Shown piece after piece: positions 1 to 64,000 of a DNA stretch of 64,000 nucleotides. Source of the DNA: Deferribacter desulfuricans SSM1 (GTDB lineage: Bacteria; Chrysiogenota; Deferribacteres; Deferribacterales; Deferribacteraceae). The notes beneath the pieces are model-generated. The model saw nothing but the letters and a program-made list of their open reading frames with translations, made no database searches and was not told the DNA's origin. Where the stretch lies: the NCBI RefSeq assembly GCF_000010985.1, contig NC_013939.1, forward strand, positions 1,083,501 to 1,147,500. Reading direction: 5' to 3'. A program made the translations under genes and the position numbers. Every line of letters starts with the position of its first letter. Position 1 is the stretch's first letter.

Positions 1-1
1 A

Positions 2-118
2 AAAGGTTTTGATAACTTTGTGGTTATTCTAAAGGATGATTCTCAAAAAATGATTTATAAACATGCAATATCTACGATTGCTCCTTCAGAAGAAATTGAA
101 GAAATTGAAATGGTTTAA
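2..118 (+). CDS. hfq: RNA chaperone Hfq, C-terminal part (5' end outside window)
   Basis: The reading frame is open from the window edge and ends with TAA at 116-118. The 38 visible residues include [11 protein letters not shown] and [10 protein letters not shown], which match the Sm2 region of Hfq, where the conserved YKHA(I/V)S stretch helps form the RNA-binding ring. Hfq is a hexameric RNA chaperone that helps small RNAs act on mRNAs. The tail after the Sm core is short and acidic (EEIEEIEMV). The next gene starts at the base directly after the stop codon, so the two are probably cotranscribed. Only the start is missing because of the window boundary. Confidence 0.93.
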
Positions 119-649
119 ATGGTTTATGGTGGAGGAGTTAGACAACCTGTAAAGGTTGTTTTTTATAATGCAATACTTACCAATGAATTATTGATAGATC
201 GTGTCGATGGTTACTTAAAAAATATTTTTGGTCTACCTGTTTTTAAATCTAATATATTCAATTTTGATCATACAAATTATTATGAAGATGAAATGGGTGA
301 AAGATTAATGAAATATTTTGCTTGCTATGATATAATAGATTATCCAGATAGGTTAGTTTTGTTTAAAAGATTAGCTGTGGATATTGAAGAATTGTTTATG
401 GTGGATGGGAAAAGGAAAGTGAATATTGATCCAGGTTATGTGGCGTTAGAAAAGGTGGTCGCTGCTAGTACTAAAAACTTTTCTCACCGAATATATTTGG
501 GTGATAATATTTATGCAGATTTGCAGCTTTATAGGAAAAAGAAGAGATTTAATCCTCTGCCATGGACTTTTTATGACTACAAGACCGATTTAGCTCTAGA
601 TTTTTTTGAAAAAGCTAGAGAGTATTTGGAGGGGTGTTTAAATGGATAA
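119..649 (+). CDS. DUF4416 family protein
   Basis: A 176-residue soluble protein of a family with no known function. The pattern FNFDHTNYYEDEMG near the N-terminus, then VNIDPGYVALEKVV, STKNFSHRIYLG and LPWTFYDYKT, is what I recall of DUF4416 in Deltaproteobacteria and related phyla. The start ATG directly follows the hfq stop and has no clear Shine-Dalgarno sequence, so translation is probably coupled to hfq. The 3' end overlaps the diguanylate cyclase gene by 8 bases. No membrane segment or signal peptide is visible. I assign no biochemical role. Confidence 0.8.
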   Translation: MVYGGGVRQPVKVVFYNAILTNELLIDRVDGYLKNIFGLPVFKSNIFNFDHTNYYEDEMGERLMKYFACYDIIDYPDRLVLFKRLAVDIEELFMVDGKRKVNIDPGYVALEKVVAASTKNFSHRIYLGDNIYADLQLYRKKKRFNPLPWTFYDYKTDLALDFFEKAREYLEGCLNG

Positions 650-1856
650 GTATATTAATTATAATGAAATGTTTGATAGTATTGCTATAGAAATTATGAA
701 TATTTTAATAAATGTTCGTAAGAATAATCAAAATCTCAGTAAGGATGTAATTAAAGAGTATTTATTGAATAATAACAGGTTAAAAGATTTATTTAACGAA
801 GATATATGCAAAAAAAATTTAAATGAGCTTAAAAAAGAGCTTGTGCAGATTATTTTAAAGGTTGAAAGTATATTGCCAACTGATACGGTTAAAGAGTTTA
901 GAGATAAAATAGAAGCTGCTAATGATATCTGTTATTTAAATGAAGTTTTCTTAGAAGTCACAAATTATTTTGCTAATTATTTATTAAAAGTGATTGGGAC
1001 ATTTAATAAGGTTTGGGATGTTTTAAAAGATACTTTAAAGTTTATGGAAATTTCAAATGATAAAATCTTTTCAATTCTTGATAGTAGTAAAGAGATTTTT
1101 ATCGAAGAGATTAAAAACAGTGAAAAGTTAGATGAACATATTGAAACCATAGAAAAAGAGACTTTTTTGGAAAATAACTTAGATAATTTGAAAAAGAAAC
1201 TTTTAGAAAAATTGACCAATATAAAAAACAGTCTAAAAGAGACTCGTAACCAAAGGAAAAATCAATTAAAGAAACTTGATACTGAAGTTAATAAAGTAAA
1301 AGAAGATATAAACAGATATAAAGAGCAAATTCAACAATTGCAAGACACTATAAAACAGTTTAAGAAGGAAGCGATAGTTGATTCTTTAACAAATATTTAT
1401 AATAGAAACTATCTTGAAAGGAAGTATCCAGAAGAATTTGAAAAATTTAAGCGATATGGGCAACCACTCTCTGTAATTATGCTTGATATAGATGACTTTA
1501 AAAAAGTTAATGATAATTTTGGTCATCAGATTGGTGATAATGTGTTAAGGTATTTTGCAACAGTTATTAAGAATAATATCAGAAAAGTTGATATCCCTTT
1601 TAGATACGGAGGAGAAGAGTTCCTTATTTTGCTACCTCATACGAAACTAGAACAAGCTATGGTTGTGGCAAATAGGATACATAAAGAGTTGAATGATACT
1701 ATGTTTAAAGTTAAAGGATTGACTTTGAAAGTTACAGCCAGTATTGGTGTAACTGAAGCAAGAGAAAGTGATAGTATGGAATCCTTGATAAAAAGGGTGG
1801 ATGACCTTTTATTGAAGGTGAAAAAAGAGGGTAAAAATAGGGTTTTAAGTGGTTAA
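642..1856 (+). CDS. diguanylate cyclase (GGDEF domain) with helical N-terminal domain
   Basis: 404 residues. The C-terminal ~165 residues are a GGDEF domain that makes cyclic di-GMP from two GTP: DSLTNIYNRNYLE, DIDDFKKVNDNFGH and the active-site motif GGEEF at residues 323-327. RKVD at 314-317 lies exactly five residues before GGEEF, the position of the product-inhibition I-site, so feedback inhibition is likely. The N-terminal ~240 residues are helical, with a lysine- and glutamine-rich coiled coil at about 170-245, and contain no sensor domain I recognise. There is no membrane segment, so the protein should be cytoplasmic. A good ribosome-binding site (GGAGGGG) lies inside the end of the previous gene. 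Confidence 0.93.
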   Translation: MDKYINYNEMFDSIAIEIMNILINVRKNNQNLSKDVIKEYLLNNNRLKDLFNEDICKKNLNELKKELVQIILKVESILPTDTVKEFRDKIEAANDICYLNEVFLEVTNYFANYLLKVIGTFNKVWDVLKDTLKFMEISNDKIFSILDSSKEIFIEEIKNSEKLDEHIETIEKETFLENNLDNLKKKLLEKLTNIKNSLKETRNQRKNQLKKLDTEVNKVKEDINRYKEQIQQLQDTIKQFKKEAIVDSLTNIYNRNYLERKYPEEFEKFKRYGQPLSVIMLDIDDFKKVNDNFGHQIGDNVLRYFATVIKNNIRKVDIPFRYGGEEFLILLPHTKLEQAMVVANRIHKELNDTMFKVKGLTLKVTASIGVTEARESDSMESLIKRVDDLLLKVKKEGKNRVLSG

Positions 1857-3015
1857 CGATAAGTTTGATTTATTGATTAACCATCTAAAAAATGCAAATT
1901 TAGAAAGTAAAGATGGTTTGTTGTTATTTTTAAAATCGTTAAAACTTCCATATAATGAAGTTTTTTATGATATATATAAAGATAAAAAGTTTTTAGGCAA
2001 TATAGAATTAGATATTTATTCAAAGAAATCTAATATTAACCAAATAAATCTTATTTTGGAAAAATCAATCCCGGTAGATTTTAAAAGGTTGCCAATTATA
2101 ATTTTTCTCATTTTAAAAAATTATCCAGAATTAATTGAAAAAGTAGTCCTTTATTTCAATAGTTTTAGCTATGATATAAAAAGGGATATTTTAAAAAATT
2201 TTTTGTTTGATGAGAATATCTTGATAAAATTTTCAAAACTTCTTCTAAATGATACTGATTTTATAAAATTACTTGTTGAACTAAAAAAATTAACCAAAAA
2301 AATTGCTCACATTTTATCGTGTTCAACAGAACCTGAAGTTTTGTTTTATCTATCAAACTATGATGAGATAATAAAACATGATGTGGTCTTGGTTTCAAAG
2401 CTTTTAAAAAACCCATATACTCCAGATGAGTCAATAGTTAGATTAAAACAGTTGCTTTTTGAACTCAAAGAAAAAGAAGTTTCAAAAGATAAAGCTGAAA
2501 ATGAAGCCCAAGAAAAAGAAGAGACAGAGAATGAAAGTAAAGATAACTTGTTTATAGCGCTAGATAAATTTGAAGAAAAAGTTGATGAGAAGATAGAAGA
2601 GTCTTTATATTCACGTATATTAAAGATGAGTGTACCTGAAAAGATAAAACTTGCTTTAAAAGGGAATAAAAGTGCTAGGAATATATTAATAAAAGATTCA
2701 AACAAGCAGATAGCACTTTCTGTATTAAAAAATCCAAGAATTACTATGGAAGAGATTGATATGGTAACAAAGAATAAAACCACACCTGATTTTATTTTGA
2801 GGGAGATTGCAAGAAGTAATAGCTGGATAAAAGATTATCAAATAATAAAAAATTTAGTTTTTAACCCTAAGACACCTCTCGATGTTAGCATACATTTTAT
2901 TAATAGGCTATATTTAAAAGATTTAGAATATTTGTCAAAGTCCAAAGAAGTCCCAAATGTTGTGCAAGCACAAGCATATAGATTAGTACAACAAAAAAAT
3001 AAGATGAAAAAATGA
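1849..3015 (+). CDS. helical-repeat protein of unknown function
   Basis: 388 residues with a GTG start overlapping the cyclase gene by 8 bases. The N-terminal half is helical and poorly conserved in appearance. Residues about 205-245 are a highly charged Lys/Glu linker. The C-terminal ~140 residues contain successive short units with the core KNP(R/K)(I/T)T or NPKTP, as in VLKNPRITMEEIDMV, LREIARSNSWIKDYQI and NLVFNPKTPLDVSI. This looks like a leucine-rich-variant or HEAT-like helical repeat, a tail I recall in proteins of Geobacter and relatives. Function is unknown. Its place between a cyclase and ftsB suggests a cytoplasmic adaptor, but that is only inference. Confidence 0.7.
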   Translation: MVNDKFDLLINHLKNANLESKDGLLLFLKSLKLPYNEVFYDIYKDKKFLGNIELDIYSKKSNINQINLILEKSIPVDFKRLPIIIFLILKNYPELIEKVVLYFNSFSYDIKRDILKNFLFDENILIKFSKLLLNDTDFIKLLVELKKLTKKIAHILSCSTEPEVLFYLSNYDEIIKHDVVLVSKLLKNPYTPDESIVRLKQLLFELKEKEVSKDKAENEAQEKEETENESKDNLFIALDKFEEKVDEKIEESLYSRILKMSVPEKIKLALKGNKSARNILIKDSNKQIALSVLKNPRITMEEIDMVTKNKTTPDFILREIARSNSWIKDYQIIKNLVFNPKTPLDVSIHFINRLYLKDLEYLSKSKEVPNVVQAQAYRLVQQKNKMKK

Positions 3016-3299
3016 TAAGACAAAATTTAATACTGATAGCATTTATTATATTTTTAATAGCTTATTTAATCTTTGGTGATTATGGTATATTAAGTTATAT
3101 AAGATTGGTAAAAATAAAGCATAATTATGAGCAACAGATAGTGGAAATGGATAAAAAAATCAAAGAGTTAAAAAAAGAGGTTGAGTTTTTACAAAAAGAT
3201 AAAGATTATCTTGAGATGATTATAAGGAAAGAGCTGAATTTGAAAAAACCAAATGAAGATCTTTTTATTTTAGATGATAATATTTCGGACAAAAAATGA
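3012..3299 (+). CDS. ftsB: FtsB/DivIC-type cell division protein
   Basis: A 95-residue single-pass membrane protein. It has a transmembrane helix at about residues 6-28 and then a coiled coil (EQQIVEMDKKIKELKKEVEFLQKDK), ending in the septum-formation-initiator pattern YLEMIIRKELNLKKPNE. FtsB bridges FtsL and FtsQ at the divisome and helps activate septal peptidoglycan synthesis. The start overlaps the previous stop as ATGA, and the end overlaps xseA the same way, so all three are translationally coupled. Assignment rests on length, topology and the conserved arginine-glutamate-leucine region after the coil. Confidence 0.88.
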   Translation: MIRQNLILIAFIIFLIAYLIFGDYGILSYIRLVKIKHNYEQQIVEMDKKIKELKKEVEFLQKDKDYLEMIIRKELNLKKPNEDLFILDDNISDKK

Positions 3300-4636
3300 G
3301 CAAACTCACTGTATCAGAGCTTACCAACAAAATAAAAAATATTTTAGAAAATAGCTTTACTGGGCCTGTTAGTGTAGTTGGCGAAATATCAAATTATTCT
3401 GTGTCTTCTCTTGGTCATTGTTATTTTACTTTGAAAGATGATAATGCACAGATAAAATGTGTTTTTTTTAAAAGATATAGAATTTTATTGAGAGATTATG
3501 AGCCCAAAAATGGGGATAAAGTAGTAGTTACGGGTGATTTGACTGTTTATGAAAAGGATGGTTTATATCAGATTATTGTTAAAAAAATTGAGTATGATTC
3601 TGTAGGTGATTTTTATAAAAAATTTGAAGAAACTAAGCGAAAACTCGAAAAAGAGGGTTTTTTTGATTCTGATTTAAAAAAAGAGATACCAAAACTTGTA
3701 AAGAGAGTTGCTATCATAACTTCTCCAACAGGTGCAGCAATTAAAGATTTTATAAGGACAATAAAAAAGAATAGTGTAAATATGATTGTGGATATTTGGC
3801 CGGCACCCGTTCAAGGGGATGATGCTATCCCTATTATAATTGATCAGATTACAAAAATTAATAATTTTGTTGATTATTATGATATTTTGATATTGATGAG
3901 AGGGGGTGGATCTTTAGAAGATCTTTCTATATTTAATGATGAATTTCTTGCGAGATCCCTTTTTCATTCTAAAATTCCAACAATTTCTGCAATAGGACAT
4001 GAAAGAGATTTTACCATATGCGATTTTGTTGCTGATTTGAGAGTAGCTACCCCCACTGCTGCTGCAGAAAAGGTATCTGAATATTACGTAACAATTGAAG
4101 AAAAAATTGATAATTTGACTAAACATCTCATTAAGGAGATGGAGTATAAGTTAATGAATAATCTACAATATTTAGATACACTTGATGCTAGAATCCAGAA
4201 AAATTCTCCTTATCAAAAAGTGAGAACCAAAATTCAAGAAATAACTTTAATGGAGAGGAAAATTTTAGAAAATCTAAAAAGTAGTTTGTTTCAAAATGAA
4301 AAGATAGTCGTAGAATATCTTAGAAGAATAGAAAGAGAAAATCCAATGTATAAATTAGAAAATTTTAATATTAAAGTTGATCAATTTATTAAAAACATGA
4401 AAACTATTTTATTGGGTAAGTTAGAAGTCTTAAATAACAGAGTTGATTCTATGATGAATAGCTTGAATTTGACTAACCCTGAAAATATATTAGAAAAAGG
4501 TTATGCGATAGTTTTACAAGATAAAAATCCAGTCGTAAGTGTAAATTCTGTTCATCTTGAAGATGAGCTTGAAATTAAAATGAAAGATGGTTATATTAAC
4601 ATTTTTGTTACTGGTAAAAAAGTTCGGAGGAAATAG
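3296..4636 (+). CDS. xseA: exodeoxyribonuclease VII large subunit
   Basis: 446 residues, the usual size. The N-terminal OB fold (VVGEISNYSVSSLGHCYFTLKD, residues ~22-43) binds single-stranded DNA. The catalytic region carries AIITSPTGAAIKDF, the RGGGS loop near residue 203 and GHERDFTICDFVADLRVATP near 235. The C-terminal part is a long coiled coil that would bind XseB subunits, followed by the conserved PENILEKGYAIV strand. The enzyme degrades single-stranded DNA from both ends. The small-subunit gene xseB, often adjacent, is not seen next to it. The start codon overlaps the ftsB stop (ATGA). Confidence 0.97.
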   Translation: MSKLTVSELTNKIKNILENSFTGPVSVVGEISNYSVSSLGHCYFTLKDDNAQIKCVFFKRYRILLRDYEPKNGDKVVVTGDLTVYEKDGLYQIIVKKIEYDSVGDFYKKFEETKRKLEKEGFFDSDLKKEIPKLVKRVAIITSPTGAAIKDFIRTIKKNSVNMIVDIWPAPVQGDDAIPIIIDQITKINNFVDYYDILILMRGGGSLEDLSIFNDEFLARSLFHSKIPTISAIGHERDFTICDFVADLRVATPTAAAEKVSEYYVTIEEKIDNLTKHLIKEMEYKLMNNLQYLDTLDARIQKNSPYQKVRTKIQEITLMERKILENLKSSLFQNEKIVVEYLRRIERENPMYKLENFNIKVDQFIKNMKTILLGKLEVLNNRVDSMMNSLNLTNPENILEKGYAIVLQDKNPVVSVNSVHLEDELEIKMKDGYINIFVTGKKVRRK

Positions 4637-5110
4637 ATGGATAGAATACCTATAACAAAAGAAGGTTATGAAAAAGTAAAAGCTGAGCTTGAAAGGCTTA
4701 AGAAGGTAGAAAGAAGAGAAGTTATAAAGGCTATTGAAGAAGCAAGAGGGCATGGTGATTTAAGTGAAAATGCGGAATATGATGCAGCAAAAGAAAGACA
4801 AGGGATGATAGAAGCAAGAATTGCCGAATTAGAATCTAAGATGGCAAGATTTGAAGTTATTGATACATCAAAATTAAAGGGTGATAAAGTTGTATTTGGT
4901 GCTACAGTAAAAATCGAAAACCTGGATACAGGAGAAATAAAAACATATAAAATTGTAGGCCCTGATGAATCTGATATTTCAAAAGGTTATATTTCTATCA
5001 TTTCACCAATTGCAAGAGCCCTTGTAGGTAAAAAAGTTGGTGATGATGTAACTGTTATTGCACCAAATGGTGAAGTGGAGTATGAAATATTAGAAATATC
5101 TTTTGATTAA
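4637..5110 (+). CDS. greA: transcription elongation factor GreA
   Basis: 157 residues, full length. The N-terminal coiled-coil hairpin holds the family signature GDLSENAEYDAAKERQ with the acidic tip residues that reach the RNA polymerase active site and trigger cleavage of backtracked RNA. The C-terminal domain has the expected IVGPDESDISKGYISI and SPIARALVGKKVGD segments. The start codon follows the xseA stop without a gap and is preceded by GGAGG inside the end of xseA. It is the fourth gene of the run ftsB-xseA-greA. Confidence 0.98.
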   Translation: MDRIPITKEGYEKVKAELERLKKVERREVIKAIEEARGHGDLSENAEYDAAKERQGMIEARIAELESKMARFEVIDTSKLKGDKVVFGATVKIENLDTGEIKTYKIVGPDESDISKGYISIISPIARALVGKKVGDDVTVIAPNGEVEYEILEISFD

Positions 5111-5116
5111 AAATTC

Positions 5117-6478
5117 ATGGGTTACAATATACTTATTGTTGATGATGAAAAATCTTTTAGAGATTTTTTGGAAATTTTGTTTGTCGATGAAGGTTTTAAT
5201 GTATTTTTAGCAAAAGATGTTTCTGGTGCTATCGAAATTTTAGAAAAAGAGAAGATTGATATAGTCTTATCCGATTTAGTATTAAAAGATGAAGATGGTT
5301 TAGATATTGCTCGATTTTGTAAAGAAAATAATCTCAAAATACCTGTAATCCTTATGACTGCTTATGCAAGTAATGAAACGGCAATAGAATCTGTAAAACT
5401 CGACGTGGTTGATTATATCACAAAACCTTTCGATACTGATGAATTATTAGATCTTATTCATGAGGTATTATTAAACAATAAAGCTGAAGCCGATACTTGC
5501 TGTGAAGGCTTAGAAGAAATTATAGGCCAAAGTCCTGAAATAATAAATATTAAAAAAGAAATTATAAATGTTTCAAAAAGTGATGCTACAGTTTTAATCA
5601 CTGGTGAATCAGGTACAGGGAAGGAGCTGGTAGCCAGAGCAATTCATAAGTTGAGTGATAGAAACAATAAACCTTTTGTGCCTATTAATTGTGCTGCAAT
5701 CCCATCAGAGCTTTTGGAATCAGAGTTGTTTGGGTATAAAAAGGGTGCTTTTACTGGTGCTAATTATGATAAACCTGGTATTTTTGAAGCAGCTAATGGA
5801 GGGACAGTTTTTTTAGATGAAATTGCTGATATGCCTTTAAGTTTACAATCAAAGTTGTTGAGAGTGTTACAGGAATCTGTTGTGAGACCTATAGGTAGTA
5901 ATATAGAAAAAAGAGTTGATATAAGACTTATCGCTGCTACTAATAAAAACTTATCAGATGAAATTGAAAAAGGTTCGTTCAGAGAAGATTTATTTTACAG
6001 ATTAAATGTATTTAATATTCATTTGCCTCCTTTGAGAGATAGAAAAGATGATTTATTACTTTTGATTAATCACTTTATTGATAAATATTCAAAGAAATAT
6101 ATGAAGAATATTAAAGGAATTTCGTTCCCAGCTTTAAGATTGCTTGAAAATTATTCTTTTCCAGGTAACGTTAGAGAATTAGAAAATATTATTGAGAGAG
6201 CTGTTATTATTGAAAAAACATCAAAGATTTTGCCATCAAGTATTAGCTTAAAAATTGTTGGAAATGAAGATAAACATGTTAAGCATGATTTTACAAATGA
6301 AGAAGAATTAGAAATACCGGAAAATTTTTCTTTGGAGAATCATATAGCAGATATAGAAAAAAGGTATATAGTTAAAGCTTTGAGTATGACAAACTATAAT
6401 AAAACTAAAGCAGCTAAGTTATTGGGTATAACGCTTAGAACTTTACGATATAAGATGGATAAATATGGACTCAAATAA
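5117..6478 (+). CDS. sigma-54-dependent response regulator, PilR/NtrC type
   Basis: 453 residues in the standard NtrC order. The receiver domain (1-120) has the acidic pocket VDDE, phosphoacceptor D53 and KPF. The AAA+ domain (~135-370) has Walker A GESGTGKE, the sigma-54 contact loop GAFTGA and Walker B GGTVFLDEI. A Fis-type helix-turn-helix ends the protein (TKAAKLLGITLRTLRYKMDK). With all motifs intact it should be an active ATPase activator of sigma-54 RNA polymerase. The start region (RDFLEILF) and TAYASNETAIES resemble PilR, and an orphan PilS-like kinase lies at 22.9 kb, so they may be partners. That pairing is inference. Confidence 0.92.
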   Translation: MGYNILIVDDEKSFRDFLEILFVDEGFNVFLAKDVSGAIEILEKEKIDIVLSDLVLKDEDGLDIARFCKENNLKIPVILMTAYASNETAIESVKLDVVDYITKPFDTDELLDLIHEVLLNNKAEADTCCEGLEEIIGQSPEIINIKKEIINVSKSDATVLITGESGTGKELVARAIHKLSDRNNKPFVPINCAAIPSELLESELFGYKKGAFTGANYDKPGIFEAANGGTVFLDEIADMPLSLQSKLLRVLQESVVRPIGSNIEKRVDIRLIAATNKNLSDEIEKGSFREDLFYRLNVFNIHLPPLRDRKDDLLLLINHFIDKYSKKYMKNIKGISFPALRLLENYSFPGNVRELENIIERAVIIEKTSKILPSSISLKIVGNEDKHVKHDFTNEEELEIPENFSLENHIADIEKRYIVKALSMTNYNKTKAAKLLGITLRTLRYKMDKYGLK

Positions 6479-7022
6479 GAACTTTAATATTGCAAATCAA
6501 CTGACTTTTTTAAGGTTAATTATTGTACCTATATTTTTAATTTTCTTATTTATAGATAAAAGATATTCTAATATTGTTGCAGCTTTTTTGTTTATTATTG
6601 CTTCTTTTACAGATTTTATAGATGGTTATATTGCTAGGAAGTATAATCTTGTTACTAATTTGGGTAAAATTATTGATCCAATTGCGGATAAAATATTAGT
6701 GGCTTCAGCTTTAGTTGGGTTAGTGGAGCTTAAGAGGATACCTGCGTGGATAGTAATTATTTTACTTTCTAGAGAATTTGCTGTAGGAGCATTAAGAAAT
6801 TTCGCTTCAACAAAAGGGGTTGTCATACCAGCAGGTATGAGTGGAAAGATAAAAACTACACTTCAAATGATTAGTATTTCTATGATTATATACAAAGAAA
6901 AATTGTTAGGGGTTGATATGTATTATTTGGGTAAAATTTTACTCTATATTTCAGTAATTATTTCAGTTTTATCATTAATCGATTATTTTTATAAGTATTT
7001 TAAAAAAGGTAACCAAAATTGA
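6465..7022 (+). CDS. pgsA: CDP-diacylglycerol-glycerol-3-phosphate 3-phosphatidyltransferase
   Basis: 185 residues with several transmembrane helices. The CDP-alcohol phosphotransferase motif DGYIARKYNLVTNLGKIIDP begins at D53 and continues to IADK, with the required aspartates and glycines. The enzyme makes phosphatidylglycerol phosphate, the committed step to phosphatidylglycerol and cardiolipin, in the inner membrane. The gene overlaps the regulator upstream by 14 bases and the DUF362 gene downstream by 4. PlsY, which makes the precursor lysophosphatidate, is encoded two genes on, giving a phospholipid theme to this stretch. Confidence 0.95.
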   Translation: MDSNKNFNIANQLTFLRLIIVPIFLIFLFIDKRYSNIVAAFLFIIASFTDFIDGYIARKYNLVTNLGKIIDPIADKILVASALVGLVELKRIPAWIVIILLSREFAVGALRNFASTKGVVIPAGMSGKIKTTLQMISISMIIYKEKLLGVDMYYLGKILLYISVIISVLSLIDYFYKYFKKGNQN

Positions 7023-8101
7023 ATGTAACAATTGAGAAAGTTTCTGATTATGATGTAGAAAAACTTAAAGATTTTTTTTTAAACAGTTTAACTAAAAGTA
7101 GAAAATTTAAAAATCAAAAAAAAGTTTTACTCAAACCAAATTTATTACAGGCTTCTCCCCCAGATAAAGCTATAACTACACATCCACTTTTTATAAAAGG
7201 GGTTGTGTTGGCTTTATTAGAATTGGATAGTAGTATTGAAATTTTGATAGGGGATAGTCCTGGAGCAAATTTTATTAATTACAACAGGGTATTAGAAAGA
7301 ACAGGAATGTTAGATATTATAAATGAATTTAATATTTCCCCTGTTAAGATAGAGGAATACCCCCCTAAAATTTATAACGGTTTATTGTTAAGTTCCATTG
7401 TAGAACATGTTGATTGTATTATTAACCTTGCAAAATTAAAAACGCATTCTCTAACTGGATTAACATTATGTGTTAAAAATCTATTTGGATTGATCCCAGG
7501 TAATTATAAAGTAAAATATCATAAAGATTATCCAGTCAACAAAGAGCTAGGTGTAAATATTGCAAAAATTTATGAATTTTTAAAAAATAAAACTATTTCT
7601 TTTATTGATGGTATATTGGCTCATGAAGGTGAAGGGCCATCAAGAGGTAGAGCTAATAAATTGGGTATAGTTGGTTTTTCTGATGATGCAGAAGTTTTAG
7701 ATATGGCGATCACAAAATTATTAGGACTGCCCCCTGAATTTTGTAAAACTAATATTTATTTTATTGATAAAGTTGATAATATTGAAGATTGTTTACCTCA
7801 AAATCTTAAAATTAATGGGATTAAACTGCCTATTTCTACAAAAATTGATTTTCTACCAAATTGGTTGAAGAAATTTGTAGCTGATAGTATAAAAGTTAAA
7901 CCAGAAATAATGAAAAGTGATTGTATTAAATGTTATTTATGCTATAAGTCTTGTCCAGTTGAGGCTATTAGTTTAGATAATGATAAATTTCCAGTTGTAA
8001 ATAAAAATGACTGTATTGAATGTTACTGTTGTTATGAGGTTTGTGAATCTGATGCCATTAGACTTAAAAGATCGTTATTACACAGGTTGTATGTGAGATG
8101 A
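7019..8101 (+). CDS. DUF362 protein with two 4Fe-4S clusters
   Basis: 360 residues. The N-terminal ~290 residues are a DUF362 domain (KVLLKPNLL near residue 40, INLAKLKTHSLTGLTLCVKNLFGL near 140). The C-terminus is a ferredoxin-type module with two clusters: CIKCYLCYKSCP and CIECYCCYEVC. The only in-frame start that keeps the N-terminus is TTG at 7019, which overlaps the pgsA stop. The nearby ATG at 7023 is in another frame. The protein probably carries electrons in the cytoplasm, but substrates of DUF362 proteins are not known. Its position between pgsA and plsY is curious and does not prove a role in lipids. Confidence 0.88.
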   Translation: MNVTIEKVSDYDVEKLKDFFLNSLTKSRKFKNQKKVLLKPNLLQASPPDKAITTHPLFIKGVVLALLELDSSIEILIGDSPGANFINYNRVLERTGMLDIINEFNISPVKIEEYPPKIYNGLLLSSIVEHVDCIINLAKLKTHSLTGLTLCVKNLFGLIPGNYKVKYHKDYPVNKELGVNIAKIYEFLKNKTISFIDGILAHEGEGPSRGRANKLGIVGFSDDAEVLDMAITKLLGLPPEFCKTNIYFIDKVDNIEDCLPQNLKINGIKLPISTKIDFLPNWLKKFVADSIKVKPEIMKSDCIKCYLCYKSCPVEAISLDNDKFPVVNKNDCIECYCCYEVCESDAIRLKRSLLHRLYVR

Positions 8102-8691
8102 GTGTATTGTTAGTTATTATCTCATATTTGATAGGTTCTATACCCACTGCTTATCTTGTAGTTAAGCTTGTAAAAGGGGTTGATATAAGAGAAGTAGGTA
8201 GTGGTAATGTTGGTGCTACGAATGCTGGTAGAGTTTTAGGGTTTTATGGATTTTTGATAGTATTTTTGATAGATATGTTAAAGGGTTTTTTACCTGTGTA
8301 TATTGCAAAAACAATATATGGTGATGTATTTATTATTTATCTTGTAGCTCTTGCAACCATTTTTGGACATACATTTACAATATTTTTAAACTTTAAAGGT
8401 GGAAAAGGTGTTGCAACAGGTGTAGGTGTTTATTTAGCTTTATCCCCTTACAATTTGCTTTATGCTTTTATAGCTTTTATCGTTGTGGTTGCTCTTTTTA
8501 GAATGGTTTCATTGGGCTCTATAATTGCTGCATGTGTATTGGCAATTTTGATATGGGTAAACGAAGCATCAATAATTTTAAAGATATTCACTACTGTCTT
8601 AGCAATATTTGTGATTTATAAACATAGAGAGAATATAAAAAGGATATTAAATGGTACAGAAAAGAAAATTGGGGAGAAGGTAAATATATGA
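8098..8691 (+). CDS. plsY: acyl-phosphate glycerol-3-phosphate acyltransferase PlsY
   Basis: 197-residue integral membrane protein. It shows all three family motifs: SYLIGSIPTAYLV at the start, GSGNVGATNAGR in the first cytoplasmic loop and FKGGKGVATGVGVYL in the next. PlsY moves an acyl group from acyl phosphate to glycerol 3-phosphate, the first committed step of membrane phospholipid synthesis. The start overlaps the previous stop as ATGA, and the end overlaps ribD as ATGA. Confidence 0.97.
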   Translation: MSVLLVIISYLIGSIPTAYLVVKLVKGVDIREVGSGNVGATNAGRVLGFYGFLIVFLIDMLKGFLPVYIAKTIYGDVFIIYLVALATIFGHTFTIFLNFKGGKGVATGVGVYLALSPYNLLYAFIAFIVVVALFRMVSLGSIIAACVLAILIWVNEASIILKIFTTVLAIFVIYKHRENIKRILNGTEKKIGEKVNI

Positions 8692-9842
8692 TTAAACCTC
8701 ACGATATTATGAAAGAGTGTGTTCAGTTGGCTTTGCTCGGTAAAGGTTATACCAAAACTAACCCTATAGTTGGTGCGATAATTGTAAAGGATGGTAAAAT
8801 TATCGGACGTGGTTATCACGAGGAGTACGGAAAATCCCATGCAGAAATAAATGCTATGAATGATGCTGTAGAACCTTTGGAGGGTGCTGATTTATATGTT
8901 ACTCTTGAGCCTTGTTCAATACATGGGAAAACGCCACCTTGTGTAGATGCAATTATAGAGAATAAAATAAAAAGGGTTTTTATAGGTGTTGTTGATCCAA
9001 ATCCAAAGATTGCTGGACAAGGTATAATCAAACTTATAGAAGCTGGAGTAGAAGTTTTCGTTGGATTTGATGAAGAATTGTGTGCATCTATAATTGAAGA
9101 CTTTACAAAGGGTGTTTTAAACCAAGAACCTTATTACACTTTAAAACTTGCTCAATCCTTAGATGGTAAAATTGCGACTAAAACCGGAGATTCTAAATGG
9201 ATAACATCTGAATCATCAAGGGTATATGTCCATTATATAAGAAGTGTTTCAGATGCAATACTTGTTGGAGTAAATACTGTTAATAGAGATAATCCAAGAT
9301 TGGATGTTAGACTGATTAAAGCTGAAGTTAATCCTTATAAAGTAGTTTTAGATCCTTTTTTTGAGATTGATACCAACAGTTTTTTATGCAAAAATTATTC
9401 TAATAAGTTAATATTATTTGTTAAAGATATTAAAAGTAAAGAAAAATATGATAAATTAATTTCAGAAGGTGTTGAGATTGTAAAAGATGAATCAATAGGT
9501 GAGTTGTTTGATTTAAATTTTATATCAAAGTATTTATATTCAAAAAATATTTTAAACGTTTTAATAGAAGGTGGGAGTGAAACTGCTGGTAGATTTATTG
9601 ATGCTGGAAAAGTTGACAAAGTTTTATTTTTTATTGCACCTAAAATCATTGGAGGAAGAGATGCAGTTTCTTCTATAAAAGGGGATGGTGTGGAAAAGAT
9701 TCAGGATGCTATAGAAGTGAAGATGGCTGAAGTTAAACATTTTGATAATGATATTTTGATAAGTGGAAAAATTAAGGATTATACTGAATATGTAATAAAA
9801 TTAACTGATAAGGTTAGAAATAGATGTTTACTGGGATTGTAG
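8688..9842 (+). CDS. ribD: bifunctional riboflavin biosynthesis deaminase/reductase RibD
   Basis: 384 residues. The N-terminal deaminase has the zinc ligands HAE (near residue 50) and PCSIHGKTPPC (near 80). The C-terminal reductase begins near LAQSLDGKIATKTGDSKWI and has LIEGGSETAGRF near 290. Together they convert diaminohydroxyribosylaminopyrimidine phosphate to the ribitylaminouracil phosphate used for riboflavin. The last 19 bases overlap ribE, so the C-terminus is about 10 residues longer than I would expect. It is the first of four contiguous riboflavin genes, with no FMN riboswitch in front because the start lies inside plsY. Confidence 0.97.
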   Translation: MIKPHDIMKECVQLALLGKGYTKTNPIVGAIIVKDGKIIGRGYHEEYGKSHAEINAMNDAVEPLEGADLYVTLEPCSIHGKTPPCVDAIIENKIKRVFIGVVDPNPKIAGQGIIKLIEAGVEVFVGFDEELCASIIEDFTKGVLNQEPYYTLKLAQSLDGKIATKTGDSKWITSESSRVYVHYIRSVSDAILVGVNTVNRDNPRLDVRLIKAEVNPYKVVLDPFFEIDTNSFLCKNYSNKLILFVKDIKSKEKYDKLISEGVEIVKDESIGELFDLNFISKYLYSKNILNVLIEGGSETAGRFIDAGKVDKVLFFIAPKIIGGRDAVSSIKGDGVEKIQDAIEVKMAEVKHFDNDILISGKIKDYTEYVIKLTDKVRNRCLLGL

Positions 9843-10474
9843 AAGAGACTGGAAAAGTTGTATTTTTTCAGAAAAAGAGTGATTTTGCTAAAATAAAAAT
9901 CAAATGCGATACTGTTTTAGAAAAAACACAGGTAGGTGATTCTATAGCTGTAAATGGTGTATGTTTAACAGTTGTTGATTTAGATGAAAACAGTTTTTCT
10001 GCTGATATATCTTATGAATCCATCGAAAGAAGTACATTTAAATATTGTACTACTGGTTGGGCCGTTAATCTTGAAAGGGCGTTGACGCTGGAAAAAAGAC
10101 TTGGGGGTCATTTGGTTCAAGGTCATGTTGATGGGATAGGTAAGATAGTGAAGATAATGGAATATAAAGACGCCTATAAGTTGCAGATTTTATATCCATC
10201 GGAGTTAGATAAATATATAGCTGTAAAAGGCTCAATAACAATAGATGGGATTAGCCTTACTGTAGCCAGTGAAATTGCAGCTAATACAATAGAGGTTGCT
10301 GTTATTCCACATACTTTTATGGTTACCAATTTAAAAGATAAAAAGAGTGGTGATTATGTAAATATAGAAGTGGATGTAATAGCAAGATATTTGGAGAAGT
10401 TGTTGAAAAAAGAGAAAGATACTTCTAAATTATATGAAGATATACAAAATTTAATGTCACTGGAGGATTATTAA
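9824..10474 (+). CDS. ribE: riboflavin synthase alpha chain
   Basis: 216 residues made of two lumazine-binding barrels. The first opens with the hallmark [10 protein letters not shown] and contains VNGVCLTVV. The second contains [13 protein letters not shown] and IDGISLTVA. The enzyme disproportionates two 6,7-dimethyl-8-ribityllumazine molecules to riboflavin and a pyrimidinedione. The start lies inside the end of ribD and the stop overlaps the ribBA start (TAATG), so the three are translationally linked. Confidence 0.97.
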
Positions 10475-11691
10475 TGGATAAATCAGTTATGGCAACAGTG
10501 GAAGAGGCTATAGAAGAAGTAAAAAAAGGTAAAATGATAATTTTGGTAGATGACGAAGATAGGGAGAATGAGGGTGATTTAGTAATAGCTGCACAGTTTG
10601 CAACACCTGAAGCAATAAATTTTATGGCAAAGTATGGAAGAGGATTAATTTGCCTTGCTTTGACTTCTCAAAGGTGTGATGAGCTTAATTTGCCTCTTAT
10701 GGTGAATGAGAATTCAAATAATACAAAATTTGGTACAGCTTTTACTGTTTCAATTGAAGCTAAAGAAGGTGTGACGACTGGTATCTCTGCATATGATAGG
10801 GCAAGGACTATTCAGGTTGCTATTGATCCAAATACAAAGCCAGAGGATTTGGCAAGGCCTGGACACGTTTTTCCTTTAAGAGCAAGAGATGGTGGGGTAT
10901 TAGTTAGAGCTGGTCAAACAGAGGGTTCAGTTGATTTGATGAAACTTGCAGGGCTGTATCCTGCAGCAGTAATATGTGAAATAATGAATGATGATGGTAC
11001 AATGGCAAGAATGCCTCAACTTATTGAGTTTGCAAAAAATCATGATCTAAAGATTTTGACAGTTGCTGATTTGATAGCTTACAGAATTGAGCATGAATCT
11101 TTAATTGAAGAGGCTGCTATTGCTCATTTGCCAACTATTTTTGGAGATTTTGAAATTATGGGTTTTAGAAATAAAATTGATGGGCAAGAAGCTGTTGCTC
11201 TAATTAAGGGTGATGTGAAGACTGATGATCCTGTTTTAGTTAGAGTTCATTCGCAGTGTCTAACAGGTGATGTTTTTGGTTCTTTGAGATGTGATTGTAG
11301 AGATCAGCTACATAAAGCACTTGAAATGATTTCAAATGAAGGTAGAGGTGTTTTGCTTTATATGTTTCAAGAAGGCAGAGGGATAGGTTTGTTAAATAAA
11401 ATTAAAGCCTATCATTTGCAGGAGCAGGGGCTTGATACTGTGGAAGCAAACCTTCATCTTGGGTTTAAAGATGATTTGAGAGATTATGGTTTTGGAGCAC
11501 AAATTTTAAGGTTTTTAGGGGTAAAAAAGTTAAAACTTATGACAAACAATCCAAAAAAAATAAGATGTTTATCCGGTTATGGACTTGAAGTTGTTGAAAG
11601 AGTACCGATTGTTTGTGGATTGAGACCAGAAAATGAGAAATATTTAAAAACTAAAAAGGAAAAGATGGGACACGATTTAGATATAAAATAA
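10474..11691 (+). CDS. ribBA: 3,4-dihydroxy-2-butanone 4-phosphate synthase / GTP cyclohydrolase II
   Basis: 405 residues with two domains. The N-terminal RibB part (1-200) has [16 protein letters not shown] and [16 protein letters not shown], and supplies the four-carbon unit. The C-terminal RibA part (~205-400) has the zinc site in [19 protein letters not shown] and the GTP-binding stretch FQEGRGIGL. Key residues of both domains are present, so the protein is likely bifunctional. GGAGG precedes the start. It stands between ribE and ribH. Confidence 0.98.
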
Positions 11692-11704
11692 TCTGGAGGA
11701 TTAG

Positions 11705-12172
11705 ATGAATGTAAAAATTTATGAAGGTAAATATGATGGTACTGGTTTAAAATTTGCTATTGTAGCTTCTAGGTTTAACGATTTTATAGTTAAAAGTCTT
11801 GTTGCAGGTGCAGTAGACGCATTAGTTAGACATAATGTAAAAGAGGAAGATATTGTAGTATTTAAAACACCTGGTGCTTTTGAAATACCTTTGTTAGCGA
11901 AAAAAGTTGCTAAAACTAAGAAATTTGATGCTGTGATAGCTTTAGGTGCGGTTATCAGAGGTGGAACTCCACATTTTGATTATGTGGCAAGTGAAGTGGC
12001 AAAAGGGGTTGCGAAAGCTGCTTATGATACTGAGGTTCCTGTTATTTTTGGTGTTTTAACAACAGATACTATTGAACAGGCAATAGAGAGGGCTGGTACA
12101 AAGGCAGGTAATAAAGGTGCTGAAGCTGCTCTTTCCGCTTTAGAAATTGTAAATATTGAAAAGATGATTTAA
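11705..12172 (+). CDS. ribH: 6,7-dimethyl-8-ribityllumazine synthase
   Basis: 155 residues, typical of the family. The sequence shows [14 protein letters not shown], the phosphate-binding turn in [27 protein letters not shown] and [16 protein letters not shown]. It condenses ribitylaminouracil with dihydroxybutanone phosphate and usually forms 60-mer or pentameric shells. GGAGG lies 6 bases before the start. It completes the riboflavin cluster ribD-ribE-ribBA-ribH, and nusB follows as in many bacteria. Confidence 0.98.
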
Positions 12173-12178
12173 TATGTT

Positions 12179-12598
12179 ATGAAATTGAAAAGTATTGCTA
12201 GAGAAAAGGCTTTTAAAATGTTATATCAGGCTGAAATGACTAATTTTAAGCCTGATCGTTTAATTAAGCAGTTTTGGGAATTAGATGAAGAGAAAAATGA
12301 AAAGGTAAAATTGCTTGCAAATAAACTGTTTAGACTTGTCATAGATAAAAAAGGTTATGCTGATGATATAATTTCTAAGTATTTAAAAGAAGGGTGGACA
12401 TTTGAGAGATTGACTGAAACCGTAAAAAATACGCTGAGATTAGGTATTGCAGAATTGTTTAATACTGAGACTCCAGTTTATGCCATACTTGATGAGTATA
12501 CAACATTGGCTAAAAAGTATGAAGATGAAAAAGCTGCTTCATTTGTGAATGGAGTTTTAGAAAAAATACGTAAAGATTTTAATATAGAAAGAGGATAA
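12179..12598 (+). CDS. nusB: transcription antitermination factor NusB
   Basis: 139 residues, all helical. The arginine-rich beginning (SIAREKAFKMLYQAEMT) binds boxA RNA with NusE, and the end has the family pattern TPVYAILDEYTTLAKKY with SFVNGVLEKIRK. NusB takes part in antitermination of rRNA operons. The ribH-nusB order is common. No good ribosome-binding site is visible, so translation may be coupled to ribH, which ends six bases before. The stop overlaps the next start (TAATG). Confidence 0.96.
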   Translation: MKLKSIAREKAFKMLYQAEMTNFKPDRLIKQFWELDEEKNEKVKLLANKLFRLVIDKKGYADDIISKYLKEGWTFERLTETVKNTLRLGIAELFNTETPVYAILDEYTTLAKKYEDEKAASFVNGVLEKIRKDFNIERG

Positions 12599-12972
12599 TG
12601 AATAAATTTGTCTGTTCTTTCGATGGTACAGAGATTTTTCCTGTGTTTATAGACTTTAATTTTGAAGATTTTAAATGTAGAGGATTATCGCTTTTACTGG
12701 ATTTTTTTTATAAAGGGAGATTGACTGATTTAATTAACAGTTTTAATGAATTGAAGCAGCCAATATTTATAAAAAAAGATTTTTTTTTATTTAAATCAGG
12801 TTTTTTTTTGTATGATTTTAGATTTATTAAAAACGATATTGATCAATTTGTTAATTTCATAAATAACTTAGGTTTAACTTCAATTTTTATTGAAAAATCC
12901 TCTTTATTAAAAGATAGTGACTATGATATATTATCAAAAAGAGTGGACTTAACATTTTTGGAGATCAAATGA
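12598..12972 (+). CDS. hypothetical protein, 124 residues
   Basis: I do not recognise this protein. It is rich in phenylalanine, lysine and aspartate and has no signal peptide, membrane segment or cysteine cluster (one cysteine near the start, one at about residue 29). Both ends overlap neighbours (TAATG with nusB, ATGA with the DUF4911 gene), so it is very probably a true gene of the operon. The mix of short hydrophobic strands and helices (FINNLGLTSIFIEKSS) suggests a small alpha/beta fold. Poor conservation in other groups is likely but untested. Confidence 0.6.
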   Translation: MNKFVCSFDGTEIFPVFIDFNFEDFKCRGLSLLLDFFYKGRLTDLINSFNELKQPIFIKKDFFLFKSGFFLYDFRFIKNDIDQFVNFINNLGLTSIFIEKSSLLKDSDYDILSKRVDLTFLEIK

Positions 12973-13223
12973 CCGACTTGTATTCTGTTCGTATTAAATT
13001 TACAACAGATAAAAAGAATATTATTTATATTAACAGTATCATGGACTCTTATGAGGGGTTAGGTATAGTTAGAACTATAGATAAAAAAGAGGGTAAAGTT
13101 GTTGTATATTCAACAAACGGTTTATATAAATATGCTATGGAAGTTTTAGACGCATTAAAAAGTGAAGGAGTAAAGATTGAAAATTTGACAATAGAAGAAA
13201 GTGAGAGTGTAGATGAATGGTAA
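12969..13223 (+). CDS. DUF4911 family small protein
   Basis: 84 residues. The arrangement of strand, helix (INSIMDSYEGLGIVRTID) and strand (GKVVVYSTNG), then a helix (YAMEVLDALKSEG), fits my recollection of DUF4911, a small alpha/beta family often next to tldD or riboflavin genes in Deltaproteobacteria. The function is unknown. The start overlaps the previous stop (ATGA) and the 3' end overlaps tldD by 11 bases, which carries that gene's ribosome-binding region. Confidence 0.7.
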   Translation: MTDLYSVRIKFTTDKKNIIYINSIMDSYEGLGIVRTIDKKEGKVVVYSTNGLYKYAMEVLDALKSEGVKIENLTIEESESVDEW

Positions 13224-14577
13224 AAGTTTTTTTTATGATATCTTAGAGGATTTGTATAAGTTTTCAGATTATGCTGATATCTATATTGAAAATACTGTTT
13301 ATGATACGATAGTTTTTGAAAGTGGGAAATTAGATCGTTTTGAAAAAATAAAGGATTCAGGTATAGGCTTACGTATAATCAAAAATTATAAAACTTATTA
13401 TGCCTATACAACAAGCTTCGACATCAAAGATATTCAAGAATGTGTGGAAAATTTGTGTGAAATGTCAGAGTCTTCAGAGAAAAATGACATATTTTCAATT
13501 GAGAAAACAGTTAGCTATGAATATGAAAAATCTAACAAAACCTATAATTTAACGTCAAAAATTGACAAGATAAAAAACGTAGATTCTATTGCTTGGGGAT
13601 CGAAATTTACAAAGCAGGTTTCCACAAATTTTAAAGAAACCAAGAAGAATATAAGAATTATAACCAGTGATGGAAATGACTTATCACAAGAATTAAATTA
13701 TGTAACTCTTTTTTGCACAGTTATATGTGAAAAGGATGGAGTTTTACAAACCGGGTATGAGTCTATTGGTGGCCTTTACTCTTTTGATAAACTTCTTGAA
13801 GAAAGGGTTGAAATTGTAAGTAAAAATGCGTTGAAAAGAGCCTTGCAAAATCTAGAAGCTGATTATGCACCTGCGGGTGAAATGTGTGTGATTTTATCCA
13901 GCAATGCTGGTGGGACGATGGTTCATGAAGCTGTTGGTCATGGTTTAGAAGCAGATCTTGCTACTAATGGGCTAAGTGTTTATCAAAATAAGATCGGAGA
14001 AAAAGTAGCGTCAGAGAAGATTACAGTTATAGATGATGCAACCTTGGATGGAAAAAGAGGGAGTTTTTATTTTGATGATGAAGGAGTTGAAGCTCAGAGA
14101 ACAGTACTGATTGAAAATGGGGTTTTAAAAAACTATATGTATGATAGATTATATGCAATGAAAAATAATTGCCAAAGTACTGGAAATGGTAGAAGACAAT
14201 CTTACAGATACAAACCAATTGTTAGAATGACTAATACCTTAATAGCTCCAGGAAATGATAACCCTGATGATATTATTAGTTCAGTTGATGAAGGTTTGTT
14301 TGTTGTTAAAATGGGTGGTGGGCAGGTAAACACTGTAAATGGTGATTTTGTTTTTGAAGTAAACGAAGGGTATTTGATAAAAAATGGTAAAATACAGAAT
14401 CCTGTAAAAAATGCCACACTGATCGGTAATGGTCCAAAAATTATGATGGAAATAGATATGGTTGGGAATGATCTTGGTTTTGGAATAGGTACATGTGGTA
14501 AAGATGGACAGGGAGTGCCAGTGAGTGATGCTCAACCAACATTGAGAATTCCTAAAATAACTGTAGGTGGTAAATAA
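13213..14577 (+). CDS. tldD: metalloprotease TldD
   Basis: 454 residues. The zinc site HEAVGH is at residues 238-243, within GGTMVHEAVGHGLEADLA. Other conserved segments are IDDATLDGKRGSFYFDDEG and NGRRQSYRYKPIVRMTNT. TldD pairs with TldE (PmbA) to form a heterodimeric protease known from microcin maturation and antitoxin degradation. The likely partner gene lies 11 kb away at 25,793, not beside it. The gene overlaps the DUF4911 gene by 11 bases and the YhaM-like gene by 1. Confidence 0.96.
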   Translation: MNGKSFFYDILEDLYKFSDYADIYIENTVYDTIVFESGKLDRFEKIKDSGIGLRIIKNYKTYYAYTTSFDIKDIQECVENLCEMSESSEKNDIFSIEKTVSYEYEKSNKTYNLTSKIDKIKNVDSIAWGSKFTKQVSTNFKETKKNIRIITSDGNDLSQELNYVTLFCTVICEKDGVLQTGYESIGGLYSFDKLLEERVEIVSKNALKRALQNLEADYAPAGEMCVILSSNAGGTMVHEAVGHGLEADLATNGLSVYQNKIGEKVASEKITVIDDATLDGKRGSFYFDDEGVEAQRTVLIENGVLKNYMYDRLYAMKNNCQSTGNGRRQSYRYKPIVRMTNTLIAPGNDNPDDIISSVDEGLFVVKMGGGQVNTVNGDFVFEVNEGYLIKNGKIQNPVKNATLIGNGPKIMMEIDMVGNDLGFGIGTCGKDGQGVPVSDAQPTLRIPKITVGGK

Positions 14578-15503
14578 TGGATTTAAGAATTAAAGGTAGT
14601 AAGTATTTAATATTTGAAATAAACAAAAGTGTTACTAAAGATAACAGACCTTATATCAAAGTTATTTTGATGGATAAGGATGGAAATACATTTAATGGTA
14701 TAATGTTTGATAGTAATAAACTAAAATTTGATCCAGAAAAAGGTCATATTGTTGAAGTGATTGCAAATATTCAGCATTACAACGGTCAACCACAGTTTAA
14801 GATTTTGGATATGTCATTGGTTGAAGGTGAAAATCGTTTTGATTTTTTCCCAAAAACAGAAAACGATGTTGATAAAATGTTAATTGAGATGAAAAATCTA
14901 ATATTTCAAAATATCAATAATAGATATCTTGTTGAACTTTTAAATAAATTTTTTAATGACAAAGAGATAATAGAAAAATTTAAAGTTATCCCTGCAGCTA
15001 AAAATGTTCATCATGCTTATATTGGTGGTTTATTGGAGCATACATTTTCGGTTGTAAAATTAGCTTTGATATTATCAGACTATTACTCCCAAGACATTGA
15101 TAAAGAACTCCTTGTAGTAGGTGCTCTATTTCATGATATTGGAAAACTTTTTGAGCTCACAATTGATGAAAGTTTTGATTATACAGAAGATGGTAAGCTT
15201 TTAGGGCATTTGCTCTTAGGTATAGATTTGATAAATAAATATATCAGCCAAATTGATGGGTTTCCAAGTAGGTTAAAAAGTTTAATAAATCATATGATTG
15301 CTTCACATCATGGTATCTTAGAGTATGGTTCACCTAAAAAACCAAAAACGAAAGAGGCATTGTTGCTACATTATATAGATGATATGGATGCTAAACTTAA
15401 TACGTTTAAGTCTTTATTAGAAAAAGAAAAAGTTGATGAAGGATGGACTAGCTATGACAGGCTATTAGAAAGACAGATATTTAATCATAATTCCAATTAT
15501 TAG
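14577..15503 (+). CDS. YhaM-type 3'-5' exoribonuclease (OB fold plus HD domain)
   Basis: 308 residues. An N-terminal OB fold (residues ~1-90, with MDKDGNTFNGIMFD) is followed by an HD phosphohydrolase domain: HHAYIGGLLEHTFSV, then ALFHDIGK with H186-D187, and HHGILEYGSPKKPKTKEALL. This layout is that of YhaM/CBF1, a metal-dependent 3'-5' exonuclease of RNA and single-stranded DNA. It overlaps tldD by one base (TAATG) and ends 29 bases before the uracil permease gene. Confidence 0.88.
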   Translation: MDLRIKGSKYLIFEINKSVTKDNRPYIKVILMDKDGNTFNGIMFDSNKLKFDPEKGHIVEVIANIQHYNGQPQFKILDMSLVEGENRFDFFPKTENDVDKMLIEMKNLIFQNINNRYLVELLNKFFNDKEIIEKFKVIPAAKNVHHAYIGGLLEHTFSVVKLALILSDYYSQDIDKELLVVGALFHDIGKLFELTIDESFDYTEDGKLLGHLLLGIDLINKYISQIDGFPSRLKSLINHMIASHHGILEYGSPKKPKTKEALLLHYIDDMDAKLNTFKSLLEKEKVDEGWTSYDRLLERQIFNHNSNY

Positions 15504-15532
15504 GTATACATAAAAAATTACAAGGAGGAATG

Positions 15533-17397
<1,865 letters not shown>

Positions 17398-17399
17398 AT

Positions 17400-18050
17400 A
17401 TGAAAAGATTTAGACTTTTTTTAAGAAATACGTTCATTGCTGGAATTTTTACTGTATTACCCATTGTAATTACATATTTTTTCCTAAGTTTTGTGTTTGA
17501 TAAATTTAGTGGCTTTTTGATCCCCTATCTTAAGATAGGGGTCCGTTATTTACCCTCTAATATACATGTTCCTGTTTCATCGTTACGATTTATTTCTTTT
17601 ATTTTGATGATATTGATTATTTTCTTTGTGGGGTTGTTTACGAGAAATTATGTTGGGAAAAAGTTTTTAACATTGTTAGATAAGACATTGAGAAATATAC
17701 CATTTGTGAAAACAATTTATATTTCAACAAAACAGATTATTGAAGCATTTCAAACCTCAAAAGGGGCAAATTTTAAGAAAGTCGTTATGATTGAGTATCC
17801 AAGACGAGGTATTTATAGTATCGGATTTGTTACGAAGGATACTTCTGAGTTTTTTAATAGTAAAATTGGTGAAGTATGTTATAATATTTTTATACCCACA
17901 ACCCCAAATCCAACATCAGGATTTATTTTAATAGTTCCTAAAAAAGATGTATATGAGCTTGATATGTCTGTAGAGGAGGGGATAAAGTTTGTTATTTCTG
18001 CTGGCCTTGTGACTCCAGATATGCTAAAACAAAAAGATGGAGATGAATAA
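17400..18050 (+). CDS. DUF502 family membrane protein
   Basis: 216 residues with two transmembrane segments (about 10-32 and 60-82) followed by a soluble domain. The segments IPFVKTIYISTKQIIEAF, VVMIEYPRRGIYSIGFVT and PTTPNPTSGFILIVPKKDV are the DUF502 pattern. The family is widespread in bacteria and plants (COV/LCV proteins) but has no firm biochemical role. It lies 2 bases after upp and overlaps aroE by 14 bases. A perfect 20-bp palindrome sits in its coding sequence and is listed separately. Confidence 0.9.
   Translation: MKRFRLFLRNTFIAGIFTVLPIVITYFFLSFVFDKFSGFLIPYLKIGVRYLPSNIHVPVSSLRFISFILMILIIFFVGLFTRNYVGKKFLTLLDKTLRNIPFVKTIYISTKQIIEAFQTSKGANFKKVVMIEYPRRGIYSIGFVTKDTSEFFNSKIGEVCYNIFIPTTPNPTSGFILIVPKKDVYELDMSVEEGIKFVISAGLVTPDMLKQKDGDE
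17522..17541. repeat. perfect 20-bp palindrome inside the DUF502 gene
   Basis: Arms CCCCTATC and GATAGGGG flank a central TTAA, so the whole 20 bases equal their own reverse complement. As RNA it would form an 8-bp stem with a 4-base loop. The arms are markedly G+C-rich for this AT-rich genome. The bases encode part of the predicted loop between the two membrane segments. It could be chance, a binding site, or a structure in the mRNA. Confidence 0.6.
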
Positions 18051-18840
18051 TTATTGTTTAATAGGTAATCCGGTTAAACATTCTTTATCACCAATAATTC
18101 ATAATTTCTTTATATTTAATTCCAAAATTAATGCGGGTTATGTAGCTTTTGAGGTTGATGAAAGAGATTTTGAAAATTTTGTTAAATTTTTACGTTTAAA
18201 TTTTGATGGTTTTAATATTACTTTACCTTATAAGCAGAAAATTTTTAAATATTTAGATGAAGTAGATGATGTTGCTTATGAAATTGGTGCTGTAAATTGT
18301 GTAAAAGTATCTGACGGGAAACTAACAGGTTTTAATACAGATTATTATGGCATAGTAAAAACTTTTGAACTGTTTAATGTGGATTTGTTTGATAAAGAAA
18401 TAGTTGTTGTTGGTTGTGGAGGAGCTGCTAGACCTCTTTTTTATTATCTAAAAGGGAAACCTTATAAGAATTTAATTATATTAAATAGGACTGTTGAAAA
18501 AGCTGAAAAAGTTGCATCTGAATTTGAATTGGAAAAGGTTAAAATAATTTCATTATCACATTTGGAAATAATAAATAATTGTGATATAATTATTAATGCA
18601 AGTTCCATAGGATTGGATAATGGGGTTTTTATGAATTTAAAATTATCTGTAAACGATTTTGCTTTTGATATGCAATATAAGTTAAATGGTTTAACGCCTT
18701 TTCTTAAAGAGGTTGAAGTAGATAAAAAAAGTGATGGGATTTATATGCTAATTTTGCAAGCAATTAAATCCTTTGAAATTTGGAATAATAAGAGTTATAA
18801 TTTTGATATAAAAAAAATAATAAAACATATAGAGGGATAA
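18037..18840 (+). CDS. aroE: shikimate dehydrogenase
   Basis: 267 residues. The substrate-binding half has GNPVKHSLSPIIHN and ITLPYKQ with the catalytic lysine. The NADP-binding half has VVGCGGAARPLFYYL and NASSIGL. AroE reduces 3-dehydroshikimate to shikimate in the chorismate pathway. A second ATG at 18,043 would give a start at NNYCLIGN. The gene is overlapped by the DUF502 gene by 14 bases and ends one base before pilB. Confidence 0.94.
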   Translation: MEMNNYCLIGNPVKHSLSPIIHNFFIFNSKINAGYVAFEVDERDFENFVKFLRLNFDGFNITLPYKQKIFKYLDEVDDVAYEIGAVNCVKVSDGKLTGFNTDYYGIVKTFELFNVDLFDKEIVVVGCGGAARPLFYYLKGKPYKNLIILNRTVEKAEKVASEFELEKVKIISLSHLEIINNCDIIINASSIGLDNGVFMNLKLSVNDFAFDMQYKLNGLTPFLKEVEVDKKSDGIYMLILQAIKSFEIWNNKSYNFDIKKIIKHIEG

Positions 18841-20538
18841 ATGGTTTCTGCAAAGATTGGAGCGCTTTTATTAAGTGAGAATCTTATCACAGAGGAGCAA
18901 CTTGAAAAGGCTCTTGAAATTCAAAAAAAAGAAGGTGGTAGATTAGGTAGTATCCTGATTAAGTTGGGTTATGTGGATGAAAAGAAGATTGCTGAGTTTT
19001 TGAGTAAGCAGTATGGTGTTCCTTTTGTAGATTTAAAAGAGATTCAGGTTGATGACAAAATATTATCTTTGATTCCTCAAGAGATGATGCAAAAGTTTTT
19101 GGTAGTTCCTTTTGATAGAGAAGGGCAGACTTTAAAAGTGGCTATAGCTGATCCTTCAAATGTTTACGCAATGGAAGAATTAAGATTCCTAACTGGTTTT
19201 AATATTAAACCCTATGTTGCTGTTGAATCAGCTATCAGGGAATTTTTAGAAAAAAGGGGCAGTTCAGAATCAAATGTGTTAGCAGAATTTGAGGAGATGG
19301 ATTTAGAAGATTTAGAGTTTGAAGAGCTTGAGGAGGAAGAAAAAAGCGCTGAGGCATTGAAAAAAGAAGTAGAAGATACACCCGTTGTTAAATTGGTTAA
19401 TTATATACTAAATGAAGCAGTAAAACGTGGAGCATCTGATATACATGTAGAACCTTACGAAAAAGATTTTAGAGTTAGACTTAGGGTTGACGGGGTTATG
19501 CATGAATTGATACGACCCCCTAGAAAAATAAAAGATGCAGTTACTTCAAGGTTAAAAATTCTTGCAAATCTTGATATCGCAGAAAAAAGGTTACCTCAAG
19601 ATGGTAGGATTAAAATAAAACTTCAGGGTAGATCTATTGATATGAGGGTATCCACTTTGCCTGTGTTGTATGGCGAAAAAGTGGTGTTAAGGATACTGGA
19701 CAAATCTAATTTGCAATTAGATCTTGAAAAATTAGGGTTTGAAGAGAGCTCTTTGGAAAGGTTTATAAAAGCAATTGAGAGTCCATATGGTATGGTGTTG
19801 GTTACTGGGCCTACTGGTAGTGGTAAATCTACGACTCTTTATTCAGCTTTGAGTCGTTTGAATAAAGAAGAAGTAAATATAATGACTGCTGAAGATCCAG
19901 TTGAATACAATATCTTTGGTATTAATCAGGTGCAAATGAAAGAGGAGATTGGATTAAATTTTGCGGCAGCTTTGAGAAGTTTTTTGAGGCAAGACCCGGA
20001 TATTATAATGGTTGGTGAAATTAGAGATTATGAAACTGCTGAAATAGCTATAAAAGCTGCCCTTACCGGTCATTTAGTTTTGTCCACTTTACACACAAAT
20101 GATGCTCCCAGTACTGTTAATAGGTTATTAAATATGGGGATTGAACCATTTTTGGTTGCATCATCCACTGTGTTGATTTTGGCTCAAAGGTTAGCAAGAA
20201 AAATTTGTACCAAGTGTAAAACTGAGATTAATTTACCTAAAGAAGCTTTATTATCTGTTGGTTTTAGAAAGGATGAGATAGGTAAATTTAAAGTTTATAA
20301 AGGTAAAGGTTGTGATCATTGTAGTGGTACTGGTTATAAAGGAAGGGTTGCTCTATATGAAGTAATGGAAGTATCAGAGAATATACGAGAGCTTGTTTTA
20401 AGAGGTGCGAATGCTACTGAGATAAAGAAAATGGCAATCGATGAGGGGATGATAACTCTTAGGAGGAGTGGTTTGGAAAAAGTAAAAAAAGGTGTAACAA
20501 CCATAGAAGAGGTTGTAAGAGTAACCTTTGCAGATTAG
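18841..20538 (+). CDS. pilB: type IV pilus assembly ATPase PilB
   Basis: 565 residues. The N-terminal T2SSE_N domain (1-140) has GALLLSENLITEEQLEKAL. An acidic linker (~145-180) leads to the ATPase: Walker A GPTGSGKSTT begins at about residue 323, then LRQDPDIIMVGEIRD (Asp box and Walker B) and TGHLVLSTLHTNDAP (His box). Near the C-terminus a tetracysteine zinc site is visible (CTKC and CDHC). PilB hexamers drive pilus extension at the inner membrane. The order pilB-pilT-pilC-pilS matches pilus clusters of Geobacter-like bacteria. Confidence 0.95.
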   Translation: MVSAKIGALLLSENLITEEQLEKALEIQKKEGGRLGSILIKLGYVDEKKIAEFLSKQYGVPFVDLKEIQVDDKILSLIPQEMMQKFLVVPFDREGQTLKVAIADPSNVYAMEELRFLTGFNIKPYVAVESAIREFLEKRGSSESNVLAEFEEMDLEDLEFEELEEEEKSAEALKKEVEDTPVVKLVNYILNEAVKRGASDIHVEPYEKDFRVRLRVDGVMHELIRPPRKIKDAVTSRLKILANLDIAEKRLPQDGRIKIKLQGRSIDMRVSTLPVLYGEKVVLRILDKSNLQLDLEKLGFEESSLERFIKAIESPYGMVLVTGPTGSGKSTTLYSALSRLNKEEVNIMTAEDPVEYNIFGINQVQMKEEIGLNFAAALRSFLRQDPDIIMVGEIRDYETAEIAIKAALTGHLVLSTLHTNDAPSTVNRLLNMGIEPFLVASSTVLILAQRLARKICTKCKTEINLPKEALLSVGFRKDEIGKFKVYKGKGCDHCSGTGYKGRVALYEVMEVSENIRELVLRGANATEIKKMAIDEGMITLRRSGLEKVKKGVTTIEEVVRVTFAD

Positions 20539-20548
20539 GAGGGCGAAT

Positions 20549-21637
20549 ATGTATTCATTGCAGGATTTATTGAAAAAGATGATAGAAATTAATGCAAGTG
20601 ATTTACACATTACAGTTGGTACACAACCAGTTTATAGAGTAAATGGTGAGCTTGTAAGAATTGATGGGGAAGTTTTAACACCATCCGTTACAAAACAGAT
20701 GTGTTATTCTATATTGACAGAAGCTCAAAAGAAAAGATTTGAAGAGGAGTGGGAATTAGACTTCTCTTTTGGAATTAAAGGTGTGAGTAGGTTCAGGGCA
20801 AATATTTTTATGCAAAGAGGTGCAGTAGCTGCAGCTTTTAGAAGAATCCCTTATAAAGTTATGGGTTTTGAAGAGTTGGGATTGCCACCAATTATTAAAA
20901 CATTATGTGATAAACCGAGAGGACTCATATTAGTAACTGGGCCTACAGGGAGCGGGAAGTCTACAACACTTGCTGCTATGATTGATAAAATTAATAATGA
21001 GAAAAAAGTGCATATTATTACAATAGAAGACCCAATAGAATATCTTCATCCGCATAAACAGGCAGTTGTTAACCAAAGAGAAGTTCATGCCGATACTAAG
21101 TCTTTTATCACAGCATTGAAGTATATTTTAAGGCAAGACCCGGATGTTGTTTTAATAGGTGAGATGAGAGATTTAGAAACAATTGAAGCAGCTTTGACTG
21201 TATCTGAAACTGGTCACCTGACTTTTGGAACATTGCATACAAATAGTGCCGTACAAACTATTAACAGAATCATTGATGTTTTTCCTCCTCACCAGCAGCC
21301 ACAAATTAGGGCACAGCTGTCGTTTGTTTTAGAAGGGGTAATATGTCAACAGTTGCTACAGAGAGCAGATGGAAAAGGGAGAGTGCTTGCTTGTGAAGTT
21401 TTGATACCAAATCCAGCTATAAGAAATCTAATTAGAGAAGATAAATTACATCAAATTTACTCAATGATGCAAACTGGTCAGGAAGAGCATGGAATGATTA
21501 CAATGAGTCAATCGCTATATGAGCTTTATAAAAAAGGTCTTATAACTTATGAAGATGCAATTAATAGAGCAGTATACCCTGATGAAGTAAGAAATATGAT
21601 TGATCAAGGTGGAATTAAAAATAGAGGTAGATTTTAA
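20549..21637 (+). CDS. pilT: type IV pilus retraction ATPase PilT
   Basis: 362 residues from ATG 20,549, which has AGGAGG at 20,537-20,542. A TTG seven codons upstream is possible but has no such site and overlaps pilB. The sequence shows NASDLHITVGTQPVYRVNGEL at the start, Walker A GPTGSGKSTT at about residue 131, LRQDPDVVLIGEMRDLET, and the PilT-specific end AIRNLIREDKLHQIYSMMQTG. PilT powers pilus retraction and thereby twitching. It lies 10 bases after pilB. Confidence 0.96.
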   Translation: MYSLQDLLKKMIEINASDLHITVGTQPVYRVNGELVRIDGEVLTPSVTKQMCYSILTEAQKKRFEEEWELDFSFGIKGVSRFRANIFMQRGAVAAAFRRIPYKVMGFEELGLPPIIKTLCDKPRGLILVTGPTGSGKSTTLAAMIDKINNEKKVHIITIEDPIEYLHPHKQAVVNQREVHADTKSFITALKYILRQDPDVVLIGEMRDLETIEAALTVSETGHLTFGTLHTNSAVQTINRIIDVFPPHQQPQIRAQLSFVLEGVICQQLLQRADGKGRVLACEVLIPNPAIRNLIREDKLHQIYSMMQTGQEEHGMITMSQSLYELYKKGLITYEDAINRAVYPDEVRNMIDQGGIKNRGRF

Positions 21638-21654
21638 AATAAAGGGGTTAAAAG

Positions 21655-22863
21655 ATGGCTAAATTTATTTACAAAGGTAAAGATAGTTTGGGGAAGCCTG
21701 TTTCTGGTATCATAGAAGCAAAGAATAAGCAAGAGGCAATGAATACCCTTAAATCTCGCAAGATTGAAATATATGAATTGAAAATGGACTGGAAGAATAT
21801 AGAATTATCATTTGGTGAGAAAATTACAGATATGGATGTTGTAGTGGCTACAAGGCAGCTTGCAACAATGATAAATGCTGGTTTGCCAATTGTTAGAGCA
21901 CTCGACATCATTTCAGCGCAAACACCTAAGAAAAAATTTCGTAAGATATTTTTAGAGATAAAAGAGGATATTGAGCAGGGGCAATCTTTTAGTAGAGCCT
22001 TAGAAAAACATAAAAATATTTTTGGTGATTTGTATATAAATATGGTAGCAGCTGGTGAGGCTGGTGGTTTATTGGATGATATTCTTGATAGATTATCTCA
22101 ATATATGGAAAAGGCAATTTCTCTTAAAAGAAAAGTAAAATCAGCTATGATGTACCCTTCTATAGTATTAATTGTTGCTGTTTTAGTTGTTTGGGGTTTG
22201 ATGGTATTTATTATCCCAAAATTTAAAGAAATGTATGAGGGTTTTGGAGGACAATTGCCTGCCTTGACACAGTTTACAATAGCTATGAGTAATTTTTTAT
22301 CAAGCTGGTATGGTGGTGGATTAATTTTTGGAGGTTTGATTGTTACTGTTGTTACTATTGGCATAATTTATAAAAAATCTGAAAAAGGTAGATATTTCTT
22401 TGATAAACTTTTATTAAAAGTACCCAAGATAGGTGATTTAATTAGAAAAGTAGCCATATCAAAGTTTGCAAGGACATTTGGTACATTATTAAGCAGTGGG
22501 GTTGCCATATTAGATGCCCTTGATATAGTTGCTAAAACAAGTGGTAATAAGGTTATTGAAAAGCATTTGTTGAAAAGTAAAGTAGATATTGAAGCAGGTA
22601 AAACTGTTGTCCAGCCACTTGAAAAAGCTGGGGTTTTCCCACCAATGGTGACCCAGATGATAGCTGTTGGTGAGGAAACTGGTGCTCTAGATAAAATGCT
22701 TACAAAAATTGCTGACTTTTACGATGATGAGGTAGATAGAACAGTTGAAGGTTTAACTAAAATGATAGAGCCAATGCTTATGATTTTTGTGGGTGGTGCA
22801 GTTGGTTTTGTAATTATTGCTATGTACTTACCTATCTTTAAGCTTGGTTCTGTGGTTGGATGA
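21655..22863 (+). CDS. pilC: type IV pilus inner-membrane platform protein PilC
   Basis: 402 residues with the duplicated T2SSF domain. Repeat one holds FARTF-like RQLATMINAGLPIVRALDI (residues ~65-85) and GEAGGLLDDILDRLSQYME. Repeat two holds FARTFGTLLSSGVAILDALD (~275-295) and GEETGALDKMLTKIADFYDDE. Three transmembrane segments are visible at about 170-192, 220-240 and 375-397. PilC couples the cytoplasmic motors to pilin assembly. Its stop overlaps the kinase start (ATGA). Confidence 0.96.
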   Translation: MAKFIYKGKDSLGKPVSGIIEAKNKQEAMNTLKSRKIEIYELKMDWKNIELSFGEKITDMDVVVATRQLATMINAGLPIVRALDIISAQTPKKKFRKIFLEIKEDIEQGQSFSRALEKHKNIFGDLYINMVAAGEAGGLLDDILDRLSQYMEKAISLKRKVKSAMMYPSIVLIVAVLVVWGLMVFIIPKFKEMYEGFGGQLPALTQFTIAMSNFLSSWYGGGLIFGGLIVTVVTIGIIYKKSEKGRYFFDKLLLKVPKIGDLIRKVAISKFARTFGTLLSSGVAILDALDIVAKTSGNKVIEKHLLKSKVDIEAGKTVVQPLEKAGVFPPMVTQMIAVGEETGALDKMLTKIADFYDDEVDRTVEGLTKMIEPMLMIFVGGAVGFVIIAMYLPIFKLGSVVG

Positions 22864-24380
22864 TAAAAACAAAAAACAGTAAAGTTAGTGGCTCAATATT
22901 CAATCTAACTTTAATTAATAATATTATTTTACTGATAAGGTTAGTAATATTTTATCTTATTTTTTTATTCACTTACTTTAGTAATCAGGTAAATTTTATC
23001 GTAAATGAGCTAATCATTTTGGCAATTTTTATAGCATTTATGACATTGATTGTCTTTATTATGAATTATACTCTAGACAGTAAACATGTATTAATATTTC
23101 AATCGTTATTTGATACTTTTTTAATCACTTACCTTATGTATCGCACAAACTTTTTAGATAGCCCTTATATTATATTTTTTGCCTTTATAATAGGTTATTT
23201 ATCGTTTGTTTTCGGATATAAATTAGGTATTTTAGGTCTCTTAGAATTTATATTTTCTTCATTTGTATTATTATACATTTTTCAGGCTGATAAAAATATA
23301 AATTTTACTTATTTATCATATCAGTTTCAGTATATTTTTGCCTTTTTACTTATTTATATTCTAACTTCTTATTTACATTTCCTGTATAAGAAAAGACTTA
23401 GGGAATATGAAGAGTTACATGACATTCACGAATTGATTGTCAAAAATATAGGTATTGGGATCACATTATTAGATAATAACAATAAAATAGTATCGCTTAA
23501 TGATGCAGGTAAAAAGATATTAGGTATCAATGAAAGAATTGTTGGTAAGAGCTTAAAACAGTTTGGTTTTGATATCTCAGAAGATAAAAGAGAAGATATT
23601 TTAGAATTTAATAATAAATTTATTGGTTATAGAGTTCAGGATTTTACTAATGAATCTAATAAAAAAGTTGGGAAGCTATTAATATTTCAGGATGTTACTG
23701 AGAAAGAAAATCTTAAAATTGAACTTGAAAGAAAACAGAAATTAGCAAATTTAGGTCAGTTTTCTACAATAGTTGCTCATGAAATAAAAAACCCTCTTGG
23801 TGCAATCAAAGGGAGTATTCAAATAATAAAGAAGCAAATACCTAATAAAAAGCTAGTTGATATATTAGAAAGAGAAATTAATAAGCTTGATATGATACTA
23901 AATAATTTACTTTATTTTAGTAAACCTGCTAAAAAGAGTAAAGAGTACATTTATATATGTGATTTTATTGATAGTTTTATAAATTATTTTAGAATTAATG
24001 AGCTTTTTGAGGAATTAACTTTTGATTTAGATTTACAAGAAAATTATAAAATTCTAATAACAGAATTAGAATTAAGACAGATTTTTTGGAATTTGATAAT
24101 AAACTCTTATGAAGTAAAAAATGATGCAAAAATTGCTATTAAAACTTTCAGCGATGATAAGTATAATTATTTAATATATACTGATAATGGGCCAGGTATT
24201 TCTGATGAAATATTGGAAAATGTTTTAAAACCTTTTTATTCAACCAAAAAAAATGGCACTGGGTTGGGGTTGTATATAATTAGTGAAATATGTAAAAAAA
24301 ACAATATAATGTTTAAACTTTATTCAAACTCAGAGTTTACAGGTTTTAAGATAGAATTTAAAACTGAAAAACTTTTTTAA
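22860..24380 (+). CDS. PilS-like membrane sensor histidine kinase
   Basis: 506 residues. Six hydrophobic segments fill residues ~12-180, as in PilS. A PAS-like domain follows (IGIGITLLDNNNKIVSLNDA, ~197-216), then the dimerisation domain with phosphoacceptor H307 in VAHEIKNPLGAIKG, and an ATP-binding domain ending in GTGLGLYIISEI. PilS senses pilin in the membrane and activates PilR for pilin transcription. The gene overlaps pilC (ATGA), so it belongs to the pilus operon. No response regulator follows; a PilR-like gene is at 5,117. The 3' end is one base from the convergent Rrf2 gene. Confidence 0.88.
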   Translation: MIKTKNSKVSGSIFNLTLINNIILLIRLVIFYLIFLFTYFSNQVNFIVNELIILAIFIAFMTLIVFIMNYTLDSKHVLIFQSLFDTFLITYLMYRTNFLDSPYIIFFAFIIGYLSFVFGYKLGILGLLEFIFSSFVLLYIFQADKNINFTYLSYQFQYIFAFLLIYILTSYLHFLYKKRLREYEELHDIHELIVKNIGIGITLLDNNNKIVSLNDAGKKILGINERIVGKSLKQFGFDISEDKREDILEFNNKFIGYRVQDFTNESNKKVGKLLIFQDVTEKENLKIELERKQKLANLGQFSTIVAHEIKNPLGAIKGSIQIIKKQIPNKKLVDILEREINKLDMILNNLLYFSKPAKKSKEYIYICDFIDSFINYFRINELFEELTFDLDLQENYKILITELELRQIFWNLIINSYEVKNDAKIAIKTFSDDKYNYLIYTDNGPGISDEILENVLKPFYSTKKNGTGLGLYIISEICKKNNIMFKLYSNSEFTGFKIEFKTEKLF

Positions 24381-24381
24381 A

Positions 24382-24786
24382 TTATTTGTTTGTTAACAGG
24401 TCCTTGAGGGTATAATTTTTTAACTCTTTAACAAAATTATTTTTAATTTTTGCTAATACATTGTTTATTTTGCAGATATCTGATCTTTTACACACTTCTG
24501 GTTTGTCAATACATTCATTTATGTATACATCGCCGTCTATAGCTGTAACTATATCGTAAAGAGTGATTTCTTCAGGAGATTTACTCAACTTAAATCCACC
24601 TTTTTTCCCTTTTGATGAATCCAACAACCCGTTTTTGGCCAAAGTCTGTAGTATTTTCCCCAAAAAACTATCAGGTATATCACATATTTCAGACAATTCA
24701 CTTCTCATGAAGGTTTTATCTTTATCACTTGACGCAATAAATAACATTACTCTTAATGCATAATCAGCTGCTTTTGTTAATTTCAT
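24382..24786 (-). CDS. Rrf2-family transcriptional regulator, probably Fe-S sensing
   Basis: 134 residues. The winged helix is typical (MKLTKAADYALRVMLFIA, IPDSFLGKILQTLAKNGLL, KGKKGGFKLSKSPEEITLYDI). C92, C99 and C105 have spacing close to the three cluster ligands of IscR and NsrR, so it probably binds an Fe-S cluster and senses iron-sulfur status, NO or redox state. GAGGT precedes the start. Its promoter overlaps a near-perfect palindrome, which suggests autoregulation. Among the genes up to 37.4 kb it is the only one on this strand. Targets cannot be deduced from the window; the divergent lipoprotein gene is one candidate. Confidence 0.9.
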   Translation of the reverse strand: MKLTKAADYALRVMLFIASSDKDKTFMRSELSEICDIPDSFLGKILQTLAKNGLLDSSKGKKGGFKLSKSPEEITLYDIVTAIDGDVYINECIDKPEVCKRSDICKINNVLAKIKNNFVKELKNYTLKDLLTNK

Positions 24787-24798
24787 AATAATTACCTC

Positions 24799-24833
24799 AT
24801 ATTAGGATTAAAATACTCTTTTTATCTTAATAT
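24799..24833. promoter_or_regulatory. palindromic operator candidate for the Rrf2 regulator
   Basis: Two 15-base arms, ATATTAGGATTAAAA and TTTTTATCTTAATAT, are inverted repeats matching at 13 of 15 positions around a 5-base centre. The dyad ends 13 bases before the Rrf2 start codon and covers the -10 element and spacer of its promoter. Length and position suit an Rrf2 dimer site that represses its own gene. Confidence 0.6.
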
Positions 24834-24838
24834 GTCAA
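24810..24838 (-). promoter_or_regulatory. sigma-70-type promoter of the Rrf2 gene
   Basis: Read on the minus strand: a perfect -35 TTGACA (24,838-24,833), a 17-base spacer and -10 TATTTT (24,815-24,810). The transcript would have a short leader with GAGGT before the ATG at 24,786. Confidence 0.6.
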
Positions 24839-24889
24839 ATTATTTTTTAATGAACAAAAGATATTACAATTGTCAGTTTAACTATCTAG

Positions 24890-24918
24890 TTGAAAAATAT
24901 TATAAAAAAAGTTAGTAT
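24890..24918 (+). promoter_or_regulatory. sigma-70-type promoter of the DUF3568 lipoprotein gene
   Basis: TTGAAA at 24,890-24,895, a 17-base spacer and TAGTAT at 24,913-24,918, followed by GGAGGA seven bases before the ATG at 24,952. Each hexamer matches consensus at four of six positions. It would start the long rightward run that includes tldE, prfB and alr. Confidence 0.45.
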
Positions 24919-24951
24919 TATTAAAAGTAGACATCAATACTGGAGGATGGT

Positions 24952-25350
24952 ATGCAAAAAATATTAGTTATTATAGTTGCTTGTTTTATTTTAGGATCTA
25001 CTGTCTCTTGTGTAGCACCTGTAGTTGTTGCTGCTGGAGCAGGTGCTGGTGCAACATATAGTTTGACTGCAGATGGTGTATCAGATAATTTCCCAATTTC
25101 TAAAGAGAGAGCAGTGGAGGTATTTTCTCAAATAATAAAAAATGAAAATGGGAAATTGATTCTTGTTTCAATATCAGAGGGCAAAATAGACGCTGAAATT
25201 GGAAAGAAAAAAATATATTTTAGGGCTAAACCTTTAACATCAAACGCTACTAAAGTTGTAATTAAAGCAAGGAAGGGTTATAATTTATTACCTGATAAAG
25301 ATACTGCTGTAGAGTTATTCAAGAAATTCGTAAAGGTTGTAAATGGTTAG
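24952..25350 (+). CDS. DUF3568 family lipoprotein
   Basis: 132 residues. The signal peptide (MQKILVIIVACFILGS) ends in TVSC with C20 as the likely lipidated cysteine. The mature start is alanine- and glycine-rich (VVVAAGAGAGATYSL), then a small alpha/beta domain similar to DUF3568. It is probably anchored in the inner leaflet of the outer membrane or in the inner membrane, function unknown. The gene has its own promoter and a strong GGAGGA site, and overlaps the acetyltransferase gene by 8 bases. Confidence 0.8.
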   Translation: MQKILVIIVACFILGSTVSCVAPVVVAAGAGAGATYSLTADGVSDNFPISKERAVEVFSQIIKNENGKLILVSISEGKIDAEIGKKKIYFRAKPLTSNATKVVIKARKGYNLLPDKDTAVELFKKFVKVVNG

Positions 25351-25792
25351 AAATGCATTGATGACAGATGCTAAATTTATACAGGATTTAGTGAATAGTT
25401 ATGCAAAAGATGGTATGATGCTACCTTTAAGCATAAATGAGGTATATGAAAATATTCTTAAGTATTTTGTATATGAAGAAGATGGGAAAGTTATTGGTTG
25501 TTGCGCTCTATATCCATCATGGGAGGATTTAGCTGAAATAAGGTCATTGGCAGTAGATAAAAATTTGCATAAAAAAGGGGTCGGTAGAATTTTAGTAGAA
25601 AAATGTATTGAAAAAGCAAAGGAAATTGGTGTTAAAAAAATTTTTGCTTTAACCTATCAAATTGAATTTTTTGCCAAATTGGGATTTAGAGTTGTAGATA
25701 AAAATGAATTACCAAAAAAGATTTGGTCGGATTGTTTAAAATGTTGTAAATTCCCAGATTGTGATGAAACTGCAATGATCAAGGAGATATAG
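25343..25792 (+). CDS. argA: GNAT acetyltransferase, N-acetylglutamate synthase type
   Basis: 149-residue single GNAT domain. The acetyl-CoA loop is visible in EIRSLAVDKNLHKKGVGRIL (residues ~66-85), and the family ending includes AKLGFRVVDKNELPKKIWSD and a cysteine-rich CLKCCKFPDCDETA. This pattern is that of the short ArgA-type synthases of Deltaproteobacteria, which acetylate glutamate for arginine synthesis. No other arginine genes are near, so the assignment rests on sequence only. It overlaps the lipoprotein gene by 8 bases, and tldE starts one base after its stop. Confidence 0.8.
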   Translation: MVRNALMTDAKFIQDLVNSYAKDGMMLPLSINEVYENILKYFVYEEDGKVIGCCALYPSWEDLAEIRSLAVDKNLHKKGVGRILVEKCIEKAKEIGVKKIFALTYQIEFFAKLGFRVVDKNELPKKIWSDCLKCCKFPDCDETAMIKEI

Positions 25793-27112
25793 ATGAATTA
25801 TTTGGATATTATAGAGTATGGTTTAAAATTGTATGATGATATCACAGTTTTAATAATAGAAAATGAAAGGAAAAAGGTTTCTGTAAAGCAGGGGGAGATA
25901 GAGGATTATAATATTGATAAAAGCAGGGATCATTTTATAAGATTGCTTAAGGATGGAAAACACTATGCTTTTAGGGTTTCTGAAGGCTCTTTTAATGATA
26001 TAAAAAACATGTTAAATGAAGTAAAGGATGTTTTTGTCTATCTTCCTAAAGATAATTATCAGTTATTATGTAGCGATGATAAATACGAGAATCAACTTTA
26101 TCTAAAAGATAACAGTTATGAGCAATTTAGTACAAATCTGTTATTAAATACTGCATTAGAAATTGAAGCTAATGCATTAAATTATAGTGATTTTATTAAA
26201 AAGGTTAGGTTCACAAGTTTTTCAGCAAATCTTGAAAAAAGGCATATAATTTTTTCTAATGGAGAAGTTTTACTTGAAGAAACAACCTCATTTAGTGGTT
26301 CGACATATGTTGTTGCTGAAGATGGGAATGATTCGCAGAGTGGTTATGATTTTTTAAGTACAGTTTTCTACGATGATTTTGATTATAATATGGTAGGTCA
26401 AAGAGCTGCCAGAGAAGCAGTGGATTTACTGGGTAGCAAAAAACTCAAAAGTGGAAAATATTATATCGTTTTTAAAAATAGTGTGATGGCAGAATTTTTA
26501 GATTTGATAGCTGAGCTGGTAAATGCAGAGAATATTTTGAAAAATAAAAGCTTTTTAAAAAATAAAATTGGTGAAAATATCACCTCTAAGATTATTAACC
26601 TTTATGATGATTCGAAGATGGAAGGATGCGTTGGTAGTTATTATTTTGATGATGAAGGGGTCGCTGGAGGAAAAACAGAAATATTTAAAGATGGCTTATT
26701 ACAAGGGTATTTACACAATAGTTATACATCAAAAAAATTAAATCATAAGAATACTGGGAATGCTTCTATATCTGGGAGTGGTAAATTAGGTATAAGCCCG
26801 TCCAACCTAATTTTAACTGGAGAAAATATTGTATCTTTTGATGAAATTGGTAAATTTGATAATGTTTTGTTTGTTACCGAGGTTATGGGGATGCATATGG
26901 CTGATCCAATTAGTGGTAATTTCTCTATTGGTATTAATGGAACTTATTATAAAAATGGAGAAAAAATCACTCCTTTTGGTGAGTTAGTTTTAACAGGCAA
27001 TTTAGCAGATTTGCTATACAATGTAATTGCTATATTTGATGACGCAAGAGATTTTGGTGGCGTTATAACGCCTTCTGTTATGTTTGATAAATTTACAGTT
27101 AGTGGTTCTTAA
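25793..27112 (+). CDS. pmbA: TldE/PmbA family metalloprotease partner
   Basis: 439 residues. Shared TldD/PmbA segments include EGCVGSYYFDDEGVAGGKTEI and SGNFSIGINGTYYKNGEK. The position of the TldD zinc motif is occupied by AEFLDLIAEL without HExxxH, as usual for TldE, so this should be the non-catalytic partner of TldD encoded at 13,213. The pair would act as a cytoplasmic heterodimeric protease. AAGGAGATAG precedes the start. It lies 9 bases before the prfB start codon. Confidence 0.9.
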   Translation: MNYLDIIEYGLKLYDDITVLIIENERKKVSVKQGEIEDYNIDKSRDHFIRLLKDGKHYAFRVSEGSFNDIKNMLNEVKDVFVYLPKDNYQLLCSDDKYENQLYLKDNSYEQFSTNLLLNTALEIEANALNYSDFIKKVRFTSFSANLEKRHIIFSNGEVLLEETTSFSGSTYVVAEDGNDSQSGYDFLSTVFYDDFDYNMVGQRAAREAVDLLGSKKLKSGKYYIVFKNSVMAEFLDLIAELVNAENILKNKSFLKNKIGENITSKIINLYDDSKMEGCVGSYYFDDEGVAGGKTEIFKDGLLQGYLHNSYTSKKLNHKNTGNASISGSGKLGISPSNLILTGENIVSFDEIGKFDNVLFVTEVMGMHMADPISGNFSIGINGTYYKNGEKITPFGELVLTGNLADLLYNVIAIFDDARDFGGVITPSVMFDKFTVSGS

Positions 27113-27121
27113 GAGGTGAAT

Positions 27122-28243
27122 ATGATAATTGAAGAGTTAAATGAGAGCTTAGAAGAAATAGACAAAAGTATAGAATCATTTAAGCAGGTGGTAAAAGAAG
27201 ATGAAATAAATAAAAAGATTGAAGCTATTGATAAAATGTCAATGGAAGATCCTGACTTCTGGAATAAAAAAGAATCTAAACAACTTTTAAAAGAACAGGC
27301 ATCTTTAAAAAAATTCTTATCAGAATGGGAAGAGCTTTTAACTATTAGAGAAGATATCGATGTTTTAATAGAACTTTTTAAAGAGGGGTCTGAAGAGGTT
27401 AAAGAAGATATAATTTCAAATTTAAATGAATTAAAAAAGAGAGTTAGTGATTTTGAATTAAAACTTATTTTAAATGGGGAACACGATATAAATAATGCAA
27501 TAGTTACAATCCATGCTGGAGCTGGTGGGACTGAAGCTTGTGACTGGGTTTCAATGCTTTTTAGAATGTATACGAGATGGGTTGAGAGAAAAAAATATAA
27601 ATATGAAATTCTTGATATGTTACCAGGGGATGAAGCTGGGATAAAATCGATAACATTTAATGTTATCGGTGAGTATAGTTACGGATATTTAAAAGGTGAA
27701 TCTGGGGTTCACCGTCTTGTGAGGATATCCCCTTTTGATTCTAATAACAGGAGACATACATCTTTTGCTTCTGTTTTTGTGTTGCCTGAGATTGATGATG
27801 AAATTGATATTGAAATAAATGAGTCCGATCTTAAAATTGAGACATTCAGAGCAAGTGGTGCAGGTGGCCAGCATGTTAATACTACAGATTCTGCGGTGAG
27901 GATAACTCATTTACCTACAGGGATTGTTGTGTCATGTCAAAATGAAAGAAGCCAGCACAAAAACAAAGCGCATGCTATGAAAATTTTAAAAGCGAGGCTT
28001 TATGAGTATGAGATGGAAAAAAGGAATAAAGAGAAAGAGAAACTTGAAAGCAGCAAAACAGAGATTGGTTGGGGCAATCAGATTAGATCTTATGTAATGC
28101 ACCCCTATAAAATGGTAAAAGATTTAAGAACGAGGTATGAAACAGGTAATGTGGATGCGGTGATGGATGGTGATATAGATGATTTTATAAAAACTTACTT
28201 GCTCATGGAGGCTGGTATTACTAAAAATGCTGACGAAGATTAA
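27122..28243 (+). CDS. prfB: peptide chain release factor 2, no programmed frameshift
   Basis: 373 residues from ATG 27,122 (GAGGTG before it; the upstream GTG lies in that ribosome-binding site). RF2 identity comes from the stop-codon-reading tripeptide SPF at residues 203-205 and GGQ at 248-250 in ASGAGGQHVNTTDSAVRITH. The N-terminal helical domain is continuous in one frame: there is no CTTTGA slip site between the start and DPDFWN, where most bacteria have the autoregulatory +1 frameshift. The 3' end overlaps alr by 17 bases. Confidence 0.97.
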   Translation: MIIEELNESLEEIDKSIESFKQVVKEDEINKKIEAIDKMSMEDPDFWNKKESKQLLKEQASLKKFLSEWEELLTIREDIDVLIELFKEGSEEVKEDIISNLNELKKRVSDFELKLILNGEHDINNAIVTIHAGAGGTEACDWVSMLFRMYTRWVERKKYKYEILDMLPGDEAGIKSITFNVIGEYSYGYLKGESGVHRLVRISPFDSNNRRHTSFASVFVLPEIDDEIDIEINESDLKIETFRASGAGGQHVNTTDSAVRITHLPTGIVVSCQNERSQHKNKAHAMKILKARLYEYEMEKRNKEKEKLESSKTEIGWGNQIRSYVMHPYKMVKDLRTRYETGNVDAVMDGDIDDFIKTYLLMEAGITKNADED

Positions 28244-29318
28244 AACTCTACGACCAACATATGCTGAGATAAATCTTGCAAACTATAAACACAATATTGA
28301 AGTTGCTAAATCACTTTCTAAGTCAAAAATTATTGCCATTGTTAAAGCAGATGCTTATGGACACGGGGCTATAAAATTATCAAAATTTGCTTATGAACAA
28401 TGTGATGTAAAAGATTTTGGTGTGGCTACCATAGAAGAAGGGGTTAATTTAAGAAACGTTTTACCCACTGATGCAAGAATAATCACTCTTGGATATATCG
28501 ATGAACATCATTTCGAAGAATTGTTACATCATAAAATAACACCAACTGTTTTTGATAAAAGTATTATGGCTAAATTAGACAAATTTGCAAAAGGGAATAA
28601 TGTGGTTTTAGATGTTGTTTTAAAGATTGATACGGGGATGAATAGATTAGGGTTTGGTTTAAATACTGATTTTAATGAGTTAGTTGAGAGTTATTCAAAC
28701 CTAAATATTGTATTGATGATGACACATTTATCCTCTTCTGATACCGATTTGGATTATACAAAATGGCAGATTAACAGGTTTGATGAATACCTAAAGAGAT
28801 ATAATGTCAAGGCAGAAACTTCAGTATTCAATTCATCAGCAATATGTTTTTATTCAAATAAATATACTTATACAAGGCCTGGTATTATGAGTTATGGCTA
28901 TGTTTATCCAGAAAACAGATTTGGTTTAAAACCTGTAATGAGCATTTATTCGAAACTTATTCATATAAAAAGATTAAAAAAGGGTGAGAAGATAAGTTAT
29001 AATCAAACATTTACTGCTTCAAAAGATATGAAAATTGGTGTGATACCGATTGGCTATGCTGATGGGTATTTTAGAGCTTTAAGTAATAAAGGTGTGATGT
29101 TTGTAAACGGTAAGCCCTGCAATGTGGTGGGGACAGTGTGTATGGATATGACTATGATAGATATAACTCATCTAAATGAATCAGATTTAGATTGTGAAGT
29201 AGAAGTTTTGGGTAAACATATTGATGCTGAGCAGATAGCTAAAATGTGTAATACAATAAGTTATGAAATAGTTTGTGCTATTTCTGATAGAATTCCGAGG
29301 GTTTATATAAATGCTTAA
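28227..29318 (+). CDS. alr: alanine racemase
   Basis: 363 residues. PLP-binding lysine is K40 in VKADAYGHG. Other signatures are KIDTGMNRLGF, FNSSAI, RPGIMSYGY and the second catalytic tyrosine in SYNQTF, followed by IGYADGY. The enzyme makes D-alanine for peptidoglycan. The gene begins inside prfB (17-base overlap) and overlaps mlaE by 8 bases. Confidence 0.97.
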   Translation: MLTKIKTLRPTYAEINLANYKHNIEVAKSLSKSKIIAIVKADAYGHGAIKLSKFAYEQCDVKDFGVATIEEGVNLRNVLPTDARIITLGYIDEHHFEELLHHKITPTVFDKSIMAKLDKFAKGNNVVLDVVLKIDTGMNRLGFGLNTDFNELVESYSNLNIVLMMTHLSSSDTDLDYTKWQINRFDEYLKRYNVKAETSVFNSSAICFYSNKYTYTRPGIMSYGYVYPENRFGLKPVMSIYSKLIHIKRLKKGEKISYNQTFTASKDMKIGVIPIGYADGYFRALSNKGVMFVNGKPCNVVGTVCMDMTMIDITHLNESDLDCEVEVLGKHIDAEQIAKMCNTISYEIVCAISDRIPRVYINA

Positions 29319-30081
29319 ATTCTTTGAAATTATTGGTGCACCTATTTTAAATTTCATTTATGGATCTGGCAGAATTTTTCTTTTTTTTATAGACTTTTTT
29401 AGATGGGCTTTTATCCCCCCTTATCGTGTTCGTTTGCTTTTTAAGCAGATGGAGTTTATTGGGGTTAATTCACTTTCTGTTATAATATTAACAGGGACTT
29501 TTACAGGGATGGTTTTTGCTTTCCAAAGTTATATAGGTTTTCACCGTTTTGGTGCTGAATATATGGTGGGGACTGTAGTTGGCTTAGGTATGGCAAGAGA
29601 GCTTGGACCTGTTTTAAGCTCCATTATGGTTGCCGCCAGGGCTGGTTCTGCAATTGCAGCAGAAATTGGAACTATGAGGGTTACTGAGCAGATTGATGCT
29701 CTTTATGCTTTGGCTGTTGAGCCAGTGCAATATTTAGTAGTTCCTAGGATGCTTGCTGGTGTGATTGTTATGCCAATTTTAAATATTATTGCTGTTTTTT
29801 GTGGAGTTGTTGGTGGATATTTTGTGGGTGTTGAGATTTTGGGTATCAATAAAACACTATATCTTGAATATATGTATCGATATGTTGATTTTGACGATAT
29901 TTACAATGGTATAATTAAAGCAACTGTTTTTGGTCTTATTCTGACACTTGTTGGTTGTTATAAAGGTTTTTATACCAGTGGTGGAGCAGAAGGGGTCGGT
30001 AAATCAACAACAGAATCTGTTGTATTATCCTCAGTATTAATTTTAGTTTTTGACTATATTCTGACAGCATTTATGTTTTGA
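29311..30081 (+). CDS. mlaE: ABC transporter permease MlaE
   Basis: 256 residues with five or six membrane segments. The MlaE signatures are LTGTFTGMVFAFQSYIG, GLGMARELGPVLSSIMVAAR and GSAIAAEIGTMRVTEQIDAL. MlaE is the membrane subunit that moves phospholipids between inner and outer membranes together with MlaF and the MCE protein MlaD, both encoded next. It overlaps alr by 8 bases. Confidence 0.95.
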   Translation: MLKFFEIIGAPILNFIYGSGRIFLFFIDFFRWAFIPPYRVRLLFKQMEFIGVNSLSVIILTGTFTGMVFAFQSYIGFHRFGAEYMVGTVVGLGMARELGPVLSSIMVAARAGSAIAAEIGTMRVTEQIDALYALAVEPVQYLVVPRMLAGVIVMPILNIIAVFCGVVGGYFVGVEILGINKTLYLEYMYRYVDFDDIYNGIIKATVFGLILTLVGCYKGFYTSGGAEGVGKSTTESVVLSSVLILVFDYILTAFMF

Positions 30082-30088
30082 GGTGGTG

Positions 30089-30844
30089 ATGGAAATTGCT
30101 ATTGAAGTGATAGACCTACACAAGAGCTTTGGTGAATATAAAGTTCATAAGGGAATCAATCTTAAGATTGTAAAAAATGCCATAACATACATAATTGGCC
30201 CATCAGGGACAGGTAAGAGTGTGCTTTTAAAACAGATAATGGGGTTGTTAAAACCTGACAAGGGGAAAGTAATAGTTTTAGGAGAAGATTTATCAACACT
30301 AAACAAAAAAGAATTATTAAATATTAGGAAAAAATTTGGGATGCTTTTTCAAAATGCAGCTCTTTTTGATTCTATGAATGTTTATGAAAATGTTGCATTT
30401 CCACTTAGAGAACACACTAAATTAAGAGAGAAAGAGATAAGAAAAATTGTTTTAGAAAAATTACGACTTGTTGGTCTTACAAATGTGGAATATAAAATGC
30501 CTTCAGAATTATCTGGTGGGATGAGAAAAAGGGTAGGGCTTGCTAGAGCGATTGCCCTTGAGCCAGAGATAATACTTTATGATGAGCCCACCACAGGTCT
30601 TGATCCTATTATGACTGATGTGGTGGATAACCTTATATATGAAACTCAGAAAAAGTTAAATATAACATCGATAGTAATTTCACATGATATTGAGTCCACT
30701 TTTAAAATTGCTGATTATATTGCAATGATTTATGATGGTAAAATTGTAATGTATGGAACACCAGAAGAGTTTAAAAAAACAGATAATCCTTATGTGAGGC
30801 AATTTTTAAGTGGCTCTAAAGATGGTCCTATAAAAATAGGTTAA
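30089..30844 (+). CDS. mlaF: ABC transporter ATP-binding protein MlaF
   Basis: 251 residues from ATG 30,089, which has AGG five bases before it; two GTG codons directly upstream are possible but worse spaced. Walker A is GPSGTGKS, the signature is LSGGM and Walker B is ILYDEP. The D-loop TTGLDP and switch histidine (ISHDIEST) are present, so the ATPase should be active. It powers the Mla phospholipid transporter. It sits 7 bases after mlaE and 13 before the MCE gene. Confidence 0.95.
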   Translation: MEIAIEVIDLHKSFGEYKVHKGINLKIVKNAITYIIGPSGTGKSVLLKQIMGLLKPDKGKVIVLGEDLSTLNKKELLNIRKKFGMLFQNAALFDSMNVYENVAFPLREHTKLREKEIRKIVLEKLRLVGLTNVEYKMPSELSGGMRKRVGLARAIALEPEIILYDEPTTGLDPIMTDVVDNLIYETQKKLNITSIVISHDIESTFKIADYIAMIYDGKIVMYGTPEEFKKTDNPYVRQFLSGSKDGPIKIG

Positions 30845-30857
30845 ATGGGGGATATAG

Positions 30858-32438
30858 ATGCGTTTTACTCTTGAGGCAAAAGTAGGAATATTTGTTGTGA
30901 TTGGCTTGTTATTACTTGGTTATATGACGACAAAAGTAGAAGATTTGAAGCTTGGAAAAAGTGATGGGTATGAGATCATAGCCTACTTAAATGACGCTAG
31001 TGGATTAGTGAAAGATTCTTATGTGAAATATAGAGGGGTTGAAGTTGGTAAAGTTAAAGATATAAGATTAAAAGAAAACCATGTAGAAGTAGTTTTATTG
31101 ATTGATAAACAATATAAGCTCCCTTCAAATGTTGCTGCTATTGTAAGATCGAGTGGTTTTCTTGGTGAAAAGTATTTAGAACTTCAAACTGTAGGTAAAG
31201 AAACAGAAGGTTATCTTACCACAGGAAGTGAAATAAAAAATTATAAATCAAGTGCTGATTTTGATGAGCTCCAAAACAAGTTTTCTGAGATTGCAGATGA
31301 CATAAAAGCTATAACTGCCTCTTTAAAAGAGGTTATTGCATCAGATAACGGTAAAGCTGATATGAAAATGACTCTACAAAATATTAGATATTCAACAGAG
31401 TATATCAGACAGATGTTAGAAGAAAATCAAAAAAGGATAAACCAGATTGTGAAAAATATTGAGGCCATTACAGCTTCTATAAAAAATGTTACTGAAGCAA
31501 ATCAAGAGAATGTTAATCAGTTGATTACAAACTTAAAAGAGGTTTCTGAAACATTAAAAAATCAAACTCCGCAAATTGCTAAAAAGATTAACAACATAAC
31601 TACCAATATAGATGATCTTGTGGGTAATTCTAAAGGTGATTTAAGAGAGACGATTTCAAATATAAAAGTTGTTACAGCAAAGTTAGAAAAAACAGTTGAT
31701 AATCTAAACGATATTACTGACAAGATTAATAAGGGTAAGGGGACAGTTGGGACTCTGATTAATGACAATGAAACTGCTAAAGATGTAAAAGACACTATTA
31801 AAGGTTTAAAAAATCTTGTTACTACATATGATAGATTTAAGTTTTATCTTTCTTTTAGTGGTGAAAAGATGTGGGATACTGGTGAATCAAAAGGGTATTT
31901 CAAACTTAAAATCCAGCCGAGAAAAAATAAATATTATTTATTAGGTTTGGCCACAAGCGATCAGGGTAAATCCACAACGACAGTTACAGATTATAACTAC
32001 TCTGGAAATGTGCCTTATTATATTGATGGTGGTACAGGCTCTGGTACAAGTTATAGAGAAGTGAAAACATCTAGGACAAAAGACTCTTTGACTTTTATAG
32101 CTCAATATGTACAGCGTTTTTATGATCAGCTTGATTTAAGGATTGGTATTATGGAATCAGAATTTGGAGTTGGTGCGGACTATTTTCCTTTTAAAGATGA
32201 AAAATTGCAATTGAGTATGGATGCTTATGACTTTTCTGACAGTGATACTGACAGAAAACCTCATTTAAAGGCAAAACTTCAATATAATCTGACAAAAAAC
32301 CTATTTTTAAATGTGGGTTATGATGATTTTCTAAACGACGATACAAAAAGTGGTTTTATAGGTGGCGGTATTATGTTCCTCGATGAAGATTTAAAATATC
32401 TTTTTGGCAAGATACCTACATCAGTGCCCGGAAATTAG
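30858..32438 (+). CDS. mlaD: MCE protein MlaD with long helical middle and C-terminal barrel-like domain
   Basis: 526 residues, far longer than E. coli MlaD (about 180). A membrane anchor at ~7-23 (VGIFVVIGLLLLGYMTT) is followed by one MCE domain at ~37-115 (DASGLVKDSYVKYRGVEVGK, GFLGEKYLEL). Residues ~130-320 are helical with repeated Asn/Ile/Thr patterns. Residues ~325-515 alternate short strands with aromatic ends (YYLLGLATSD, LTFIAQYVQRF, LRIGIMESEFGVGADYF, LFLNVGYDDF, SGFIGGGIMFL), as in outer-membrane beta-barrels. I infer one protein spanning the envelope. No mlaA, mlaB or mlaC gene is adjacent. Confidence 0.85.
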   Translation: MRFTLEAKVGIFVVIGLLLLGYMTTKVEDLKLGKSDGYEIIAYLNDASGLVKDSYVKYRGVEVGKVKDIRLKENHVEVVLLIDKQYKLPSNVAAIVRSSGFLGEKYLELQTVGKETEGYLTTGSEIKNYKSSADFDELQNKFSEIADDIKAITASLKEVIASDNGKADMKMTLQNIRYSTEYIRQMLEENQKRINQIVKNIEAITASIKNVTEANQENVNQLITNLKEVSETLKNQTPQIAKKINNITTNIDDLVGNSKGDLRETISNIKVVTAKLEKTVDNLNDITDKINKGKGTVGTLINDNETAKDVKDTIKGLKNLVTTYDRFKFYLSFSGEKMWDTGESKGYFKLKIQPRKNKYYLLGLATSDQGKSTTTVTDYNYSGNVPYYIDGGTGSGTSYREVKTSRTKDSLTFIAQYVQRFYDQLDLRIGIMESEFGVGADYFPFKDEKLQLSMDAYDFSDSDTDRKPHLKAKLQYNLTKNLFLNVGYDDFLNDDTKSGFIGGGIMFLDEDLKYLFGKIPTSVPGN

Positions 32439-32450
32439 TGAGTTGAGCTG

Positions 32451-32687
32451 ATGATAAAGGTAAAGGCGTTTGCTGATTTGACTAAATATATTTCAAAAGA
32501 TGGTAAATTTGAGACATTTTTTGATAATCAGGGTAAGAGTGTGAGAGTTAAAGATATTGTGGATTTTTATAATATTCCACTTAATGATATCAAAATAATT
32601 CTTGTAAATGGGAAAGATGCAAGTTTAGAAACAGAGGTCAATGATAACGATACAGTAACATTTTTTTCTCCAGTGGGTGGAGGATGA
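32451..32687 (+). CDS. MoaD/ThiS-family sulfur-carrier protein
   Basis: 78 residues with a ubiquitin-like beta-grasp pattern, ending SPVGGG. The C-terminal diglycine would be adenylated and thiocarboxylated. Family members carry sulfur for molybdopterin, thiamine or tungstopterin synthesis; ILVNGKDASLETEVNDNDTV is typical of the MoaD side. A divergent MoaE is encoded 13 kb away, so a molybdopterin role is possible. The gene overlaps mqnD by 4 bases. Confidence 0.82.
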   Translation: MIKVKAFADLTKYISKDGKFETFFDNQGKSVRVKDIVDFYNIPLNDIKIILVNGKDASLETEVNDNDTVTFFSPVGGG

Positions 32688-33478
32688 AAAAAGATTTAAT
32701 ACTTGCCATTTCAACCTGTCCAAATGATACATTTATTTTCTCCCCCATGATTTTAAATTTTATTGAACATCCTTATAATTTTAAAACTTTACTTGATGAT
32801 GTGGAAGTTTTAAATAACCTTGCTATTGAAGGGTTACCTGATATTGTCAAAGTATCTTACGGTGTTTTGCCAAAAATAATCGATAAATATTCTGTATTAA
32901 AAAGTGGTGGAGCTCTAAGTTTTGGTTTTGGCCCAGTTGTTGTATCGAAAAAATATAATCATATAAATGAATTATATGGAAAAAAAATAGCTGTACCTGG
33001 CTTTAATACGACAGCTTTTAATATTTTTAAGAGATTTTATGGGGATAATTTCGATTTTATTCAACTTCGATTTGATAAGATAATTCCTGCGATTTTAGAT
33101 GATAATGTGGATGCTGGTTTGCTTATCCATGAAGGGAGATTTGTTTATAAAAATTATGGATTAAATTTACTATCAGATTTAGGTGAGGAGTGGGATAAAA
33201 AATACAATGCTCCTGTACCATTGGGTGCTATTGTGATTAAAAAGGAACTTTTAAATATAGCTAACAATATCAATAAGATAATTAGAAAATCTATCAACTA
33301 TTCTGAAAGAAAAAGGGAACATATTTACCCTTTTATAAAAAAATATGCCCAAGAGTTAGATGCTGATGTTTTAGAAAAGCATATTACAGCTTTTGTTAAT
33401 GAAAACAGTTTTGATATGTCAAAATATATAAATGTTATAGTTGATTTTTTAGGCATATCTGAAAAAGACTTTGTTTAG
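32684..33478 (+). CDS. mqnD: 1,4-dihydroxy-6-naphthoate synthase (futalosine pathway)
   Basis: 264 residues with a periplasmic-binding-protein-like fold but no signal peptide. The MqnD family pattern is clear: ISTCPNDTFIFSPM at the start, KVSYGVLPKIIDKYSVLKSGGALSFGFGP near 65-90, DAGLLIHEGRF and NAPVPLGAIV. It turns cyclic dehypoxanthinyl futalosine into dihydroxynaphthoate for menaquinone. The other mqn genes are not in the window. It implies a quinone-based respiratory chain. Confidence 0.92.
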   Translation: MKKDLILAISTCPNDTFIFSPMILNFIEHPYNFKTLLDDVEVLNNLAIEGLPDIVKVSYGVLPKIIDKYSVLKSGGALSFGFGPVVVSKKYNHINELYGKKIAVPGFNTTAFNIFKRFYGDNFDFIQLRFDKIIPAILDDNVDAGLLIHEGRFVYKNYGLNLLSDLGEEWDKKYNAPVPLGAIVIKKELLNIANNINKIIRKSINYSERKREHIYPFIKKYAQELDADVLEKHITAFVNENSFDMSKYINVIVDFLGISEKDFV

Positions 33479-33481
33479 CAA

Positions 33482-34072
33482 ATGATTAGTTTGAGTATAT
33501 ATTTGATTTTTTACTCTGTATTACATTCAGTTTTGGCTGATGATGTTTTGATGAAAAGGTATTATTACAGGTGGTGGTATAGATTTTTTTATGTTTTATT
33601 ATCTACTGTCTTATTAATACCTGCATGGATAATTTATCTAAGACTCCCTGATTATTACGTTTTTAATCCACCACTATTTTTAAAAATATTACTCTATTTA
33701 ATAGATATTCTTGTTTTATTTTTTGGTTATTATGCTTCAAAATCTTATGATAACAACTTTTTTTTGGGTATAGAGCAGATAAGGTATTTTTTTAAATATG
33801 GAGTTAAAGAGGTGAAACCAGAAGAAAAGTTTATAAAGAGCGGAGCTTTAAAATATGTTAGACATCCTTATTATTTTGCTGGAATAATGTTGTTATGGCT
33901 TAGGCCTTTATATTATAAAGATCTGGTAGTAAATATTATTTTTACAATTTATTTTATTTTAGGTGCAATTAATGAAGAACGAAAATTAACAAGAAAATTT
34001 GGGGAAGAATATTTAAGATATAAAAAAGAGGTACCAATGATAATCCCATTTTTAAAAAGGAGAAAAGATTGA
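33482..34072 (+). CDS. ICMT/NnrU-like integral membrane methyltransferase-family protein
   Basis: 196 residues with four to five transmembrane segments. The C-terminal part carries LKYVRHPYYFAGIMLLW and later INEERKLTRKFGEEYLRYKKEVPMIIP, the isoprenylcysteine/phospholipid methyltransferase signature that binds S-adenosylmethionine at the membrane. The substrate is unknown; phospholipids or small lipophilic molecules are possible. It overlaps the following lipid kinase gene by 4 bases, which fits a lipid theme without proving it. Confidence 0.75.
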   Translation: MISLSIYLIFYSVLHSVLADDVLMKRYYYRWWYRFFYVLLSTVLLIPAWIIYLRLPDYYVFNPPLFLKILLYLIDILVLFFGYYASKSYDNNFFLGIEQIRYFFKYGVKEVKPEEKFIKSGALKYVRHPYYFAGIMLLWLRPLYYKDLVVNIIFTIYFILGAINEERKLTRKFGEEYLRYKKEVPMIIPFLKRRKD

Positions 34073-34923
34073 AAACTATTGTCTTGGCAAATCCAGTTAG
34101 TGGAAGTTTTGACAAAAATAAATTTAATAAATGCCTTGATATTTTAAACAGAAAATTTAGAAAAATTGAAGTTGTTTATACAGAGTATGCTGGCCATGCA
34201 GAGAAAATAGCTAAAGATGAAGATTATGATATTGTTATCCCTGCAGGAGGGGATGGTCTTTTAAATGAGGTGATAAATGGTATCGAAAACAGGATTGATA
34301 AAGATAAGGGGATTTTACTGTATAAATTGCCTTTTGGCACTAGTAATGTTTTTTGTAGAGAATATAAAATACCAATAAATCCGATAAAAGCAGCTGAACA
34401 GATTGATATTACAAATTTTCATCATATACCTCTTGGTTTAATTGGAGGTAGATATTTCTCTTTAATGGTGGGTTTTGGATTTGATGCTTTAAGTGTAAAG
34501 AATGTGGATTTGAATTTGAAAAAAAGGTTTAGCAAATTTGCCTATGTGTATTCTGGGTTGAAGACATTTTTAAAAAAAGAATTTCATCCGTTTGAGTTTT
34601 TTACAAATGGGAAAAGATACGAAGCTTATCACTTAATTGTTGCAGTAAGTAATAAATATGCTGGCAGTTTCAATCTATCTAAAAAATTTAAAAAAGGTAA
34701 ATTGAATATTTTTTATTTGAAAAATGATAAGAAATTAAATCTTTTAAAAAATATTCTATTAATTTCTTTATATAACGGTTTTGCTGGTGAACAAATTTAT
34801 TCTGATATTATCAAGTTAATAGGTGTTGATGAGTGTCAAATCGATGGCGATTTTTACAAATTGCAGATGAATAGCAATTTTGTTAAAATAAAAAAGTCAT
34901 CATTTTATCTTGTAAATATATAG
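34069..34923 (+). CDS. diacylglycerol kinase family lipid kinase
   Basis: 284 residues with TTG start at 34,069 and AAGGAG eight bases before it. The nucleotide-binding loop PAGGDGLLNEVINGI (near residue 60) and LPFGTSNVFCREYKI (near 88) are those of DAGK catalytic-domain proteins. The position usually occupied by Thr in GGDGT is Leu here. Likely reaction: phosphorylation of a lipid alcohol such as diacylglycerol at the inner membrane. A gene-free gap of 248 bases with a repeat element follows. Confidence 0.85.
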   Translation: MKTIVLANPVSGSFDKNKFNKCLDILNRKFRKIEVVYTEYAGHAEKIAKDEDYDIVIPAGGDGLLNEVINGIENRIDKDKGILLYKLPFGTSNVFCREYKIPINPIKAAEQIDITNFHHIPLGLIGGRYFSLMVGFGFDALSVKNVDLNLKKRFSKFAYVYSGLKTFLKKEFHPFEFFTNGKRYEAYHLIVAVSNKYAGSFNLSKKFKKGKLNIFYLKNDKKLNLLKNILLISLYNGFAGEQIYSDIIKLIGVDECQIDGDFYKLQMNSNFVKIKKSSFYLVNI

Positions 34924-35019
34924 ATATTTATAAGTTGATATAATTAAATATTGAAAAAACATATTTTGTTGGTTAGGATTGCAAAAATAAAAGGTTGTAT
35001 AATAAAATAATAGTATTTT

Positions 35020-35095
35020 GAGATTGCTTCGCTAATGCTCGCAATGACAAATTTCCCAATCATTGCGAGGCAACATAAGTTGCCGAAGCAATCTC
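35020..35095. repeat. inverted-repeat element, copy 1 (GTCATTGCGAG...GAAGCAATCT family)
   Basis: The element lies in the 34,924-35,171 gap between codirectional genes. Outer 12-base arms GAGATTGCTTCG and CGAAGCAATCTC are perfect inverted repeats (35,020-35,031 and 35,084-35,095). Inner arms CTCGCAATGA and TCATTGCGAG (35,038-35,047 and 35,060-35,069) are also perfect. The right-hand unit alone contains a second hairpin, GGCAAC-ATAA-GTTGCC, at 35,069-35,084. There is no transposase gene. The remainder of this gap is AT-rich, with a TATAAT near 35,000 but no convincing -35 partner. Confidence 0.85.
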
Positions 35096-35171
35096 ATAAT
35101 TTTACAAACAATATGAAAAGTTTTGTAATTGATGCAAGTCGTTGTTTATGAATGTTTGGGAGGGTGATTTG

Positions 35172-37382
35172 ATGTATAGTAATGAAAAAGTCAAAGAAGT
35201 TTTAACTAGCTTGGGATTTATCTATGTAAAAGGTTTTATTAAAAATGAAAAAATATTTCTTTCTGATGTGTCTGATAAAATATTACAATATATTGATTCT
35301 AGAGATATGTTATTTAAGGATAACTTTTTCAGGGAAGTTTTAGCTGAAAATTTTGAAGACACTTATGAACAAATAATAGATATTGCAAAGAAAAATGATA
35401 AAAGTGAAGTGTTTTATAAATTTAAGATAAAAGGTGAAACTGTATGGGCTTATGCAATTAATTTTTACAAACATGATAAAGATAAAATTTATTTTGAAAC
35501 ATACTTAAAAGATATTACTAAAAATATAGGTTTTTATGTAGAGAAAAGAGAGATTACTTATTATGCTGAAGGAGTTTTAGAGTTATTAGATGAATTAATG
35601 GGATGGGAATATATAAGTGACGAAAGTTTATTTGATGTTTTAAAAAAGGTATTTAAAACAAATAAATTTGTTTTAGTTTCACCTTATGGGAAAGATGGTT
35701 ATAAATTTTATTTAGATAAAGTTTATGAATCAGAAATAAGTGATTTAAAAGAGCTTTTAAATTCTGATAGCTGTTTTGTTAACAACTTTTATTGTGATGA
35801 GAAGTATTATATTTTTAGGTTTTATCTCGGTTATTTTTTAGTTATGTTTAAAGGTGATTTGCAGGAACTTTTTATAGAAAGAATTAAAGTTGTTTTAAAA
35901 ATTATAGAAATCGTTTATGAGTATATTAACAAAAAGAAAAGATTGAGAGATGCTATAGAAGAAAACAATAAACTCATTGAAGAAATCAGATTAAATTACC
36001 TTTTTATAAAAGAGATTCTTGATAATCTCAATTCAGCTGTAATTGTATTGGATGAAGATGATAATATTGTTTTATCAAATGAAATCTTTAAAAAGAGTTT
36101 TACAGAAGAAGATTTAAATATCATACTAAAAAAATCAAAAGATAAGTTTGAGTATAAAGATAAACATTATAAGGTGTTTTTAAGAGAAATTAATATCGAA
36201 GAAAACCTATTTAAGATAATACTGCTTATTGATATCACTGATATTGTAAAATATGAAAGAGAATTTTCAAGAATGGATAGACTTGCTTCTATTGGACAGC
36301 TTACAGCTGGTATAGCACACGATTTTAACAATATTTTAACAGGTATCAGCGGAATGACATATGCTGTAAAATCTATGGAATCTGATAAAAACAAGATTAA
36401 ATTGCTCACAAATATAGAGAATCTTGTAGATAGAGCAGCAAATATTATTAGACAGCTTCTAGATTTTGCTAGGAAATCGGAAGGGGATGTACAAAAATTC
36501 GACTTAATACCGTACTTAAAAGAATATATCAAAATGCTAAAAGAAACTTTTCCAAAGAATATTACTATAAATTTGAAATATGATAATAAAGATAAATTTG
36601 TTGTTGAAATGGACCCTGTCCATCTGGATAGGATAATGATGAATCTGTGTGTAAATGCCAAAGATGCAATTGGTGATAATGAAGGTAAAATTGATATTCA
36701 GATTTCCAGAATAAAAATTGTTGATAAAAATTTCAAAGATTTAATTGGTCTGGTAAAAAATGGAGAATATATATTAATTTCTGTTTCAGATAACGGTTGT
36801 GGAATCCCTGATGATGTAAAAGGGAAGATTTATGACCCATATTTTACCACAAAAGAGCATGGCAATGGATTAGGGCTAGCACAGGTTTATGGTTTAGTAA
36901 AAAATAATGGTGGATACATAACTTTTGAGTCGAAAAAGGGGGAAGGCACTACTTTTTATGTGTTATTACCATATGCAGTAGGGGAAGAAGATAATAAAGA
37001 TGAATATAACGCTATAGATAATGAGAGAAATCAAAAGTTTAAAGATATTAAGATATTACTTATTGATGATGAAAAGTTTATTGTTGAGTCAATTTCACTT
37101 TATTTAAAACAAGTTGGGATGGATGTGGATGTTATTACAAAACCTGTTGAAGCGTTAGATTTATTAAATAAAAATAAATATGATGTGGTAATAACAGATT
37201 ATTCTCTACCAGGGGTAAAATCAGAAGAGTTTGTAGAAAAAATAAAAACTTATTGTGATAAAGTAATTGTTATTTCTGGTTTTATGTTAAGTGATATAGG
37301 TTTACCATTTTTGAAGAAGCCTTTTAAATTTGACGAGCTAACAAAATTGATTGAAGAGCTGTTAGCTGAAAATAACCAGTAG
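35172..37382 (+). CDS. hybrid sensor histidine kinase with C-terminal receiver
   Basis: 736 residues from ATG 35,172 with GGAGGGT before it; an upstream TTG lacks such a site. The N-terminal ~115 residues are PAS-like, residues ~130-265 resemble a degenerate GAF-type domain, and a second PAS begins near 283 (LNSAVIVLDEDDNIVLSNE). The kinase core has H383 in GIAHDFNN and the ATP lid DPYFTTKEHGNGLGLAQVYG. The receiver has VDDE-like LIDDEKF, phosphoacceptor D676 and KKPF. No membrane segment is visible, so it senses a cytoplasmic signal. No output partner is encoded nearby. Confidence 0.9.
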   Translation: MYSNEKVKEVLTSLGFIYVKGFIKNEKIFLSDVSDKILQYIDSRDMLFKDNFFREVLAENFEDTYEQIIDIAKKNDKSEVFYKFKIKGETVWAYAINFYKHDKDKIYFETYLKDITKNIGFYVEKREITYYAEGVLELLDELMGWEYISDESLFDVLKKVFKTNKFVLVSPYGKDGYKFYLDKVYESEISDLKELLNSDSCFVNNFYCDEKYYIFRFYLGYFLVMFKGDLQELFIERIKVVLKIIEIVYEYINKKKRLRDAIEENNKLIEEIRLNYLFIKEILDNLNSAVIVLDEDDNIVLSNEIFKKSFTEEDLNIILKKSKDKFEYKDKHYKVFLREINIEENLFKIILLIDITDIVKYEREFSRMDRLASIGQLTAGIAHDFNNILTGISGMTYAVKSMESDKNKIKLLTNIENLVDRAANIIRQLLDFARKSEGDVQKFDLIPYLKEYIKMLKETFPKNITINLKYDNKDKFVVEMDPVHLDRIMMNLCVNAKDAIGDNEGKIDIQISRIKIVDKNFKDLIGLVKNGEYILISVSDNGCGIPDDVKGKIYDPYFTTKEHGNGLGLAQVYGLVKNNGGYITFESKKGEGTTFYVLLPYAVGEEDNKDEYNAIDNERNQKFKDIKILLIDDEKFIVESISLYLKQVGMDVDVITKPVEALDLLNKNKYDVVITDYSLPGVKSEEFVEKIKTYCDKVIVISGFMLSDIGLPFLKKPFKFDELTKLIEELLAENNQ

Positions 37383-37473
37383 ATAAATATATGTTGTAGG
37401 TGTTCCCAGTAATAAATGCTCATTTTTTGATTGCTTCTACAATTTTTGTGGCATAGCAAAGACAGAAAAATTT

Positions 37474-37595
37474 GTCATTACGAACGAAATAAAGCAATCT
37501 CCTGCTTCAAACGTTTTATTTGAGATCGCTTCGTCAGCTTGCGCTTCCTCGCGATGACTGTTTTGCCGACTTTGCGAGCGTCAGCAAAGTAATCT
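37474..37595. repeat. inverted-repeat element, copy 2 (decayed, at least three units)
   Basis: In the convergent gap 37,383-37,640 three units of the family can be aligned: a forward unit at 37,474-37,501 (GTCATTACGAACG...AAAGCAATCTC), a reverse unit at 37,522-37,558 (GAGATCGCTTCG...CTCGCGATGAC) and a forward unit at 37,566-37,595 (CTTTGCGAGCGTCAG...AGTAATCT). A still weaker reverse unit may begin near 37,430. Units differ from the consensus at several positions, so this copy is older or under less constraint. No other feature is visible in the gap except the small hairpin before the next gene. Confidence 0.7.
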
Positions 37596-37631
37596 AATGA
37601 TTATTTTACTATGCTAGGAAAAGTTTTGGGA

Positions 37632-37648
37632 CACCTTTTATTAAGGTG
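37632..37648. terminator. possible bidirectional terminator hairpin
   Basis: Arms CACCTT and AAGGTG flank a 5-base loop and include the stop codon of the leftward reductase gene. It sits between convergent genes. Neither side has a strong T-run directly after the stem, so termination strength is doubtful. Confidence 0.3.
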
Positions 37649-38633
37649 CACTATGTTTTAAAACAACTCTTCCTTTGATTTTACCTTGTAAAATAAGGTC
37701 AATTTTTTCGTTTAATTGCTCTAAACTTACCTCTTCATAAAAATCATCATGAAAATCTATATTCCAATCGTTAGCTATCTTATTCCATATATATTTTTTA
37801 AACTCGATATCGCATTCGACAGAGTCAATCCCTAAAAGGTTTACTCCACGGAGTATAAATGGGAAAACTGTAATATCAAGCTTTGGGGATTGAGCAAGGC
37901 CACATGTTGTAGCTGAACAGCCATATTTTAAAGCTTTTATAGCTGAAGCCAAAATAGAGCCACCAACAGTATCAACCACACCATCCCATGTTTCTCTTAA
38001 AAGAGCTTTTTTTTCATCGATAATATCATTTCTATTTACAATCTCACTTGCACCAAGGGACTTTAAAAACTCTGTTTGGTCTATTTTTCCTGTTGCAGCT
38101 ATCACCTGATAACCCTCTTTTGCAAGTATTGCTATAGCTATAGAACCCACACCACCTGTAGCTCCAGTAACTAACACTTTGCCACCATCTTTAAGACCAA
38201 ATTTTTGTAATTTATCAACAGACATTGCAGCTGTAAAACCAGCTGTGCCATAAATCATTGCCTGCTTAAGTGTTAGACTTTCTGGTTTTTTAACAACCCA
38301 GTTAGCTGGCACAGAGATATATTCACCAAAACCACCTGGAGTGTTCATCCCTAAATCATAGCCAATAACAATTACTTCATCCCCCTCTTTAAAATCGTTT
38401 GTTTTTGATTTTACAACAACTCCAGCAGCATCAATACCTGGAGTATGAGGGTAATTTCTTGTCACACCTTTGTTTCCTGTGGCTGATAATGCATCTTTGT
38501 AGTTTAATGAAGAGTAATATACTCTAATCAATACATCATTGTCAGGCAAATCTGATATCTGTCTTTCTTCTATTTTTCTTTCAAATGTGCCATCATCTTT
38601 TTCATAAATTACTAAAGCGTTAAATCTTTCCAT
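37641..38633 (-). CDS. AcuI/YhdH-family NADPH-dependent quinone/acrylyl-CoA reductase
   Basis: 330 residues of the medium-chain dehydrogenase superfamily without zinc ligands. Family segments are SSLNYKDALSATGNKGV, YPHTPGIDAAGVV, the nucleotide loop VTGATGGVGSIAIAIL and ILRGVNLLGIDSVE. YhdH/AcuI proteins reduce acrylyl-CoA or related enoyl compounds. The gene lies 2 bases after a leftward substrate-binding protein gene, so both may be induced by one substrate. I cannot name the substrate. Confidence 0.85.
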   Translation of the reverse strand: MERFNALVIYEKDDGTFERKIEERQISDLPDNDVLIRVYYSSLNYKDALSATGNKGVTRNYPHTPGIDAAGVVVKSKTNDFKEGDEVIVIGYDLGMNTPGGFGEYISVPANWVVKKPESLTLKQAMIYGTAGFTAAMSVDKLQKFGLKDGGKVLVTGATGGVGSIAIAILAKEGYQVIAATGKIDQTEFLKSLGASEIVNRNDIIDEKKALLRETWDGVVDTVGGSILASAIKALKYGCSATTCGLAQSPKLDITVFPFILRGVNLLGIDSVECDIEFKKYIWNKIANDWNIDFHDDFYEEVSLEQLNEKIDLILQGKIKGRVVLKHSAP

Positions 38634-38635
38634 TT

Positions 38636-39745
38636 TTACCTCTCTACTAATTTAAATTTCCCATTCTCCACTTTTATTATTACCATAGAATCTTCATCAA
38701 GTCCACAATGATCTTGTTTGGATAAATTATAAACGCCTGTTACACTTATAAAGTTTTTTATTTGCTCTAGAGCATCTACCAATGGTATATTTTTAGCTTT
38801 TGAGATTTCAAAGCCTTTCATAATTAACATAAAAGCATCGTAGGCATATACCGCATGCACTGAAGAATCTTTAATAAGTTTGCCAAACTTTTGATTAAAT
38901 TCAATTAATAATAGTTTTTGAGGATCGCTATCTGGTAGTTGATCTGCAACTATAAATTTTGTTGCTGGCAAAATGGAGCCCTCAGCAGAAGTTCCAGCAA
39001 GTTTGATATAATAATAATCTGCGAGTCCGTGAGACTGTATTAATAAAATATTTTGATTTAAATGCCTCAAATTTTTTGCTATTTTTGCTCCAGCTGAGCC
39101 AACAGTCCATGCAAGAATTGCCTGTGGTTTTTTATTTAAAAGTTTTGACAATTGAGATGTCATATTTGCATCAGATTTATTAAATTTTTCAATACCCACT
39201 ATTTCTAGTCCGTTTGACAGTTTTTTTAACGATTTTATGCCATCTTGACCAAAACCGCCAGAATCAGCTATTACACCAATTTTTGTTATTTTGTTATTTA
39301 AGAGATAATCCTTTATTTTTTTTATCGCAGTAGAGGTTTTTTGTGGCGATTTAAACACATATTTTTTTACTGGTTCTACAACCGATGTGCCGCCTACCAA
39401 TGTCATAGTTACAACTTTTGCTTTTTGAACTACAGGTATTATTGCTAAGGCACTGCCTGTTGTATTTGGTCCAATGATTACATCAACTCTATTTTTCTTA
39501 ATAAGCTTTTTTGCATATTGAATAGCCATTTTTGGCTGACTTTTGGTATCATATATGATTAACCTTATTTTTTCTTTATGAGTTTGATTATGCTGTTTTA
39601 CTAATTCTTTCAAAATGACTTCTGCTGGTTTGCCTATGTGTGATGCTGGGCCAGAGATTGCCAGTAAAGCACCGATTTTTATTTCGGCAAAAGCAGTAAT
39701 ACTGATAAAAACTGTCAGAAAAACTGATAAAATTATCCTTAACAT
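38636..39745 (-). CDS. periplasmic substrate-binding protein, branched-chain amino acid (LivJ) type
   Basis: 369 residues from ATG 39,745, which has GGAGG seven bases upstream; the ORF extends four codons further but through that site. A signal peptide (MLRIILSVFLTVFISITAFA) precedes the mature protein. Family segments: IGALLAISGPASHIGKP, IIGPNTTGSALAIIPV, and AVYAYDAFMLI. It binds small organic acids, amides or amino acids in the periplasm. No permease or ATPase genes are adjacent, so it is an orphan or works with a transporter elsewhere. A promoter and a TTAACC palindrome lie upstream. Confidence 0.85.
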   Translation of the reverse strand: MLRIILSVFLTVFISITAFAEIKIGALLAISGPASHIGKPAEVILKELVKQHNQTHKEKIRLIIYDTKSQPKMAIQYAKKLIKKNRVDVIIGPNTTGSALAIIPVVQKAKVVTMTLVGGTSVVEPVKKYVFKSPQKTSTAIKKIKDYLLNNKITKIGVIADSGGFGQDGIKSLKKLSNGLEIVGIEKFNKSDANMTSQLSKLLNKKPQAILAWTVGSAGAKIAKNLRHLNQNILLIQSHGLADYYYIKLAGTSAEGSILPATKFIVADQLPDSDPQKLLLIEFNQKFGKLIKDSSVHAVYAYDAFMLIMKGFEISKAKNIPLVDALEQIKNFISVTGVYNLSKQDHCGLDEDSMVIIKVENGKFKLVER

Positions 39746-39774
39746 AAAATCCTCCACTATATGTTAAAATATAT

Positions 39775-39791
39775 TTAACCTTCTTGGTTAA
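39775..39791. promoter_or_regulatory. TTAACC-N5-GGTTAA palindrome, operator candidate
   Basis: A perfect 6-base inverted repeat with a 5-base centre lies directly downstream of the predicted -10 element of the leftward substrate-binding protein gene, around the expected start of transcription. This is a typical site for repressor binding. No regulator gene is adjacent. Confidence 0.4.
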
Positions 39792-39820
39792 GAAATATCA
39801 AACAATGTTTAATATGTCAA
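39792..39820 (-). promoter_or_regulatory. sigma-70-type promoter of the substrate-binding protein gene
   Basis: Minus strand: TTGACA (perfect -35, 39,820-39,815), a 17-base spacer and TATTTC as a weak -10 (39,797-39,792). The leader would be about 40 bases and carries GGAGG before ATG 39,745. Confidence 0.5.
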
Positions 39821-39833
39821 TACCATTTTGAAA

Positions 39834-39909
39834 GAGATTGATTCAGCAACTTACATTGCCTCGCAATGACCCAAAATTGCTGTCATTGCGAGCGTTAGCG
39901 AAGCAATCT
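39834..39909. repeat. inverted-repeat element, copy 3
   Basis: A reverse unit at 39,834-39,870 (GAGATTGATTCAG...CTCGCAATGAC) and a forward unit at 39,882-39,909 (GTCATTGCGAGCG...GAAGCAATCT) are separated by 11 bases. The element lies between two leftward genes, upstream of the promoter of the substrate-binding protein. The rest of the gap, to 39,992, shows nothing I can interpret. Confidence 0.85.
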
Positions 39910-39992
39910 AGTATATTTAGCGTCTATTTCTGTGCAATACCCTCAATTTGTACTTTTAATTGTACTACTTACACGCATTAAGAGAAATAGCT

Positions 39993-40889
39993 TTAAAGAT
40001 GGTTTAATATGGTATTTTCTTCTAGAGGGATTTCTTCAAAATTATATAATTTACTGTTTAACTCTATTTTTGAAACAATTATTGTTCCACTGCCACATGC
40101 TACTTCAATACCGTTTTTAGTTTTTTTTATAACTGTTCCTGGATAGCCATAATCCCCATCCCATTTTTCAATATGAGCTTTCCATATTGTTACTTTTTCA
40201 TTTTTGCTTATAGCAAATGCTCCGAAAAATGGGTAGGAATATGCTCTAATATGATTATAGACTGCATAAGCCGATTTATTAAAATCTATAATTGCATCTT
40301 TTTTTCTCTTTCTAACAAGATAAAAGCCTAACTCATCATTTTGAGGTATTGAATTATTGAAATTTACTTTGTTATTCAATAAGTTATCAATAAAAATTTC
40401 AACCTTTTCTATATATTTTTCAATAAAATCAACTGGATAATCATCAAATTCTATCTTTATAACATCTTGAAATAGAATAGGCCCAGCATCAACTTTATCT
40501 ATTGGCTCATAAATTGTTAAACCGCTTTTTACAACACCTCTAAAAAATTGCTCAGATATTGCACCATACCCTCTATAATAGGGCAAAAGGGAAGGGTGTG
40601 CATATAAAATCTTAAAGCTTGTATTTTCATTGATGAAAAAATCTTTTGTCCAATCAATACATAAAGCCACATCAATGTTTTTTATTTTATTTTTTACAAA
40701 TGAATATTTGTTTCCATCTAAATATGTTATACTAAAATCTCTAGCAAATTTTGAAAAATCATAGACTTGATTTGTTCTTTTAGTATTTGGATGATATGTA
40801 AAAACTCTTAAATCTTTTAATCCACTATTGCTTAAAATCTCTAATAGCCTGTAGCCTATGAAATTATCTAAAAACAGAGCAAGTTTCAC
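39993..40889 (-). CDS. formyltransferase-fold protein lacking the catalytic asparagine
   Basis: 298 residues. The middle is recognisable as a formyltransferase domain related to methionyl-tRNA formyltransferase: AHPSLLPYYRGYGAISEQ with H98, and VDAGPILFQ with D134. The C-terminal ~90 residues resemble the OB-like Fmt_C domain (PYPFFGAFA-type, GYPGTVIKKTKNGIEVACG). In the family the catalytic triad is Asn-x-His plus Asp, but here the Asn position is Y96. It may use another substrate such as an amino sugar, or be inactive. It overlaps the DUF2207 gene by 4 bases. Not proposed as the housekeeping fmt. Confidence 0.75.
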   Translation of the reverse strand: MKLALFLDNFIGYRLLEILSNSGLKDLRVFTYHPNTKRTNQVYDFSKFARDFSITYLDGNKYSFVKNKIKNIDVALCIDWTKDFFINENTSFKILYAHPSLLPYYRGYGAISEQFFRGVVKSGLTIYEPIDKVDAGPILFQDVIKIEFDDYPVDFIEKYIEKVEIFIDNLLNNKVNFNNSIPQNDELGFYLVRKRKKDAIIDFNKSAYAVYNHIRAYSYPFFGAFAISKNEKVTIWKAHIEKWDGDYGYPGTVIKKTKNGIEVACGSGTIIVSKIELNSKLYNFEEIPLEENTILNHL

Positions 40890-42601
40890 CAGCTACCGCC
40901 TCCACCTCCACCAAAACCGCCTCCACCAAAGCCACCGCCACCTGAAAATCCACTACCGCTACTGCTTGATTGAGGCGCAGAGGTAAAAGCAGCATTTATA
41001 GATTTTATGGAGTTATCAATACTGTTTACAAAATATATTGTATTAAAAGTATGATAGCTACTACCACGATACCAGCTTGGTGGCTCAGTAATTAAATCTT
41101 TAAATTTTTCTGCTACTTTTTCTTCTATACCGAGCGCTATAGCAAAAGGGAGTATTTTATCAAAATAGTTTGGATCTTCTTTTAACAAAGCTTTTAGTTT
41201 TGGTTTTTCCACTCTTTCTATAAACTCTTTAAACCCCTCTACTAGCTGATAAACTTTGCTACCTTTAGTTGTTTTTTTAGGCATTATTCTAGCAAAAATA
41301 AATACGATAATTGATGATAAAATAAAAGATATTGGATAATCTAATCTTCCAAAAAATATTCCGCTGATAACTCCTATGATAAAGAGTGAAATAGCTACTA
41401 CATATGAAATTGCAGTTAATGTTTTCGAAGTGCTATCGTAGTAATCTTGTAGCGTTAATTCAGAATCAAGCTTTTCTCTAGCTTCATTCATATATGTATA
41501 AAAATTATCTTTAAGCGTACTTATTTTAACACTTTTTGTGCTCCCAGGGAATAAACCATTGAATATTACCTTTTCAAAACTTTTTGCTGTCTCAGGTAAG
41601 TCTTTTAATCTGTTTAACACATAATCTTTCTTTTTGAAAATTAAGCCGTCCCCTTCAACCTCTTCTATCTCTAAAATACCTTTTGCAGCCCAGTAGAAAA
41701 TTAGTGAAATCAAATCTCTATTATCCACTTTGTCATCTATCAAAACTCCAGCCTCAGCTGGTGTAATATCATCAGGCAGTTTATATTGAACTATCTTAAT
41801 CATTTTTGTATCTTTTCCAAATTTATTCCAGAGTAAAAAGAATATAATAAAAATTACAACAGGTAATACATAGATGTAATTGTTATAAATAATAAACTTT
41901 AATTTTGTAAAAAAGGAACCTCTATTTATTAACCCCTTAGGAAATTTAATCCCTACTGTTATTCCATAACCAGCAGGTAGGGGTGAAATGGTTTCACCTG
42001 AGATATTCCCTTCTGATACAGAAAACTTTGTATTATTTATTTTAGAAAATCTTTTTCCGCTAAATATAAAATATTCAGATTCATCCGGCTTGAAGTTTGG
42101 AGGGAAATTTATATTAAAAGTGGCTTTTTCAATTTTTACAGGCCATTCAAAACCGATAACATTGTAGTAAAACTCTGAATGATCATCAAAGAAGTTAATC
42201 GCTCCATAAACCTTATAGCTGATTGTATATCTAATATCACCATTTACATATCTGTTTTTATCACCAATACGGATATAAAGATAGTTCCCTTTTTTGTAAA
42301 TTTTATTTTTAAATCCAGGTGTTTTTATATCATAAATGTAGAGCTTGTAATTTTTGCCATAAATAAACGGTCTTGATAAATCGTCAGCTTTGTTTTCCAC
42401 TTTGTATTTATATGGTATTTTCCTGAAAATACCATGTCTGGGTGAGTAGAAATGCACTAAAATCTCTTCTTTTATATCCAAAACAGAGTTTTCATTAACT
42501 GTGATATCCACATCGTATTTTTTGATATAAAAATATTCAGCATGAGCTATGGCAGTAAAAGCAAAAAGTAGTATTGTAAAAAGATTTATAATTATTTTCA
42601 T
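40886..42601 (-). CDS. DUF2207 membrane protein with Gly-rich tail
   Basis: 571 residues. Signal peptide at 1-21, an extracytoplasmic beta-rich DUF2207 domain (residues ~25-215, with VNENSVLDIKEEILVHF and ISYKVYGAINFFDDHSEFYYN), then a membrane segment near 240-258, a cytoplasmic part and two further segments near 400-445. The last ~25 residues are Ser/Gly-rich, ending GGGGGGSW, typical of this family. The function is unknown. It is encoded 12 bases after lemA, a pairing frequent in bacteria, which suggests a common membrane complex. Confidence 0.85.
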   Translation of the reverse strand: MKIIINLFTILLFAFTAIAHAEYFYIKKYDVDITVNENSVLDIKEEILVHFYSPRHGIFRKIPYKYKVENKADDLSRPFIYGKNYKLYIYDIKTPGFKNKIYKKGNYLYIRIGDKNRYVNGDIRYTISYKVYGAINFFDDHSEFYYNVIGFEWPVKIEKATFNINFPPNFKPDESEYFIFSGKRFSKINNTKFSVSEGNISGETISPLPAGYGITVGIKFPKGLINRGSFFTKLKFIIYNNYIYVLPVVIFIIFFLLWNKFGKDTKMIKIVQYKLPDDITPAEAGVLIDDKVDNRDLISLIFYWAAKGILEIEEVEGDGLIFKKKDYVLNRLKDLPETAKSFEKVIFNGLFPGSTKSVKISTLKDNFYTYMNEAREKLDSELTLQDYYDSTSKTLTAISYVVAISLFIIGVISGIFFGRLDYPISFILSSIIVFIFARIMPKKTTKGSKVYQLVEGFKEFIERVEKPKLKALLKEDPNYFDKILPFAIALGIEEKVAEKFKDLITEPPSWYRGSSYHTFNTIYFVNSIDNSIKSINAAFTSAPQSSSSGSGFSGGGGFGGGGFGGGGGGSW

Positions 42602-42613
42602 CTTTAACCCTTT

Positions 42614-43165
42614 TTAAGAAAAACTTACTTTTACATTTTCTCTTTCTTTTTCTTCGATTTCAAAGAATTCACGCTTTTTAAAATTAAACATGTTTGCAAT
42701 AATCACAGATGGGAAAGATTCGCATAAGATGTTGTAATCTCTGACTACAGCATTGTAGTATCTTCTGGCATTTTGAATGTTATCTTCAATTTCGTTCAAA
42801 GTGTTTTGAAGGTTTAAAAAGTTTTCGTTTGCCTTTAAATCAGGATAATTTTCTGCTAGTGCGAAAATTGTTTTTAATGCGCCTGTCAGCATATTTTCTG
42901 CTTGTGCTTTTTCTTCTATATTTGTTGCATTCATGGCCATATTTCTTGCTTTTATTACATTTTCCAAGGTTTCTTTTTCATGCTTTGCATAACCTTTAAC
43001 AGTTTCTACTAAATTTGGTATTAAATCGTATCTTCTTTTTAATTGGACATCAATTCCGCTCCAAGACTCGTCAACCTGGTTTTTAAGTTTTATAAATTTG
43101 TTGTAGTAATAAATGAGACCTAAGATAATTAGTATTATTAAACCTAAGATAATGTATCCTATCAT
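42614..43165 (-). CDS. lemA: LemA family protein
   Basis: 183 residues from ATG 43,165, with GGAGG seven bases before it; an upstream GTG lies before that site. One N-terminal membrane helix (IGYIILGLIILIILGLIYYY) leads to a helical domain with VDESWSGIDVQLKRRYDLIPNLV and ENYPDLKANENFLNLQ. The family role is unclear. It is the first gene of a leftward lemA-DUF2207-formyltransferase group. Confidence 0.95.
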   Translation of the reverse strand: MIGYIILGLIILIILGLIYYYNKFIKLKNQVDESWSGIDVQLKRRYDLIPNLVETVKGYAKHEKETLENVIKARNMAMNATNIEEKAQAENMLTGALKTIFALAENYPDLKANENFLNLQNTLNEIEDNIQNARRYYNAVVRDYNILCESFPSVIIANMFNFKKREFFEIEEKERENVKVSFS

Positions 43166-43266
43166 CTTTACCTCCATCATCACTTTCTTGTTGCAAAATC
43201 CATTATAATTAATAATATCATACAGTGGCTGTAGTTTCCATATAAAATTTAAAACGGTGATGATTT

Positions 43267-44001
43267 ATGGCAAAATTAACAGTTTTAGGATCAGGAAGTG
43301 TTGTGCAATATGAGGGTAGGGGATCCGCATCATATCTGTTGGAAATTGATGATAAAAAAATAGTTTTGGATTGTGGTTTTTATTTGCTTGAAAGGTTAGA
43401 ACAAAAAGGTGTTATGGCTGATGAAATAGATTATATCTTTGTATCTCATAAACATCCAGATCATTTTATGGGTTTAATACATTTTCTTTTTGCAAGGAAA
43501 AATAAGAGGGTTTATTCTGATAAACCGGTTACAATTTTTGGATTTAAGGGGTTAAAAGAATATATTGAATCTTTTAAAAATATCTTAGGAAAATGGATAG
43601 AACCTGATATTGAGATTCATATTATTGAGGATGAAGAAAGAGATTTTGGTATTTTTAGTTACAAACTTTTTAAAACAAAGCATACCGATGAATCTGTGGG
43701 AATTGTTTTAAATTTTAATGATAAAAAGTTGGTGTACACTTCAGATACTGAGTATTTTGAAGAATTGATAGAAATAGTAAACAATGCTGATTTGTTGATT
43801 GCAGAATGTGGAAAACTAAAGGGCGAAGATTTTGAAGGGCATATGTTTTATGATGAAGTGTTAGAGATTGCTGTTAATAGTAATATCTCTACGCTGCTTT
43901 TTTCACATTTTTACCCAGAAACAGACAAGTTTTATATAGATGCAAAAGATTATAATTTTAAGATATTCAAAGCAAGGGATTTGATGACATTAAATATTTA
44001 A
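43267..44001 (+). CDS. metallo-beta-lactamase fold hydrolase, RNase Z-like
   Basis: 244 residues. The metal-binding motif is SHKHPDHFMG with the HxHxDH pattern near residue 60, and further ligands appear in TKHTDESVG, TSDTEYF and LLFSHFYP. The opening GSGSVVQYEGRGSASYLLE is like RNase Z and related phosphodiesterases, but the RNase Z exosite is not evident. It therefore may act on a cyclic nucleotide or another phosphodiester. It starts a rightward three-gene group with an epimerase and a PAP2 protein. Confidence 0.82.
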   Translation: MAKLTVLGSGSVVQYEGRGSASYLLEIDDKKIVLDCGFYLLERLEQKGVMADEIDYIFVSHKHPDHFMGLIHFLFARKNKRVYSDKPVTIFGFKGLKEYIESFKNILGKWIEPDIEIHIIEDEERDFGIFSYKLFKTKHTDESVGIVLNFNDKKLVYTSDTEYFEELIEIVNNADLLIAECGKLKGEDFEGHMFYDEVLEIAVNSNISTLLFSHFYPETDKFYIDAKDYNFKIFKARDLMTLNI

Positions 44002-44934
44002 TTGGGGGATAAAATTTTACTTGTTACAGGTGCTTCTGGGTTTATTGGTAGACATTTTGTTTCTCTGTTATCAGATGATAGTTTTATAGCTTTGGGAAGA
44101 AGGAATATAGGTTTTAAGCATTTTATATCTTTTGATTTTTCAAAAGATAAATCACTGATTTTTCCAGATGATATAGAAACTGTAGTGCATTTTGCAGGTT
44201 GTACAAAGACTATTAACAAAGATGATTATTTCAAAATAAATGTTGATGCTACAGCAAATCTTATTGAAATGGCTGTTAAAAATAAAGTTAAAAAGTTTGT
44301 TTTGATTTCTTCGCAGGCTGCAGCAGGGTCAAATGCAAAAAGTGAATATGATAAATCAAATCCTGTAAGTATTTATGGCAAAAGTAAACTATTGGCAGAA
44401 AAAAAAGTTTTGCAATATAAAAACGAAATAGATGTTTTAATTATAAGACCACCAGCTGTATTTGGACCTTTTGATACCGATTTTCACAAAACCTTCAAAA
44501 TGGTTAAAAGTGGCATAATCCCTTTGATAAATAACAGTTTATTTAGCTATGTATATGTCAGAGACTTGGTGGAAAATATTTTAAAACTTCTTAATTGTAA
44601 TACAAAAAGTGGCGAAATATTCTTTGTTTCTGCAACTAATCCCATCTCTCAAAAGGGATTTATTAAACATATTGCAGAGATTATGAGCAAAAAGGTTACT
44701 TTTATAAAAATACCCAAGCAAATTGCTTTTACAGTTGCTTGGCTAAATGAGCTAAAAAGTAAGGTTTTAAGAAAACCTGATATTTTTTCAGTAGATAAAG
44801 TTAGAGAGATTGTTGCTGGAGATTGGGTTTGCTCCAATGAAAAATTGAAGAAATTTATTGAGCCAGTTGAGACACCAATAAGCGATGCACTAAGGGAAAC
44901 CTATGAATGGTATAAAGAAAACAAATGGTTATAA
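44002..44934 (+). CDS. NAD-dependent epimerase/dehydratase family protein
   Basis: 310 residues of the extended SDR family. The nucleotide loop is TGASGFIGRH, and the catalytic tyrosine and lysine lie in SIYGKSKLLAEKKVL. The start is TTG at the base after the preceding stop, without a ribosome-binding site, so coupling is likely; there is no nearby in-frame ATG. The substrate is probably a sugar nucleotide or a polyprenyl-linked sugar. The 3' end overlaps the PAP2 gene by 32 bases. Confidence 0.85.
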   Translation: MGDKILLVTGASGFIGRHFVSLLSDDSFIALGRRNIGFKHFISFDFSKDKSLIFPDDIETVVHFAGCTKTINKDDYFKINVDATANLIEMAVKNKVKKFVLISSQAAAGSNAKSEYDKSNPVSIYGKSKLLAEKKVLQYKNEIDVLIIRPPAVFGPFDTDFHKTFKMVKSGIIPLINNSLFSYVYVRDLVENILKLLNCNTKSGEIFFVSATNPISQKGFIKHIAEIMSKKVTFIKIPKQIAFTVAWLNELKSKVLRKPDIFSVDKVREIVAGDWVCSNEKLKKFIEPVETPISDALRETYEWYKENKWL

Positions 44935-45769
44935 CTTTCTACCACATGATTTTTTGACACTTTTTTATGTTATAATAATTATTTTTATTGTTTTAACACA
45001 TTATAATAGTTTAAGTTTTGCTTATATGCACATTTTTACGCATCTTTTAGGCGTAGCTTTTATTTTTTTGATAGCTAAATATGACAGAAATAAAAATAAA
45101 TTGATTACTTTAATTCACTATTTTTACCCTATTTTGTTTTTTACTTTTATATATCAGGAGACAGGAAGACTTAATCAGCTTTTTTATGATGGTTATTTTG
45201 ATAAATTACTTCTTTATTGGGATACAAAACTTTTTGGCAAATCACCCATTTATTGGTTTTATGAATTAATCCCTCAAAGAATAATTTCTGAATATTTTCA
45301 TTTTTCTTATGCTTTTTATTATCTAATGGTGCCGTTAACATTCGTTTATATTTATAAGAGGAAGAAAGATAATGTTTTGCATTATATGTTTACTCTGTGC
45401 TTTTCATTTTATATTTACTATTTGATATTTATATTTTTTCCTGCTGTAGGTGGTAGGACTTTTGCTGATATCTATGCTAGAGAAGGTTATCTTTTTAAGA
45501 AAATTGTAGATTATATTTATCTTACACAAGAAATAGATGGAGGTGCATTCCCTTCTTCGCATGTGGGTATTGCTCTTGTTTGTTTATTAAACTTAAAAAG
45601 GGTAGGTGGGTATTTTTACAAAATTATGCTGATTTTGGTACCTTCACTTGCATTAGCAACAGTATATTGTGGATACCATTATGGTGTAGACATGATTACA
45701 GGTTGGATTTCTGGATATATACTATACAAAATTTCATCTTTTTTATACGTAAGATATTTCAGTAATTGA
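44903..45769 (+). CDS. PAP2-superfamily membrane phosphatase/transferase
   Basis: 288 residues with six or more transmembrane segments. The C-terminal PAP2 motifs are GAFPSSHVGIAL (near residue 213) and YCGYHYGVDMITGW (near 252), which hold the two histidines and aspartate of the active site. The layout, with a long hydrophobic N-terminal half, resembles inositolphosphorylceramide-synthase-like PAP2 proteins. It may transfer or remove a lipid phosphate at the membrane surface. It overlaps the epimerase gene by 32 bases. Confidence 0.83.
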   Translation: MNGIKKTNGYNFLPHDFLTLFYVIIIIFIVLTHYNSLSFAYMHIFTHLLGVAFIFLIAKYDRNKNKLITLIHYFYPILFFTFIYQETGRLNQLFYDGYFDKLLLYWDTKLFGKSPIYWFYELIPQRIISEYFHFSYAFYYLMVPLTFVYIYKRKKDNVLHYMFTLCFSFYIYYLIFIFFPAVGGRTFADIYAREGYLFKKIVDYIYLTQEIDGGAFPSSHVGIALVCLLNLKRVGGYFYKIMLILVPSLALATVYCGYHYGVDMITGWISGYILYKISSFLYVRYFSN

Positions 45770-45806
45770 AAGAATGAATGTTATTTCACAATAGACTAAT
45801 AATTAT

Positions 45807-45880
45807 GAGATTGCTTCGTCGCTGTCGCTCCTCGCAATGACCCTAAAATGCTGTCATTGCGAGCGTCAGCGAAGCAATCT
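45807..45880. repeat. inverted-repeat element, copy 4
   Basis: In the convergent gap 45,770-45,950. A reverse unit at 45,807-45,841 (GAGATTGCTTCG...CTCGCAATGAC) and a forward unit at 45,853-45,880 (GTCATTGCGAGCG...GAAGCAATCT) are separated by 11 bases. The 11-base centre (CCTAAAATGCT) closely resembles that of copy 3. The rest of the gap shows nothing I can interpret. Confidence 0.88.
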
Positions 45881-45950
45881 GAGGTTCTTAATCAATTATT
45901 ATTATGCTGCAGCCAAGAAAATATCTTTATGAGTGCAGGTATAAGTAAAT

Positions 45951-46349
45951 TTATAGTTCTTCCAATTTTATCAATGTTTCAGCTTTGATAAACTCTAAAA
46001 TGTCCCTTATTGCATCAAATGCGGAGCTTCTATCTTTAGCTTCTGCAGCTAAAAAGAGTATTGTATCATTTTTTTCTATTACTCCCACTTGATGGACTAC
46101 AAAAAGCTTATTCAAATCAAATCTATCAAAAATTTTATGAGCATATTCATTGATTTTATTTAAAGCTTCATCATCAATAATAGTCAATTTAATTTTAGTA
46201 TAATTAGGTTTATATTTCCCAGGATATTTAGCTTTTCCATGATGGATTAAAATAGTACCTGTACTATCACTTACTGATGTATAAAACTCATTATAGAGTT
46301 TTGCTACATCAATTTTATTTTCCTCTAATCTTACTACGATATTTTTCAC
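45951..46349 (-). CDS. divergent MoaE-like protein (molybdopterin synthase large subunit family)
   Basis: 132 residues. The segment FVVHQVGVIEKNDTILFLAAEAKDRSSAFDAIRDILEFIK aligns with the MoaE core in my memory of the family, given here only for comparison of its parts: the usual HRSSAF is DRSSAF, the arginine after the first beta hairpin is Lys (GKAK), and the end is ETLIKLEEL where PFWK(K/R)E is expected. It is also about 15 residues shorter at the C-terminus. It might still convert precursor Z to molybdopterin with a MoaD, or have a changed function. It is the last gene of the manC operon, overlapping its neighbour by 4 bases. Confidence 0.7.
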   Translation of the reverse strand: MKNIVVRLEENKIDVAKLYNEFYTSVSDSTGTILIHHGKAKYPGKYKPNYTKIKLTIIDDEALNKINEYAHKIFDRFDLNKLFVVHQVGVIEKNDTILFLAAEAKDRSSAFDAIRDILEFIKAETLIKLEEL

Positions 46350-48745
46350 AAGTCACCTCCAATTAGTTGTATATCCCCTTCTTCTATTTTTACTAAAATT
46401 TGATTAAAATAATCTTTATGACTTGTATAAGAGTAGTTACCTATTTTTAGTATGACATCAGAATATAATGTTTTATTTATTTTTATAAATGGGTTATGTT
46501 TGACACTTCTTTCATAAAGACTATTTAATACTTTTTCTTTTACTAAAATATGCTTTAGTTTTTGTTCCAGTTGCTTTAACCTTTCGATATTTAGTTGATA
46601 TTCTTTATCCATAACAGCATCTTCTATATTTCCATATTTTAAAATTATTTTTTTGATAATTTCCTTTACATAAGAAAGTGAATTATTGATTTTATTTTGA
46701 GCCTCTTTGTTGCTATTTAATTTTTGTTTGATTAATGTTTTGTTTAATGGGATAATTTTTAATTGGGTTTTAGTATAGGGGATTGTGCCTGCAATATTTA
46801 CTTCTATAAAATCTGAGGCTGTAATACTACAAGTGTGTACAGTCCCAGTTTTTCTTATACATTTGAAATAGCCGTTGCACACTACTTTACTATTTCTTAC
46901 ATAATCTAACACTTCTATATCCTGCTCACAAAAAACTTCAGCATCTTGAATAAACTCCGCAGTTATTTTTTTCAAAGCTTTAATAACTGCTTTATCCTTT
47001 CCAAAAACACCTCCATTTATAACTATAGAGCCATTTTCAGAGATTATTTTACACCCTTCCACGATACCTCTTATTTTGATATCTCCGCCAGCATTAATGT
47101 CAAAACCACTCAAGACATCCCCATTTATAATAACATCCCCATGATAATTTATATTTCCGACAGAATAATCCACATTGCTATTAATAATTATAACTTCTAT
47201 CACATTTACTTGATTGCCGTTGTATGTAATTTGCCCATCTACGGTGGAAATAAGTTTTAAACCATCAGAACTTACATAAGTATTTTTACCAACTGGGAGT
47301 TTAAAATCTTTTCCTGGTTTTGCTTTTATTGGTCTTCCATATACATCTATACCATCAATCCCTTCTGTGTAAGGGATTTTAACACACAGCACATCATTCT
47401 TTTTGACAGGTTGAATAAAATTTATCTCTTTGAAATCAACTCTATCATTATCTAAGATTTTTGGTTTATAAATATTATCTTTTTCAAAAAAGTATATTAT
47501 AAAAGCATCTGTACCATTAATTGGTTTTTTACCAACCGACACAGGAATATTTAGTGATGGATTTTTTAATATTTTATCTATATTTTCCTCATTAATCCCA
47601 TAATTGATATGATTCTTTTTTAAAAAAAATATAATATCGTTTTTAGTCAGGTTATGGTATTTTGGTAAAGAAAGGTATGCTTCCAATCTATCTTGAGATA
47701 CTGTAAGTGTGATATCTTTAAATTTTGATAAATCAAACTTTTCTACTCTTTCTGATATTAAATAAGCATTCCCTTTTGAGAATTTTATAGCTTCTTCTAC
47801 TTTATTTTCATCTACTAAATAACCTTCATCAATAAGCGCTTCTAATATTTTTTCTTTAGAAATGTTAGGATCGTTAACAACTAAATAAAGTTTTTTATCA
47901 AGCTCAATTATAGTAAATGGTTCTTCTGATACAGTTATCTGTTTTTTATTAAAATCTTTTATTAAATCAATAAGCTGCTGATAATCATTTATCCTTTGAT
48001 TTGGATCGAGCTTTAAGCACTGCTTAATTGCTTCTTTTATATTGTCAGGCACATTGGAAAAAAGGCTCAAATGAGGATAATTTAACTTCTTTATATTTAA
48101 CAAAGCATTATCAGAAATCTTTTCTCCAAATGGATAAATTGTTGTAAATAGAGTAAAAATTATACATCCTAACTGAAATATATCTGATTTATATGTGGAA
48201 TGCTTCCCTGCAATTTTTTCTGGTGGGATAAATGGTGGCGGAGAAGTGCTAAATCCTAACTCAGATATTAGATTATTTTTTGTCACAACTCTATCAATAC
48301 CAAAATTGTCGATTTTCACTTTTTGATTCTTTGTCAAATAAATAGAATCTAAATACAAGTTTTTGTGTATCATATTACTTTCGTATGCAAATTGTAATGC
48401 ATCAATGATATCTAAGATAATTTCTGCCTTTTGGCTTATATCTAGTGAAGCTATTTTGTTTAAACTAAAAGAATCATGCTCCAAATCTATATATTCTTGT
48501 ATAAGGTAATAATTGTTTTCATCCTCAGCAAAATCCATAATTGTCAATACGGATGGATGTATTATTTGTCCCGCTGTTTTTACAATGTTTTCAAATCTTT
48601 TTTTTATATTTGCATCAGACTTTGGAATTTCCTTTAGAATAACTTTTCTTTGAAAATGATTGTCTTCAGCAAGAAAAGCATTGCCAGAAGGGGTGATTGC
48701 TAAAAAACTTTTTTTATCATATCTATCAAAAAAATCAGTGTTCAT
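46346..48745 (-). CDS. pseudokinase fused to FapA (DUF342) domain
   Basis: 799 residues. Residues 1-265 have a serine/threonine kinase fold: K38 in VILKEI, HKNLYLDSIYL at 127-137, DNFG at 146-149, PPEK and SDIFQLG. Four catalytic positions differ: Asp of HRD is N129, the next Lys is Tyr131, the metal Asn is Ser134 and the Asp of DFG is N147. The glycine loop is also poor. Residues ~275-720 match FapA/DUF342 (VKIPYTEGIDGIDVYGRPI, GDVIINGDVLSGFDINAGGDI), a right-handed beta-helix family. A helical part (~690-760) ends the protein. It is probably cytoplasmic; role unknown, perhaps scaffold. Confidence 0.85.
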   Translation of the reverse strand: MNTDFFDRYDKKSFLAITPSGNAFLAEDNHFQRKVILKEIPKSDANIKKRFENIVKTAGQIIHPSVLTIMDFAEDENNYYLIQEYIDLEHDSFSLNKIASLDISQKAEIILDIIDALQFAYESNMIHKNLYLDSIYLTKNQKVKIDNFGIDRVVTKNNLISELGFSTSPPPFIPPEKIAGKHSTYKSDIFQLGCIIFTLFTTIYPFGEKISDNALLNIKKLNYPHLSLFSNVPDNIKEAIKQCLKLDPNQRINDYQQLIDLIKDFNKKQITVSEEPFTIIELDKKLYLVVNDPNISKEKILEALIDEGYLVDENKVEEAIKFSKGNAYLISERVEKFDLSKFKDITLTVSQDRLEAYLSLPKYHNLTKNDIIFFLKKNHINYGINEENIDKILKNPSLNIPVSVGKKPINGTDAFIIYFFEKDNIYKPKILDNDRVDFKEINFIQPVKKNDVLCVKIPYTEGIDGIDVYGRPIKAKPGKDFKLPVGKNTYVSSDGLKLISTVDGQITYNGNQVNVIEVIIINSNVDYSVGNINYHGDVIINGDVLSGFDINAGGDIKIRGIVEGCKIISENGSIVINGGVFGKDKAVIKALKKITAEFIQDAEVFCEQDIEVLDYVRNSKVVCNGYFKCIRKTGTVHTCSITASDFIEVNIAGTIPYTKTQLKIIPLNKTLIKQKLNSNKEAQNKINNSLSYVKEIIKKIILKYGNIEDAVMDKEYQLNIERLKQLEQKLKHILVKEKVLNSLYERSVKHNPFIKINKTLYSDVILKIGNYSYTSHKDYFNQILVKIEEGDIQLIGGDL

Positions 48746-49979
48746 AAATTTTATTAAATAAAGGTAAAATTGTTTTTTTGAAAATATTGTCCCAGCTATA
48801 ATCCCTTAAAGTTTTCCTAAAAAACCTTGTTGTTTTTGTGCTTTCTGAAACTTTTATTAACTTGTCAGCAATAGAGTTTACATCTTCATCTAACTTAAAA
48901 AAAGTGGCATAATTATTTGCGATTTCTCTAAAAGGTGGAATATCTGAACAAACTATTGGTATTTTAAGCATCCCAGCCTCTAATAAAGGGATACCAAACC
49001 CTTCTTGAATACTTGGCAAAAAGAGCATATCAGCGATATGATACAAATCCCTTATTTTGACTCTATCACTTTCTATAACTTCACCTGATGGAAGAGTATA
49101 TCTTGCTAATAGAATAGCATGTTCTCTTATATTTAACTCATCTATTAAAGTGTTTAGTTTGTTAAAATAATTTACAGTATTTTTTTCATGAGGATCAAAA
49201 GCTCCTGTAATTAGAGCTTTTGCTTTTACCCCTTTATCAACTAATGCTTTTACAACTTTTATAGTTAGCTCAATATTTTTTCTTGGATGAAGTCTGGATG
49301 GCTGAACCAAAATAATATCTTGATTATATAAGTCTTCATTATTAATAATTCTTACTGTGTTTATATCCAATCTAAAAAAAGTAATAGGATCAATACCATT
49401 TTTAACAACAAATATTCTATCCTTATCTACATTCATCAATTTTGCAAATAATTTCCGTCTGCTCTCCGTGATTGTGACATAATTTATTTTTGGGTTATAT
49501 TTTTTTAGTATATCAAAAGGTGGGGTATCATAAATTTTTTCATAATCTTCATAAAAATATAATGAATCGTGTGCCCAATTTATAACCTTTATATCCATTT
49601 CATCAGCAATTTCATGAACCGCCATTGCAGCTGGTAAGTTGTATCTCATGTTTAAAATATTATGTACAATCAGGATATCAAAATTTTGTAATTCACTTTT
49701 TAGAAAAACTTTTATTCTTTCTTTTAAACTGTTAATTCTTGATATATCTTTTTTTTGTTGTAATAAATTTATTGCATCATTTACTTCATCATTGTTTGAA
49801 AGTAGCAATGGATTAATAACTACTGGAATATAATTTTCAAACTGAGCACCTTTACCAGCAATAATTTTCACATTTAGTAAGTTTCGCCTAAAAAGAAGAG
49901 CTTGCTGTTTTATAACTTCTTCAACACCACCAACTACAGGAGGGGCTGAATAATGCAGTATGGCAATATTATATTTCAT
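48735..49979 (-). CDS. glycosyltransferase family 4
   Basis: 414 residues from ATG 49,979, which overlaps the previous stop as TAATG; a GTG three codons upstream is possible. GT-B fold: an N-terminal acceptor domain with SAPPVVGGVEEVIKQQ, a linker, and the nucleotide-sugar site near LVQPSRLHPRKNIELTIKV and SIQEGFGIPLLEAGM, with the two glutamates of the E-x7-E motif. The donor may be GDP-mannose, because manC starts this operon. It is a retaining cytoplasmic transferase, acceptor unknown. It overlaps the pseudokinase gene by 11 bases. Confidence 0.88.
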   Translation of the reverse strand: MKYNIAILHYSAPPVVGGVEEVIKQQALLFRRNLLNVKIIAGKGAQFENYIPVVINPLLLSNNDEVNDAINLLQQKKDISRINSLKERIKVFLKSELQNFDILIVHNILNMRYNLPAAMAVHEIADEMDIKVINWAHDSLYFYEDYEKIYDTPPFDILKKYNPKINYVTITESRRKLFAKLMNVDKDRIFVVKNGIDPITFFRLDINTVRIINNEDLYNQDIILVQPSRLHPRKNIELTIKVVKALVDKGVKAKALITGAFDPHEKNTVNYFNKLNTLIDELNIREHAILLARYTLPSGEVIESDRVKIRDLYHIADMLFLPSIQEGFGIPLLEAGMLKIPIVCSDIPPFREIANNYATFFKLDEDVNSIADKLIKVSESTKTTRFFRKTLRDYSWDNIFKKTILPLFNKIYEH

Positions 49980-51247
49980 TATATGCACTCACTCTCCACT
50001 ATTTTTATAATGTTTAGCAGCTTTCTTTCTAAAACTTCATAAGAGAAGTGTTTTAATGCAATATTATAGTTTTTTTCAACCATCTCATTTAATCGATGCT
50101 TATCAGAAATAACTTTTAGAGCTTCATCAACTATCTTTTCTGTCACAAAACCATCAAATTTAAAAACATCAAACCCAAATGGCTCAATATCAGTTATAAA
50201 AATAGAGTATCTATTTACAATTATTGGCTTTTTAAAATAAATTGTTTCTAAAAAGGCATTTCCAAATCCTTCATAACCTGAAGGGTAGGTTATGATATCA
50301 GCACATTGATAAATATCACCGATTGTGTATTTTTTCTCACCAACTTCCCTACACCTTTCAGTTCCGATATAATCATCTATTCCAACTATCTCTACCCCTA
50401 AAAGCTTTGCATAGTTTTTTACTCTCTCATAATAGATATCACCTTCATCCCCTGATGCATGAGAAATTATTAATTTAGAGTTTTTTAGTTTCATCATATA
50501 AACAATTTCTACAGCTCTTTCTATCCATTTTCTAGGAACAATTCTTGTTGGCTGTAATACAAAGAGGTCATCTTCGCTTAAACCAGCAATCTGACGAATT
50601 TCAGAGCAAATTTTGGGGTCTATAGGTTTAGGAGGCTCTGCAAAATTGTAAACATTTGGTATAACAAAATTAGATATCCCTTTTCTAAGGCTTAGTTGCT
50701 CTGACGCTATGCTGTTTATTACTACATGTGTTATCGATTTTAAATCAGGAGGAAACCCTCTATCTAAATAGTCTTTTGCTGCATTAACAAGAAACCTATC
50801 CCTTTCCCAATAAAAATCGTGATGATGAGCAATTGTTGGAAAGCAAGTTTCTGCAATAAATTCAGTTAATGCCAATCCTAAAGGGATATTCATAGGTATA
50901 GTTAAAGCATTTTCGGGTATTAATAGATGAATATCGTATTTATTTACAAAATCATACAATCTAATCTTTAAGTATTCTTTCAATTCTGAAACTTTAAGCG
51001 ATGTTTCATGGTCTCTTTTCCTTGTTCCAAACAGCTTACTGTTTAACTCTTTTATTTCTGGATGCTGAAAGTGTGCTAAAGGTGCTATAAAAGATACATT
51101 TGGGTCTCTATCACATTCACCAGCAAAATAGAAACAGTTGTAATTGTTACGTTCTAAAACATGCGCCCATTTTTCAATTTCTAATGAAACTCCATCAGTA
51201 CCTGCAATACGTGTAGAAACAAAACCTATATTTTTAATCTTTTTCAT
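49979..51247 (-). CDS. glycosyltransferase family 4, mannosyl(glucosyl)glycerate-synthase-like
   Basis: 422 residues of GT-B fold. Conserved stretches include IAGTDGVSLEIEKWAHVLE near the start, ENALTIPMNIPLGLALTEF, TIAHHHDFYWERDRF, VLQPTRIVPRKWIERAVEI and YPSGYEGFGNAFLE. I recall this pattern from a bacterial GT4 group that includes mannosylglucosylglycerate synthases. That would give a compatible solute, but the group is broad, so the product is uncertain. It overlaps manC by 4 bases and the next transferase gene by one. Confidence 0.78.
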   Translation of the reverse strand: MKKIKNIGFVSTRIAGTDGVSLEIEKWAHVLERNNYNCFYFAGECDRDPNVSFIAPLAHFQHPEIKELNSKLFGTRKRDHETSLKVSELKEYLKIRLYDFVNKYDIHLLIPENALTIPMNIPLGLALTEFIAETCFPTIAHHHDFYWERDRFLVNAAKDYLDRGFPPDLKSITHVVINSIASEQLSLRKGISNFVIPNVYNFAEPPKPIDPKICSEIRQIAGLSEDDLFVLQPTRIVPRKWIERAVEIVYMMKLKNSKLIISHASGDEGDIYYERVKNYAKLLGVEIVGIDDYIGTERCREVGEKKYTIGDIYQCADIITYPSGYEGFGNAFLETIYFKKPIIVNRYSIFITDIEPFGFDVFKFDGFVTEKIVDEALKVISDKHRLNEMVEKNYNIALKHFSYEVLERKLLNIIKIVESECI

Positions 51248-52647
51248 TTTACTCTACCGTACATATCTTCAAATCTTACTATATCATCTTCACCCACATA
51301 TTCGCCTACTTGTACCTCTATAAACTCAAAAGGGATTTTACCTGGATTCTCTATTCTGTGTTTTGTAGCTTTTGGTATGTATACCTTTTCATTTTCACTG
51401 AGATATAAAATATCCTCACCAATCTGAACTTTAGCCGTGCCCTTTACACCTATCCAGTGCTCTGCCCTATGGTAATGAAGCTGCAAACTTAATTTTTGAC
51501 CTGGATTTACAACTATTTTTTTGACTTTATAATTTTTCCCTTCATTTAATACAGTAAAACTTCCCCATGGTCTATAAACCGTTCTATGAACTTCTGCTTC
51601 TTCTCTTTCCTCTTTTTTCAAAAGCTCAACGATATCCTTTACTTGCTGAGAATAACCTTTTTTTGCAATTAAAATAGCATCATCAGTATCAGCTATGATG
51701 AGGTCATCAACACCAACTGTGCAAAGCAATCTTTTTGAACCGAGTATTAAACTATTTTTACTATTTTTAGATACAACATTCCCTTTTATAACATTATTGT
51801 TTTCATCTTTTGGTAATACCTCATATACACTATCCCATGAGCCAATATCTGACCAGGTAATGTTTATAGGGATGACCACTACTTTTTTAGATTTTTCCAT
51901 TATGGCATAGTCAATTGAAATTTCTGGCATTTTATGAAATTCTTTTTTCATCGTTTCAAAACTGTTAGAAAATAGCTCGTATATTTCAGGCTCATATTTT
52001 TCTATCTCTTCAATAAAAGTTTCAATGGAAAACATGAAGATACCAGAATTCCAAAAGAATTTTCCACTTTCTAAATATTTTTTAGCTGTATTTAAATCTG
52101 GTTTTTCGTGGAACTGTTTTACCTCAAAAACAGTTTTTCCAGCTTCATCAAAAAGCTTTTTATTACTTTTTTCAATGTATCCATATCCAGTTTCAGGTTT
52201 AGTTGGAACAACTCCAAAAGTTACAATATAACCATCTTTTGCAAACTGTTCAGCCAATTTTACATAATCAGCAAACTCTGATGCAGGGCTAATAATATGA
52301 TCAGAAGGTGATATAAATACAGCATCATTTAATTTACCATGAAGTTTTTCCTGAATATATTTAATACCCAGAGCAATAGCAGGTGCCGTATTTTTACCAA
52401 TAGGCTCATCGATGATATGAGGGTCATCTCCAAGAATAGGCTGAACCTGCTGTTTAACAAAAAAAGAATGATCTCTATTAGTAACAATTACAATATCCTC
52501 TTTATCAGAATAATAAAGATTTCTTTTTGCGGTTTTTTGCAAAAGGGTTTCATCATCAGTTAAACTCAAAAACTGTTTTGGAAATTTCTTCCTTGATAAT
52601 GGCCAAAGCCTTGTACCACTTCCTCCAGCTAAAATTATGGAAAACAT
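51244..52647 (-). CDS. manC: mannose-1-phosphate guanylyltransferase / mannose-6-phosphate isomerase
   Basis: 467 residues from ATG 52,647, preceded by GGGAGGGG; the ORF extends 10 codons further through that site. The N-terminal nucleotidyltransferase has SIILAGGSGTRLWPLSRKKF and FPKQFLSL, and PSDHII. The C-terminal cupin isomerase (~345-465) has RPWGSFTVL, LQLHYHRAEHW and the metal ligands of the family. The protein makes GDP-mannose for the two transferases encoded next. A promoter is seen at 52,714-52,686. It heads a five-gene leftward operon. Confidence 0.95.
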   Translation of the reverse strand: MFSIILAGGSGTRLWPLSRKKFPKQFLSLTDDETLLQKTAKRNLYYSDKEDIVIVTNRDHSFFVKQQVQPILGDDPHIIDEPIGKNTAPAIALGIKYIQEKLHGKLNDAVFISPSDHIISPASEFADYVKLAEQFAKDGYIVTFGVVPTKPETGYGYIEKSNKKLFDEAGKTVFEVKQFHEKPDLNTAKKYLESGKFFWNSGIFMFSIETFIEEIEKYEPEIYELFSNSFETMKKEFHKMPEISIDYAIMEKSKKVVVIPINITWSDIGSWDSVYEVLPKDENNNVIKGNVVSKNSKNSLILGSKRLLCTVGVDDLIIADTDDAILIAKKGYSQQVKDIVELLKKEEREEAEVHRTVYRPWGSFTVLNEGKNYKVKKIVVNPGQKLSLQLHYHRAEHWIGVKGTAKVQIGEDILYLSENEKVYIPKATKHRIENPGKIPFEFIEVQVGEYVGEDDIVRFEDMYGRVK

Positions 52648-52685
52648 TATCCCCTCCCAAAAGTTAATATTTAACAACTATTTTT

Positions 52686-52714
52686 ATATTAAAAAAAATA
52701 ATTGCAAATTTCAA
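52686..52714 (-). promoter_or_regulatory. sigma-70-type promoter of the manC operon
   Basis: Minus strand: TTGAAA (52,714-52,709), a 17-base spacer and TAATAT (52,691-52,686). The leader is short and ends in GGGAGGGG before the manC ATG at 52,647. The same 115-base gap must also hold the rightward aminopeptidase promoter, which I could not define. Confidence 0.5.
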
Positions 52715-52763
52715 TAAATAAAATAAGTTAATTAAATCACATAATATACAAGGAGGGAAAATG

Positions 52764-53864
52764 ATGATAACTTATGAAGAAAAATTGGCAAAACTTCTCT
52801 GTGATTATAGTTTAAAGGTGAAAAAGGGAGATGTGGTAGAAATAAGAGGGGAGTCTTGTGCCGAACCTTTGATAAGAGCTTGCTATGTATATCTTCTTAA
52901 AATAGGTGCTTATCCAATTGTGAAAATGAGTTTTCCTGAGCAGATGTACTATTTTTATAAATATGCAGAAAAAGAGCAGTTAGATTTTATCCCAGAAGTT
53001 AGTAAAACAGCTGCAGAAACTATTGATGCTCTAATTGTAATAGATAGTGAAACAAATACCAGACAACTTACAAATGTAGATTCTAAAAAGGTTGCTATTA
53101 ATAGAAAAGCAACAAGAATACTAAAGGATATTATGTTTGAAAGAGAGGCAAAAGGGGAGTTTAAATGGGTTTTAGCACCTTATCCCACACCAAGTATGGC
53201 TCAGGATGCAGAAATGTCCTTTGAAGAGTACAAAGAGTTTGTATTTAATGCCTGCAAATTAAACTATGATGACCCTGTAAAAGAATGGCAAAAGGTCAGC
53301 GAATTTCAAGATAAAATAGTAGATCTCCTTACTGGGAAGAAAGAACTTGTTATAAAAGGGTTTAAAACAGAGCTAAAATTAAATGTTGATGGTAGAAAAT
53401 GGATAAATTGCAATGGTAACCATAATATGCCAGATGGTGAGGTTTTTACAAGTCCTGTTGAAGATAGTGCAGATGGGGTTATCTTTTTTGATGTTCCAAC
53501 TGCTTTTATGGGTGTAGAGGTTCAAGATATTGAGCTACACTTTGAAAAAGGGAAGGTGGTAAAGGCAACTGCTAAAAAGGGGGAAGAGTTTTTAAATAGA
53601 ATGCTTGAATCTGATGAAGGAGCAAAATATGTGGGTGAAATTGCTTTTGGTTTGAATGATGATATAGTTAAACCTTCAAAAAATATCCTTTTTGATGAAA
53701 AGATTGGTAAAACTATGCATCTTGCAGTAGGTTCTTCTTATCCAGAAGCTGGTGGTAAAAACAAATCTGGGCTTCACTGGGATTTAATAAAAAGGATGAA
53801 TAATGGGGGTGAAGTTTATGTGGATGGAGAGCTAGTTTATAAAGATGGAAAATTTTTAATCTAA
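52764..53864 (+). CDS. M29-family aminopeptidase (thermophilic aminopeptidase type)
   Basis: 366 residues. The M29 metal site can be followed as MPDGEVFT, YVGEIAFGLND, MHLAVGSSY and SGLHWDLIKR, giving two glutamates, histidines and the closing aspartate. The family forms dimers and releases N-terminal residues, and is frequent in thermophiles. Two ATGs are adjacent; AGGAGGG at 52,751-52,757 spaces better with the second, at 52,764. It starts a rightward pair with the dehydrogenase. Confidence 0.92.
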   Translation: MITYEEKLAKLLCDYSLKVKKGDVVEIRGESCAEPLIRACYVYLLKIGAYPIVKMSFPEQMYYFYKYAEKEQLDFIPEVSKTAAETIDALIVIDSETNTRQLTNVDSKKVAINRKATRILKDIMFEREAKGEFKWVLAPYPTPSMAQDAEMSFEEYKEFVFNACKLNYDDPVKEWQKVSEFQDKIVDLLTGKKELVIKGFKTELKLNVDGRKWINCNGNHNMPDGEVFTSPVEDSADGVIFFDVPTAFMGVEVQDIELHFEKGKVVKATAKKGEEFLNRMLESDEGAKYVGEIAFGLNDDIVKPSKNILFDEKIGKTMHLAVGSSYPEAGGKNKSGLHWDLIKRMNNGGEVYVDGELVYKDGKFLI

Positions 53865-53877
53865 AAAGAGGTGATTA

Positions 53878-54963
53878 ATGAAGGATTTTACATTTTATTC
53901 ACCAACTAAAGTTTATATGACAGTAAACTTTTATGATGTATTTAAAAAAGAAATTGTAAAATATAACAAAATTGCATTGGTTTGTGGTAAAACTGCTGCT
54001 TATAAAACCGGCTTTGTTGATTTTCTAAAAGAAATAAAAGGGGACAATTTGTTTATTTTTGATGAGATAGAAGAGAACCCATCAATAAATACAGTTATAA
54101 AAGGTGGAAGATTTGTTAGACAAAATAGATGCGATTTAATTGTTGCTTTTGGTGGTGGGAGTAGTTTAGATGCTGCAAAAGCTATTGCAGCGTTTGCAAC
54201 AAACAATATGGGATTTTATGAACTTTTAAGCCAAAACGGGTTGCCAAACCCTCCTATACCTATTTTTGCAATTCCAACAACCTGTGGTACTGGGTCTGAA
54301 GTAAATCATTACGCCATTATTACTGATTATGAAAAAAATGATAAAATAAATTTTGGTAAAACAGCTAATTTTCCTAAAAAAGCTTTTTTAAATCCTGAAT
54401 TTCTAGAGACTTTGGATGAAAACCTGATTTTCGCTACAGCATTTGACGCACTGACTCATGCATTTGAAGGGTATTTATCTGTAAAAGCAAACCCTTTTAG
54501 TGATTTGTTAGCAAAAGAAGCTATGAACAATATTTGTAATGTCTTAAAAGATAATGATTTGGATAAGGAACATTTAAAATTGCTTTTATATTCCTCAACT
54601 ATTGCTGGAACAGTAATAATGCATACTGCAACAACACTGTTACATGCAATGGGCTATTACTTAACAAACAACAAAAATATTCATCATGGAACTGCAAACT
54701 TTTTATTGTTACCAGTTTATATGAAAATGCTTAGATTTTATAAAGTGGGAAAACTATTATCTATAAATGAAATTGTAGATAATATTGAAGGATTAGTTGA
54801 GAAATATACTGAAATATTCAATGTAGATTTGCGCAAATTATTTACAGAAGAAGAATTGAAAAAATTAAGTAAGTATGCAATGGGTAAAAATAATGTGAAA
54901 AACACCCTTTTTCAAACTACTGAGGAGAAGCTTTTTGAGTTTTTAGCTGATTATATTCTCTGA
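53878..54963 (+). CDS. iron-containing alcohol dehydrogenase
   Basis: 361 residues. The NAD site is FGGGSSLDAAKAIAAF near residue 88. TTCGTGSEVNHYAII is typical of the group. The iron-site histidines appear in FDALTHAFEGYLS, LLHAMGYYLTN and HHGTANFLLLPVYM. Substrate range in the family spans simple alcohols to diols. It starts 13 bases after the aminopeptidase gene. The last 47 bases overlap, on the opposite strand, the end of the transglycosylase gene. Confidence 0.93.
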   Translation: MKDFTFYSPTKVYMTVNFYDVFKKEIVKYNKIALVCGKTAAYKTGFVDFLKEIKGDNLFIFDEIEENPSINTVIKGGRFVRQNRCDLIVAFGGGSSLDAAKAIAAFATNNMGFYELLSQNGLPNPPIPIFAIPTTCGTGSEVNHYAIITDYEKNDKINFGKTANFPKKAFLNPEFLETLDENLIFATAFDALTHAFEGYLSVKANPFSDLLAKEAMNNICNVLKDNDLDKEHLKLLLYSSTIAGTVIMHTATTLLHAMGYYLTNNKNIHHGTANFLLLPVYMKMLRFYKVGKLLSINEIVDNIEGLVEKYTEIFNVDLRKLFTEEELKKLSKYAMGKNNVKNTLFQTTEEKLFEFLADYIL

Positions 54964-55513
54964 TGATTTTTTTTACATAATGTTTTGTTTCCCCTATGTT
55001 AGGGATGCTGTTATTTACTATTGATGAAGGACCAGCATTGTAAGCTGACAGAGCTAATTCTAATGAATTAAACCTTTTAAGTAAGGTGGATAAATACATT
55101 GTTCCTGCTTCTATATTTTGTTCGATATCGAATGGATTTTCAAAACCAAGTGAAAAAAATGTTTTTGGCATTAATTGCATTAGACCCATAGCTCCTGTTT
55201 TAGATATTGCAAAAGGGTTATATTTAGATTCTACTTTTATTACGGCATGAATGAGGAGAGGGTCAACCATGTGTTTTTTAGAAACTGACTCAACAGTTTT
55301 ATTTATTTTATCCATATCTTTGATTTTAGTAGGAATCCCTGAGACAAAAATTATATGTTTTAAAAGAAAATAGCAGCTAATAGTCCTATTCTTGATAAAA
55401 AAAGGGTTTATTAAAGCTTTTGGATTAAAAGTGGTTAGAAAACATATAAAATTTAATGTTATAATTGTTAAAATTACTAATCTTAAAAGTCTGATATAAA
55501 GTTTATCAAGCAT
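54917..55513 (-). CDS. lytic transglycosylase (SLT domain), membrane-anchored
   Basis: 198 residues. An N-terminal membrane helix (~8-28) is followed by an SLT fold: catalytic glutamate in HAVIKVESKYNP, then SKTGAMGLMQLMPKT and LALSAYNAGPSSIVN. It cleaves peptidoglycan glycan strands to 1,6-anhydro products in the periplasm. The gene shares its last 47 bases with the opposite-strand dehydrogenase gene. No ribosome-binding site is clear before the start. The TTGACT at 55,543 region may be its -35. Confidence 0.9.
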   Translation of the reverse strand: MLDKLYIRLLRLVILTIITLNFICFLTTFNPKALINPFFIKNRTISCYFLLKHIIFVSGIPTKIKDMDKINKTVESVSKKHMVDPLLIHAVIKVESKYNPFAISKTGAMGLMQLMPKTFFSLGFENPFDIEQNIEAGTMYLSTLLKRFNSLELALSAYNAGPSSIVNNSIPNIGETKHYVKKIIREYNQLKTQKASPQ

Positions 55514-55537
55514 ATTTGTTTATTTCATAAAAAGTGG

Positions 55538-55566
55538 TTGAAGTCAATCCTTATAATCGCTATATA
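55538..55566 (+). promoter_or_regulatory. candidate promoter of metF
   Basis: TTGAAG (55,538-55,543), a 17-base spacer and TATATA (55,561-55,566), 34 bases before the TTG start of metF. Both hexamers match at four of six positions. A perfect TATAAT lies inside the spacer without a -35 partner. Confidence 0.4.
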
Positions 55567-55599
55567 TTGCTTCTAAACTTTTTTAAAGGAGGTTTAAAT

Positions 55600-56463
55600 T
55601 TGAAAATTTCAAGGATATTGAGTGAAAAAGATTTTGTTATTTCATTTGAGTTTTTCCCACCAAAAAAAGTAGAAAATGAAAAAATCCTTTTTAATACAAT
55701 CGAAGTTTTAAAAGGTTATAACCCAGATTTTGTTTCAGTGACTTATGGAGCAGGTGGAAGTACAAAAGATAAAACAATAGATTGGACTATTAAAATAAAA
55801 GAGCAGTATAATTTAAATGTTATGATGCACTTAACATGTGTTACAAGTAGTAGAGATGATGTTGATGAAATTTTGACTGTCTTACAAGAACATAATATCG
55901 ATAATATATTAGCCTTGAGAGGGGATATCCCTAAAGATCAAGAAAATATAAAGGCAGATTTTAAATATGCATATCAACTTGTTGAATACATAAAAAATAA
56001 AAACTTTTTCTCTATAGGTGTTGCCGGGTATCCAGAAGGGCATATTGAATCAGCATCTCTTGAAAAAGATATCGAGTTTTTAAAAATGAAGGTTGATGCT
56101 GGTGCTGATTTTATTATTACTCAATTGTTTTTTGATAACAAATACTTTTTTGACTTTTTAGATAGAGCAGAAAAAATAGGGATAAATGTTCCTATATTAC
56201 CAGGAATAATGCCAGTTATAAATCTAAATCAGGTAAAACGGTTCACTGAGATGTGTGGTGCCACTGTACCAGATAGTCTAATTAAAAAACTTGAAAATAA
56301 AAGTGAAGAAGATATGTTTAAAATTGGTATTGAATATGCAATTAATCAGTGTAAAGAGCTGATTGAAGCAAATGTGAAAGGTTTGCATTTTTATACTTTA
56401 AATAAATACAATGCTACAACTAATATCTTGGAGGGTTTGGGATATGTACCTAAATCCTTATGA
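55600..56463 (+). CDS. metF: methylenetetrahydrofolate reductase
   Basis: 287 residues from TTG 55,600, chosen because AAAGGAGGT ends six bases before it; the frame stays open 22 codons further upstream without such a site. Conserved segments are ISFEFFPPK, VTYGAGGSTKDKT, LALRGDIP, GVAGYPEGH and ITQLFFDN. The enzyme reduces 5,10-methylene-THF to 5-methyl-THF for methionine synthesis or one-carbon metabolism. It overlaps the radical SAM gene by 20 bases. No SAM riboswitch fits in the short leader. Confidence 0.95.
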   Translation: MKISRILSEKDFVISFEFFPPKKVENEKILFNTIEVLKGYNPDFVSVTYGAGGSTKDKTIDWTIKIKEQYNLNVMMHLTCVTSSRDDVDEILTVLQEHNIDNILALRGDIPKDQENIKADFKYAYQLVEYIKNKNFFSIGVAGYPEGHIESASLEKDIEFLKMKVDAGADFIITQLFFDNKYFFDFLDRAEKIGINVPILPGIMPVINLNQVKRFTEMCGATVPDSLIKKLENKSEEDMFKIGIEYAINQCKELIEANVKGLHFYTLNKYNATTNILEGLGYVPKSL

Positions 56464-57346
56464 TTTTTTACCTGATTACAGCTATCCACTTTATAGACCA
56501 CCAAGTGAGGCAAATTCTTTAATTTTTCAGATTACAGAGGGTTGCTCATATAACAAGTGTAGTTTTTGTGGAATGTATATGACAAAAAAGTTTAGAATTA
56601 AACCCTTTGAAGAATTTAAAAGAGAAGTGGATAAAATGCCAGAAAGTATAAGGAAAGAGATAAGAAGGATTTTTTTAGCTGATGGTGATGCTGTTATTTA
56701 CCCCACTGATGGTCTAATAAAAATTTTAGATTATATAAACTTGATGTTTCCAAATCTTGAGCGAATAAGTTCTTATGCTGGACCACAGGCAATTTTAGGT
56801 AAAAGTATAGATGAATGGAAAGAGATTTTAAAAAGGAAATTAACCCTTTTATATTTTGGACTGGAAAGTGGCAATAAAGAAGTATTAAAAATCATGAATA
56901 AAGGGATGGATCCAGAGGAGATTAAACCTAAAATATTAGAGTTGCAAAAACTTGGGTTTCTGTTTTCTGTAATGATTATTCTTGGAGCAGGGGGAGTGAA
57001 GCTTAGTGAGCAACATGCTTTAGATACTGCAAAGTGGATAACTGAAGTAAACCCAAAATATCTCGGTATGTTGACACTGTTTATTAGAAAAAAGAGGGAC
57101 TACTTTGATAGCTTAGAAACTCCAAAAGTAAGGGATTTAATCAATGAATCGAGAATGATTGTAGAAAATATAAACGGAAAAGGTATTATCTTTAGGTCAA
57201 ATCATGTATCTAACATGTTTATATTAAAAGGGGTATTGAGTGAAGAGAAAGAAAGATTACTAAATTATCTTGATGAGGTTTATCTATATCTTGCTTCAAA
57301 AAATTTGCTTGATACTTATCCAGATTATTACCGAGAAGAATTTTAG
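56444..57346 (+). CDS. radical SAM protein of unknown substrate
   Basis: 300 residues from ATG 56,444, with GGAGGG eight bases before; the ORF opens 11 codons upstream inside metF. The cluster motif is CSYNKCSFC in LIFQITEGCSYNKCSFCG. FLADGDAVIYPTDGLIKIL and LYFGLESGNKEVLKIMNKG follow the AdoMet-barrel pattern of HemN/Elp3-type proteins. No extra SPASM or B12 domain is visible. The substrate is unknown. It overlaps metF by 20 bases. Confidence 0.88.
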   Translation: MYLNPYDFLPDYSYPLYRPPSEANSLIFQITEGCSYNKCSFCGMYMTKKFRIKPFEEFKREVDKMPESIRKEIRRIFLADGDAVIYPTDGLIKILDYINLMFPNLERISSYAGPQAILGKSIDEWKEILKRKLTLLYFGLESGNKEVLKIMNKGMDPEEIKPKILELQKLGFLFSVMIILGAGGVKLSEQHALDTAKWITEVNPKYLGMLTLFIRKKRDYFDSLETPKVRDLINESRMIVENINGKGIIFRSNHVSNMFILKGVLSEEKERLLNYLDEVYLYLASKNLLDTYPDYYREEF

Positions 57347-57351
57347 AAATT

Positions 57352-59178
57352 TTAATAAAACTGATTAAATTGATTTATTAGATGAAAAATAAATTTTTTC
57401 TTTTCATTGAAGATTTTTTTATCTTTTACCTCTTTATATTCTTTATTATAAAGTGAAATATCAAATGACTTATGTGTTTCATAAGAAAACAGTAATCGAT
57501 ACCCTTCTTTATCAATAATAGCACACCAACTCCAATTACAACTAATTATATAATCTCTATCAATAGGTTTTAACATATTATTTCCAAAAGTGTAACCTTT
57601 TTTATCAGCTTTTATCCCTAGTAAATCAAATATTGTAGGGACAAAATCGTAATGAGTTGTAATATAATTCATATCTTTATGTTTCATCCAAGGGATATAA
57701 AAAACAAAAGGGACTCTCACTTGATATTCTGTAAAGCTGTTGTTATGGCCAAAATGCCCATTTTCATAAAATTCTTCACCATGATCACCAGTTATTACAA
57801 TAATTGTATTTTTTAAATCACCTTTTTCTTTTAAGTAATCCAAAATTTCTTTTACCAAAGCATCATCATAATATACTGCATTCATATATGCATTTTTTAC
57901 CTTCGTTATATTCCTTTTTCCTATAATCAAATAGTTTGTTTCTCCGCTTTTTGTTTTGAAAATATTATATTTTTTAGGGAAAGCTCTTGCATGTGGAGCA
58001 TCAAAGAAAATAAAAGAAAAATAAGGGGAATTATCGTTATGTAATTCTCTAAATTTTTTAAAACTTTCTACAAGTGCTGATTCCCGTTGAACTCTATCAA
58101 ACCTTTTACCAAAATCGTCCTCAATGGATTCCGGGATATCAAGAAAAACAGTTTTTCTAAATTCAGGAAATGTTAAGGAAGTAGCAGATAATATTTTAAA
58201 TTTATACCCCATTTTTTTTAATGTTGATATTAATACTGGTGACTGTCTATTCGCTAAAAAGTCGTGCCACCAATAACCATATAATCCGTAAAAAAGTGAG
58301 AAGATACCAAACCTTGTTGAGTTCCCACCAGAATAATGATTTTGAAACACTAAAGAATTCTTTGAAAAATTGTAAATATTTGGAGAATTTCTTGGGTTTA
58401 GCATATCAAAACGATAACTATCGATAGCTATAACTAAAATATTGGGCAAAGTGGTTTTATCCACATCAGGAGCCACAATTTCTGTTTGAGGATACTTTAG
58501 TGTTGACTTTTTTACTTTAAAGTTAAATTCTCTATTAACATTAAAATGTAGAACCCTTTTTGCAAAACCCCTAATTGTTAACGGCTGATACAAAGGATAA
58601 ACTTTTGATAGTCTAGTAATATCCCTTTTATTGTAAAGATCACTTATTGCAAAAGTAAGTCTCTCTGAAGCAGTAATTATTATTAACAGCAAAAAAATTA
58701 ATAGTATTTTTTTACTACTGATGTTTAGTTTCCCTGACTTTTTTATAATTAATAATTCAACAACTAAAAATGCTACAAGAATAAAAATGACAGAAATTAA
58801 AGTAGGAGCACCCAAAGATACAGAGTCAAAAAAACCAGGAGTTGTAATCATTGCTACAACCATGCCATTAAAATGAAACCCATAGATTCTATAAATAGCA
58901 AAATCAACAAAAATAAATGTTACAACGATAAAACTAAATATAAAAAATAAAGCTTTAGTTATTTTTTTATTGAAAAAAAGAGCAAAAATAGATGTTAATA
59001 AAAAAGGTATTAAAGAAAATGTAAAACTACTTGATAGATAAGAGCCTATCAAATAAAACTTAGCTAAAATTGTAGAAGCATTTTTTAGAGATGACAAGAA
59101 ATAAAATGAGAACAGAAGTGAAATAAATAAAAAATTTAAAAAAGTAGATTTAACTATAAAAATATATTTTTCTTTCAT
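57352..59178 (-). CDS. YejM/PbgA-like inner-membrane sulfatase-fold protein
   Basis: 608 residues. About five transmembrane segments fill residues 1-190, then a periplasmic alkaline-phosphatase/sulfatase domain (~245-560): VIAIDSYRFDML, GGNSTRFGIFSLFYGL with the threonine at the nucleophile position, FIFFDAPHARAF, ITGDHGEEFYENGHFGHNNS. The GGNSTRFG region strongly resembles YejM (LapC), which senses periplasmic lipopolysaccharide and tunes LpxC. The neighbours are heptosyltransferases, which suits an LPS role. A phosphoethanolamine or glycerol-phosphate transferase is an alternative. It converges with the radical SAM gene at 5 bases. Confidence 0.85.
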   Translation of the reverse strand: MKEKYIFIVKSTFLNFLFISLLFSFYFLSSLKNASTILAKFYLIGSYLSSSFTFSLIPFLLTSIFALFFNKKITKALFFIFSFIVVTFIFVDFAIYRIYGFHFNGMVVAMITTPGFFDSVSLGAPTLISVIFILVAFLVVELLIIKKSGKLNISSKKILLIFLLLIIITASERLTFAISDLYNKRDITRLSKVYPLYQPLTIRGFAKRVLHFNVNREFNFKVKKSTLKYPQTEIVAPDVDKTTLPNILVIAIDSYRFDMLNPRNSPNIYNFSKNSLVFQNHYSGGNSTRFGIFSLFYGLYGYWWHDFLANRQSPVLISTLKKMGYKFKILSATSLTFPEFRKTVFLDIPESIEDDFGKRFDRVQRESALVESFKKFRELHNDNSPYFSFIFFDAPHARAFPKKYNIFKTKSGETNYLIIGKRNITKVKNAYMNAVYYDDALVKEILDYLKEKGDLKNTIIVITGDHGEEFYENGHFGHNNSFTEYQVRVPFVFYIPWMKHKDMNYITTHYDFVPTIFDLLGIKADKKGYTFGNNMLKPIDRDYIISCNWSWCAIIDKEGYRLLFSYETHKSFDISLYNKEYKEVKDKKIFNEKKKFIFHLINQFNQFY

Positions 59179-59205
59179 CGGTGGCTATAATATGAAATAT
59201 TGTTC

Positions 59206-60147
59206 TTATGTCAATTGTTTTATTTTTTCTAAAAGAATTTCTGGTGTAATAGATTTCATACAGTCAAAATGTTTTTTGGGGCATTTATTTAGACCATGTA
59301 CATGACAAGGTCTGCATTTTATATCGTTATTTTCAACTATATAGCAATTTTCAAAAATGGGGTAAAAGCCAAACTCTTTGGTTGTAGAGCCAAAAATTGC
59401 TAGGGTAGGGGTATTACAAGCTATTCCGATATGCATCGGGCCTGAATCTGTAGTGATTAGCAGTTTTGCTTTTGCTATGACATTTGTAAGCTCTTGTAGT
59501 GATGTTTGATTAGTTAAGTTTATTATATTACTGTTTTCTGTAATTTCTAAATGTCCGCTTCCTACTATTACAACCTTATGGTATTTGCTCAAATTTTCAA
59601 TTAAATAACTAAAATATGGCCACTCTTTTGTTTTTTTGCTTGCAAAAGGGTGTATTACTATATAGTTTTCCTTTTTTATCCCAGTTAAAAGTGTGGGTCT
59701 TAAATCTTCGATGGAGTTAATTTTTAATTCAAAAACCTTATTTACGGCATCAAAATATCTTTCTACCACATGTTTATTTAATTGGTTTTTAAATAATCTA
59801 AATTTAACAAACAATCTTCTTTTAAAACTGCCCTTTTTGTATTTTGAAATTGTGCTCTGAGTAAAAATTTTCAAAAAGAAAGTTTTTAAATTTGCATGTA
59901 AATCGAAAATATAGTCATAATTATTGATATTTTCTTGGATAAAGGTAAGGTAAGGCATTAATCCATTTTTTCTTTTTATTGTTAATATGTTATTAATTCT
60001 TTTTTTGAAAATTAGGATATCTTTAAATTGCTCATAGGTTAAAAAATCTATTTCTATTTCTGGATATTGCTTTTTTAATAAATCTATTATTCCTGTAGTT
60101 AAAATTATATCTCCAAGTGATGAAAATCTAACAAACAAAACTTTCAT
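59206..60147 (-). CDS. glycosyltransferase family 9 (heptosyltransferase type)
   Basis: 313 residues from ATG 60,147, which overlaps the previous stop as TGATG. The GT9 pattern is clear: VRFSSLGDIILTTGIIDLL at the start and TTDSGPMHIGIACNTPTLAIFGSTTK near 230. The end has a cysteine cluster (CRPCHVHGLNKCP...CM) also found in the neighbouring gene. It adds a heptose or similar sugar to the LPS core in the cytoplasm. It is probably cotranscribed with waaF-like 60,147-61,175. Confidence 0.88.
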   Translation of the reverse strand: MKVLFVRFSSLGDIILTTGIIDLLKKQYPEIEIDFLTYEQFKDILIFKKRINNILTIKRKNGLMPYLTFIQENINNYDYIFDLHANLKTFFLKIFTQSTISKYKKGSFKRRLFVKFRLFKNQLNKHVVERYFDAVNKVFELKINSIEDLRPTLLTGIKKENYIVIHPFASKKTKEWPYFSYLIENLSKYHKVVIVGSGHLEITENSNIINLTNQTSLQELTNVIAKAKLLITTDSGPMHIGIACNTPTLAIFGSTTKEFGFYPIFENCYIVENNDIKCRPCHVHGLNKCPKKHFDCMKSITPEILLEKIKQLT

Positions 60148-61175
60148 CAAATCAACCTCAATATACTTTCTAAAACCGTTTGTGGTTTAGTATCTCTCAT
60201 ACATCTAAAATGTTTTTCTGGGCATTTTTTACCACCATGTAAACCACAAGGTCTGCAATAAAGATTTTCTACTTCTACAACTAACGATTTTTCGTCATAC
60301 GGGTAAAATCCAAGTGATTTCACAGTTGGGCCGAAAATTGCCACGACAGGCACATCATGTGAAACTGCCATGTGAAGAGGTGCGCTATCATTTGAAACTA
60401 ATAAGTCTAACGTTTTTATCCAGGTAGATAATTCTAAAAGATTTGTTTTCCCTGAAAGGTCTATGAAATGTTTTTTCACAGATTTTTTAATTTCTTCCAC
60501 TACAGATACCTCTGATTTTGAACCAAAAACAATTGGGATACAATTATCAGGTAATAAATCGATCAAGTCCGCATAGTATTCAGCAGGCCACATTTTTGTA
60601 GGCCAAACACTACCTGGTGCAATACCTATATATTTTTTGTTTGAAAATGTAATTTCTAAAAACTTTTTTATGTTGTTAAATATCTTTATTGAGTAAGAAA
60701 TTTCAGGCTTTCCTGCGATTGTTTTAATTTCTTTAAGAGAAAAATTATTTACAACTGGTTGCAAAAGCATTAAGTTTCTTTCCACTTCATGTAAAGACAT
60801 ATCCCTATGAACAGTCGAAGTATATAAAAAACTTAATGCTGCTTCTTTAAAACCTACAGATTGTTTTGCTTTTATCAAATAGCAGGTAAGGGTGCTTCTC
60901 AAAGATTTGTGAGCAGAAATAAGTAAATCTATTTTTGTTTCACCGTTTATTTTTTTTACAAACGATTTTACCCCTTTTAGACCTCTTTCTAGTCCTCTTT
61001 TGTCAAAAGTAATTACATTGTCTATAAAGTTGAGATTAACAAACAGTTGTCTTGATTCAGGCCTTACACAAAAAAAAATCCTACTGTCAGGATAAAGCTT
61101 TTTTAAAGCTTTGCACAGAGGGGTAGTGAGTATTGAATCACCAATAAAAGAAGGATTAAAAACTAAAATATTCAT
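60147..61175 (-). CDS. waaF: lipopolysaccharide heptosyltransferase, WaaF type
   Basis: 342 residues. Family segments are FNPSFIGDSILTTPLCKAL, GIAPGSVWPTKMWPAEYYA and LVSNDSAPLHMAVSHDVPVVAIFGPT, followed by CRPCGLHGGKKCPEKHF, the cysteine cluster shared with its neighbour. WaaF adds the second heptose of the LPS inner core. The pair of GT9 genes with YejM-like downstream suggests a rough core biosynthetic locus. WaaC is not identified separately. Confidence 0.85.
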   Translation of the reverse strand: MNILVFNPSFIGDSILTTPLCKALKKLYPDSRIFFCVRPESRQLFVNLNFIDNVITFDKRGLERGLKGVKSFVKKINGETKIDLLISAHKSLRSTLTCYLIKAKQSVGFKEAALSFLYTSTVHRDMSLHEVERNLMLLQPVVNNFSLKEIKTIAGKPEISYSIKIFNNIKKFLEITFSNKKYIGIAPGSVWPTKMWPAEYYADLIDLLPDNCIPIVFGSKSEVSVVEEIKKSVKKHFIDLSGKTNLLELSTWIKTLDLLVSNDSAPLHMAVSHDVPVVAIFGPTVKSLGFYPYDEKSLVVEVENLYCRPCGLHGGKKCPEKHFRCMRDTKPQTVLESILRLI

Positions 61176-61183
61176 TTAATTTT

Positions 61184-61504
61184 TTAGAAAGTTAAGACTT
61201 GATAACCTTCTTTCAATAAGTTTGAGATATATTCTCCCACATAAATTACTTTAGCACCTTTTGACTCTAAATCTTTTGTAATATTCATTTCTTCTGCTAC
61301 AAACTTGCAGTAAACAGTTTCAACATTATCTTGTATTTTGCTAAAAAGCTCTTCATCTTCAAGCATCAGTTTTTCAGCTTCACCAAATACTACGAATTTT
61401 ACATCGTCTACCCAGCCATACTTTTTAGCATTTGTTCCGTATAAAATTCCTGGATTAAGTTTTTCTTTTTCTCCTGATGCTAGCCATATTAAAATCTTTG
61501 CCAT
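61184..61504 (-). CDS. DsrE-like small protein
   Basis: 106 residues of alpha/beta type. KILIWLASGEKEKLNPGILYGTNAKKYGWVDDVKFVVFG and LEDEELFSKIQDNVETVYCKFVAEEMN resemble DsrE/YchN-family proteins, here named by short comparison only. Two features stand out: GLLYALNAKK-like ILYGTNAKKYG, and one cysteine near residue 66 that could take up sulfur. It is preceded by GGAGG. Function as a sulfur carrier is possible but not shown. Confidence 0.65.
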   Translation of the reverse strand: MAKILIWLASGEKEKLNPGILYGTNAKKYGWVDDVKFVVFGEAEKLMLEDEELFSKIQDNVETVYCKFVAEEMNITKDLESKGAKVIYVGEYISNLLKEGYQVLTF

Positions 61505-61528
61505 AATAGCCTCCTAATATGTGTTTTA

Positions 61529-62158
61529 TTATACTAGATTTAACATAAAAAGAAAGTGCATAAAACTGCCTAATAGTACAAATATATGAAAAATCTCATG
61601 AAAACCTATGAATTTAAAAAAATTAGGTTTTTTTGTGGCATAAATAAGTGCTCCAATTGTATAAAATATTCCTCCATATACCAGCAACATAAAATGATTA
61701 AACTCAAGAGCCCTATAAAGTGGTTTTATCGCAAATATTGCAATCCAACCCATTATTACATACAGCAGTGTTGAAAAATATCTAGGAAGCTCTTTAAATT
61801 TAAATTCTAATAAAAAACCAACAAAGGCAATAGCCCAGATTGAAAATAGCATTAACCATTTTAATTTTCCTCCTAAAACTAAGATGGTAACAGGTGTATA
61901 AGTAGAAGCTATAAATACATAAATCATTACATGATCAAGTTTCCTCAATTTAAATATAACTTTTTCATCACCATAATAAGCGTGATAAATAGCACTTGAA
62001 GTAAAACTTGCAAACATACCTAATACATAGATTGTAAAAGAGATATATTGAGATATTGTGGTACTTTTAGACATTAAAATATAAAATGCAAAAAAACTAA
62101 ATATTGTACCGATAAAATGTGTAAAACTGTTTATTGGATCTCTAATCTTTGCAGTCAT
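61529..62158 (-). CDS. hemolysin III family (PAQR-like) membrane protein
   Basis: 209 residues with seven transmembrane segments. Conserved metal-site features are SSAIYHAYYGDE (near residue 55) and FHEIFHIFVLLGSFMHF near the end, plus DPINSFTHFIG at the start. The family may be a metal-dependent hydrolase in the inner membrane; its name comes from a Bacillus protein with haemolytic activity when overexpressed. No toxin role is implied. It follows the cytochrome gene by 4 bases. Confidence 0.9.
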   Translation of the reverse strand: MTAKIRDPINSFTHFIGTIFSFFAFYILMSKSTTISQYISFTIYVLGMFASFTSSAIYHAYYGDEKVIFKLRKLDHVMIYVFIASTYTPVTILVLGGKLKWLMLFSIWAIAFVGFLLEFKFKELPRYFSTLLYVIMGWIAIFAIKPLYRALEFNHFMLLVYGGIFYTIGALIYATKKPNFFKFIGFHEIFHIFVLLGSFMHFLFMLNLV

Positions 62159-62162
62159 ATTA

Positions 62163-62435
62163 CTATTTAGAGTAATTTTCTACTAAATAGTTTAAAATGT
62201 TTTTATACTCATTTGTACTTAAATTAGCACCGTTTGCTTGCATTTTATCTAAAATTGCTATCCATTCAAGCCTTGATAGTCGTTTATCTTTTACTATTTC
62301 GTAAGTGTGGTGACATCTTGAACATTTAGTTTTAACCAATTCTTCTGTTGTCAAATTTTTTTTATTAAAAGATATAAAATAAGCGGCAATAAAAAGTATT
62401 GCCGCTAAAATTAATAAATTTTTTCTTTGTTTCAT
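62163..62435 (-). CDS. small membrane-anchored c-type cytochrome
   Basis: 90 residues. A membrane anchor (LILAAILFIAAYFIS, residues 7-21) is followed by the haem-binding motif CSRCH near residue 38 in KTKCSRCHHTYEI. A methionine in ILDKMQANG near 67 is a likely sixth ligand. The single haem c faces the periplasm and probably carries electrons near the membrane. Its start overlaps the peptidyl-prolyl isomerase stop as ATGA, so both are translated together. Confidence 0.88.
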   Translation of the reverse strand: MKQRKNLLILAAILFIAAYFISFNKKNLTTEELVKTKCSRCHHTYEIVKDKRLSRLEWIAILDKMQANGANLSTNEYKNILNYLVENYSK

Positions 62436-63376
62436 AAATACCTTTCGATTTTATCCTGTTTTTTCCAATTTTCTATATTACTTTTAATCATGGTTTCCAA
62501 TTTCTGATCACTCAAAATTTTAGTTATTTGATCTTTAACCTCATCATAAGATAGTTTTTTCCCTTTTTTCTTATCGACAACCTTTAATATGTGGTAACCA
62601 AATTGGGATTTAAAAGGTTTACTAATTTTACCCACTTCAGTTTCAAAAGCAACTTTTTCAAATTCTGGTACAACCTTACCTCTAGTAATATAACCGAGAT
62701 CACCGCCCATTTTTGCAGAACCATCTTCAGAGTACTTTTTAGCTAAATCTTCAAAGTTTACACCTTTTTTAAGTTCACTATAAATTTTATCGATAAGTTT
62801 TTTTGCTTCTTCATCACTTCTTTTATCGCCAGTTAACAACACAATATGTTTAACATGTACACTATCTTTAATCACAAATTTATCTTTATTTTTATTATAA
62901 AAATCTTTTTTCTCTTGTTCACTTACAGTGATTTTAGATTTATATGAATCAAGCTGTTTTTTTACTAAAATATTCTTTTTTATTTTTTCTTTTAATTCAG
63001 TTTCCGTTAGGTTGTTTTTTTGTAAAGCATCTTTATACTCTTTATCAGTTTTAAACCCTGATTTGAGTTCATCTAGTTTTTTATTAACATCATTTTCAAT
63101 ACCTTTGTAAGTAAATGTTTTAGAATGCTGAGCTAAAACTTCTCTATCAATAAGTTGTTCCAATATCTTTTTCTTAATTTCAACTAACTGAGGATTGTTA
63201 AAATCCACGCTACTTGGTGCTATTCCATTTTTCAATAAAAGCTCTGCAATAACAGTATTTACTTCTGACTCATAAATTGCCTTTCCATTGACTTTTGCTG
63301 CAACCTTCTCTTCTGCAAAAGCAAAAGAAACAATAAAGATTGCCAATAAAAATCCTAAAATGATACTTCTTTTCAT
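62432..63376 (-). CDS. periplasmic peptidyl-prolyl isomerase, SurA/PpiC type
   Basis: 314 residues. Signal peptide MKRSIILGFLLAIFIVSFAFA. The N-terminal chaperone part is helical, with VAAKVNGKAIYESEVNTVIAEL. The parvulin domain (~175-270) has VKHIVLLTG, FEDLAKKYSEDGSAKMGGDLG and KSQFGYHILKV. It helps outer-membrane proteins fold in the periplasm. AAGGAG precedes the start. It is the first gene of the leftward operon that runs to the GT9 genes; no clear promoter could be defined in the gap upstream. Confidence 0.9.
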   Translation of the reverse strand: MKRSIILGFLLAIFIVSFAFAEEKVAAKVNGKAIYESEVNTVIAELLLKNGIAPSSVDFNNPQLVEIKKKILEQLIDREVLAQHSKTFTYKGIENDVNKKLDELKSGFKTDKEYKDALQKNNLTETELKEKIKKNILVKKQLDSYKSKITVSEQEKKDFYNKNKDKFVIKDSVHVKHIVLLTGDKRSDEEAKKLIDKIYSELKKGVNFEDLAKKYSEDGSAKMGGDLGYITRGKVVPEFEKVAFETEVGKISKPFKSQFGYHILKVVDKKKGKKLSYDEVKDQITKILSDQKLETMIKSNIENWKKQDKIERYL

Positions 63377-63579
63377 AACATGTTCTCCTTTTTCACATTA
63401 AAAATTAGCAAAATACATTGCTGTTTAAACTTTGATATAATTACACCTGAAAAGTTTTAAATCAAGCTAAATTTTTTCAAAACAAAAGAATTTTGCGTAA
63501 TAAAAGCAATCTATATTTAAATAAAAAATAAGCATACTATTTTACTATACTTGCAACAAATAATAGATTTACTTTAAAA

Positions 63580-63614
63580 TTTAAACTTTGAACGTTGAAC
63601 ATAGAACTTAGAAC
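63580..63614. repeat. five tandem heptamers, consensus NTNRAAC
   Basis: TTTAAAC, TTTGAAC, GTTGAAC, ATAGAAC and TTAGAAC follow each other without gaps, and a weaker unit follows. The array lies in the 249-base gap between two leftward genes, 11 bases after the DUF6701 gene's stop (63,626). The rest of that gap shows no gene, hairpin or clear promoter. Confidence 0.7.
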
Positions 63615-63625
63615 TTCGTAACTTA

Positions 63626-64000
63626 TTACTGTGGTGGTATTTCCTGCCAATCTATTATTATATCTCTACCTCTATAAATACCAAATGTTGCTGTACCACA
63701 AGATTCGTTATCATTCAAATAGTTATAAATAATAGATGAAGTATCAATGCAAATATCAACAGTTCCATAATTATTCTCACCAGGTGTAGTTAAGTGTAAG
63801 CTACCTTTACCTTCACTTATGCCAGTTACATTGTCTATTAAAGAGTTTCCGCTATTTAATTTGTCGGTGTAATTGTCCAATTTAAAATCATTAATACTTA
63901 AACTGTAGTGTGAATCATCAGTATTTAATACCCAATATTTCCCATCCCAATACTGGGTTTCTATATCTAATTCTAAATCTTCGGTTTCTGGGCCATAATT
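63626..64000 (-). CDS. DUF6701/MshQ-like protein, C-terminal part (5' end outside window)
   Basis: The frame is open from the window edge to TAA at 63,628-63,626, giving 124 residues; the ATG-independent frame shows it is not a short gene. The end GTATFGIYRGRDIIIDWQE closely recalls the closing motif RATFGIYRGNDRVIYWRE of DUF6701 proteins and MshQ, in pilus-linked clusters. The visible region is beta-rich and has two cysteines (near the end) that could form a disulfide. It is probably exported. The leftward genes after it start with their own ribosome-binding site, so it may close an upstream pilus operon. Confidence 0.7.
   Translation of the reverse strand, partial: NYGPETEDLELDIETQYWDGKYWVLNTDDSHYSLSINDFKLDNYTDKLNSGNSLIDNVTGISEGKGSLHLTTPGENNYGTVDICIDTSSIIYNYLNDNESCGTATFGIYRGRDIIIDWQEIPPQ

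Follow-up and report, generated by a model that had tools for sequence, protein, structure and literature searches.

A Hanks-type pseudokinase fused to a FapA protein in Deferribacter desulfuricans and related bacteria

The window analysed here, a 64,000-nucleotide stretch of the Deferribacter desulfuricans SSM1 genome, encodes a protein in which a domain of the kinase fold, without its catalytic residues, is fused to a FapA protein. With moderate confidence, we propose that this protein is a flagellum-associated FapA scaffold whose dead Hanks-type kinase domain serves as a module for partner binding or signal input. If this is true, FapA gains a defined input, and FapA proteins may generally act downstream of signalling proteins. 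FapA is a widespread and poorly understood family, linked in other bacteria to the assembly of flagella at the cell pole. Bacterial pseudokinases are largely unstudied, and where their action is understood, it mostly takes place alongside active kinases. While each part of the fusion is known, its architecture, its conserved altered site and its standing as a lone pseudokinase appear to be undescribed in the literature searched, in which we found no account of a fusion between DUF342/FapA and a kinase. An earlier note on this DNA, made from the sequence alone, likewise knew of no such protein.

The fusion is one gene on the minus strand (Table 1), and the plus strand of the same interval is full of stops. 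A frameshift or assembly artefact was ruled out, as ten genomes from four families of the order carry this fusion with its frame open. The earlier note had therefore been right to treat it as a single gene and not as two genes joined by a sequencing error, and its coordinates were correct, although it had left the strand unstated. Both the FapA_N domain and the FapA solenoid score above their curated Pfam cut-offs, placing the C-terminal part in the FapA family (PF20250 and PF03961, formerly DUF342), as the note had read it. The domain order and the C-terminal helices are those of FapA proteins such as that of Vibrio vulnificus, while the pseudokinase replaces the short N-terminal region of the usual FapA. 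The fold of the FapA half is assigned by Pfam only: a full-length AlphaFold model from one sequence had a pLDDT of 36, and a sequence search found no solved FapA structure. A pairwise shuffle test gave no support for the connector as a duplicate of FapA_N. No transmembrane segment is apparent in the fusion protein, whose hydropathy is highest at helix alphaF of the kinase fold.

Table 1 Features of the fusion gene and its neighbours in the window
Feature	Coordinates	Strand	Remarks
Fusion gene, pseudokinase-FapA, 799 aa	46346..48745	-	ORF, single frame of 799 codons
Pseudokinase domain, residues 1-268 (about)	47942..48745	-	Pfam Pkinase 21-253, E 3.9e-27, 95.7 bits (cut-off 31.7); AF2 model
Degenerate catalytic loop HKNLYLDS, residues 127-134 (canonical HRDxKPEN)	48344..48367	-	
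Degenerate DFG region KIDNFG, residues 144-149	48299..48316	-	
Connector, residues 272-345	47711..47932	-	AF2 model: separate small beta-beta-alpha-alpha-beta fold (277-331)
FapA_N domain, residues 345-510	47216..47713	-	Pfam, E 1.1e-47, 162.1 bits (cut-off 27)
FapA beta-solenoid domain and C-terminal helices, residues 518-792	46370..47194	-	Pfam, E 2.1e-51, 175.6 bits (cut-off 31)
moaE (molybdopterin synthase large subunit)	45951..46349	-	Overlaps the end of the fusion gene by 4 bases
Two GT4 glycosyltransferases and mannose-1-phosphate guanylyltransferase/isomerase, upstream	48735..52677	-	Not considered part of the system

The kinase fold, which the note had recognised by its motif order, is borne out by structure prediction as well as by the Pkinase profile. 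AlphaFold2 (AF2) modelled residues 1-345 from four sequences as a two-lobed kinase fold (pLDDT 81, pTM 0.84), and a Foldseek search with this model matched protein kinases with a TM-score of about 0.8, normalised to the target kinase. The profile match and the two-lobed fold together place the domain within the Hanks-type kinase fold. It shares the whole fold, the PPE and DxxxxG motifs, helix alphaF and the C-lobe helices with Ser/Thr kinases of the PknB/PrkC type, to which its best PDB sequence match, 4eqm, belongs. However, those kinases are linked to a transmembrane segment and a PASTA part, whereas the window protein is soluble and fused to FapA, and it lacks their HRD Asp, catalytic Lys, loop Asn, DFG Asp and alphaC Glu.

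Alignment to 4eqm, a solved bacterial kinase, confirmed the residue register, so that the four changes listed in the note (N129, Y131, S134 and N147) lie exactly at the catalytic positions. All four positions are changed in each of the ten orthologues, none of which has an intact HRD or DFG motif: the HRD Asp is always Asn, the catalytic-loop Lys is Tyr, Leu or Phe, the catalytic-loop Asn is always Ser, and the DFG Asp position is occupied by Asn, His or Phe, giving NFG, NFN, HCG, NFD, HFD or FFD. The note had also taken the structural residues to be retained. PPE and DxxxxG are indeed present, but the beta3 Lys (K38) is Arg in two of the ten orthologues, the alphaC Glu is lost in all (residue 54 is Ile, Leu, Tyr, His or Phe), and only the last Gly of the Gly-rich loop is kept throughout. 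The domain thus departs from an active Hanks-type kinase at the HRD Asp, the loop Asn, the DFG Asp and the pairing of beta3 Lys with alphaC Glu. Taken with the AF2 and Foldseek results, these losses indicate a true kinase fold that lacks what ordinary phosphotransfer needs. None of the ten proteins has either metal ligand or the alphaC Glu, and most of the Gly loop is missing from each, so canonical binding of Mg-ATP is unlikely. This weakens the note's idea of a nucleotide-binding scaffold, although the domain might bind a nucleotide independently of metal.

Loss of catalysis has not been followed by decay. Six residues of the altered site (H127, N129, D133, S134, K144 and D146, the last of them one residue before the DFG Asp position) are invariant in the ten orthologues and define the signature HxN(L/I)xxDS ... 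KxD. Invariant positions are concentrated in the two altered active-site loops, where they make up 7 of 17 (hypergeometric p 0.002), as against 34 of 270 for the domain as a whole. In three pairs of sequences, Nei-Gojobori dN/dS values were 0.05, 0.04 and 0.14 for the kinase part, slightly above the 0.04, 0.03 and 0.11 of the FapA part; the value of 0.14 is rough, as synonymous sites are near saturation in this most distant pair. The dead kinase domain is therefore under purifying selection. One could argue from its several degenerate catalytic motifs that it is a neutral relic, a decaying domain carried along in the fusion without a role. However, the low dN/dS, the frame kept open in ten genomes at 35-65% identity and the invariant residues of the altered site refute such a relic, unless the domain serves only the folding of the fusion, and we regard it as the least credible account of all. 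Because selection retains the domain, its role is probably to bind or to sense, and not to catalyse.

If the module senses a ligand, the pseudokinase might bind a nucleotide such as ATP, or a metabolite, without metal or catalysis, and occupancy would switch the FapA scaffold. The six invariant residues would suit such a site, as would the basic beta3 residue kept in all ten proteins (Lys in eight, Arg in two). In addition, the third DFG position is Asp in five of the ten orthologues (L010-L014), including both that carry Arg, in parallel with the DYD pseudokinases, in which an Asp at this position is thought to pair with the beta3 Arg and so replace the alphaC Glu (PMC12599244). The window protein itself has NFG and no Asp at the third position, and the loss of the Gly loop, alphaC Glu, DFG Asp and catalytic-loop Asn from all ten proteins also counts against this reading, which we consider unlikely. 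Quite improbable, in our judgement, is a repurposed enzyme that modifies a flagellar or signalling partner by AMPylation, glutamylation or an unusual phosphotransfer. The invariant D133 and D146 adjoin the lost catalytic positions, and kinase folds with altered motifs do catalyse other reactions in SelO and SidJ; however, both of these enzymes keep the beta3 Lys and the DFG Asp (PMC12599244), while here the DFG Asp is absent from every orthologue and the Lys is Arg in two.

A review of bacterial pseudokinases describes the families ActPs1-3, GLW, CP1, DYD and DLHK, none of them reported with FapA or in Deferribacterota (PMC12599244). By these descriptions, the proteins reported here stand apart from ActPs2, CP1, DYD and DLHK, and their altered-site signature differs. 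ActPs2 comes close in its change of the HRD Asp to Asn, which all ten orthologues share, but almost all ActPs2 proteins have a beta3 Arg, and the family has a DFG deletion, a long activation-loop insertion and often a transmembrane segment, whereas here Lys is kept in eight of ten, the DFG region is present, and neither a long insertion nor a transmembrane peak is seen. DYD proteins also lack the alphaC Glu and carry a beta3 Arg, but our proteins have no DYD motif and Arg in just two of ten. Members of CP1 and DLHK are likewise soluble; CP1 is fused to a COG3899 ATPase, while only FapA domains follow the kinase domain here, and DLHK keeps the HRD Asp and loop Asn that are Asn and Ser in our set. 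GLW has that motif in place of HRD, where these proteins have HxN.

Full-length orthologues were found in 10 of 51 Deferribacterota genomes: the window genome and a congener (65% identity), three genomes of one family, four of Calditerrivibrio and one of a fourth family. Those outside the window's genus are 35-45% identical to the window protein. The carriers are some deep-branching, mostly flagellated bacteria. In a tree of 48 FapA sequences, the fused proteins form one group (support 100/100), most simply explained by one fusion event, and this group lies nearest to the stand-alone FapA paralogues of group 'b' (support 93/90), not to those of group 'a'. A scan of 84,980 genomes with exact motif patterns from the alignment of the kinase part matched Deferribacterota only, and it recovered just three of the orthologues. 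No plasmid record had one place that covered 80% of the fusion, and each match listed fell on either the kinase part or the FapA part, not on both ends. The fusion may nevertheless exist outside Deferribacterota or carry an automatic annotation.

We also considered an active Hanks kinase in the same genome as a partner. Searching the 51 genomes with the Pkinase profile revealed no second Hanks kinase above the Pfam cut-off in the ten fusion genomes, and a second kinase profile gave no further one in the window genome. The weak extra matches in Calditerrivibrio are proteins of about 560 residues that fall below the cut-off and are probably UbiB-like; five other genomes of the phylum have unrelated Hanks-type kinase matches. 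The pseudokinase is thus the only Hanks domain detected in its genome, covalently joined to a single output domain, which makes a partner Hanks kinase unlikely and the dead domain testable alone.

The genomic context of the fusion gene is a weak lead to surface motility organelles, weak because no neighbour is universal among the ten genomes. In three of them, the fusion gene is divergent from a flgB-flgC-fliE-fliF-fliG-fliH-fliI operon (FliF identified by profile, the other genes named from their sequences). A type IV pilus-like operon, with a secretin and an ATPase identified by Pfam, lies upstream in the congener, an HDOD gene is convergent to the fusion in Calditerrivibrio, and the remaining genomes have unrelated genes upstream. 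moaE is the next gene downstream in five of the ten. The earlier note had suggested that the protein could localise or regulate the glycosyltransferases encoded upstream, a role that might extend to surface polysaccharide. In the window genome, a glycosyltransferase frame overlaps the start of the fusion gene by 11 bases, so co-transcription is probable there. However, glycosyltransferases adjoin the fusion in none of the other nine genomes, the congener included, which strongly weakens this idea and leaves it very improbable. The regions upstream of the fusion differ completely between the two congeners, with glycosyltransferases and ManC in the window and the pilus-like operon in the other (L035:10127-16001), so a rearrangement or replacement has occurred. 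Elsewhere in the window, positions 18853-20526 encode a PilB-type secretion ATPase that shares 46% identity with the ATPase upstream of the congener's fusion, and a 404-residue frame has a weak FapA-solenoid match at 1083-1406 (E 7.7e-4, below the cut-off).

Across the phylum, the presence of FapA follows that of flagella, and a link of the family to flagella is better supported than the note's link to the cell surface in general. Five of the 51 genomes lack FliF: three incomplete assemblies, and G014 and G016, each 99% complete. The sole FapA of G014 and G016 is a 270-residue remnant (G014:C1:431074-431838 and G016:C3:138234-138998, E about 1e-10 to 1e-13). Among genomes more than 90% complete, G050 alone has FliF without FapA; in the incomplete assembly G029, FapA is present and FliF was not detected. 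Flagellar export genes lie close to FapA of group 'a' in G023 and begin a few kilobases from it in G017 (identities read from the sequences).

The stand-alone FapA paralogues are neighbours of signalling genes, a histidine kinase being the most consistent of these. In most sampled genomes, FapA of group 'a' is flanked by a GAF-HisKA-HATPase histidine kinase on one side and uvrA on the other, and in the window genome it overlaps the histidine kinase gene by 4 bases. The same gene order recurs across the order (L107:5945-8625, with equivalents in L109, L111, L114, L115, L118 and L120, and also in L123, L126, L128, L130, L137 and L140). In Calditerrivibrio (L156 and L157), the histidine kinase and uvrA are 4-10 bases apart with no FapA between them; this genus lacks the FapA linked to the histidine kinase and has no FapA besides the fusion. 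In the window's genus, FapA of group 'b' comes after a gene for a cNMP-binding protein; in G023, it comes after one for a sigma-54-type response regulator.

We then propose a model for the fusion as a flagellum-associated FapA scaffold. By analogy with the polar FapA of Vibrio, the scaffold would consist of FapA_N, the beta-solenoid and the C-terminal helices. The V. vulnificus protein is controlled by EIIAGlc and HubP: HubP brings it to the flagellated pole, and it binds EIIAGlc in the dephosphorylated form (PMC12918733, PMC6877527). In the fusion, a protein partner, or a small ligand, would dock on the conserved altered active-site face of the pseudokinase, and this binding would gate the recruitment or activity of the FapA part. 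The stand-alone paralogues would instead take their input from separately encoded signalling proteins, above all the translationally coupled GAF-histidine kinase. We infer the scaffold role, the gating, the identity of the ligand or partner and the polar location. A dead kinase domain as a docking module in a larger assembly is also the working principle of EssB/YukC and MviN, non-catalytic pseudokinases that act as scaffolds or docking modules (PMC12599244), although these are membrane proteins of type VII secretion and peptidoglycan synthesis, and MviN is phosphorylated by an active Hanks kinase of a kind not detected in the fusion genomes. Against the flagellar part of the model, the fusion adjoins flagellar genes in just three of the ten genomes, and G029 and G050, where FapA and FliF do not go together, also count against it.

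It is also conceivable, if rather doubtful, that the fusion arose by an exchange of inputs. The FapA proteins of the phylum would then be effectors fed by adjacent sensors, as the histidine kinase, cNMP-binding protein and response regulator beside them would suggest, and a lone Hanks domain, in genomes with no active Hanks kinase detected, would have been fused to one of them and gained a conserved new site for a ligand, becoming a sensor without catalysis. Since the fused FapA is nearest to group 'b', it is not simply a group 'a' protein with its input swapped. On the Haliovirga abyssi plasmid pHIC (Fusobacteriota; L160:1-4356), a gene for a hybrid histidine kinase lies immediately before one for FapA, and the coupling of kinases to FapA is thus not limited to Deferribacterota.
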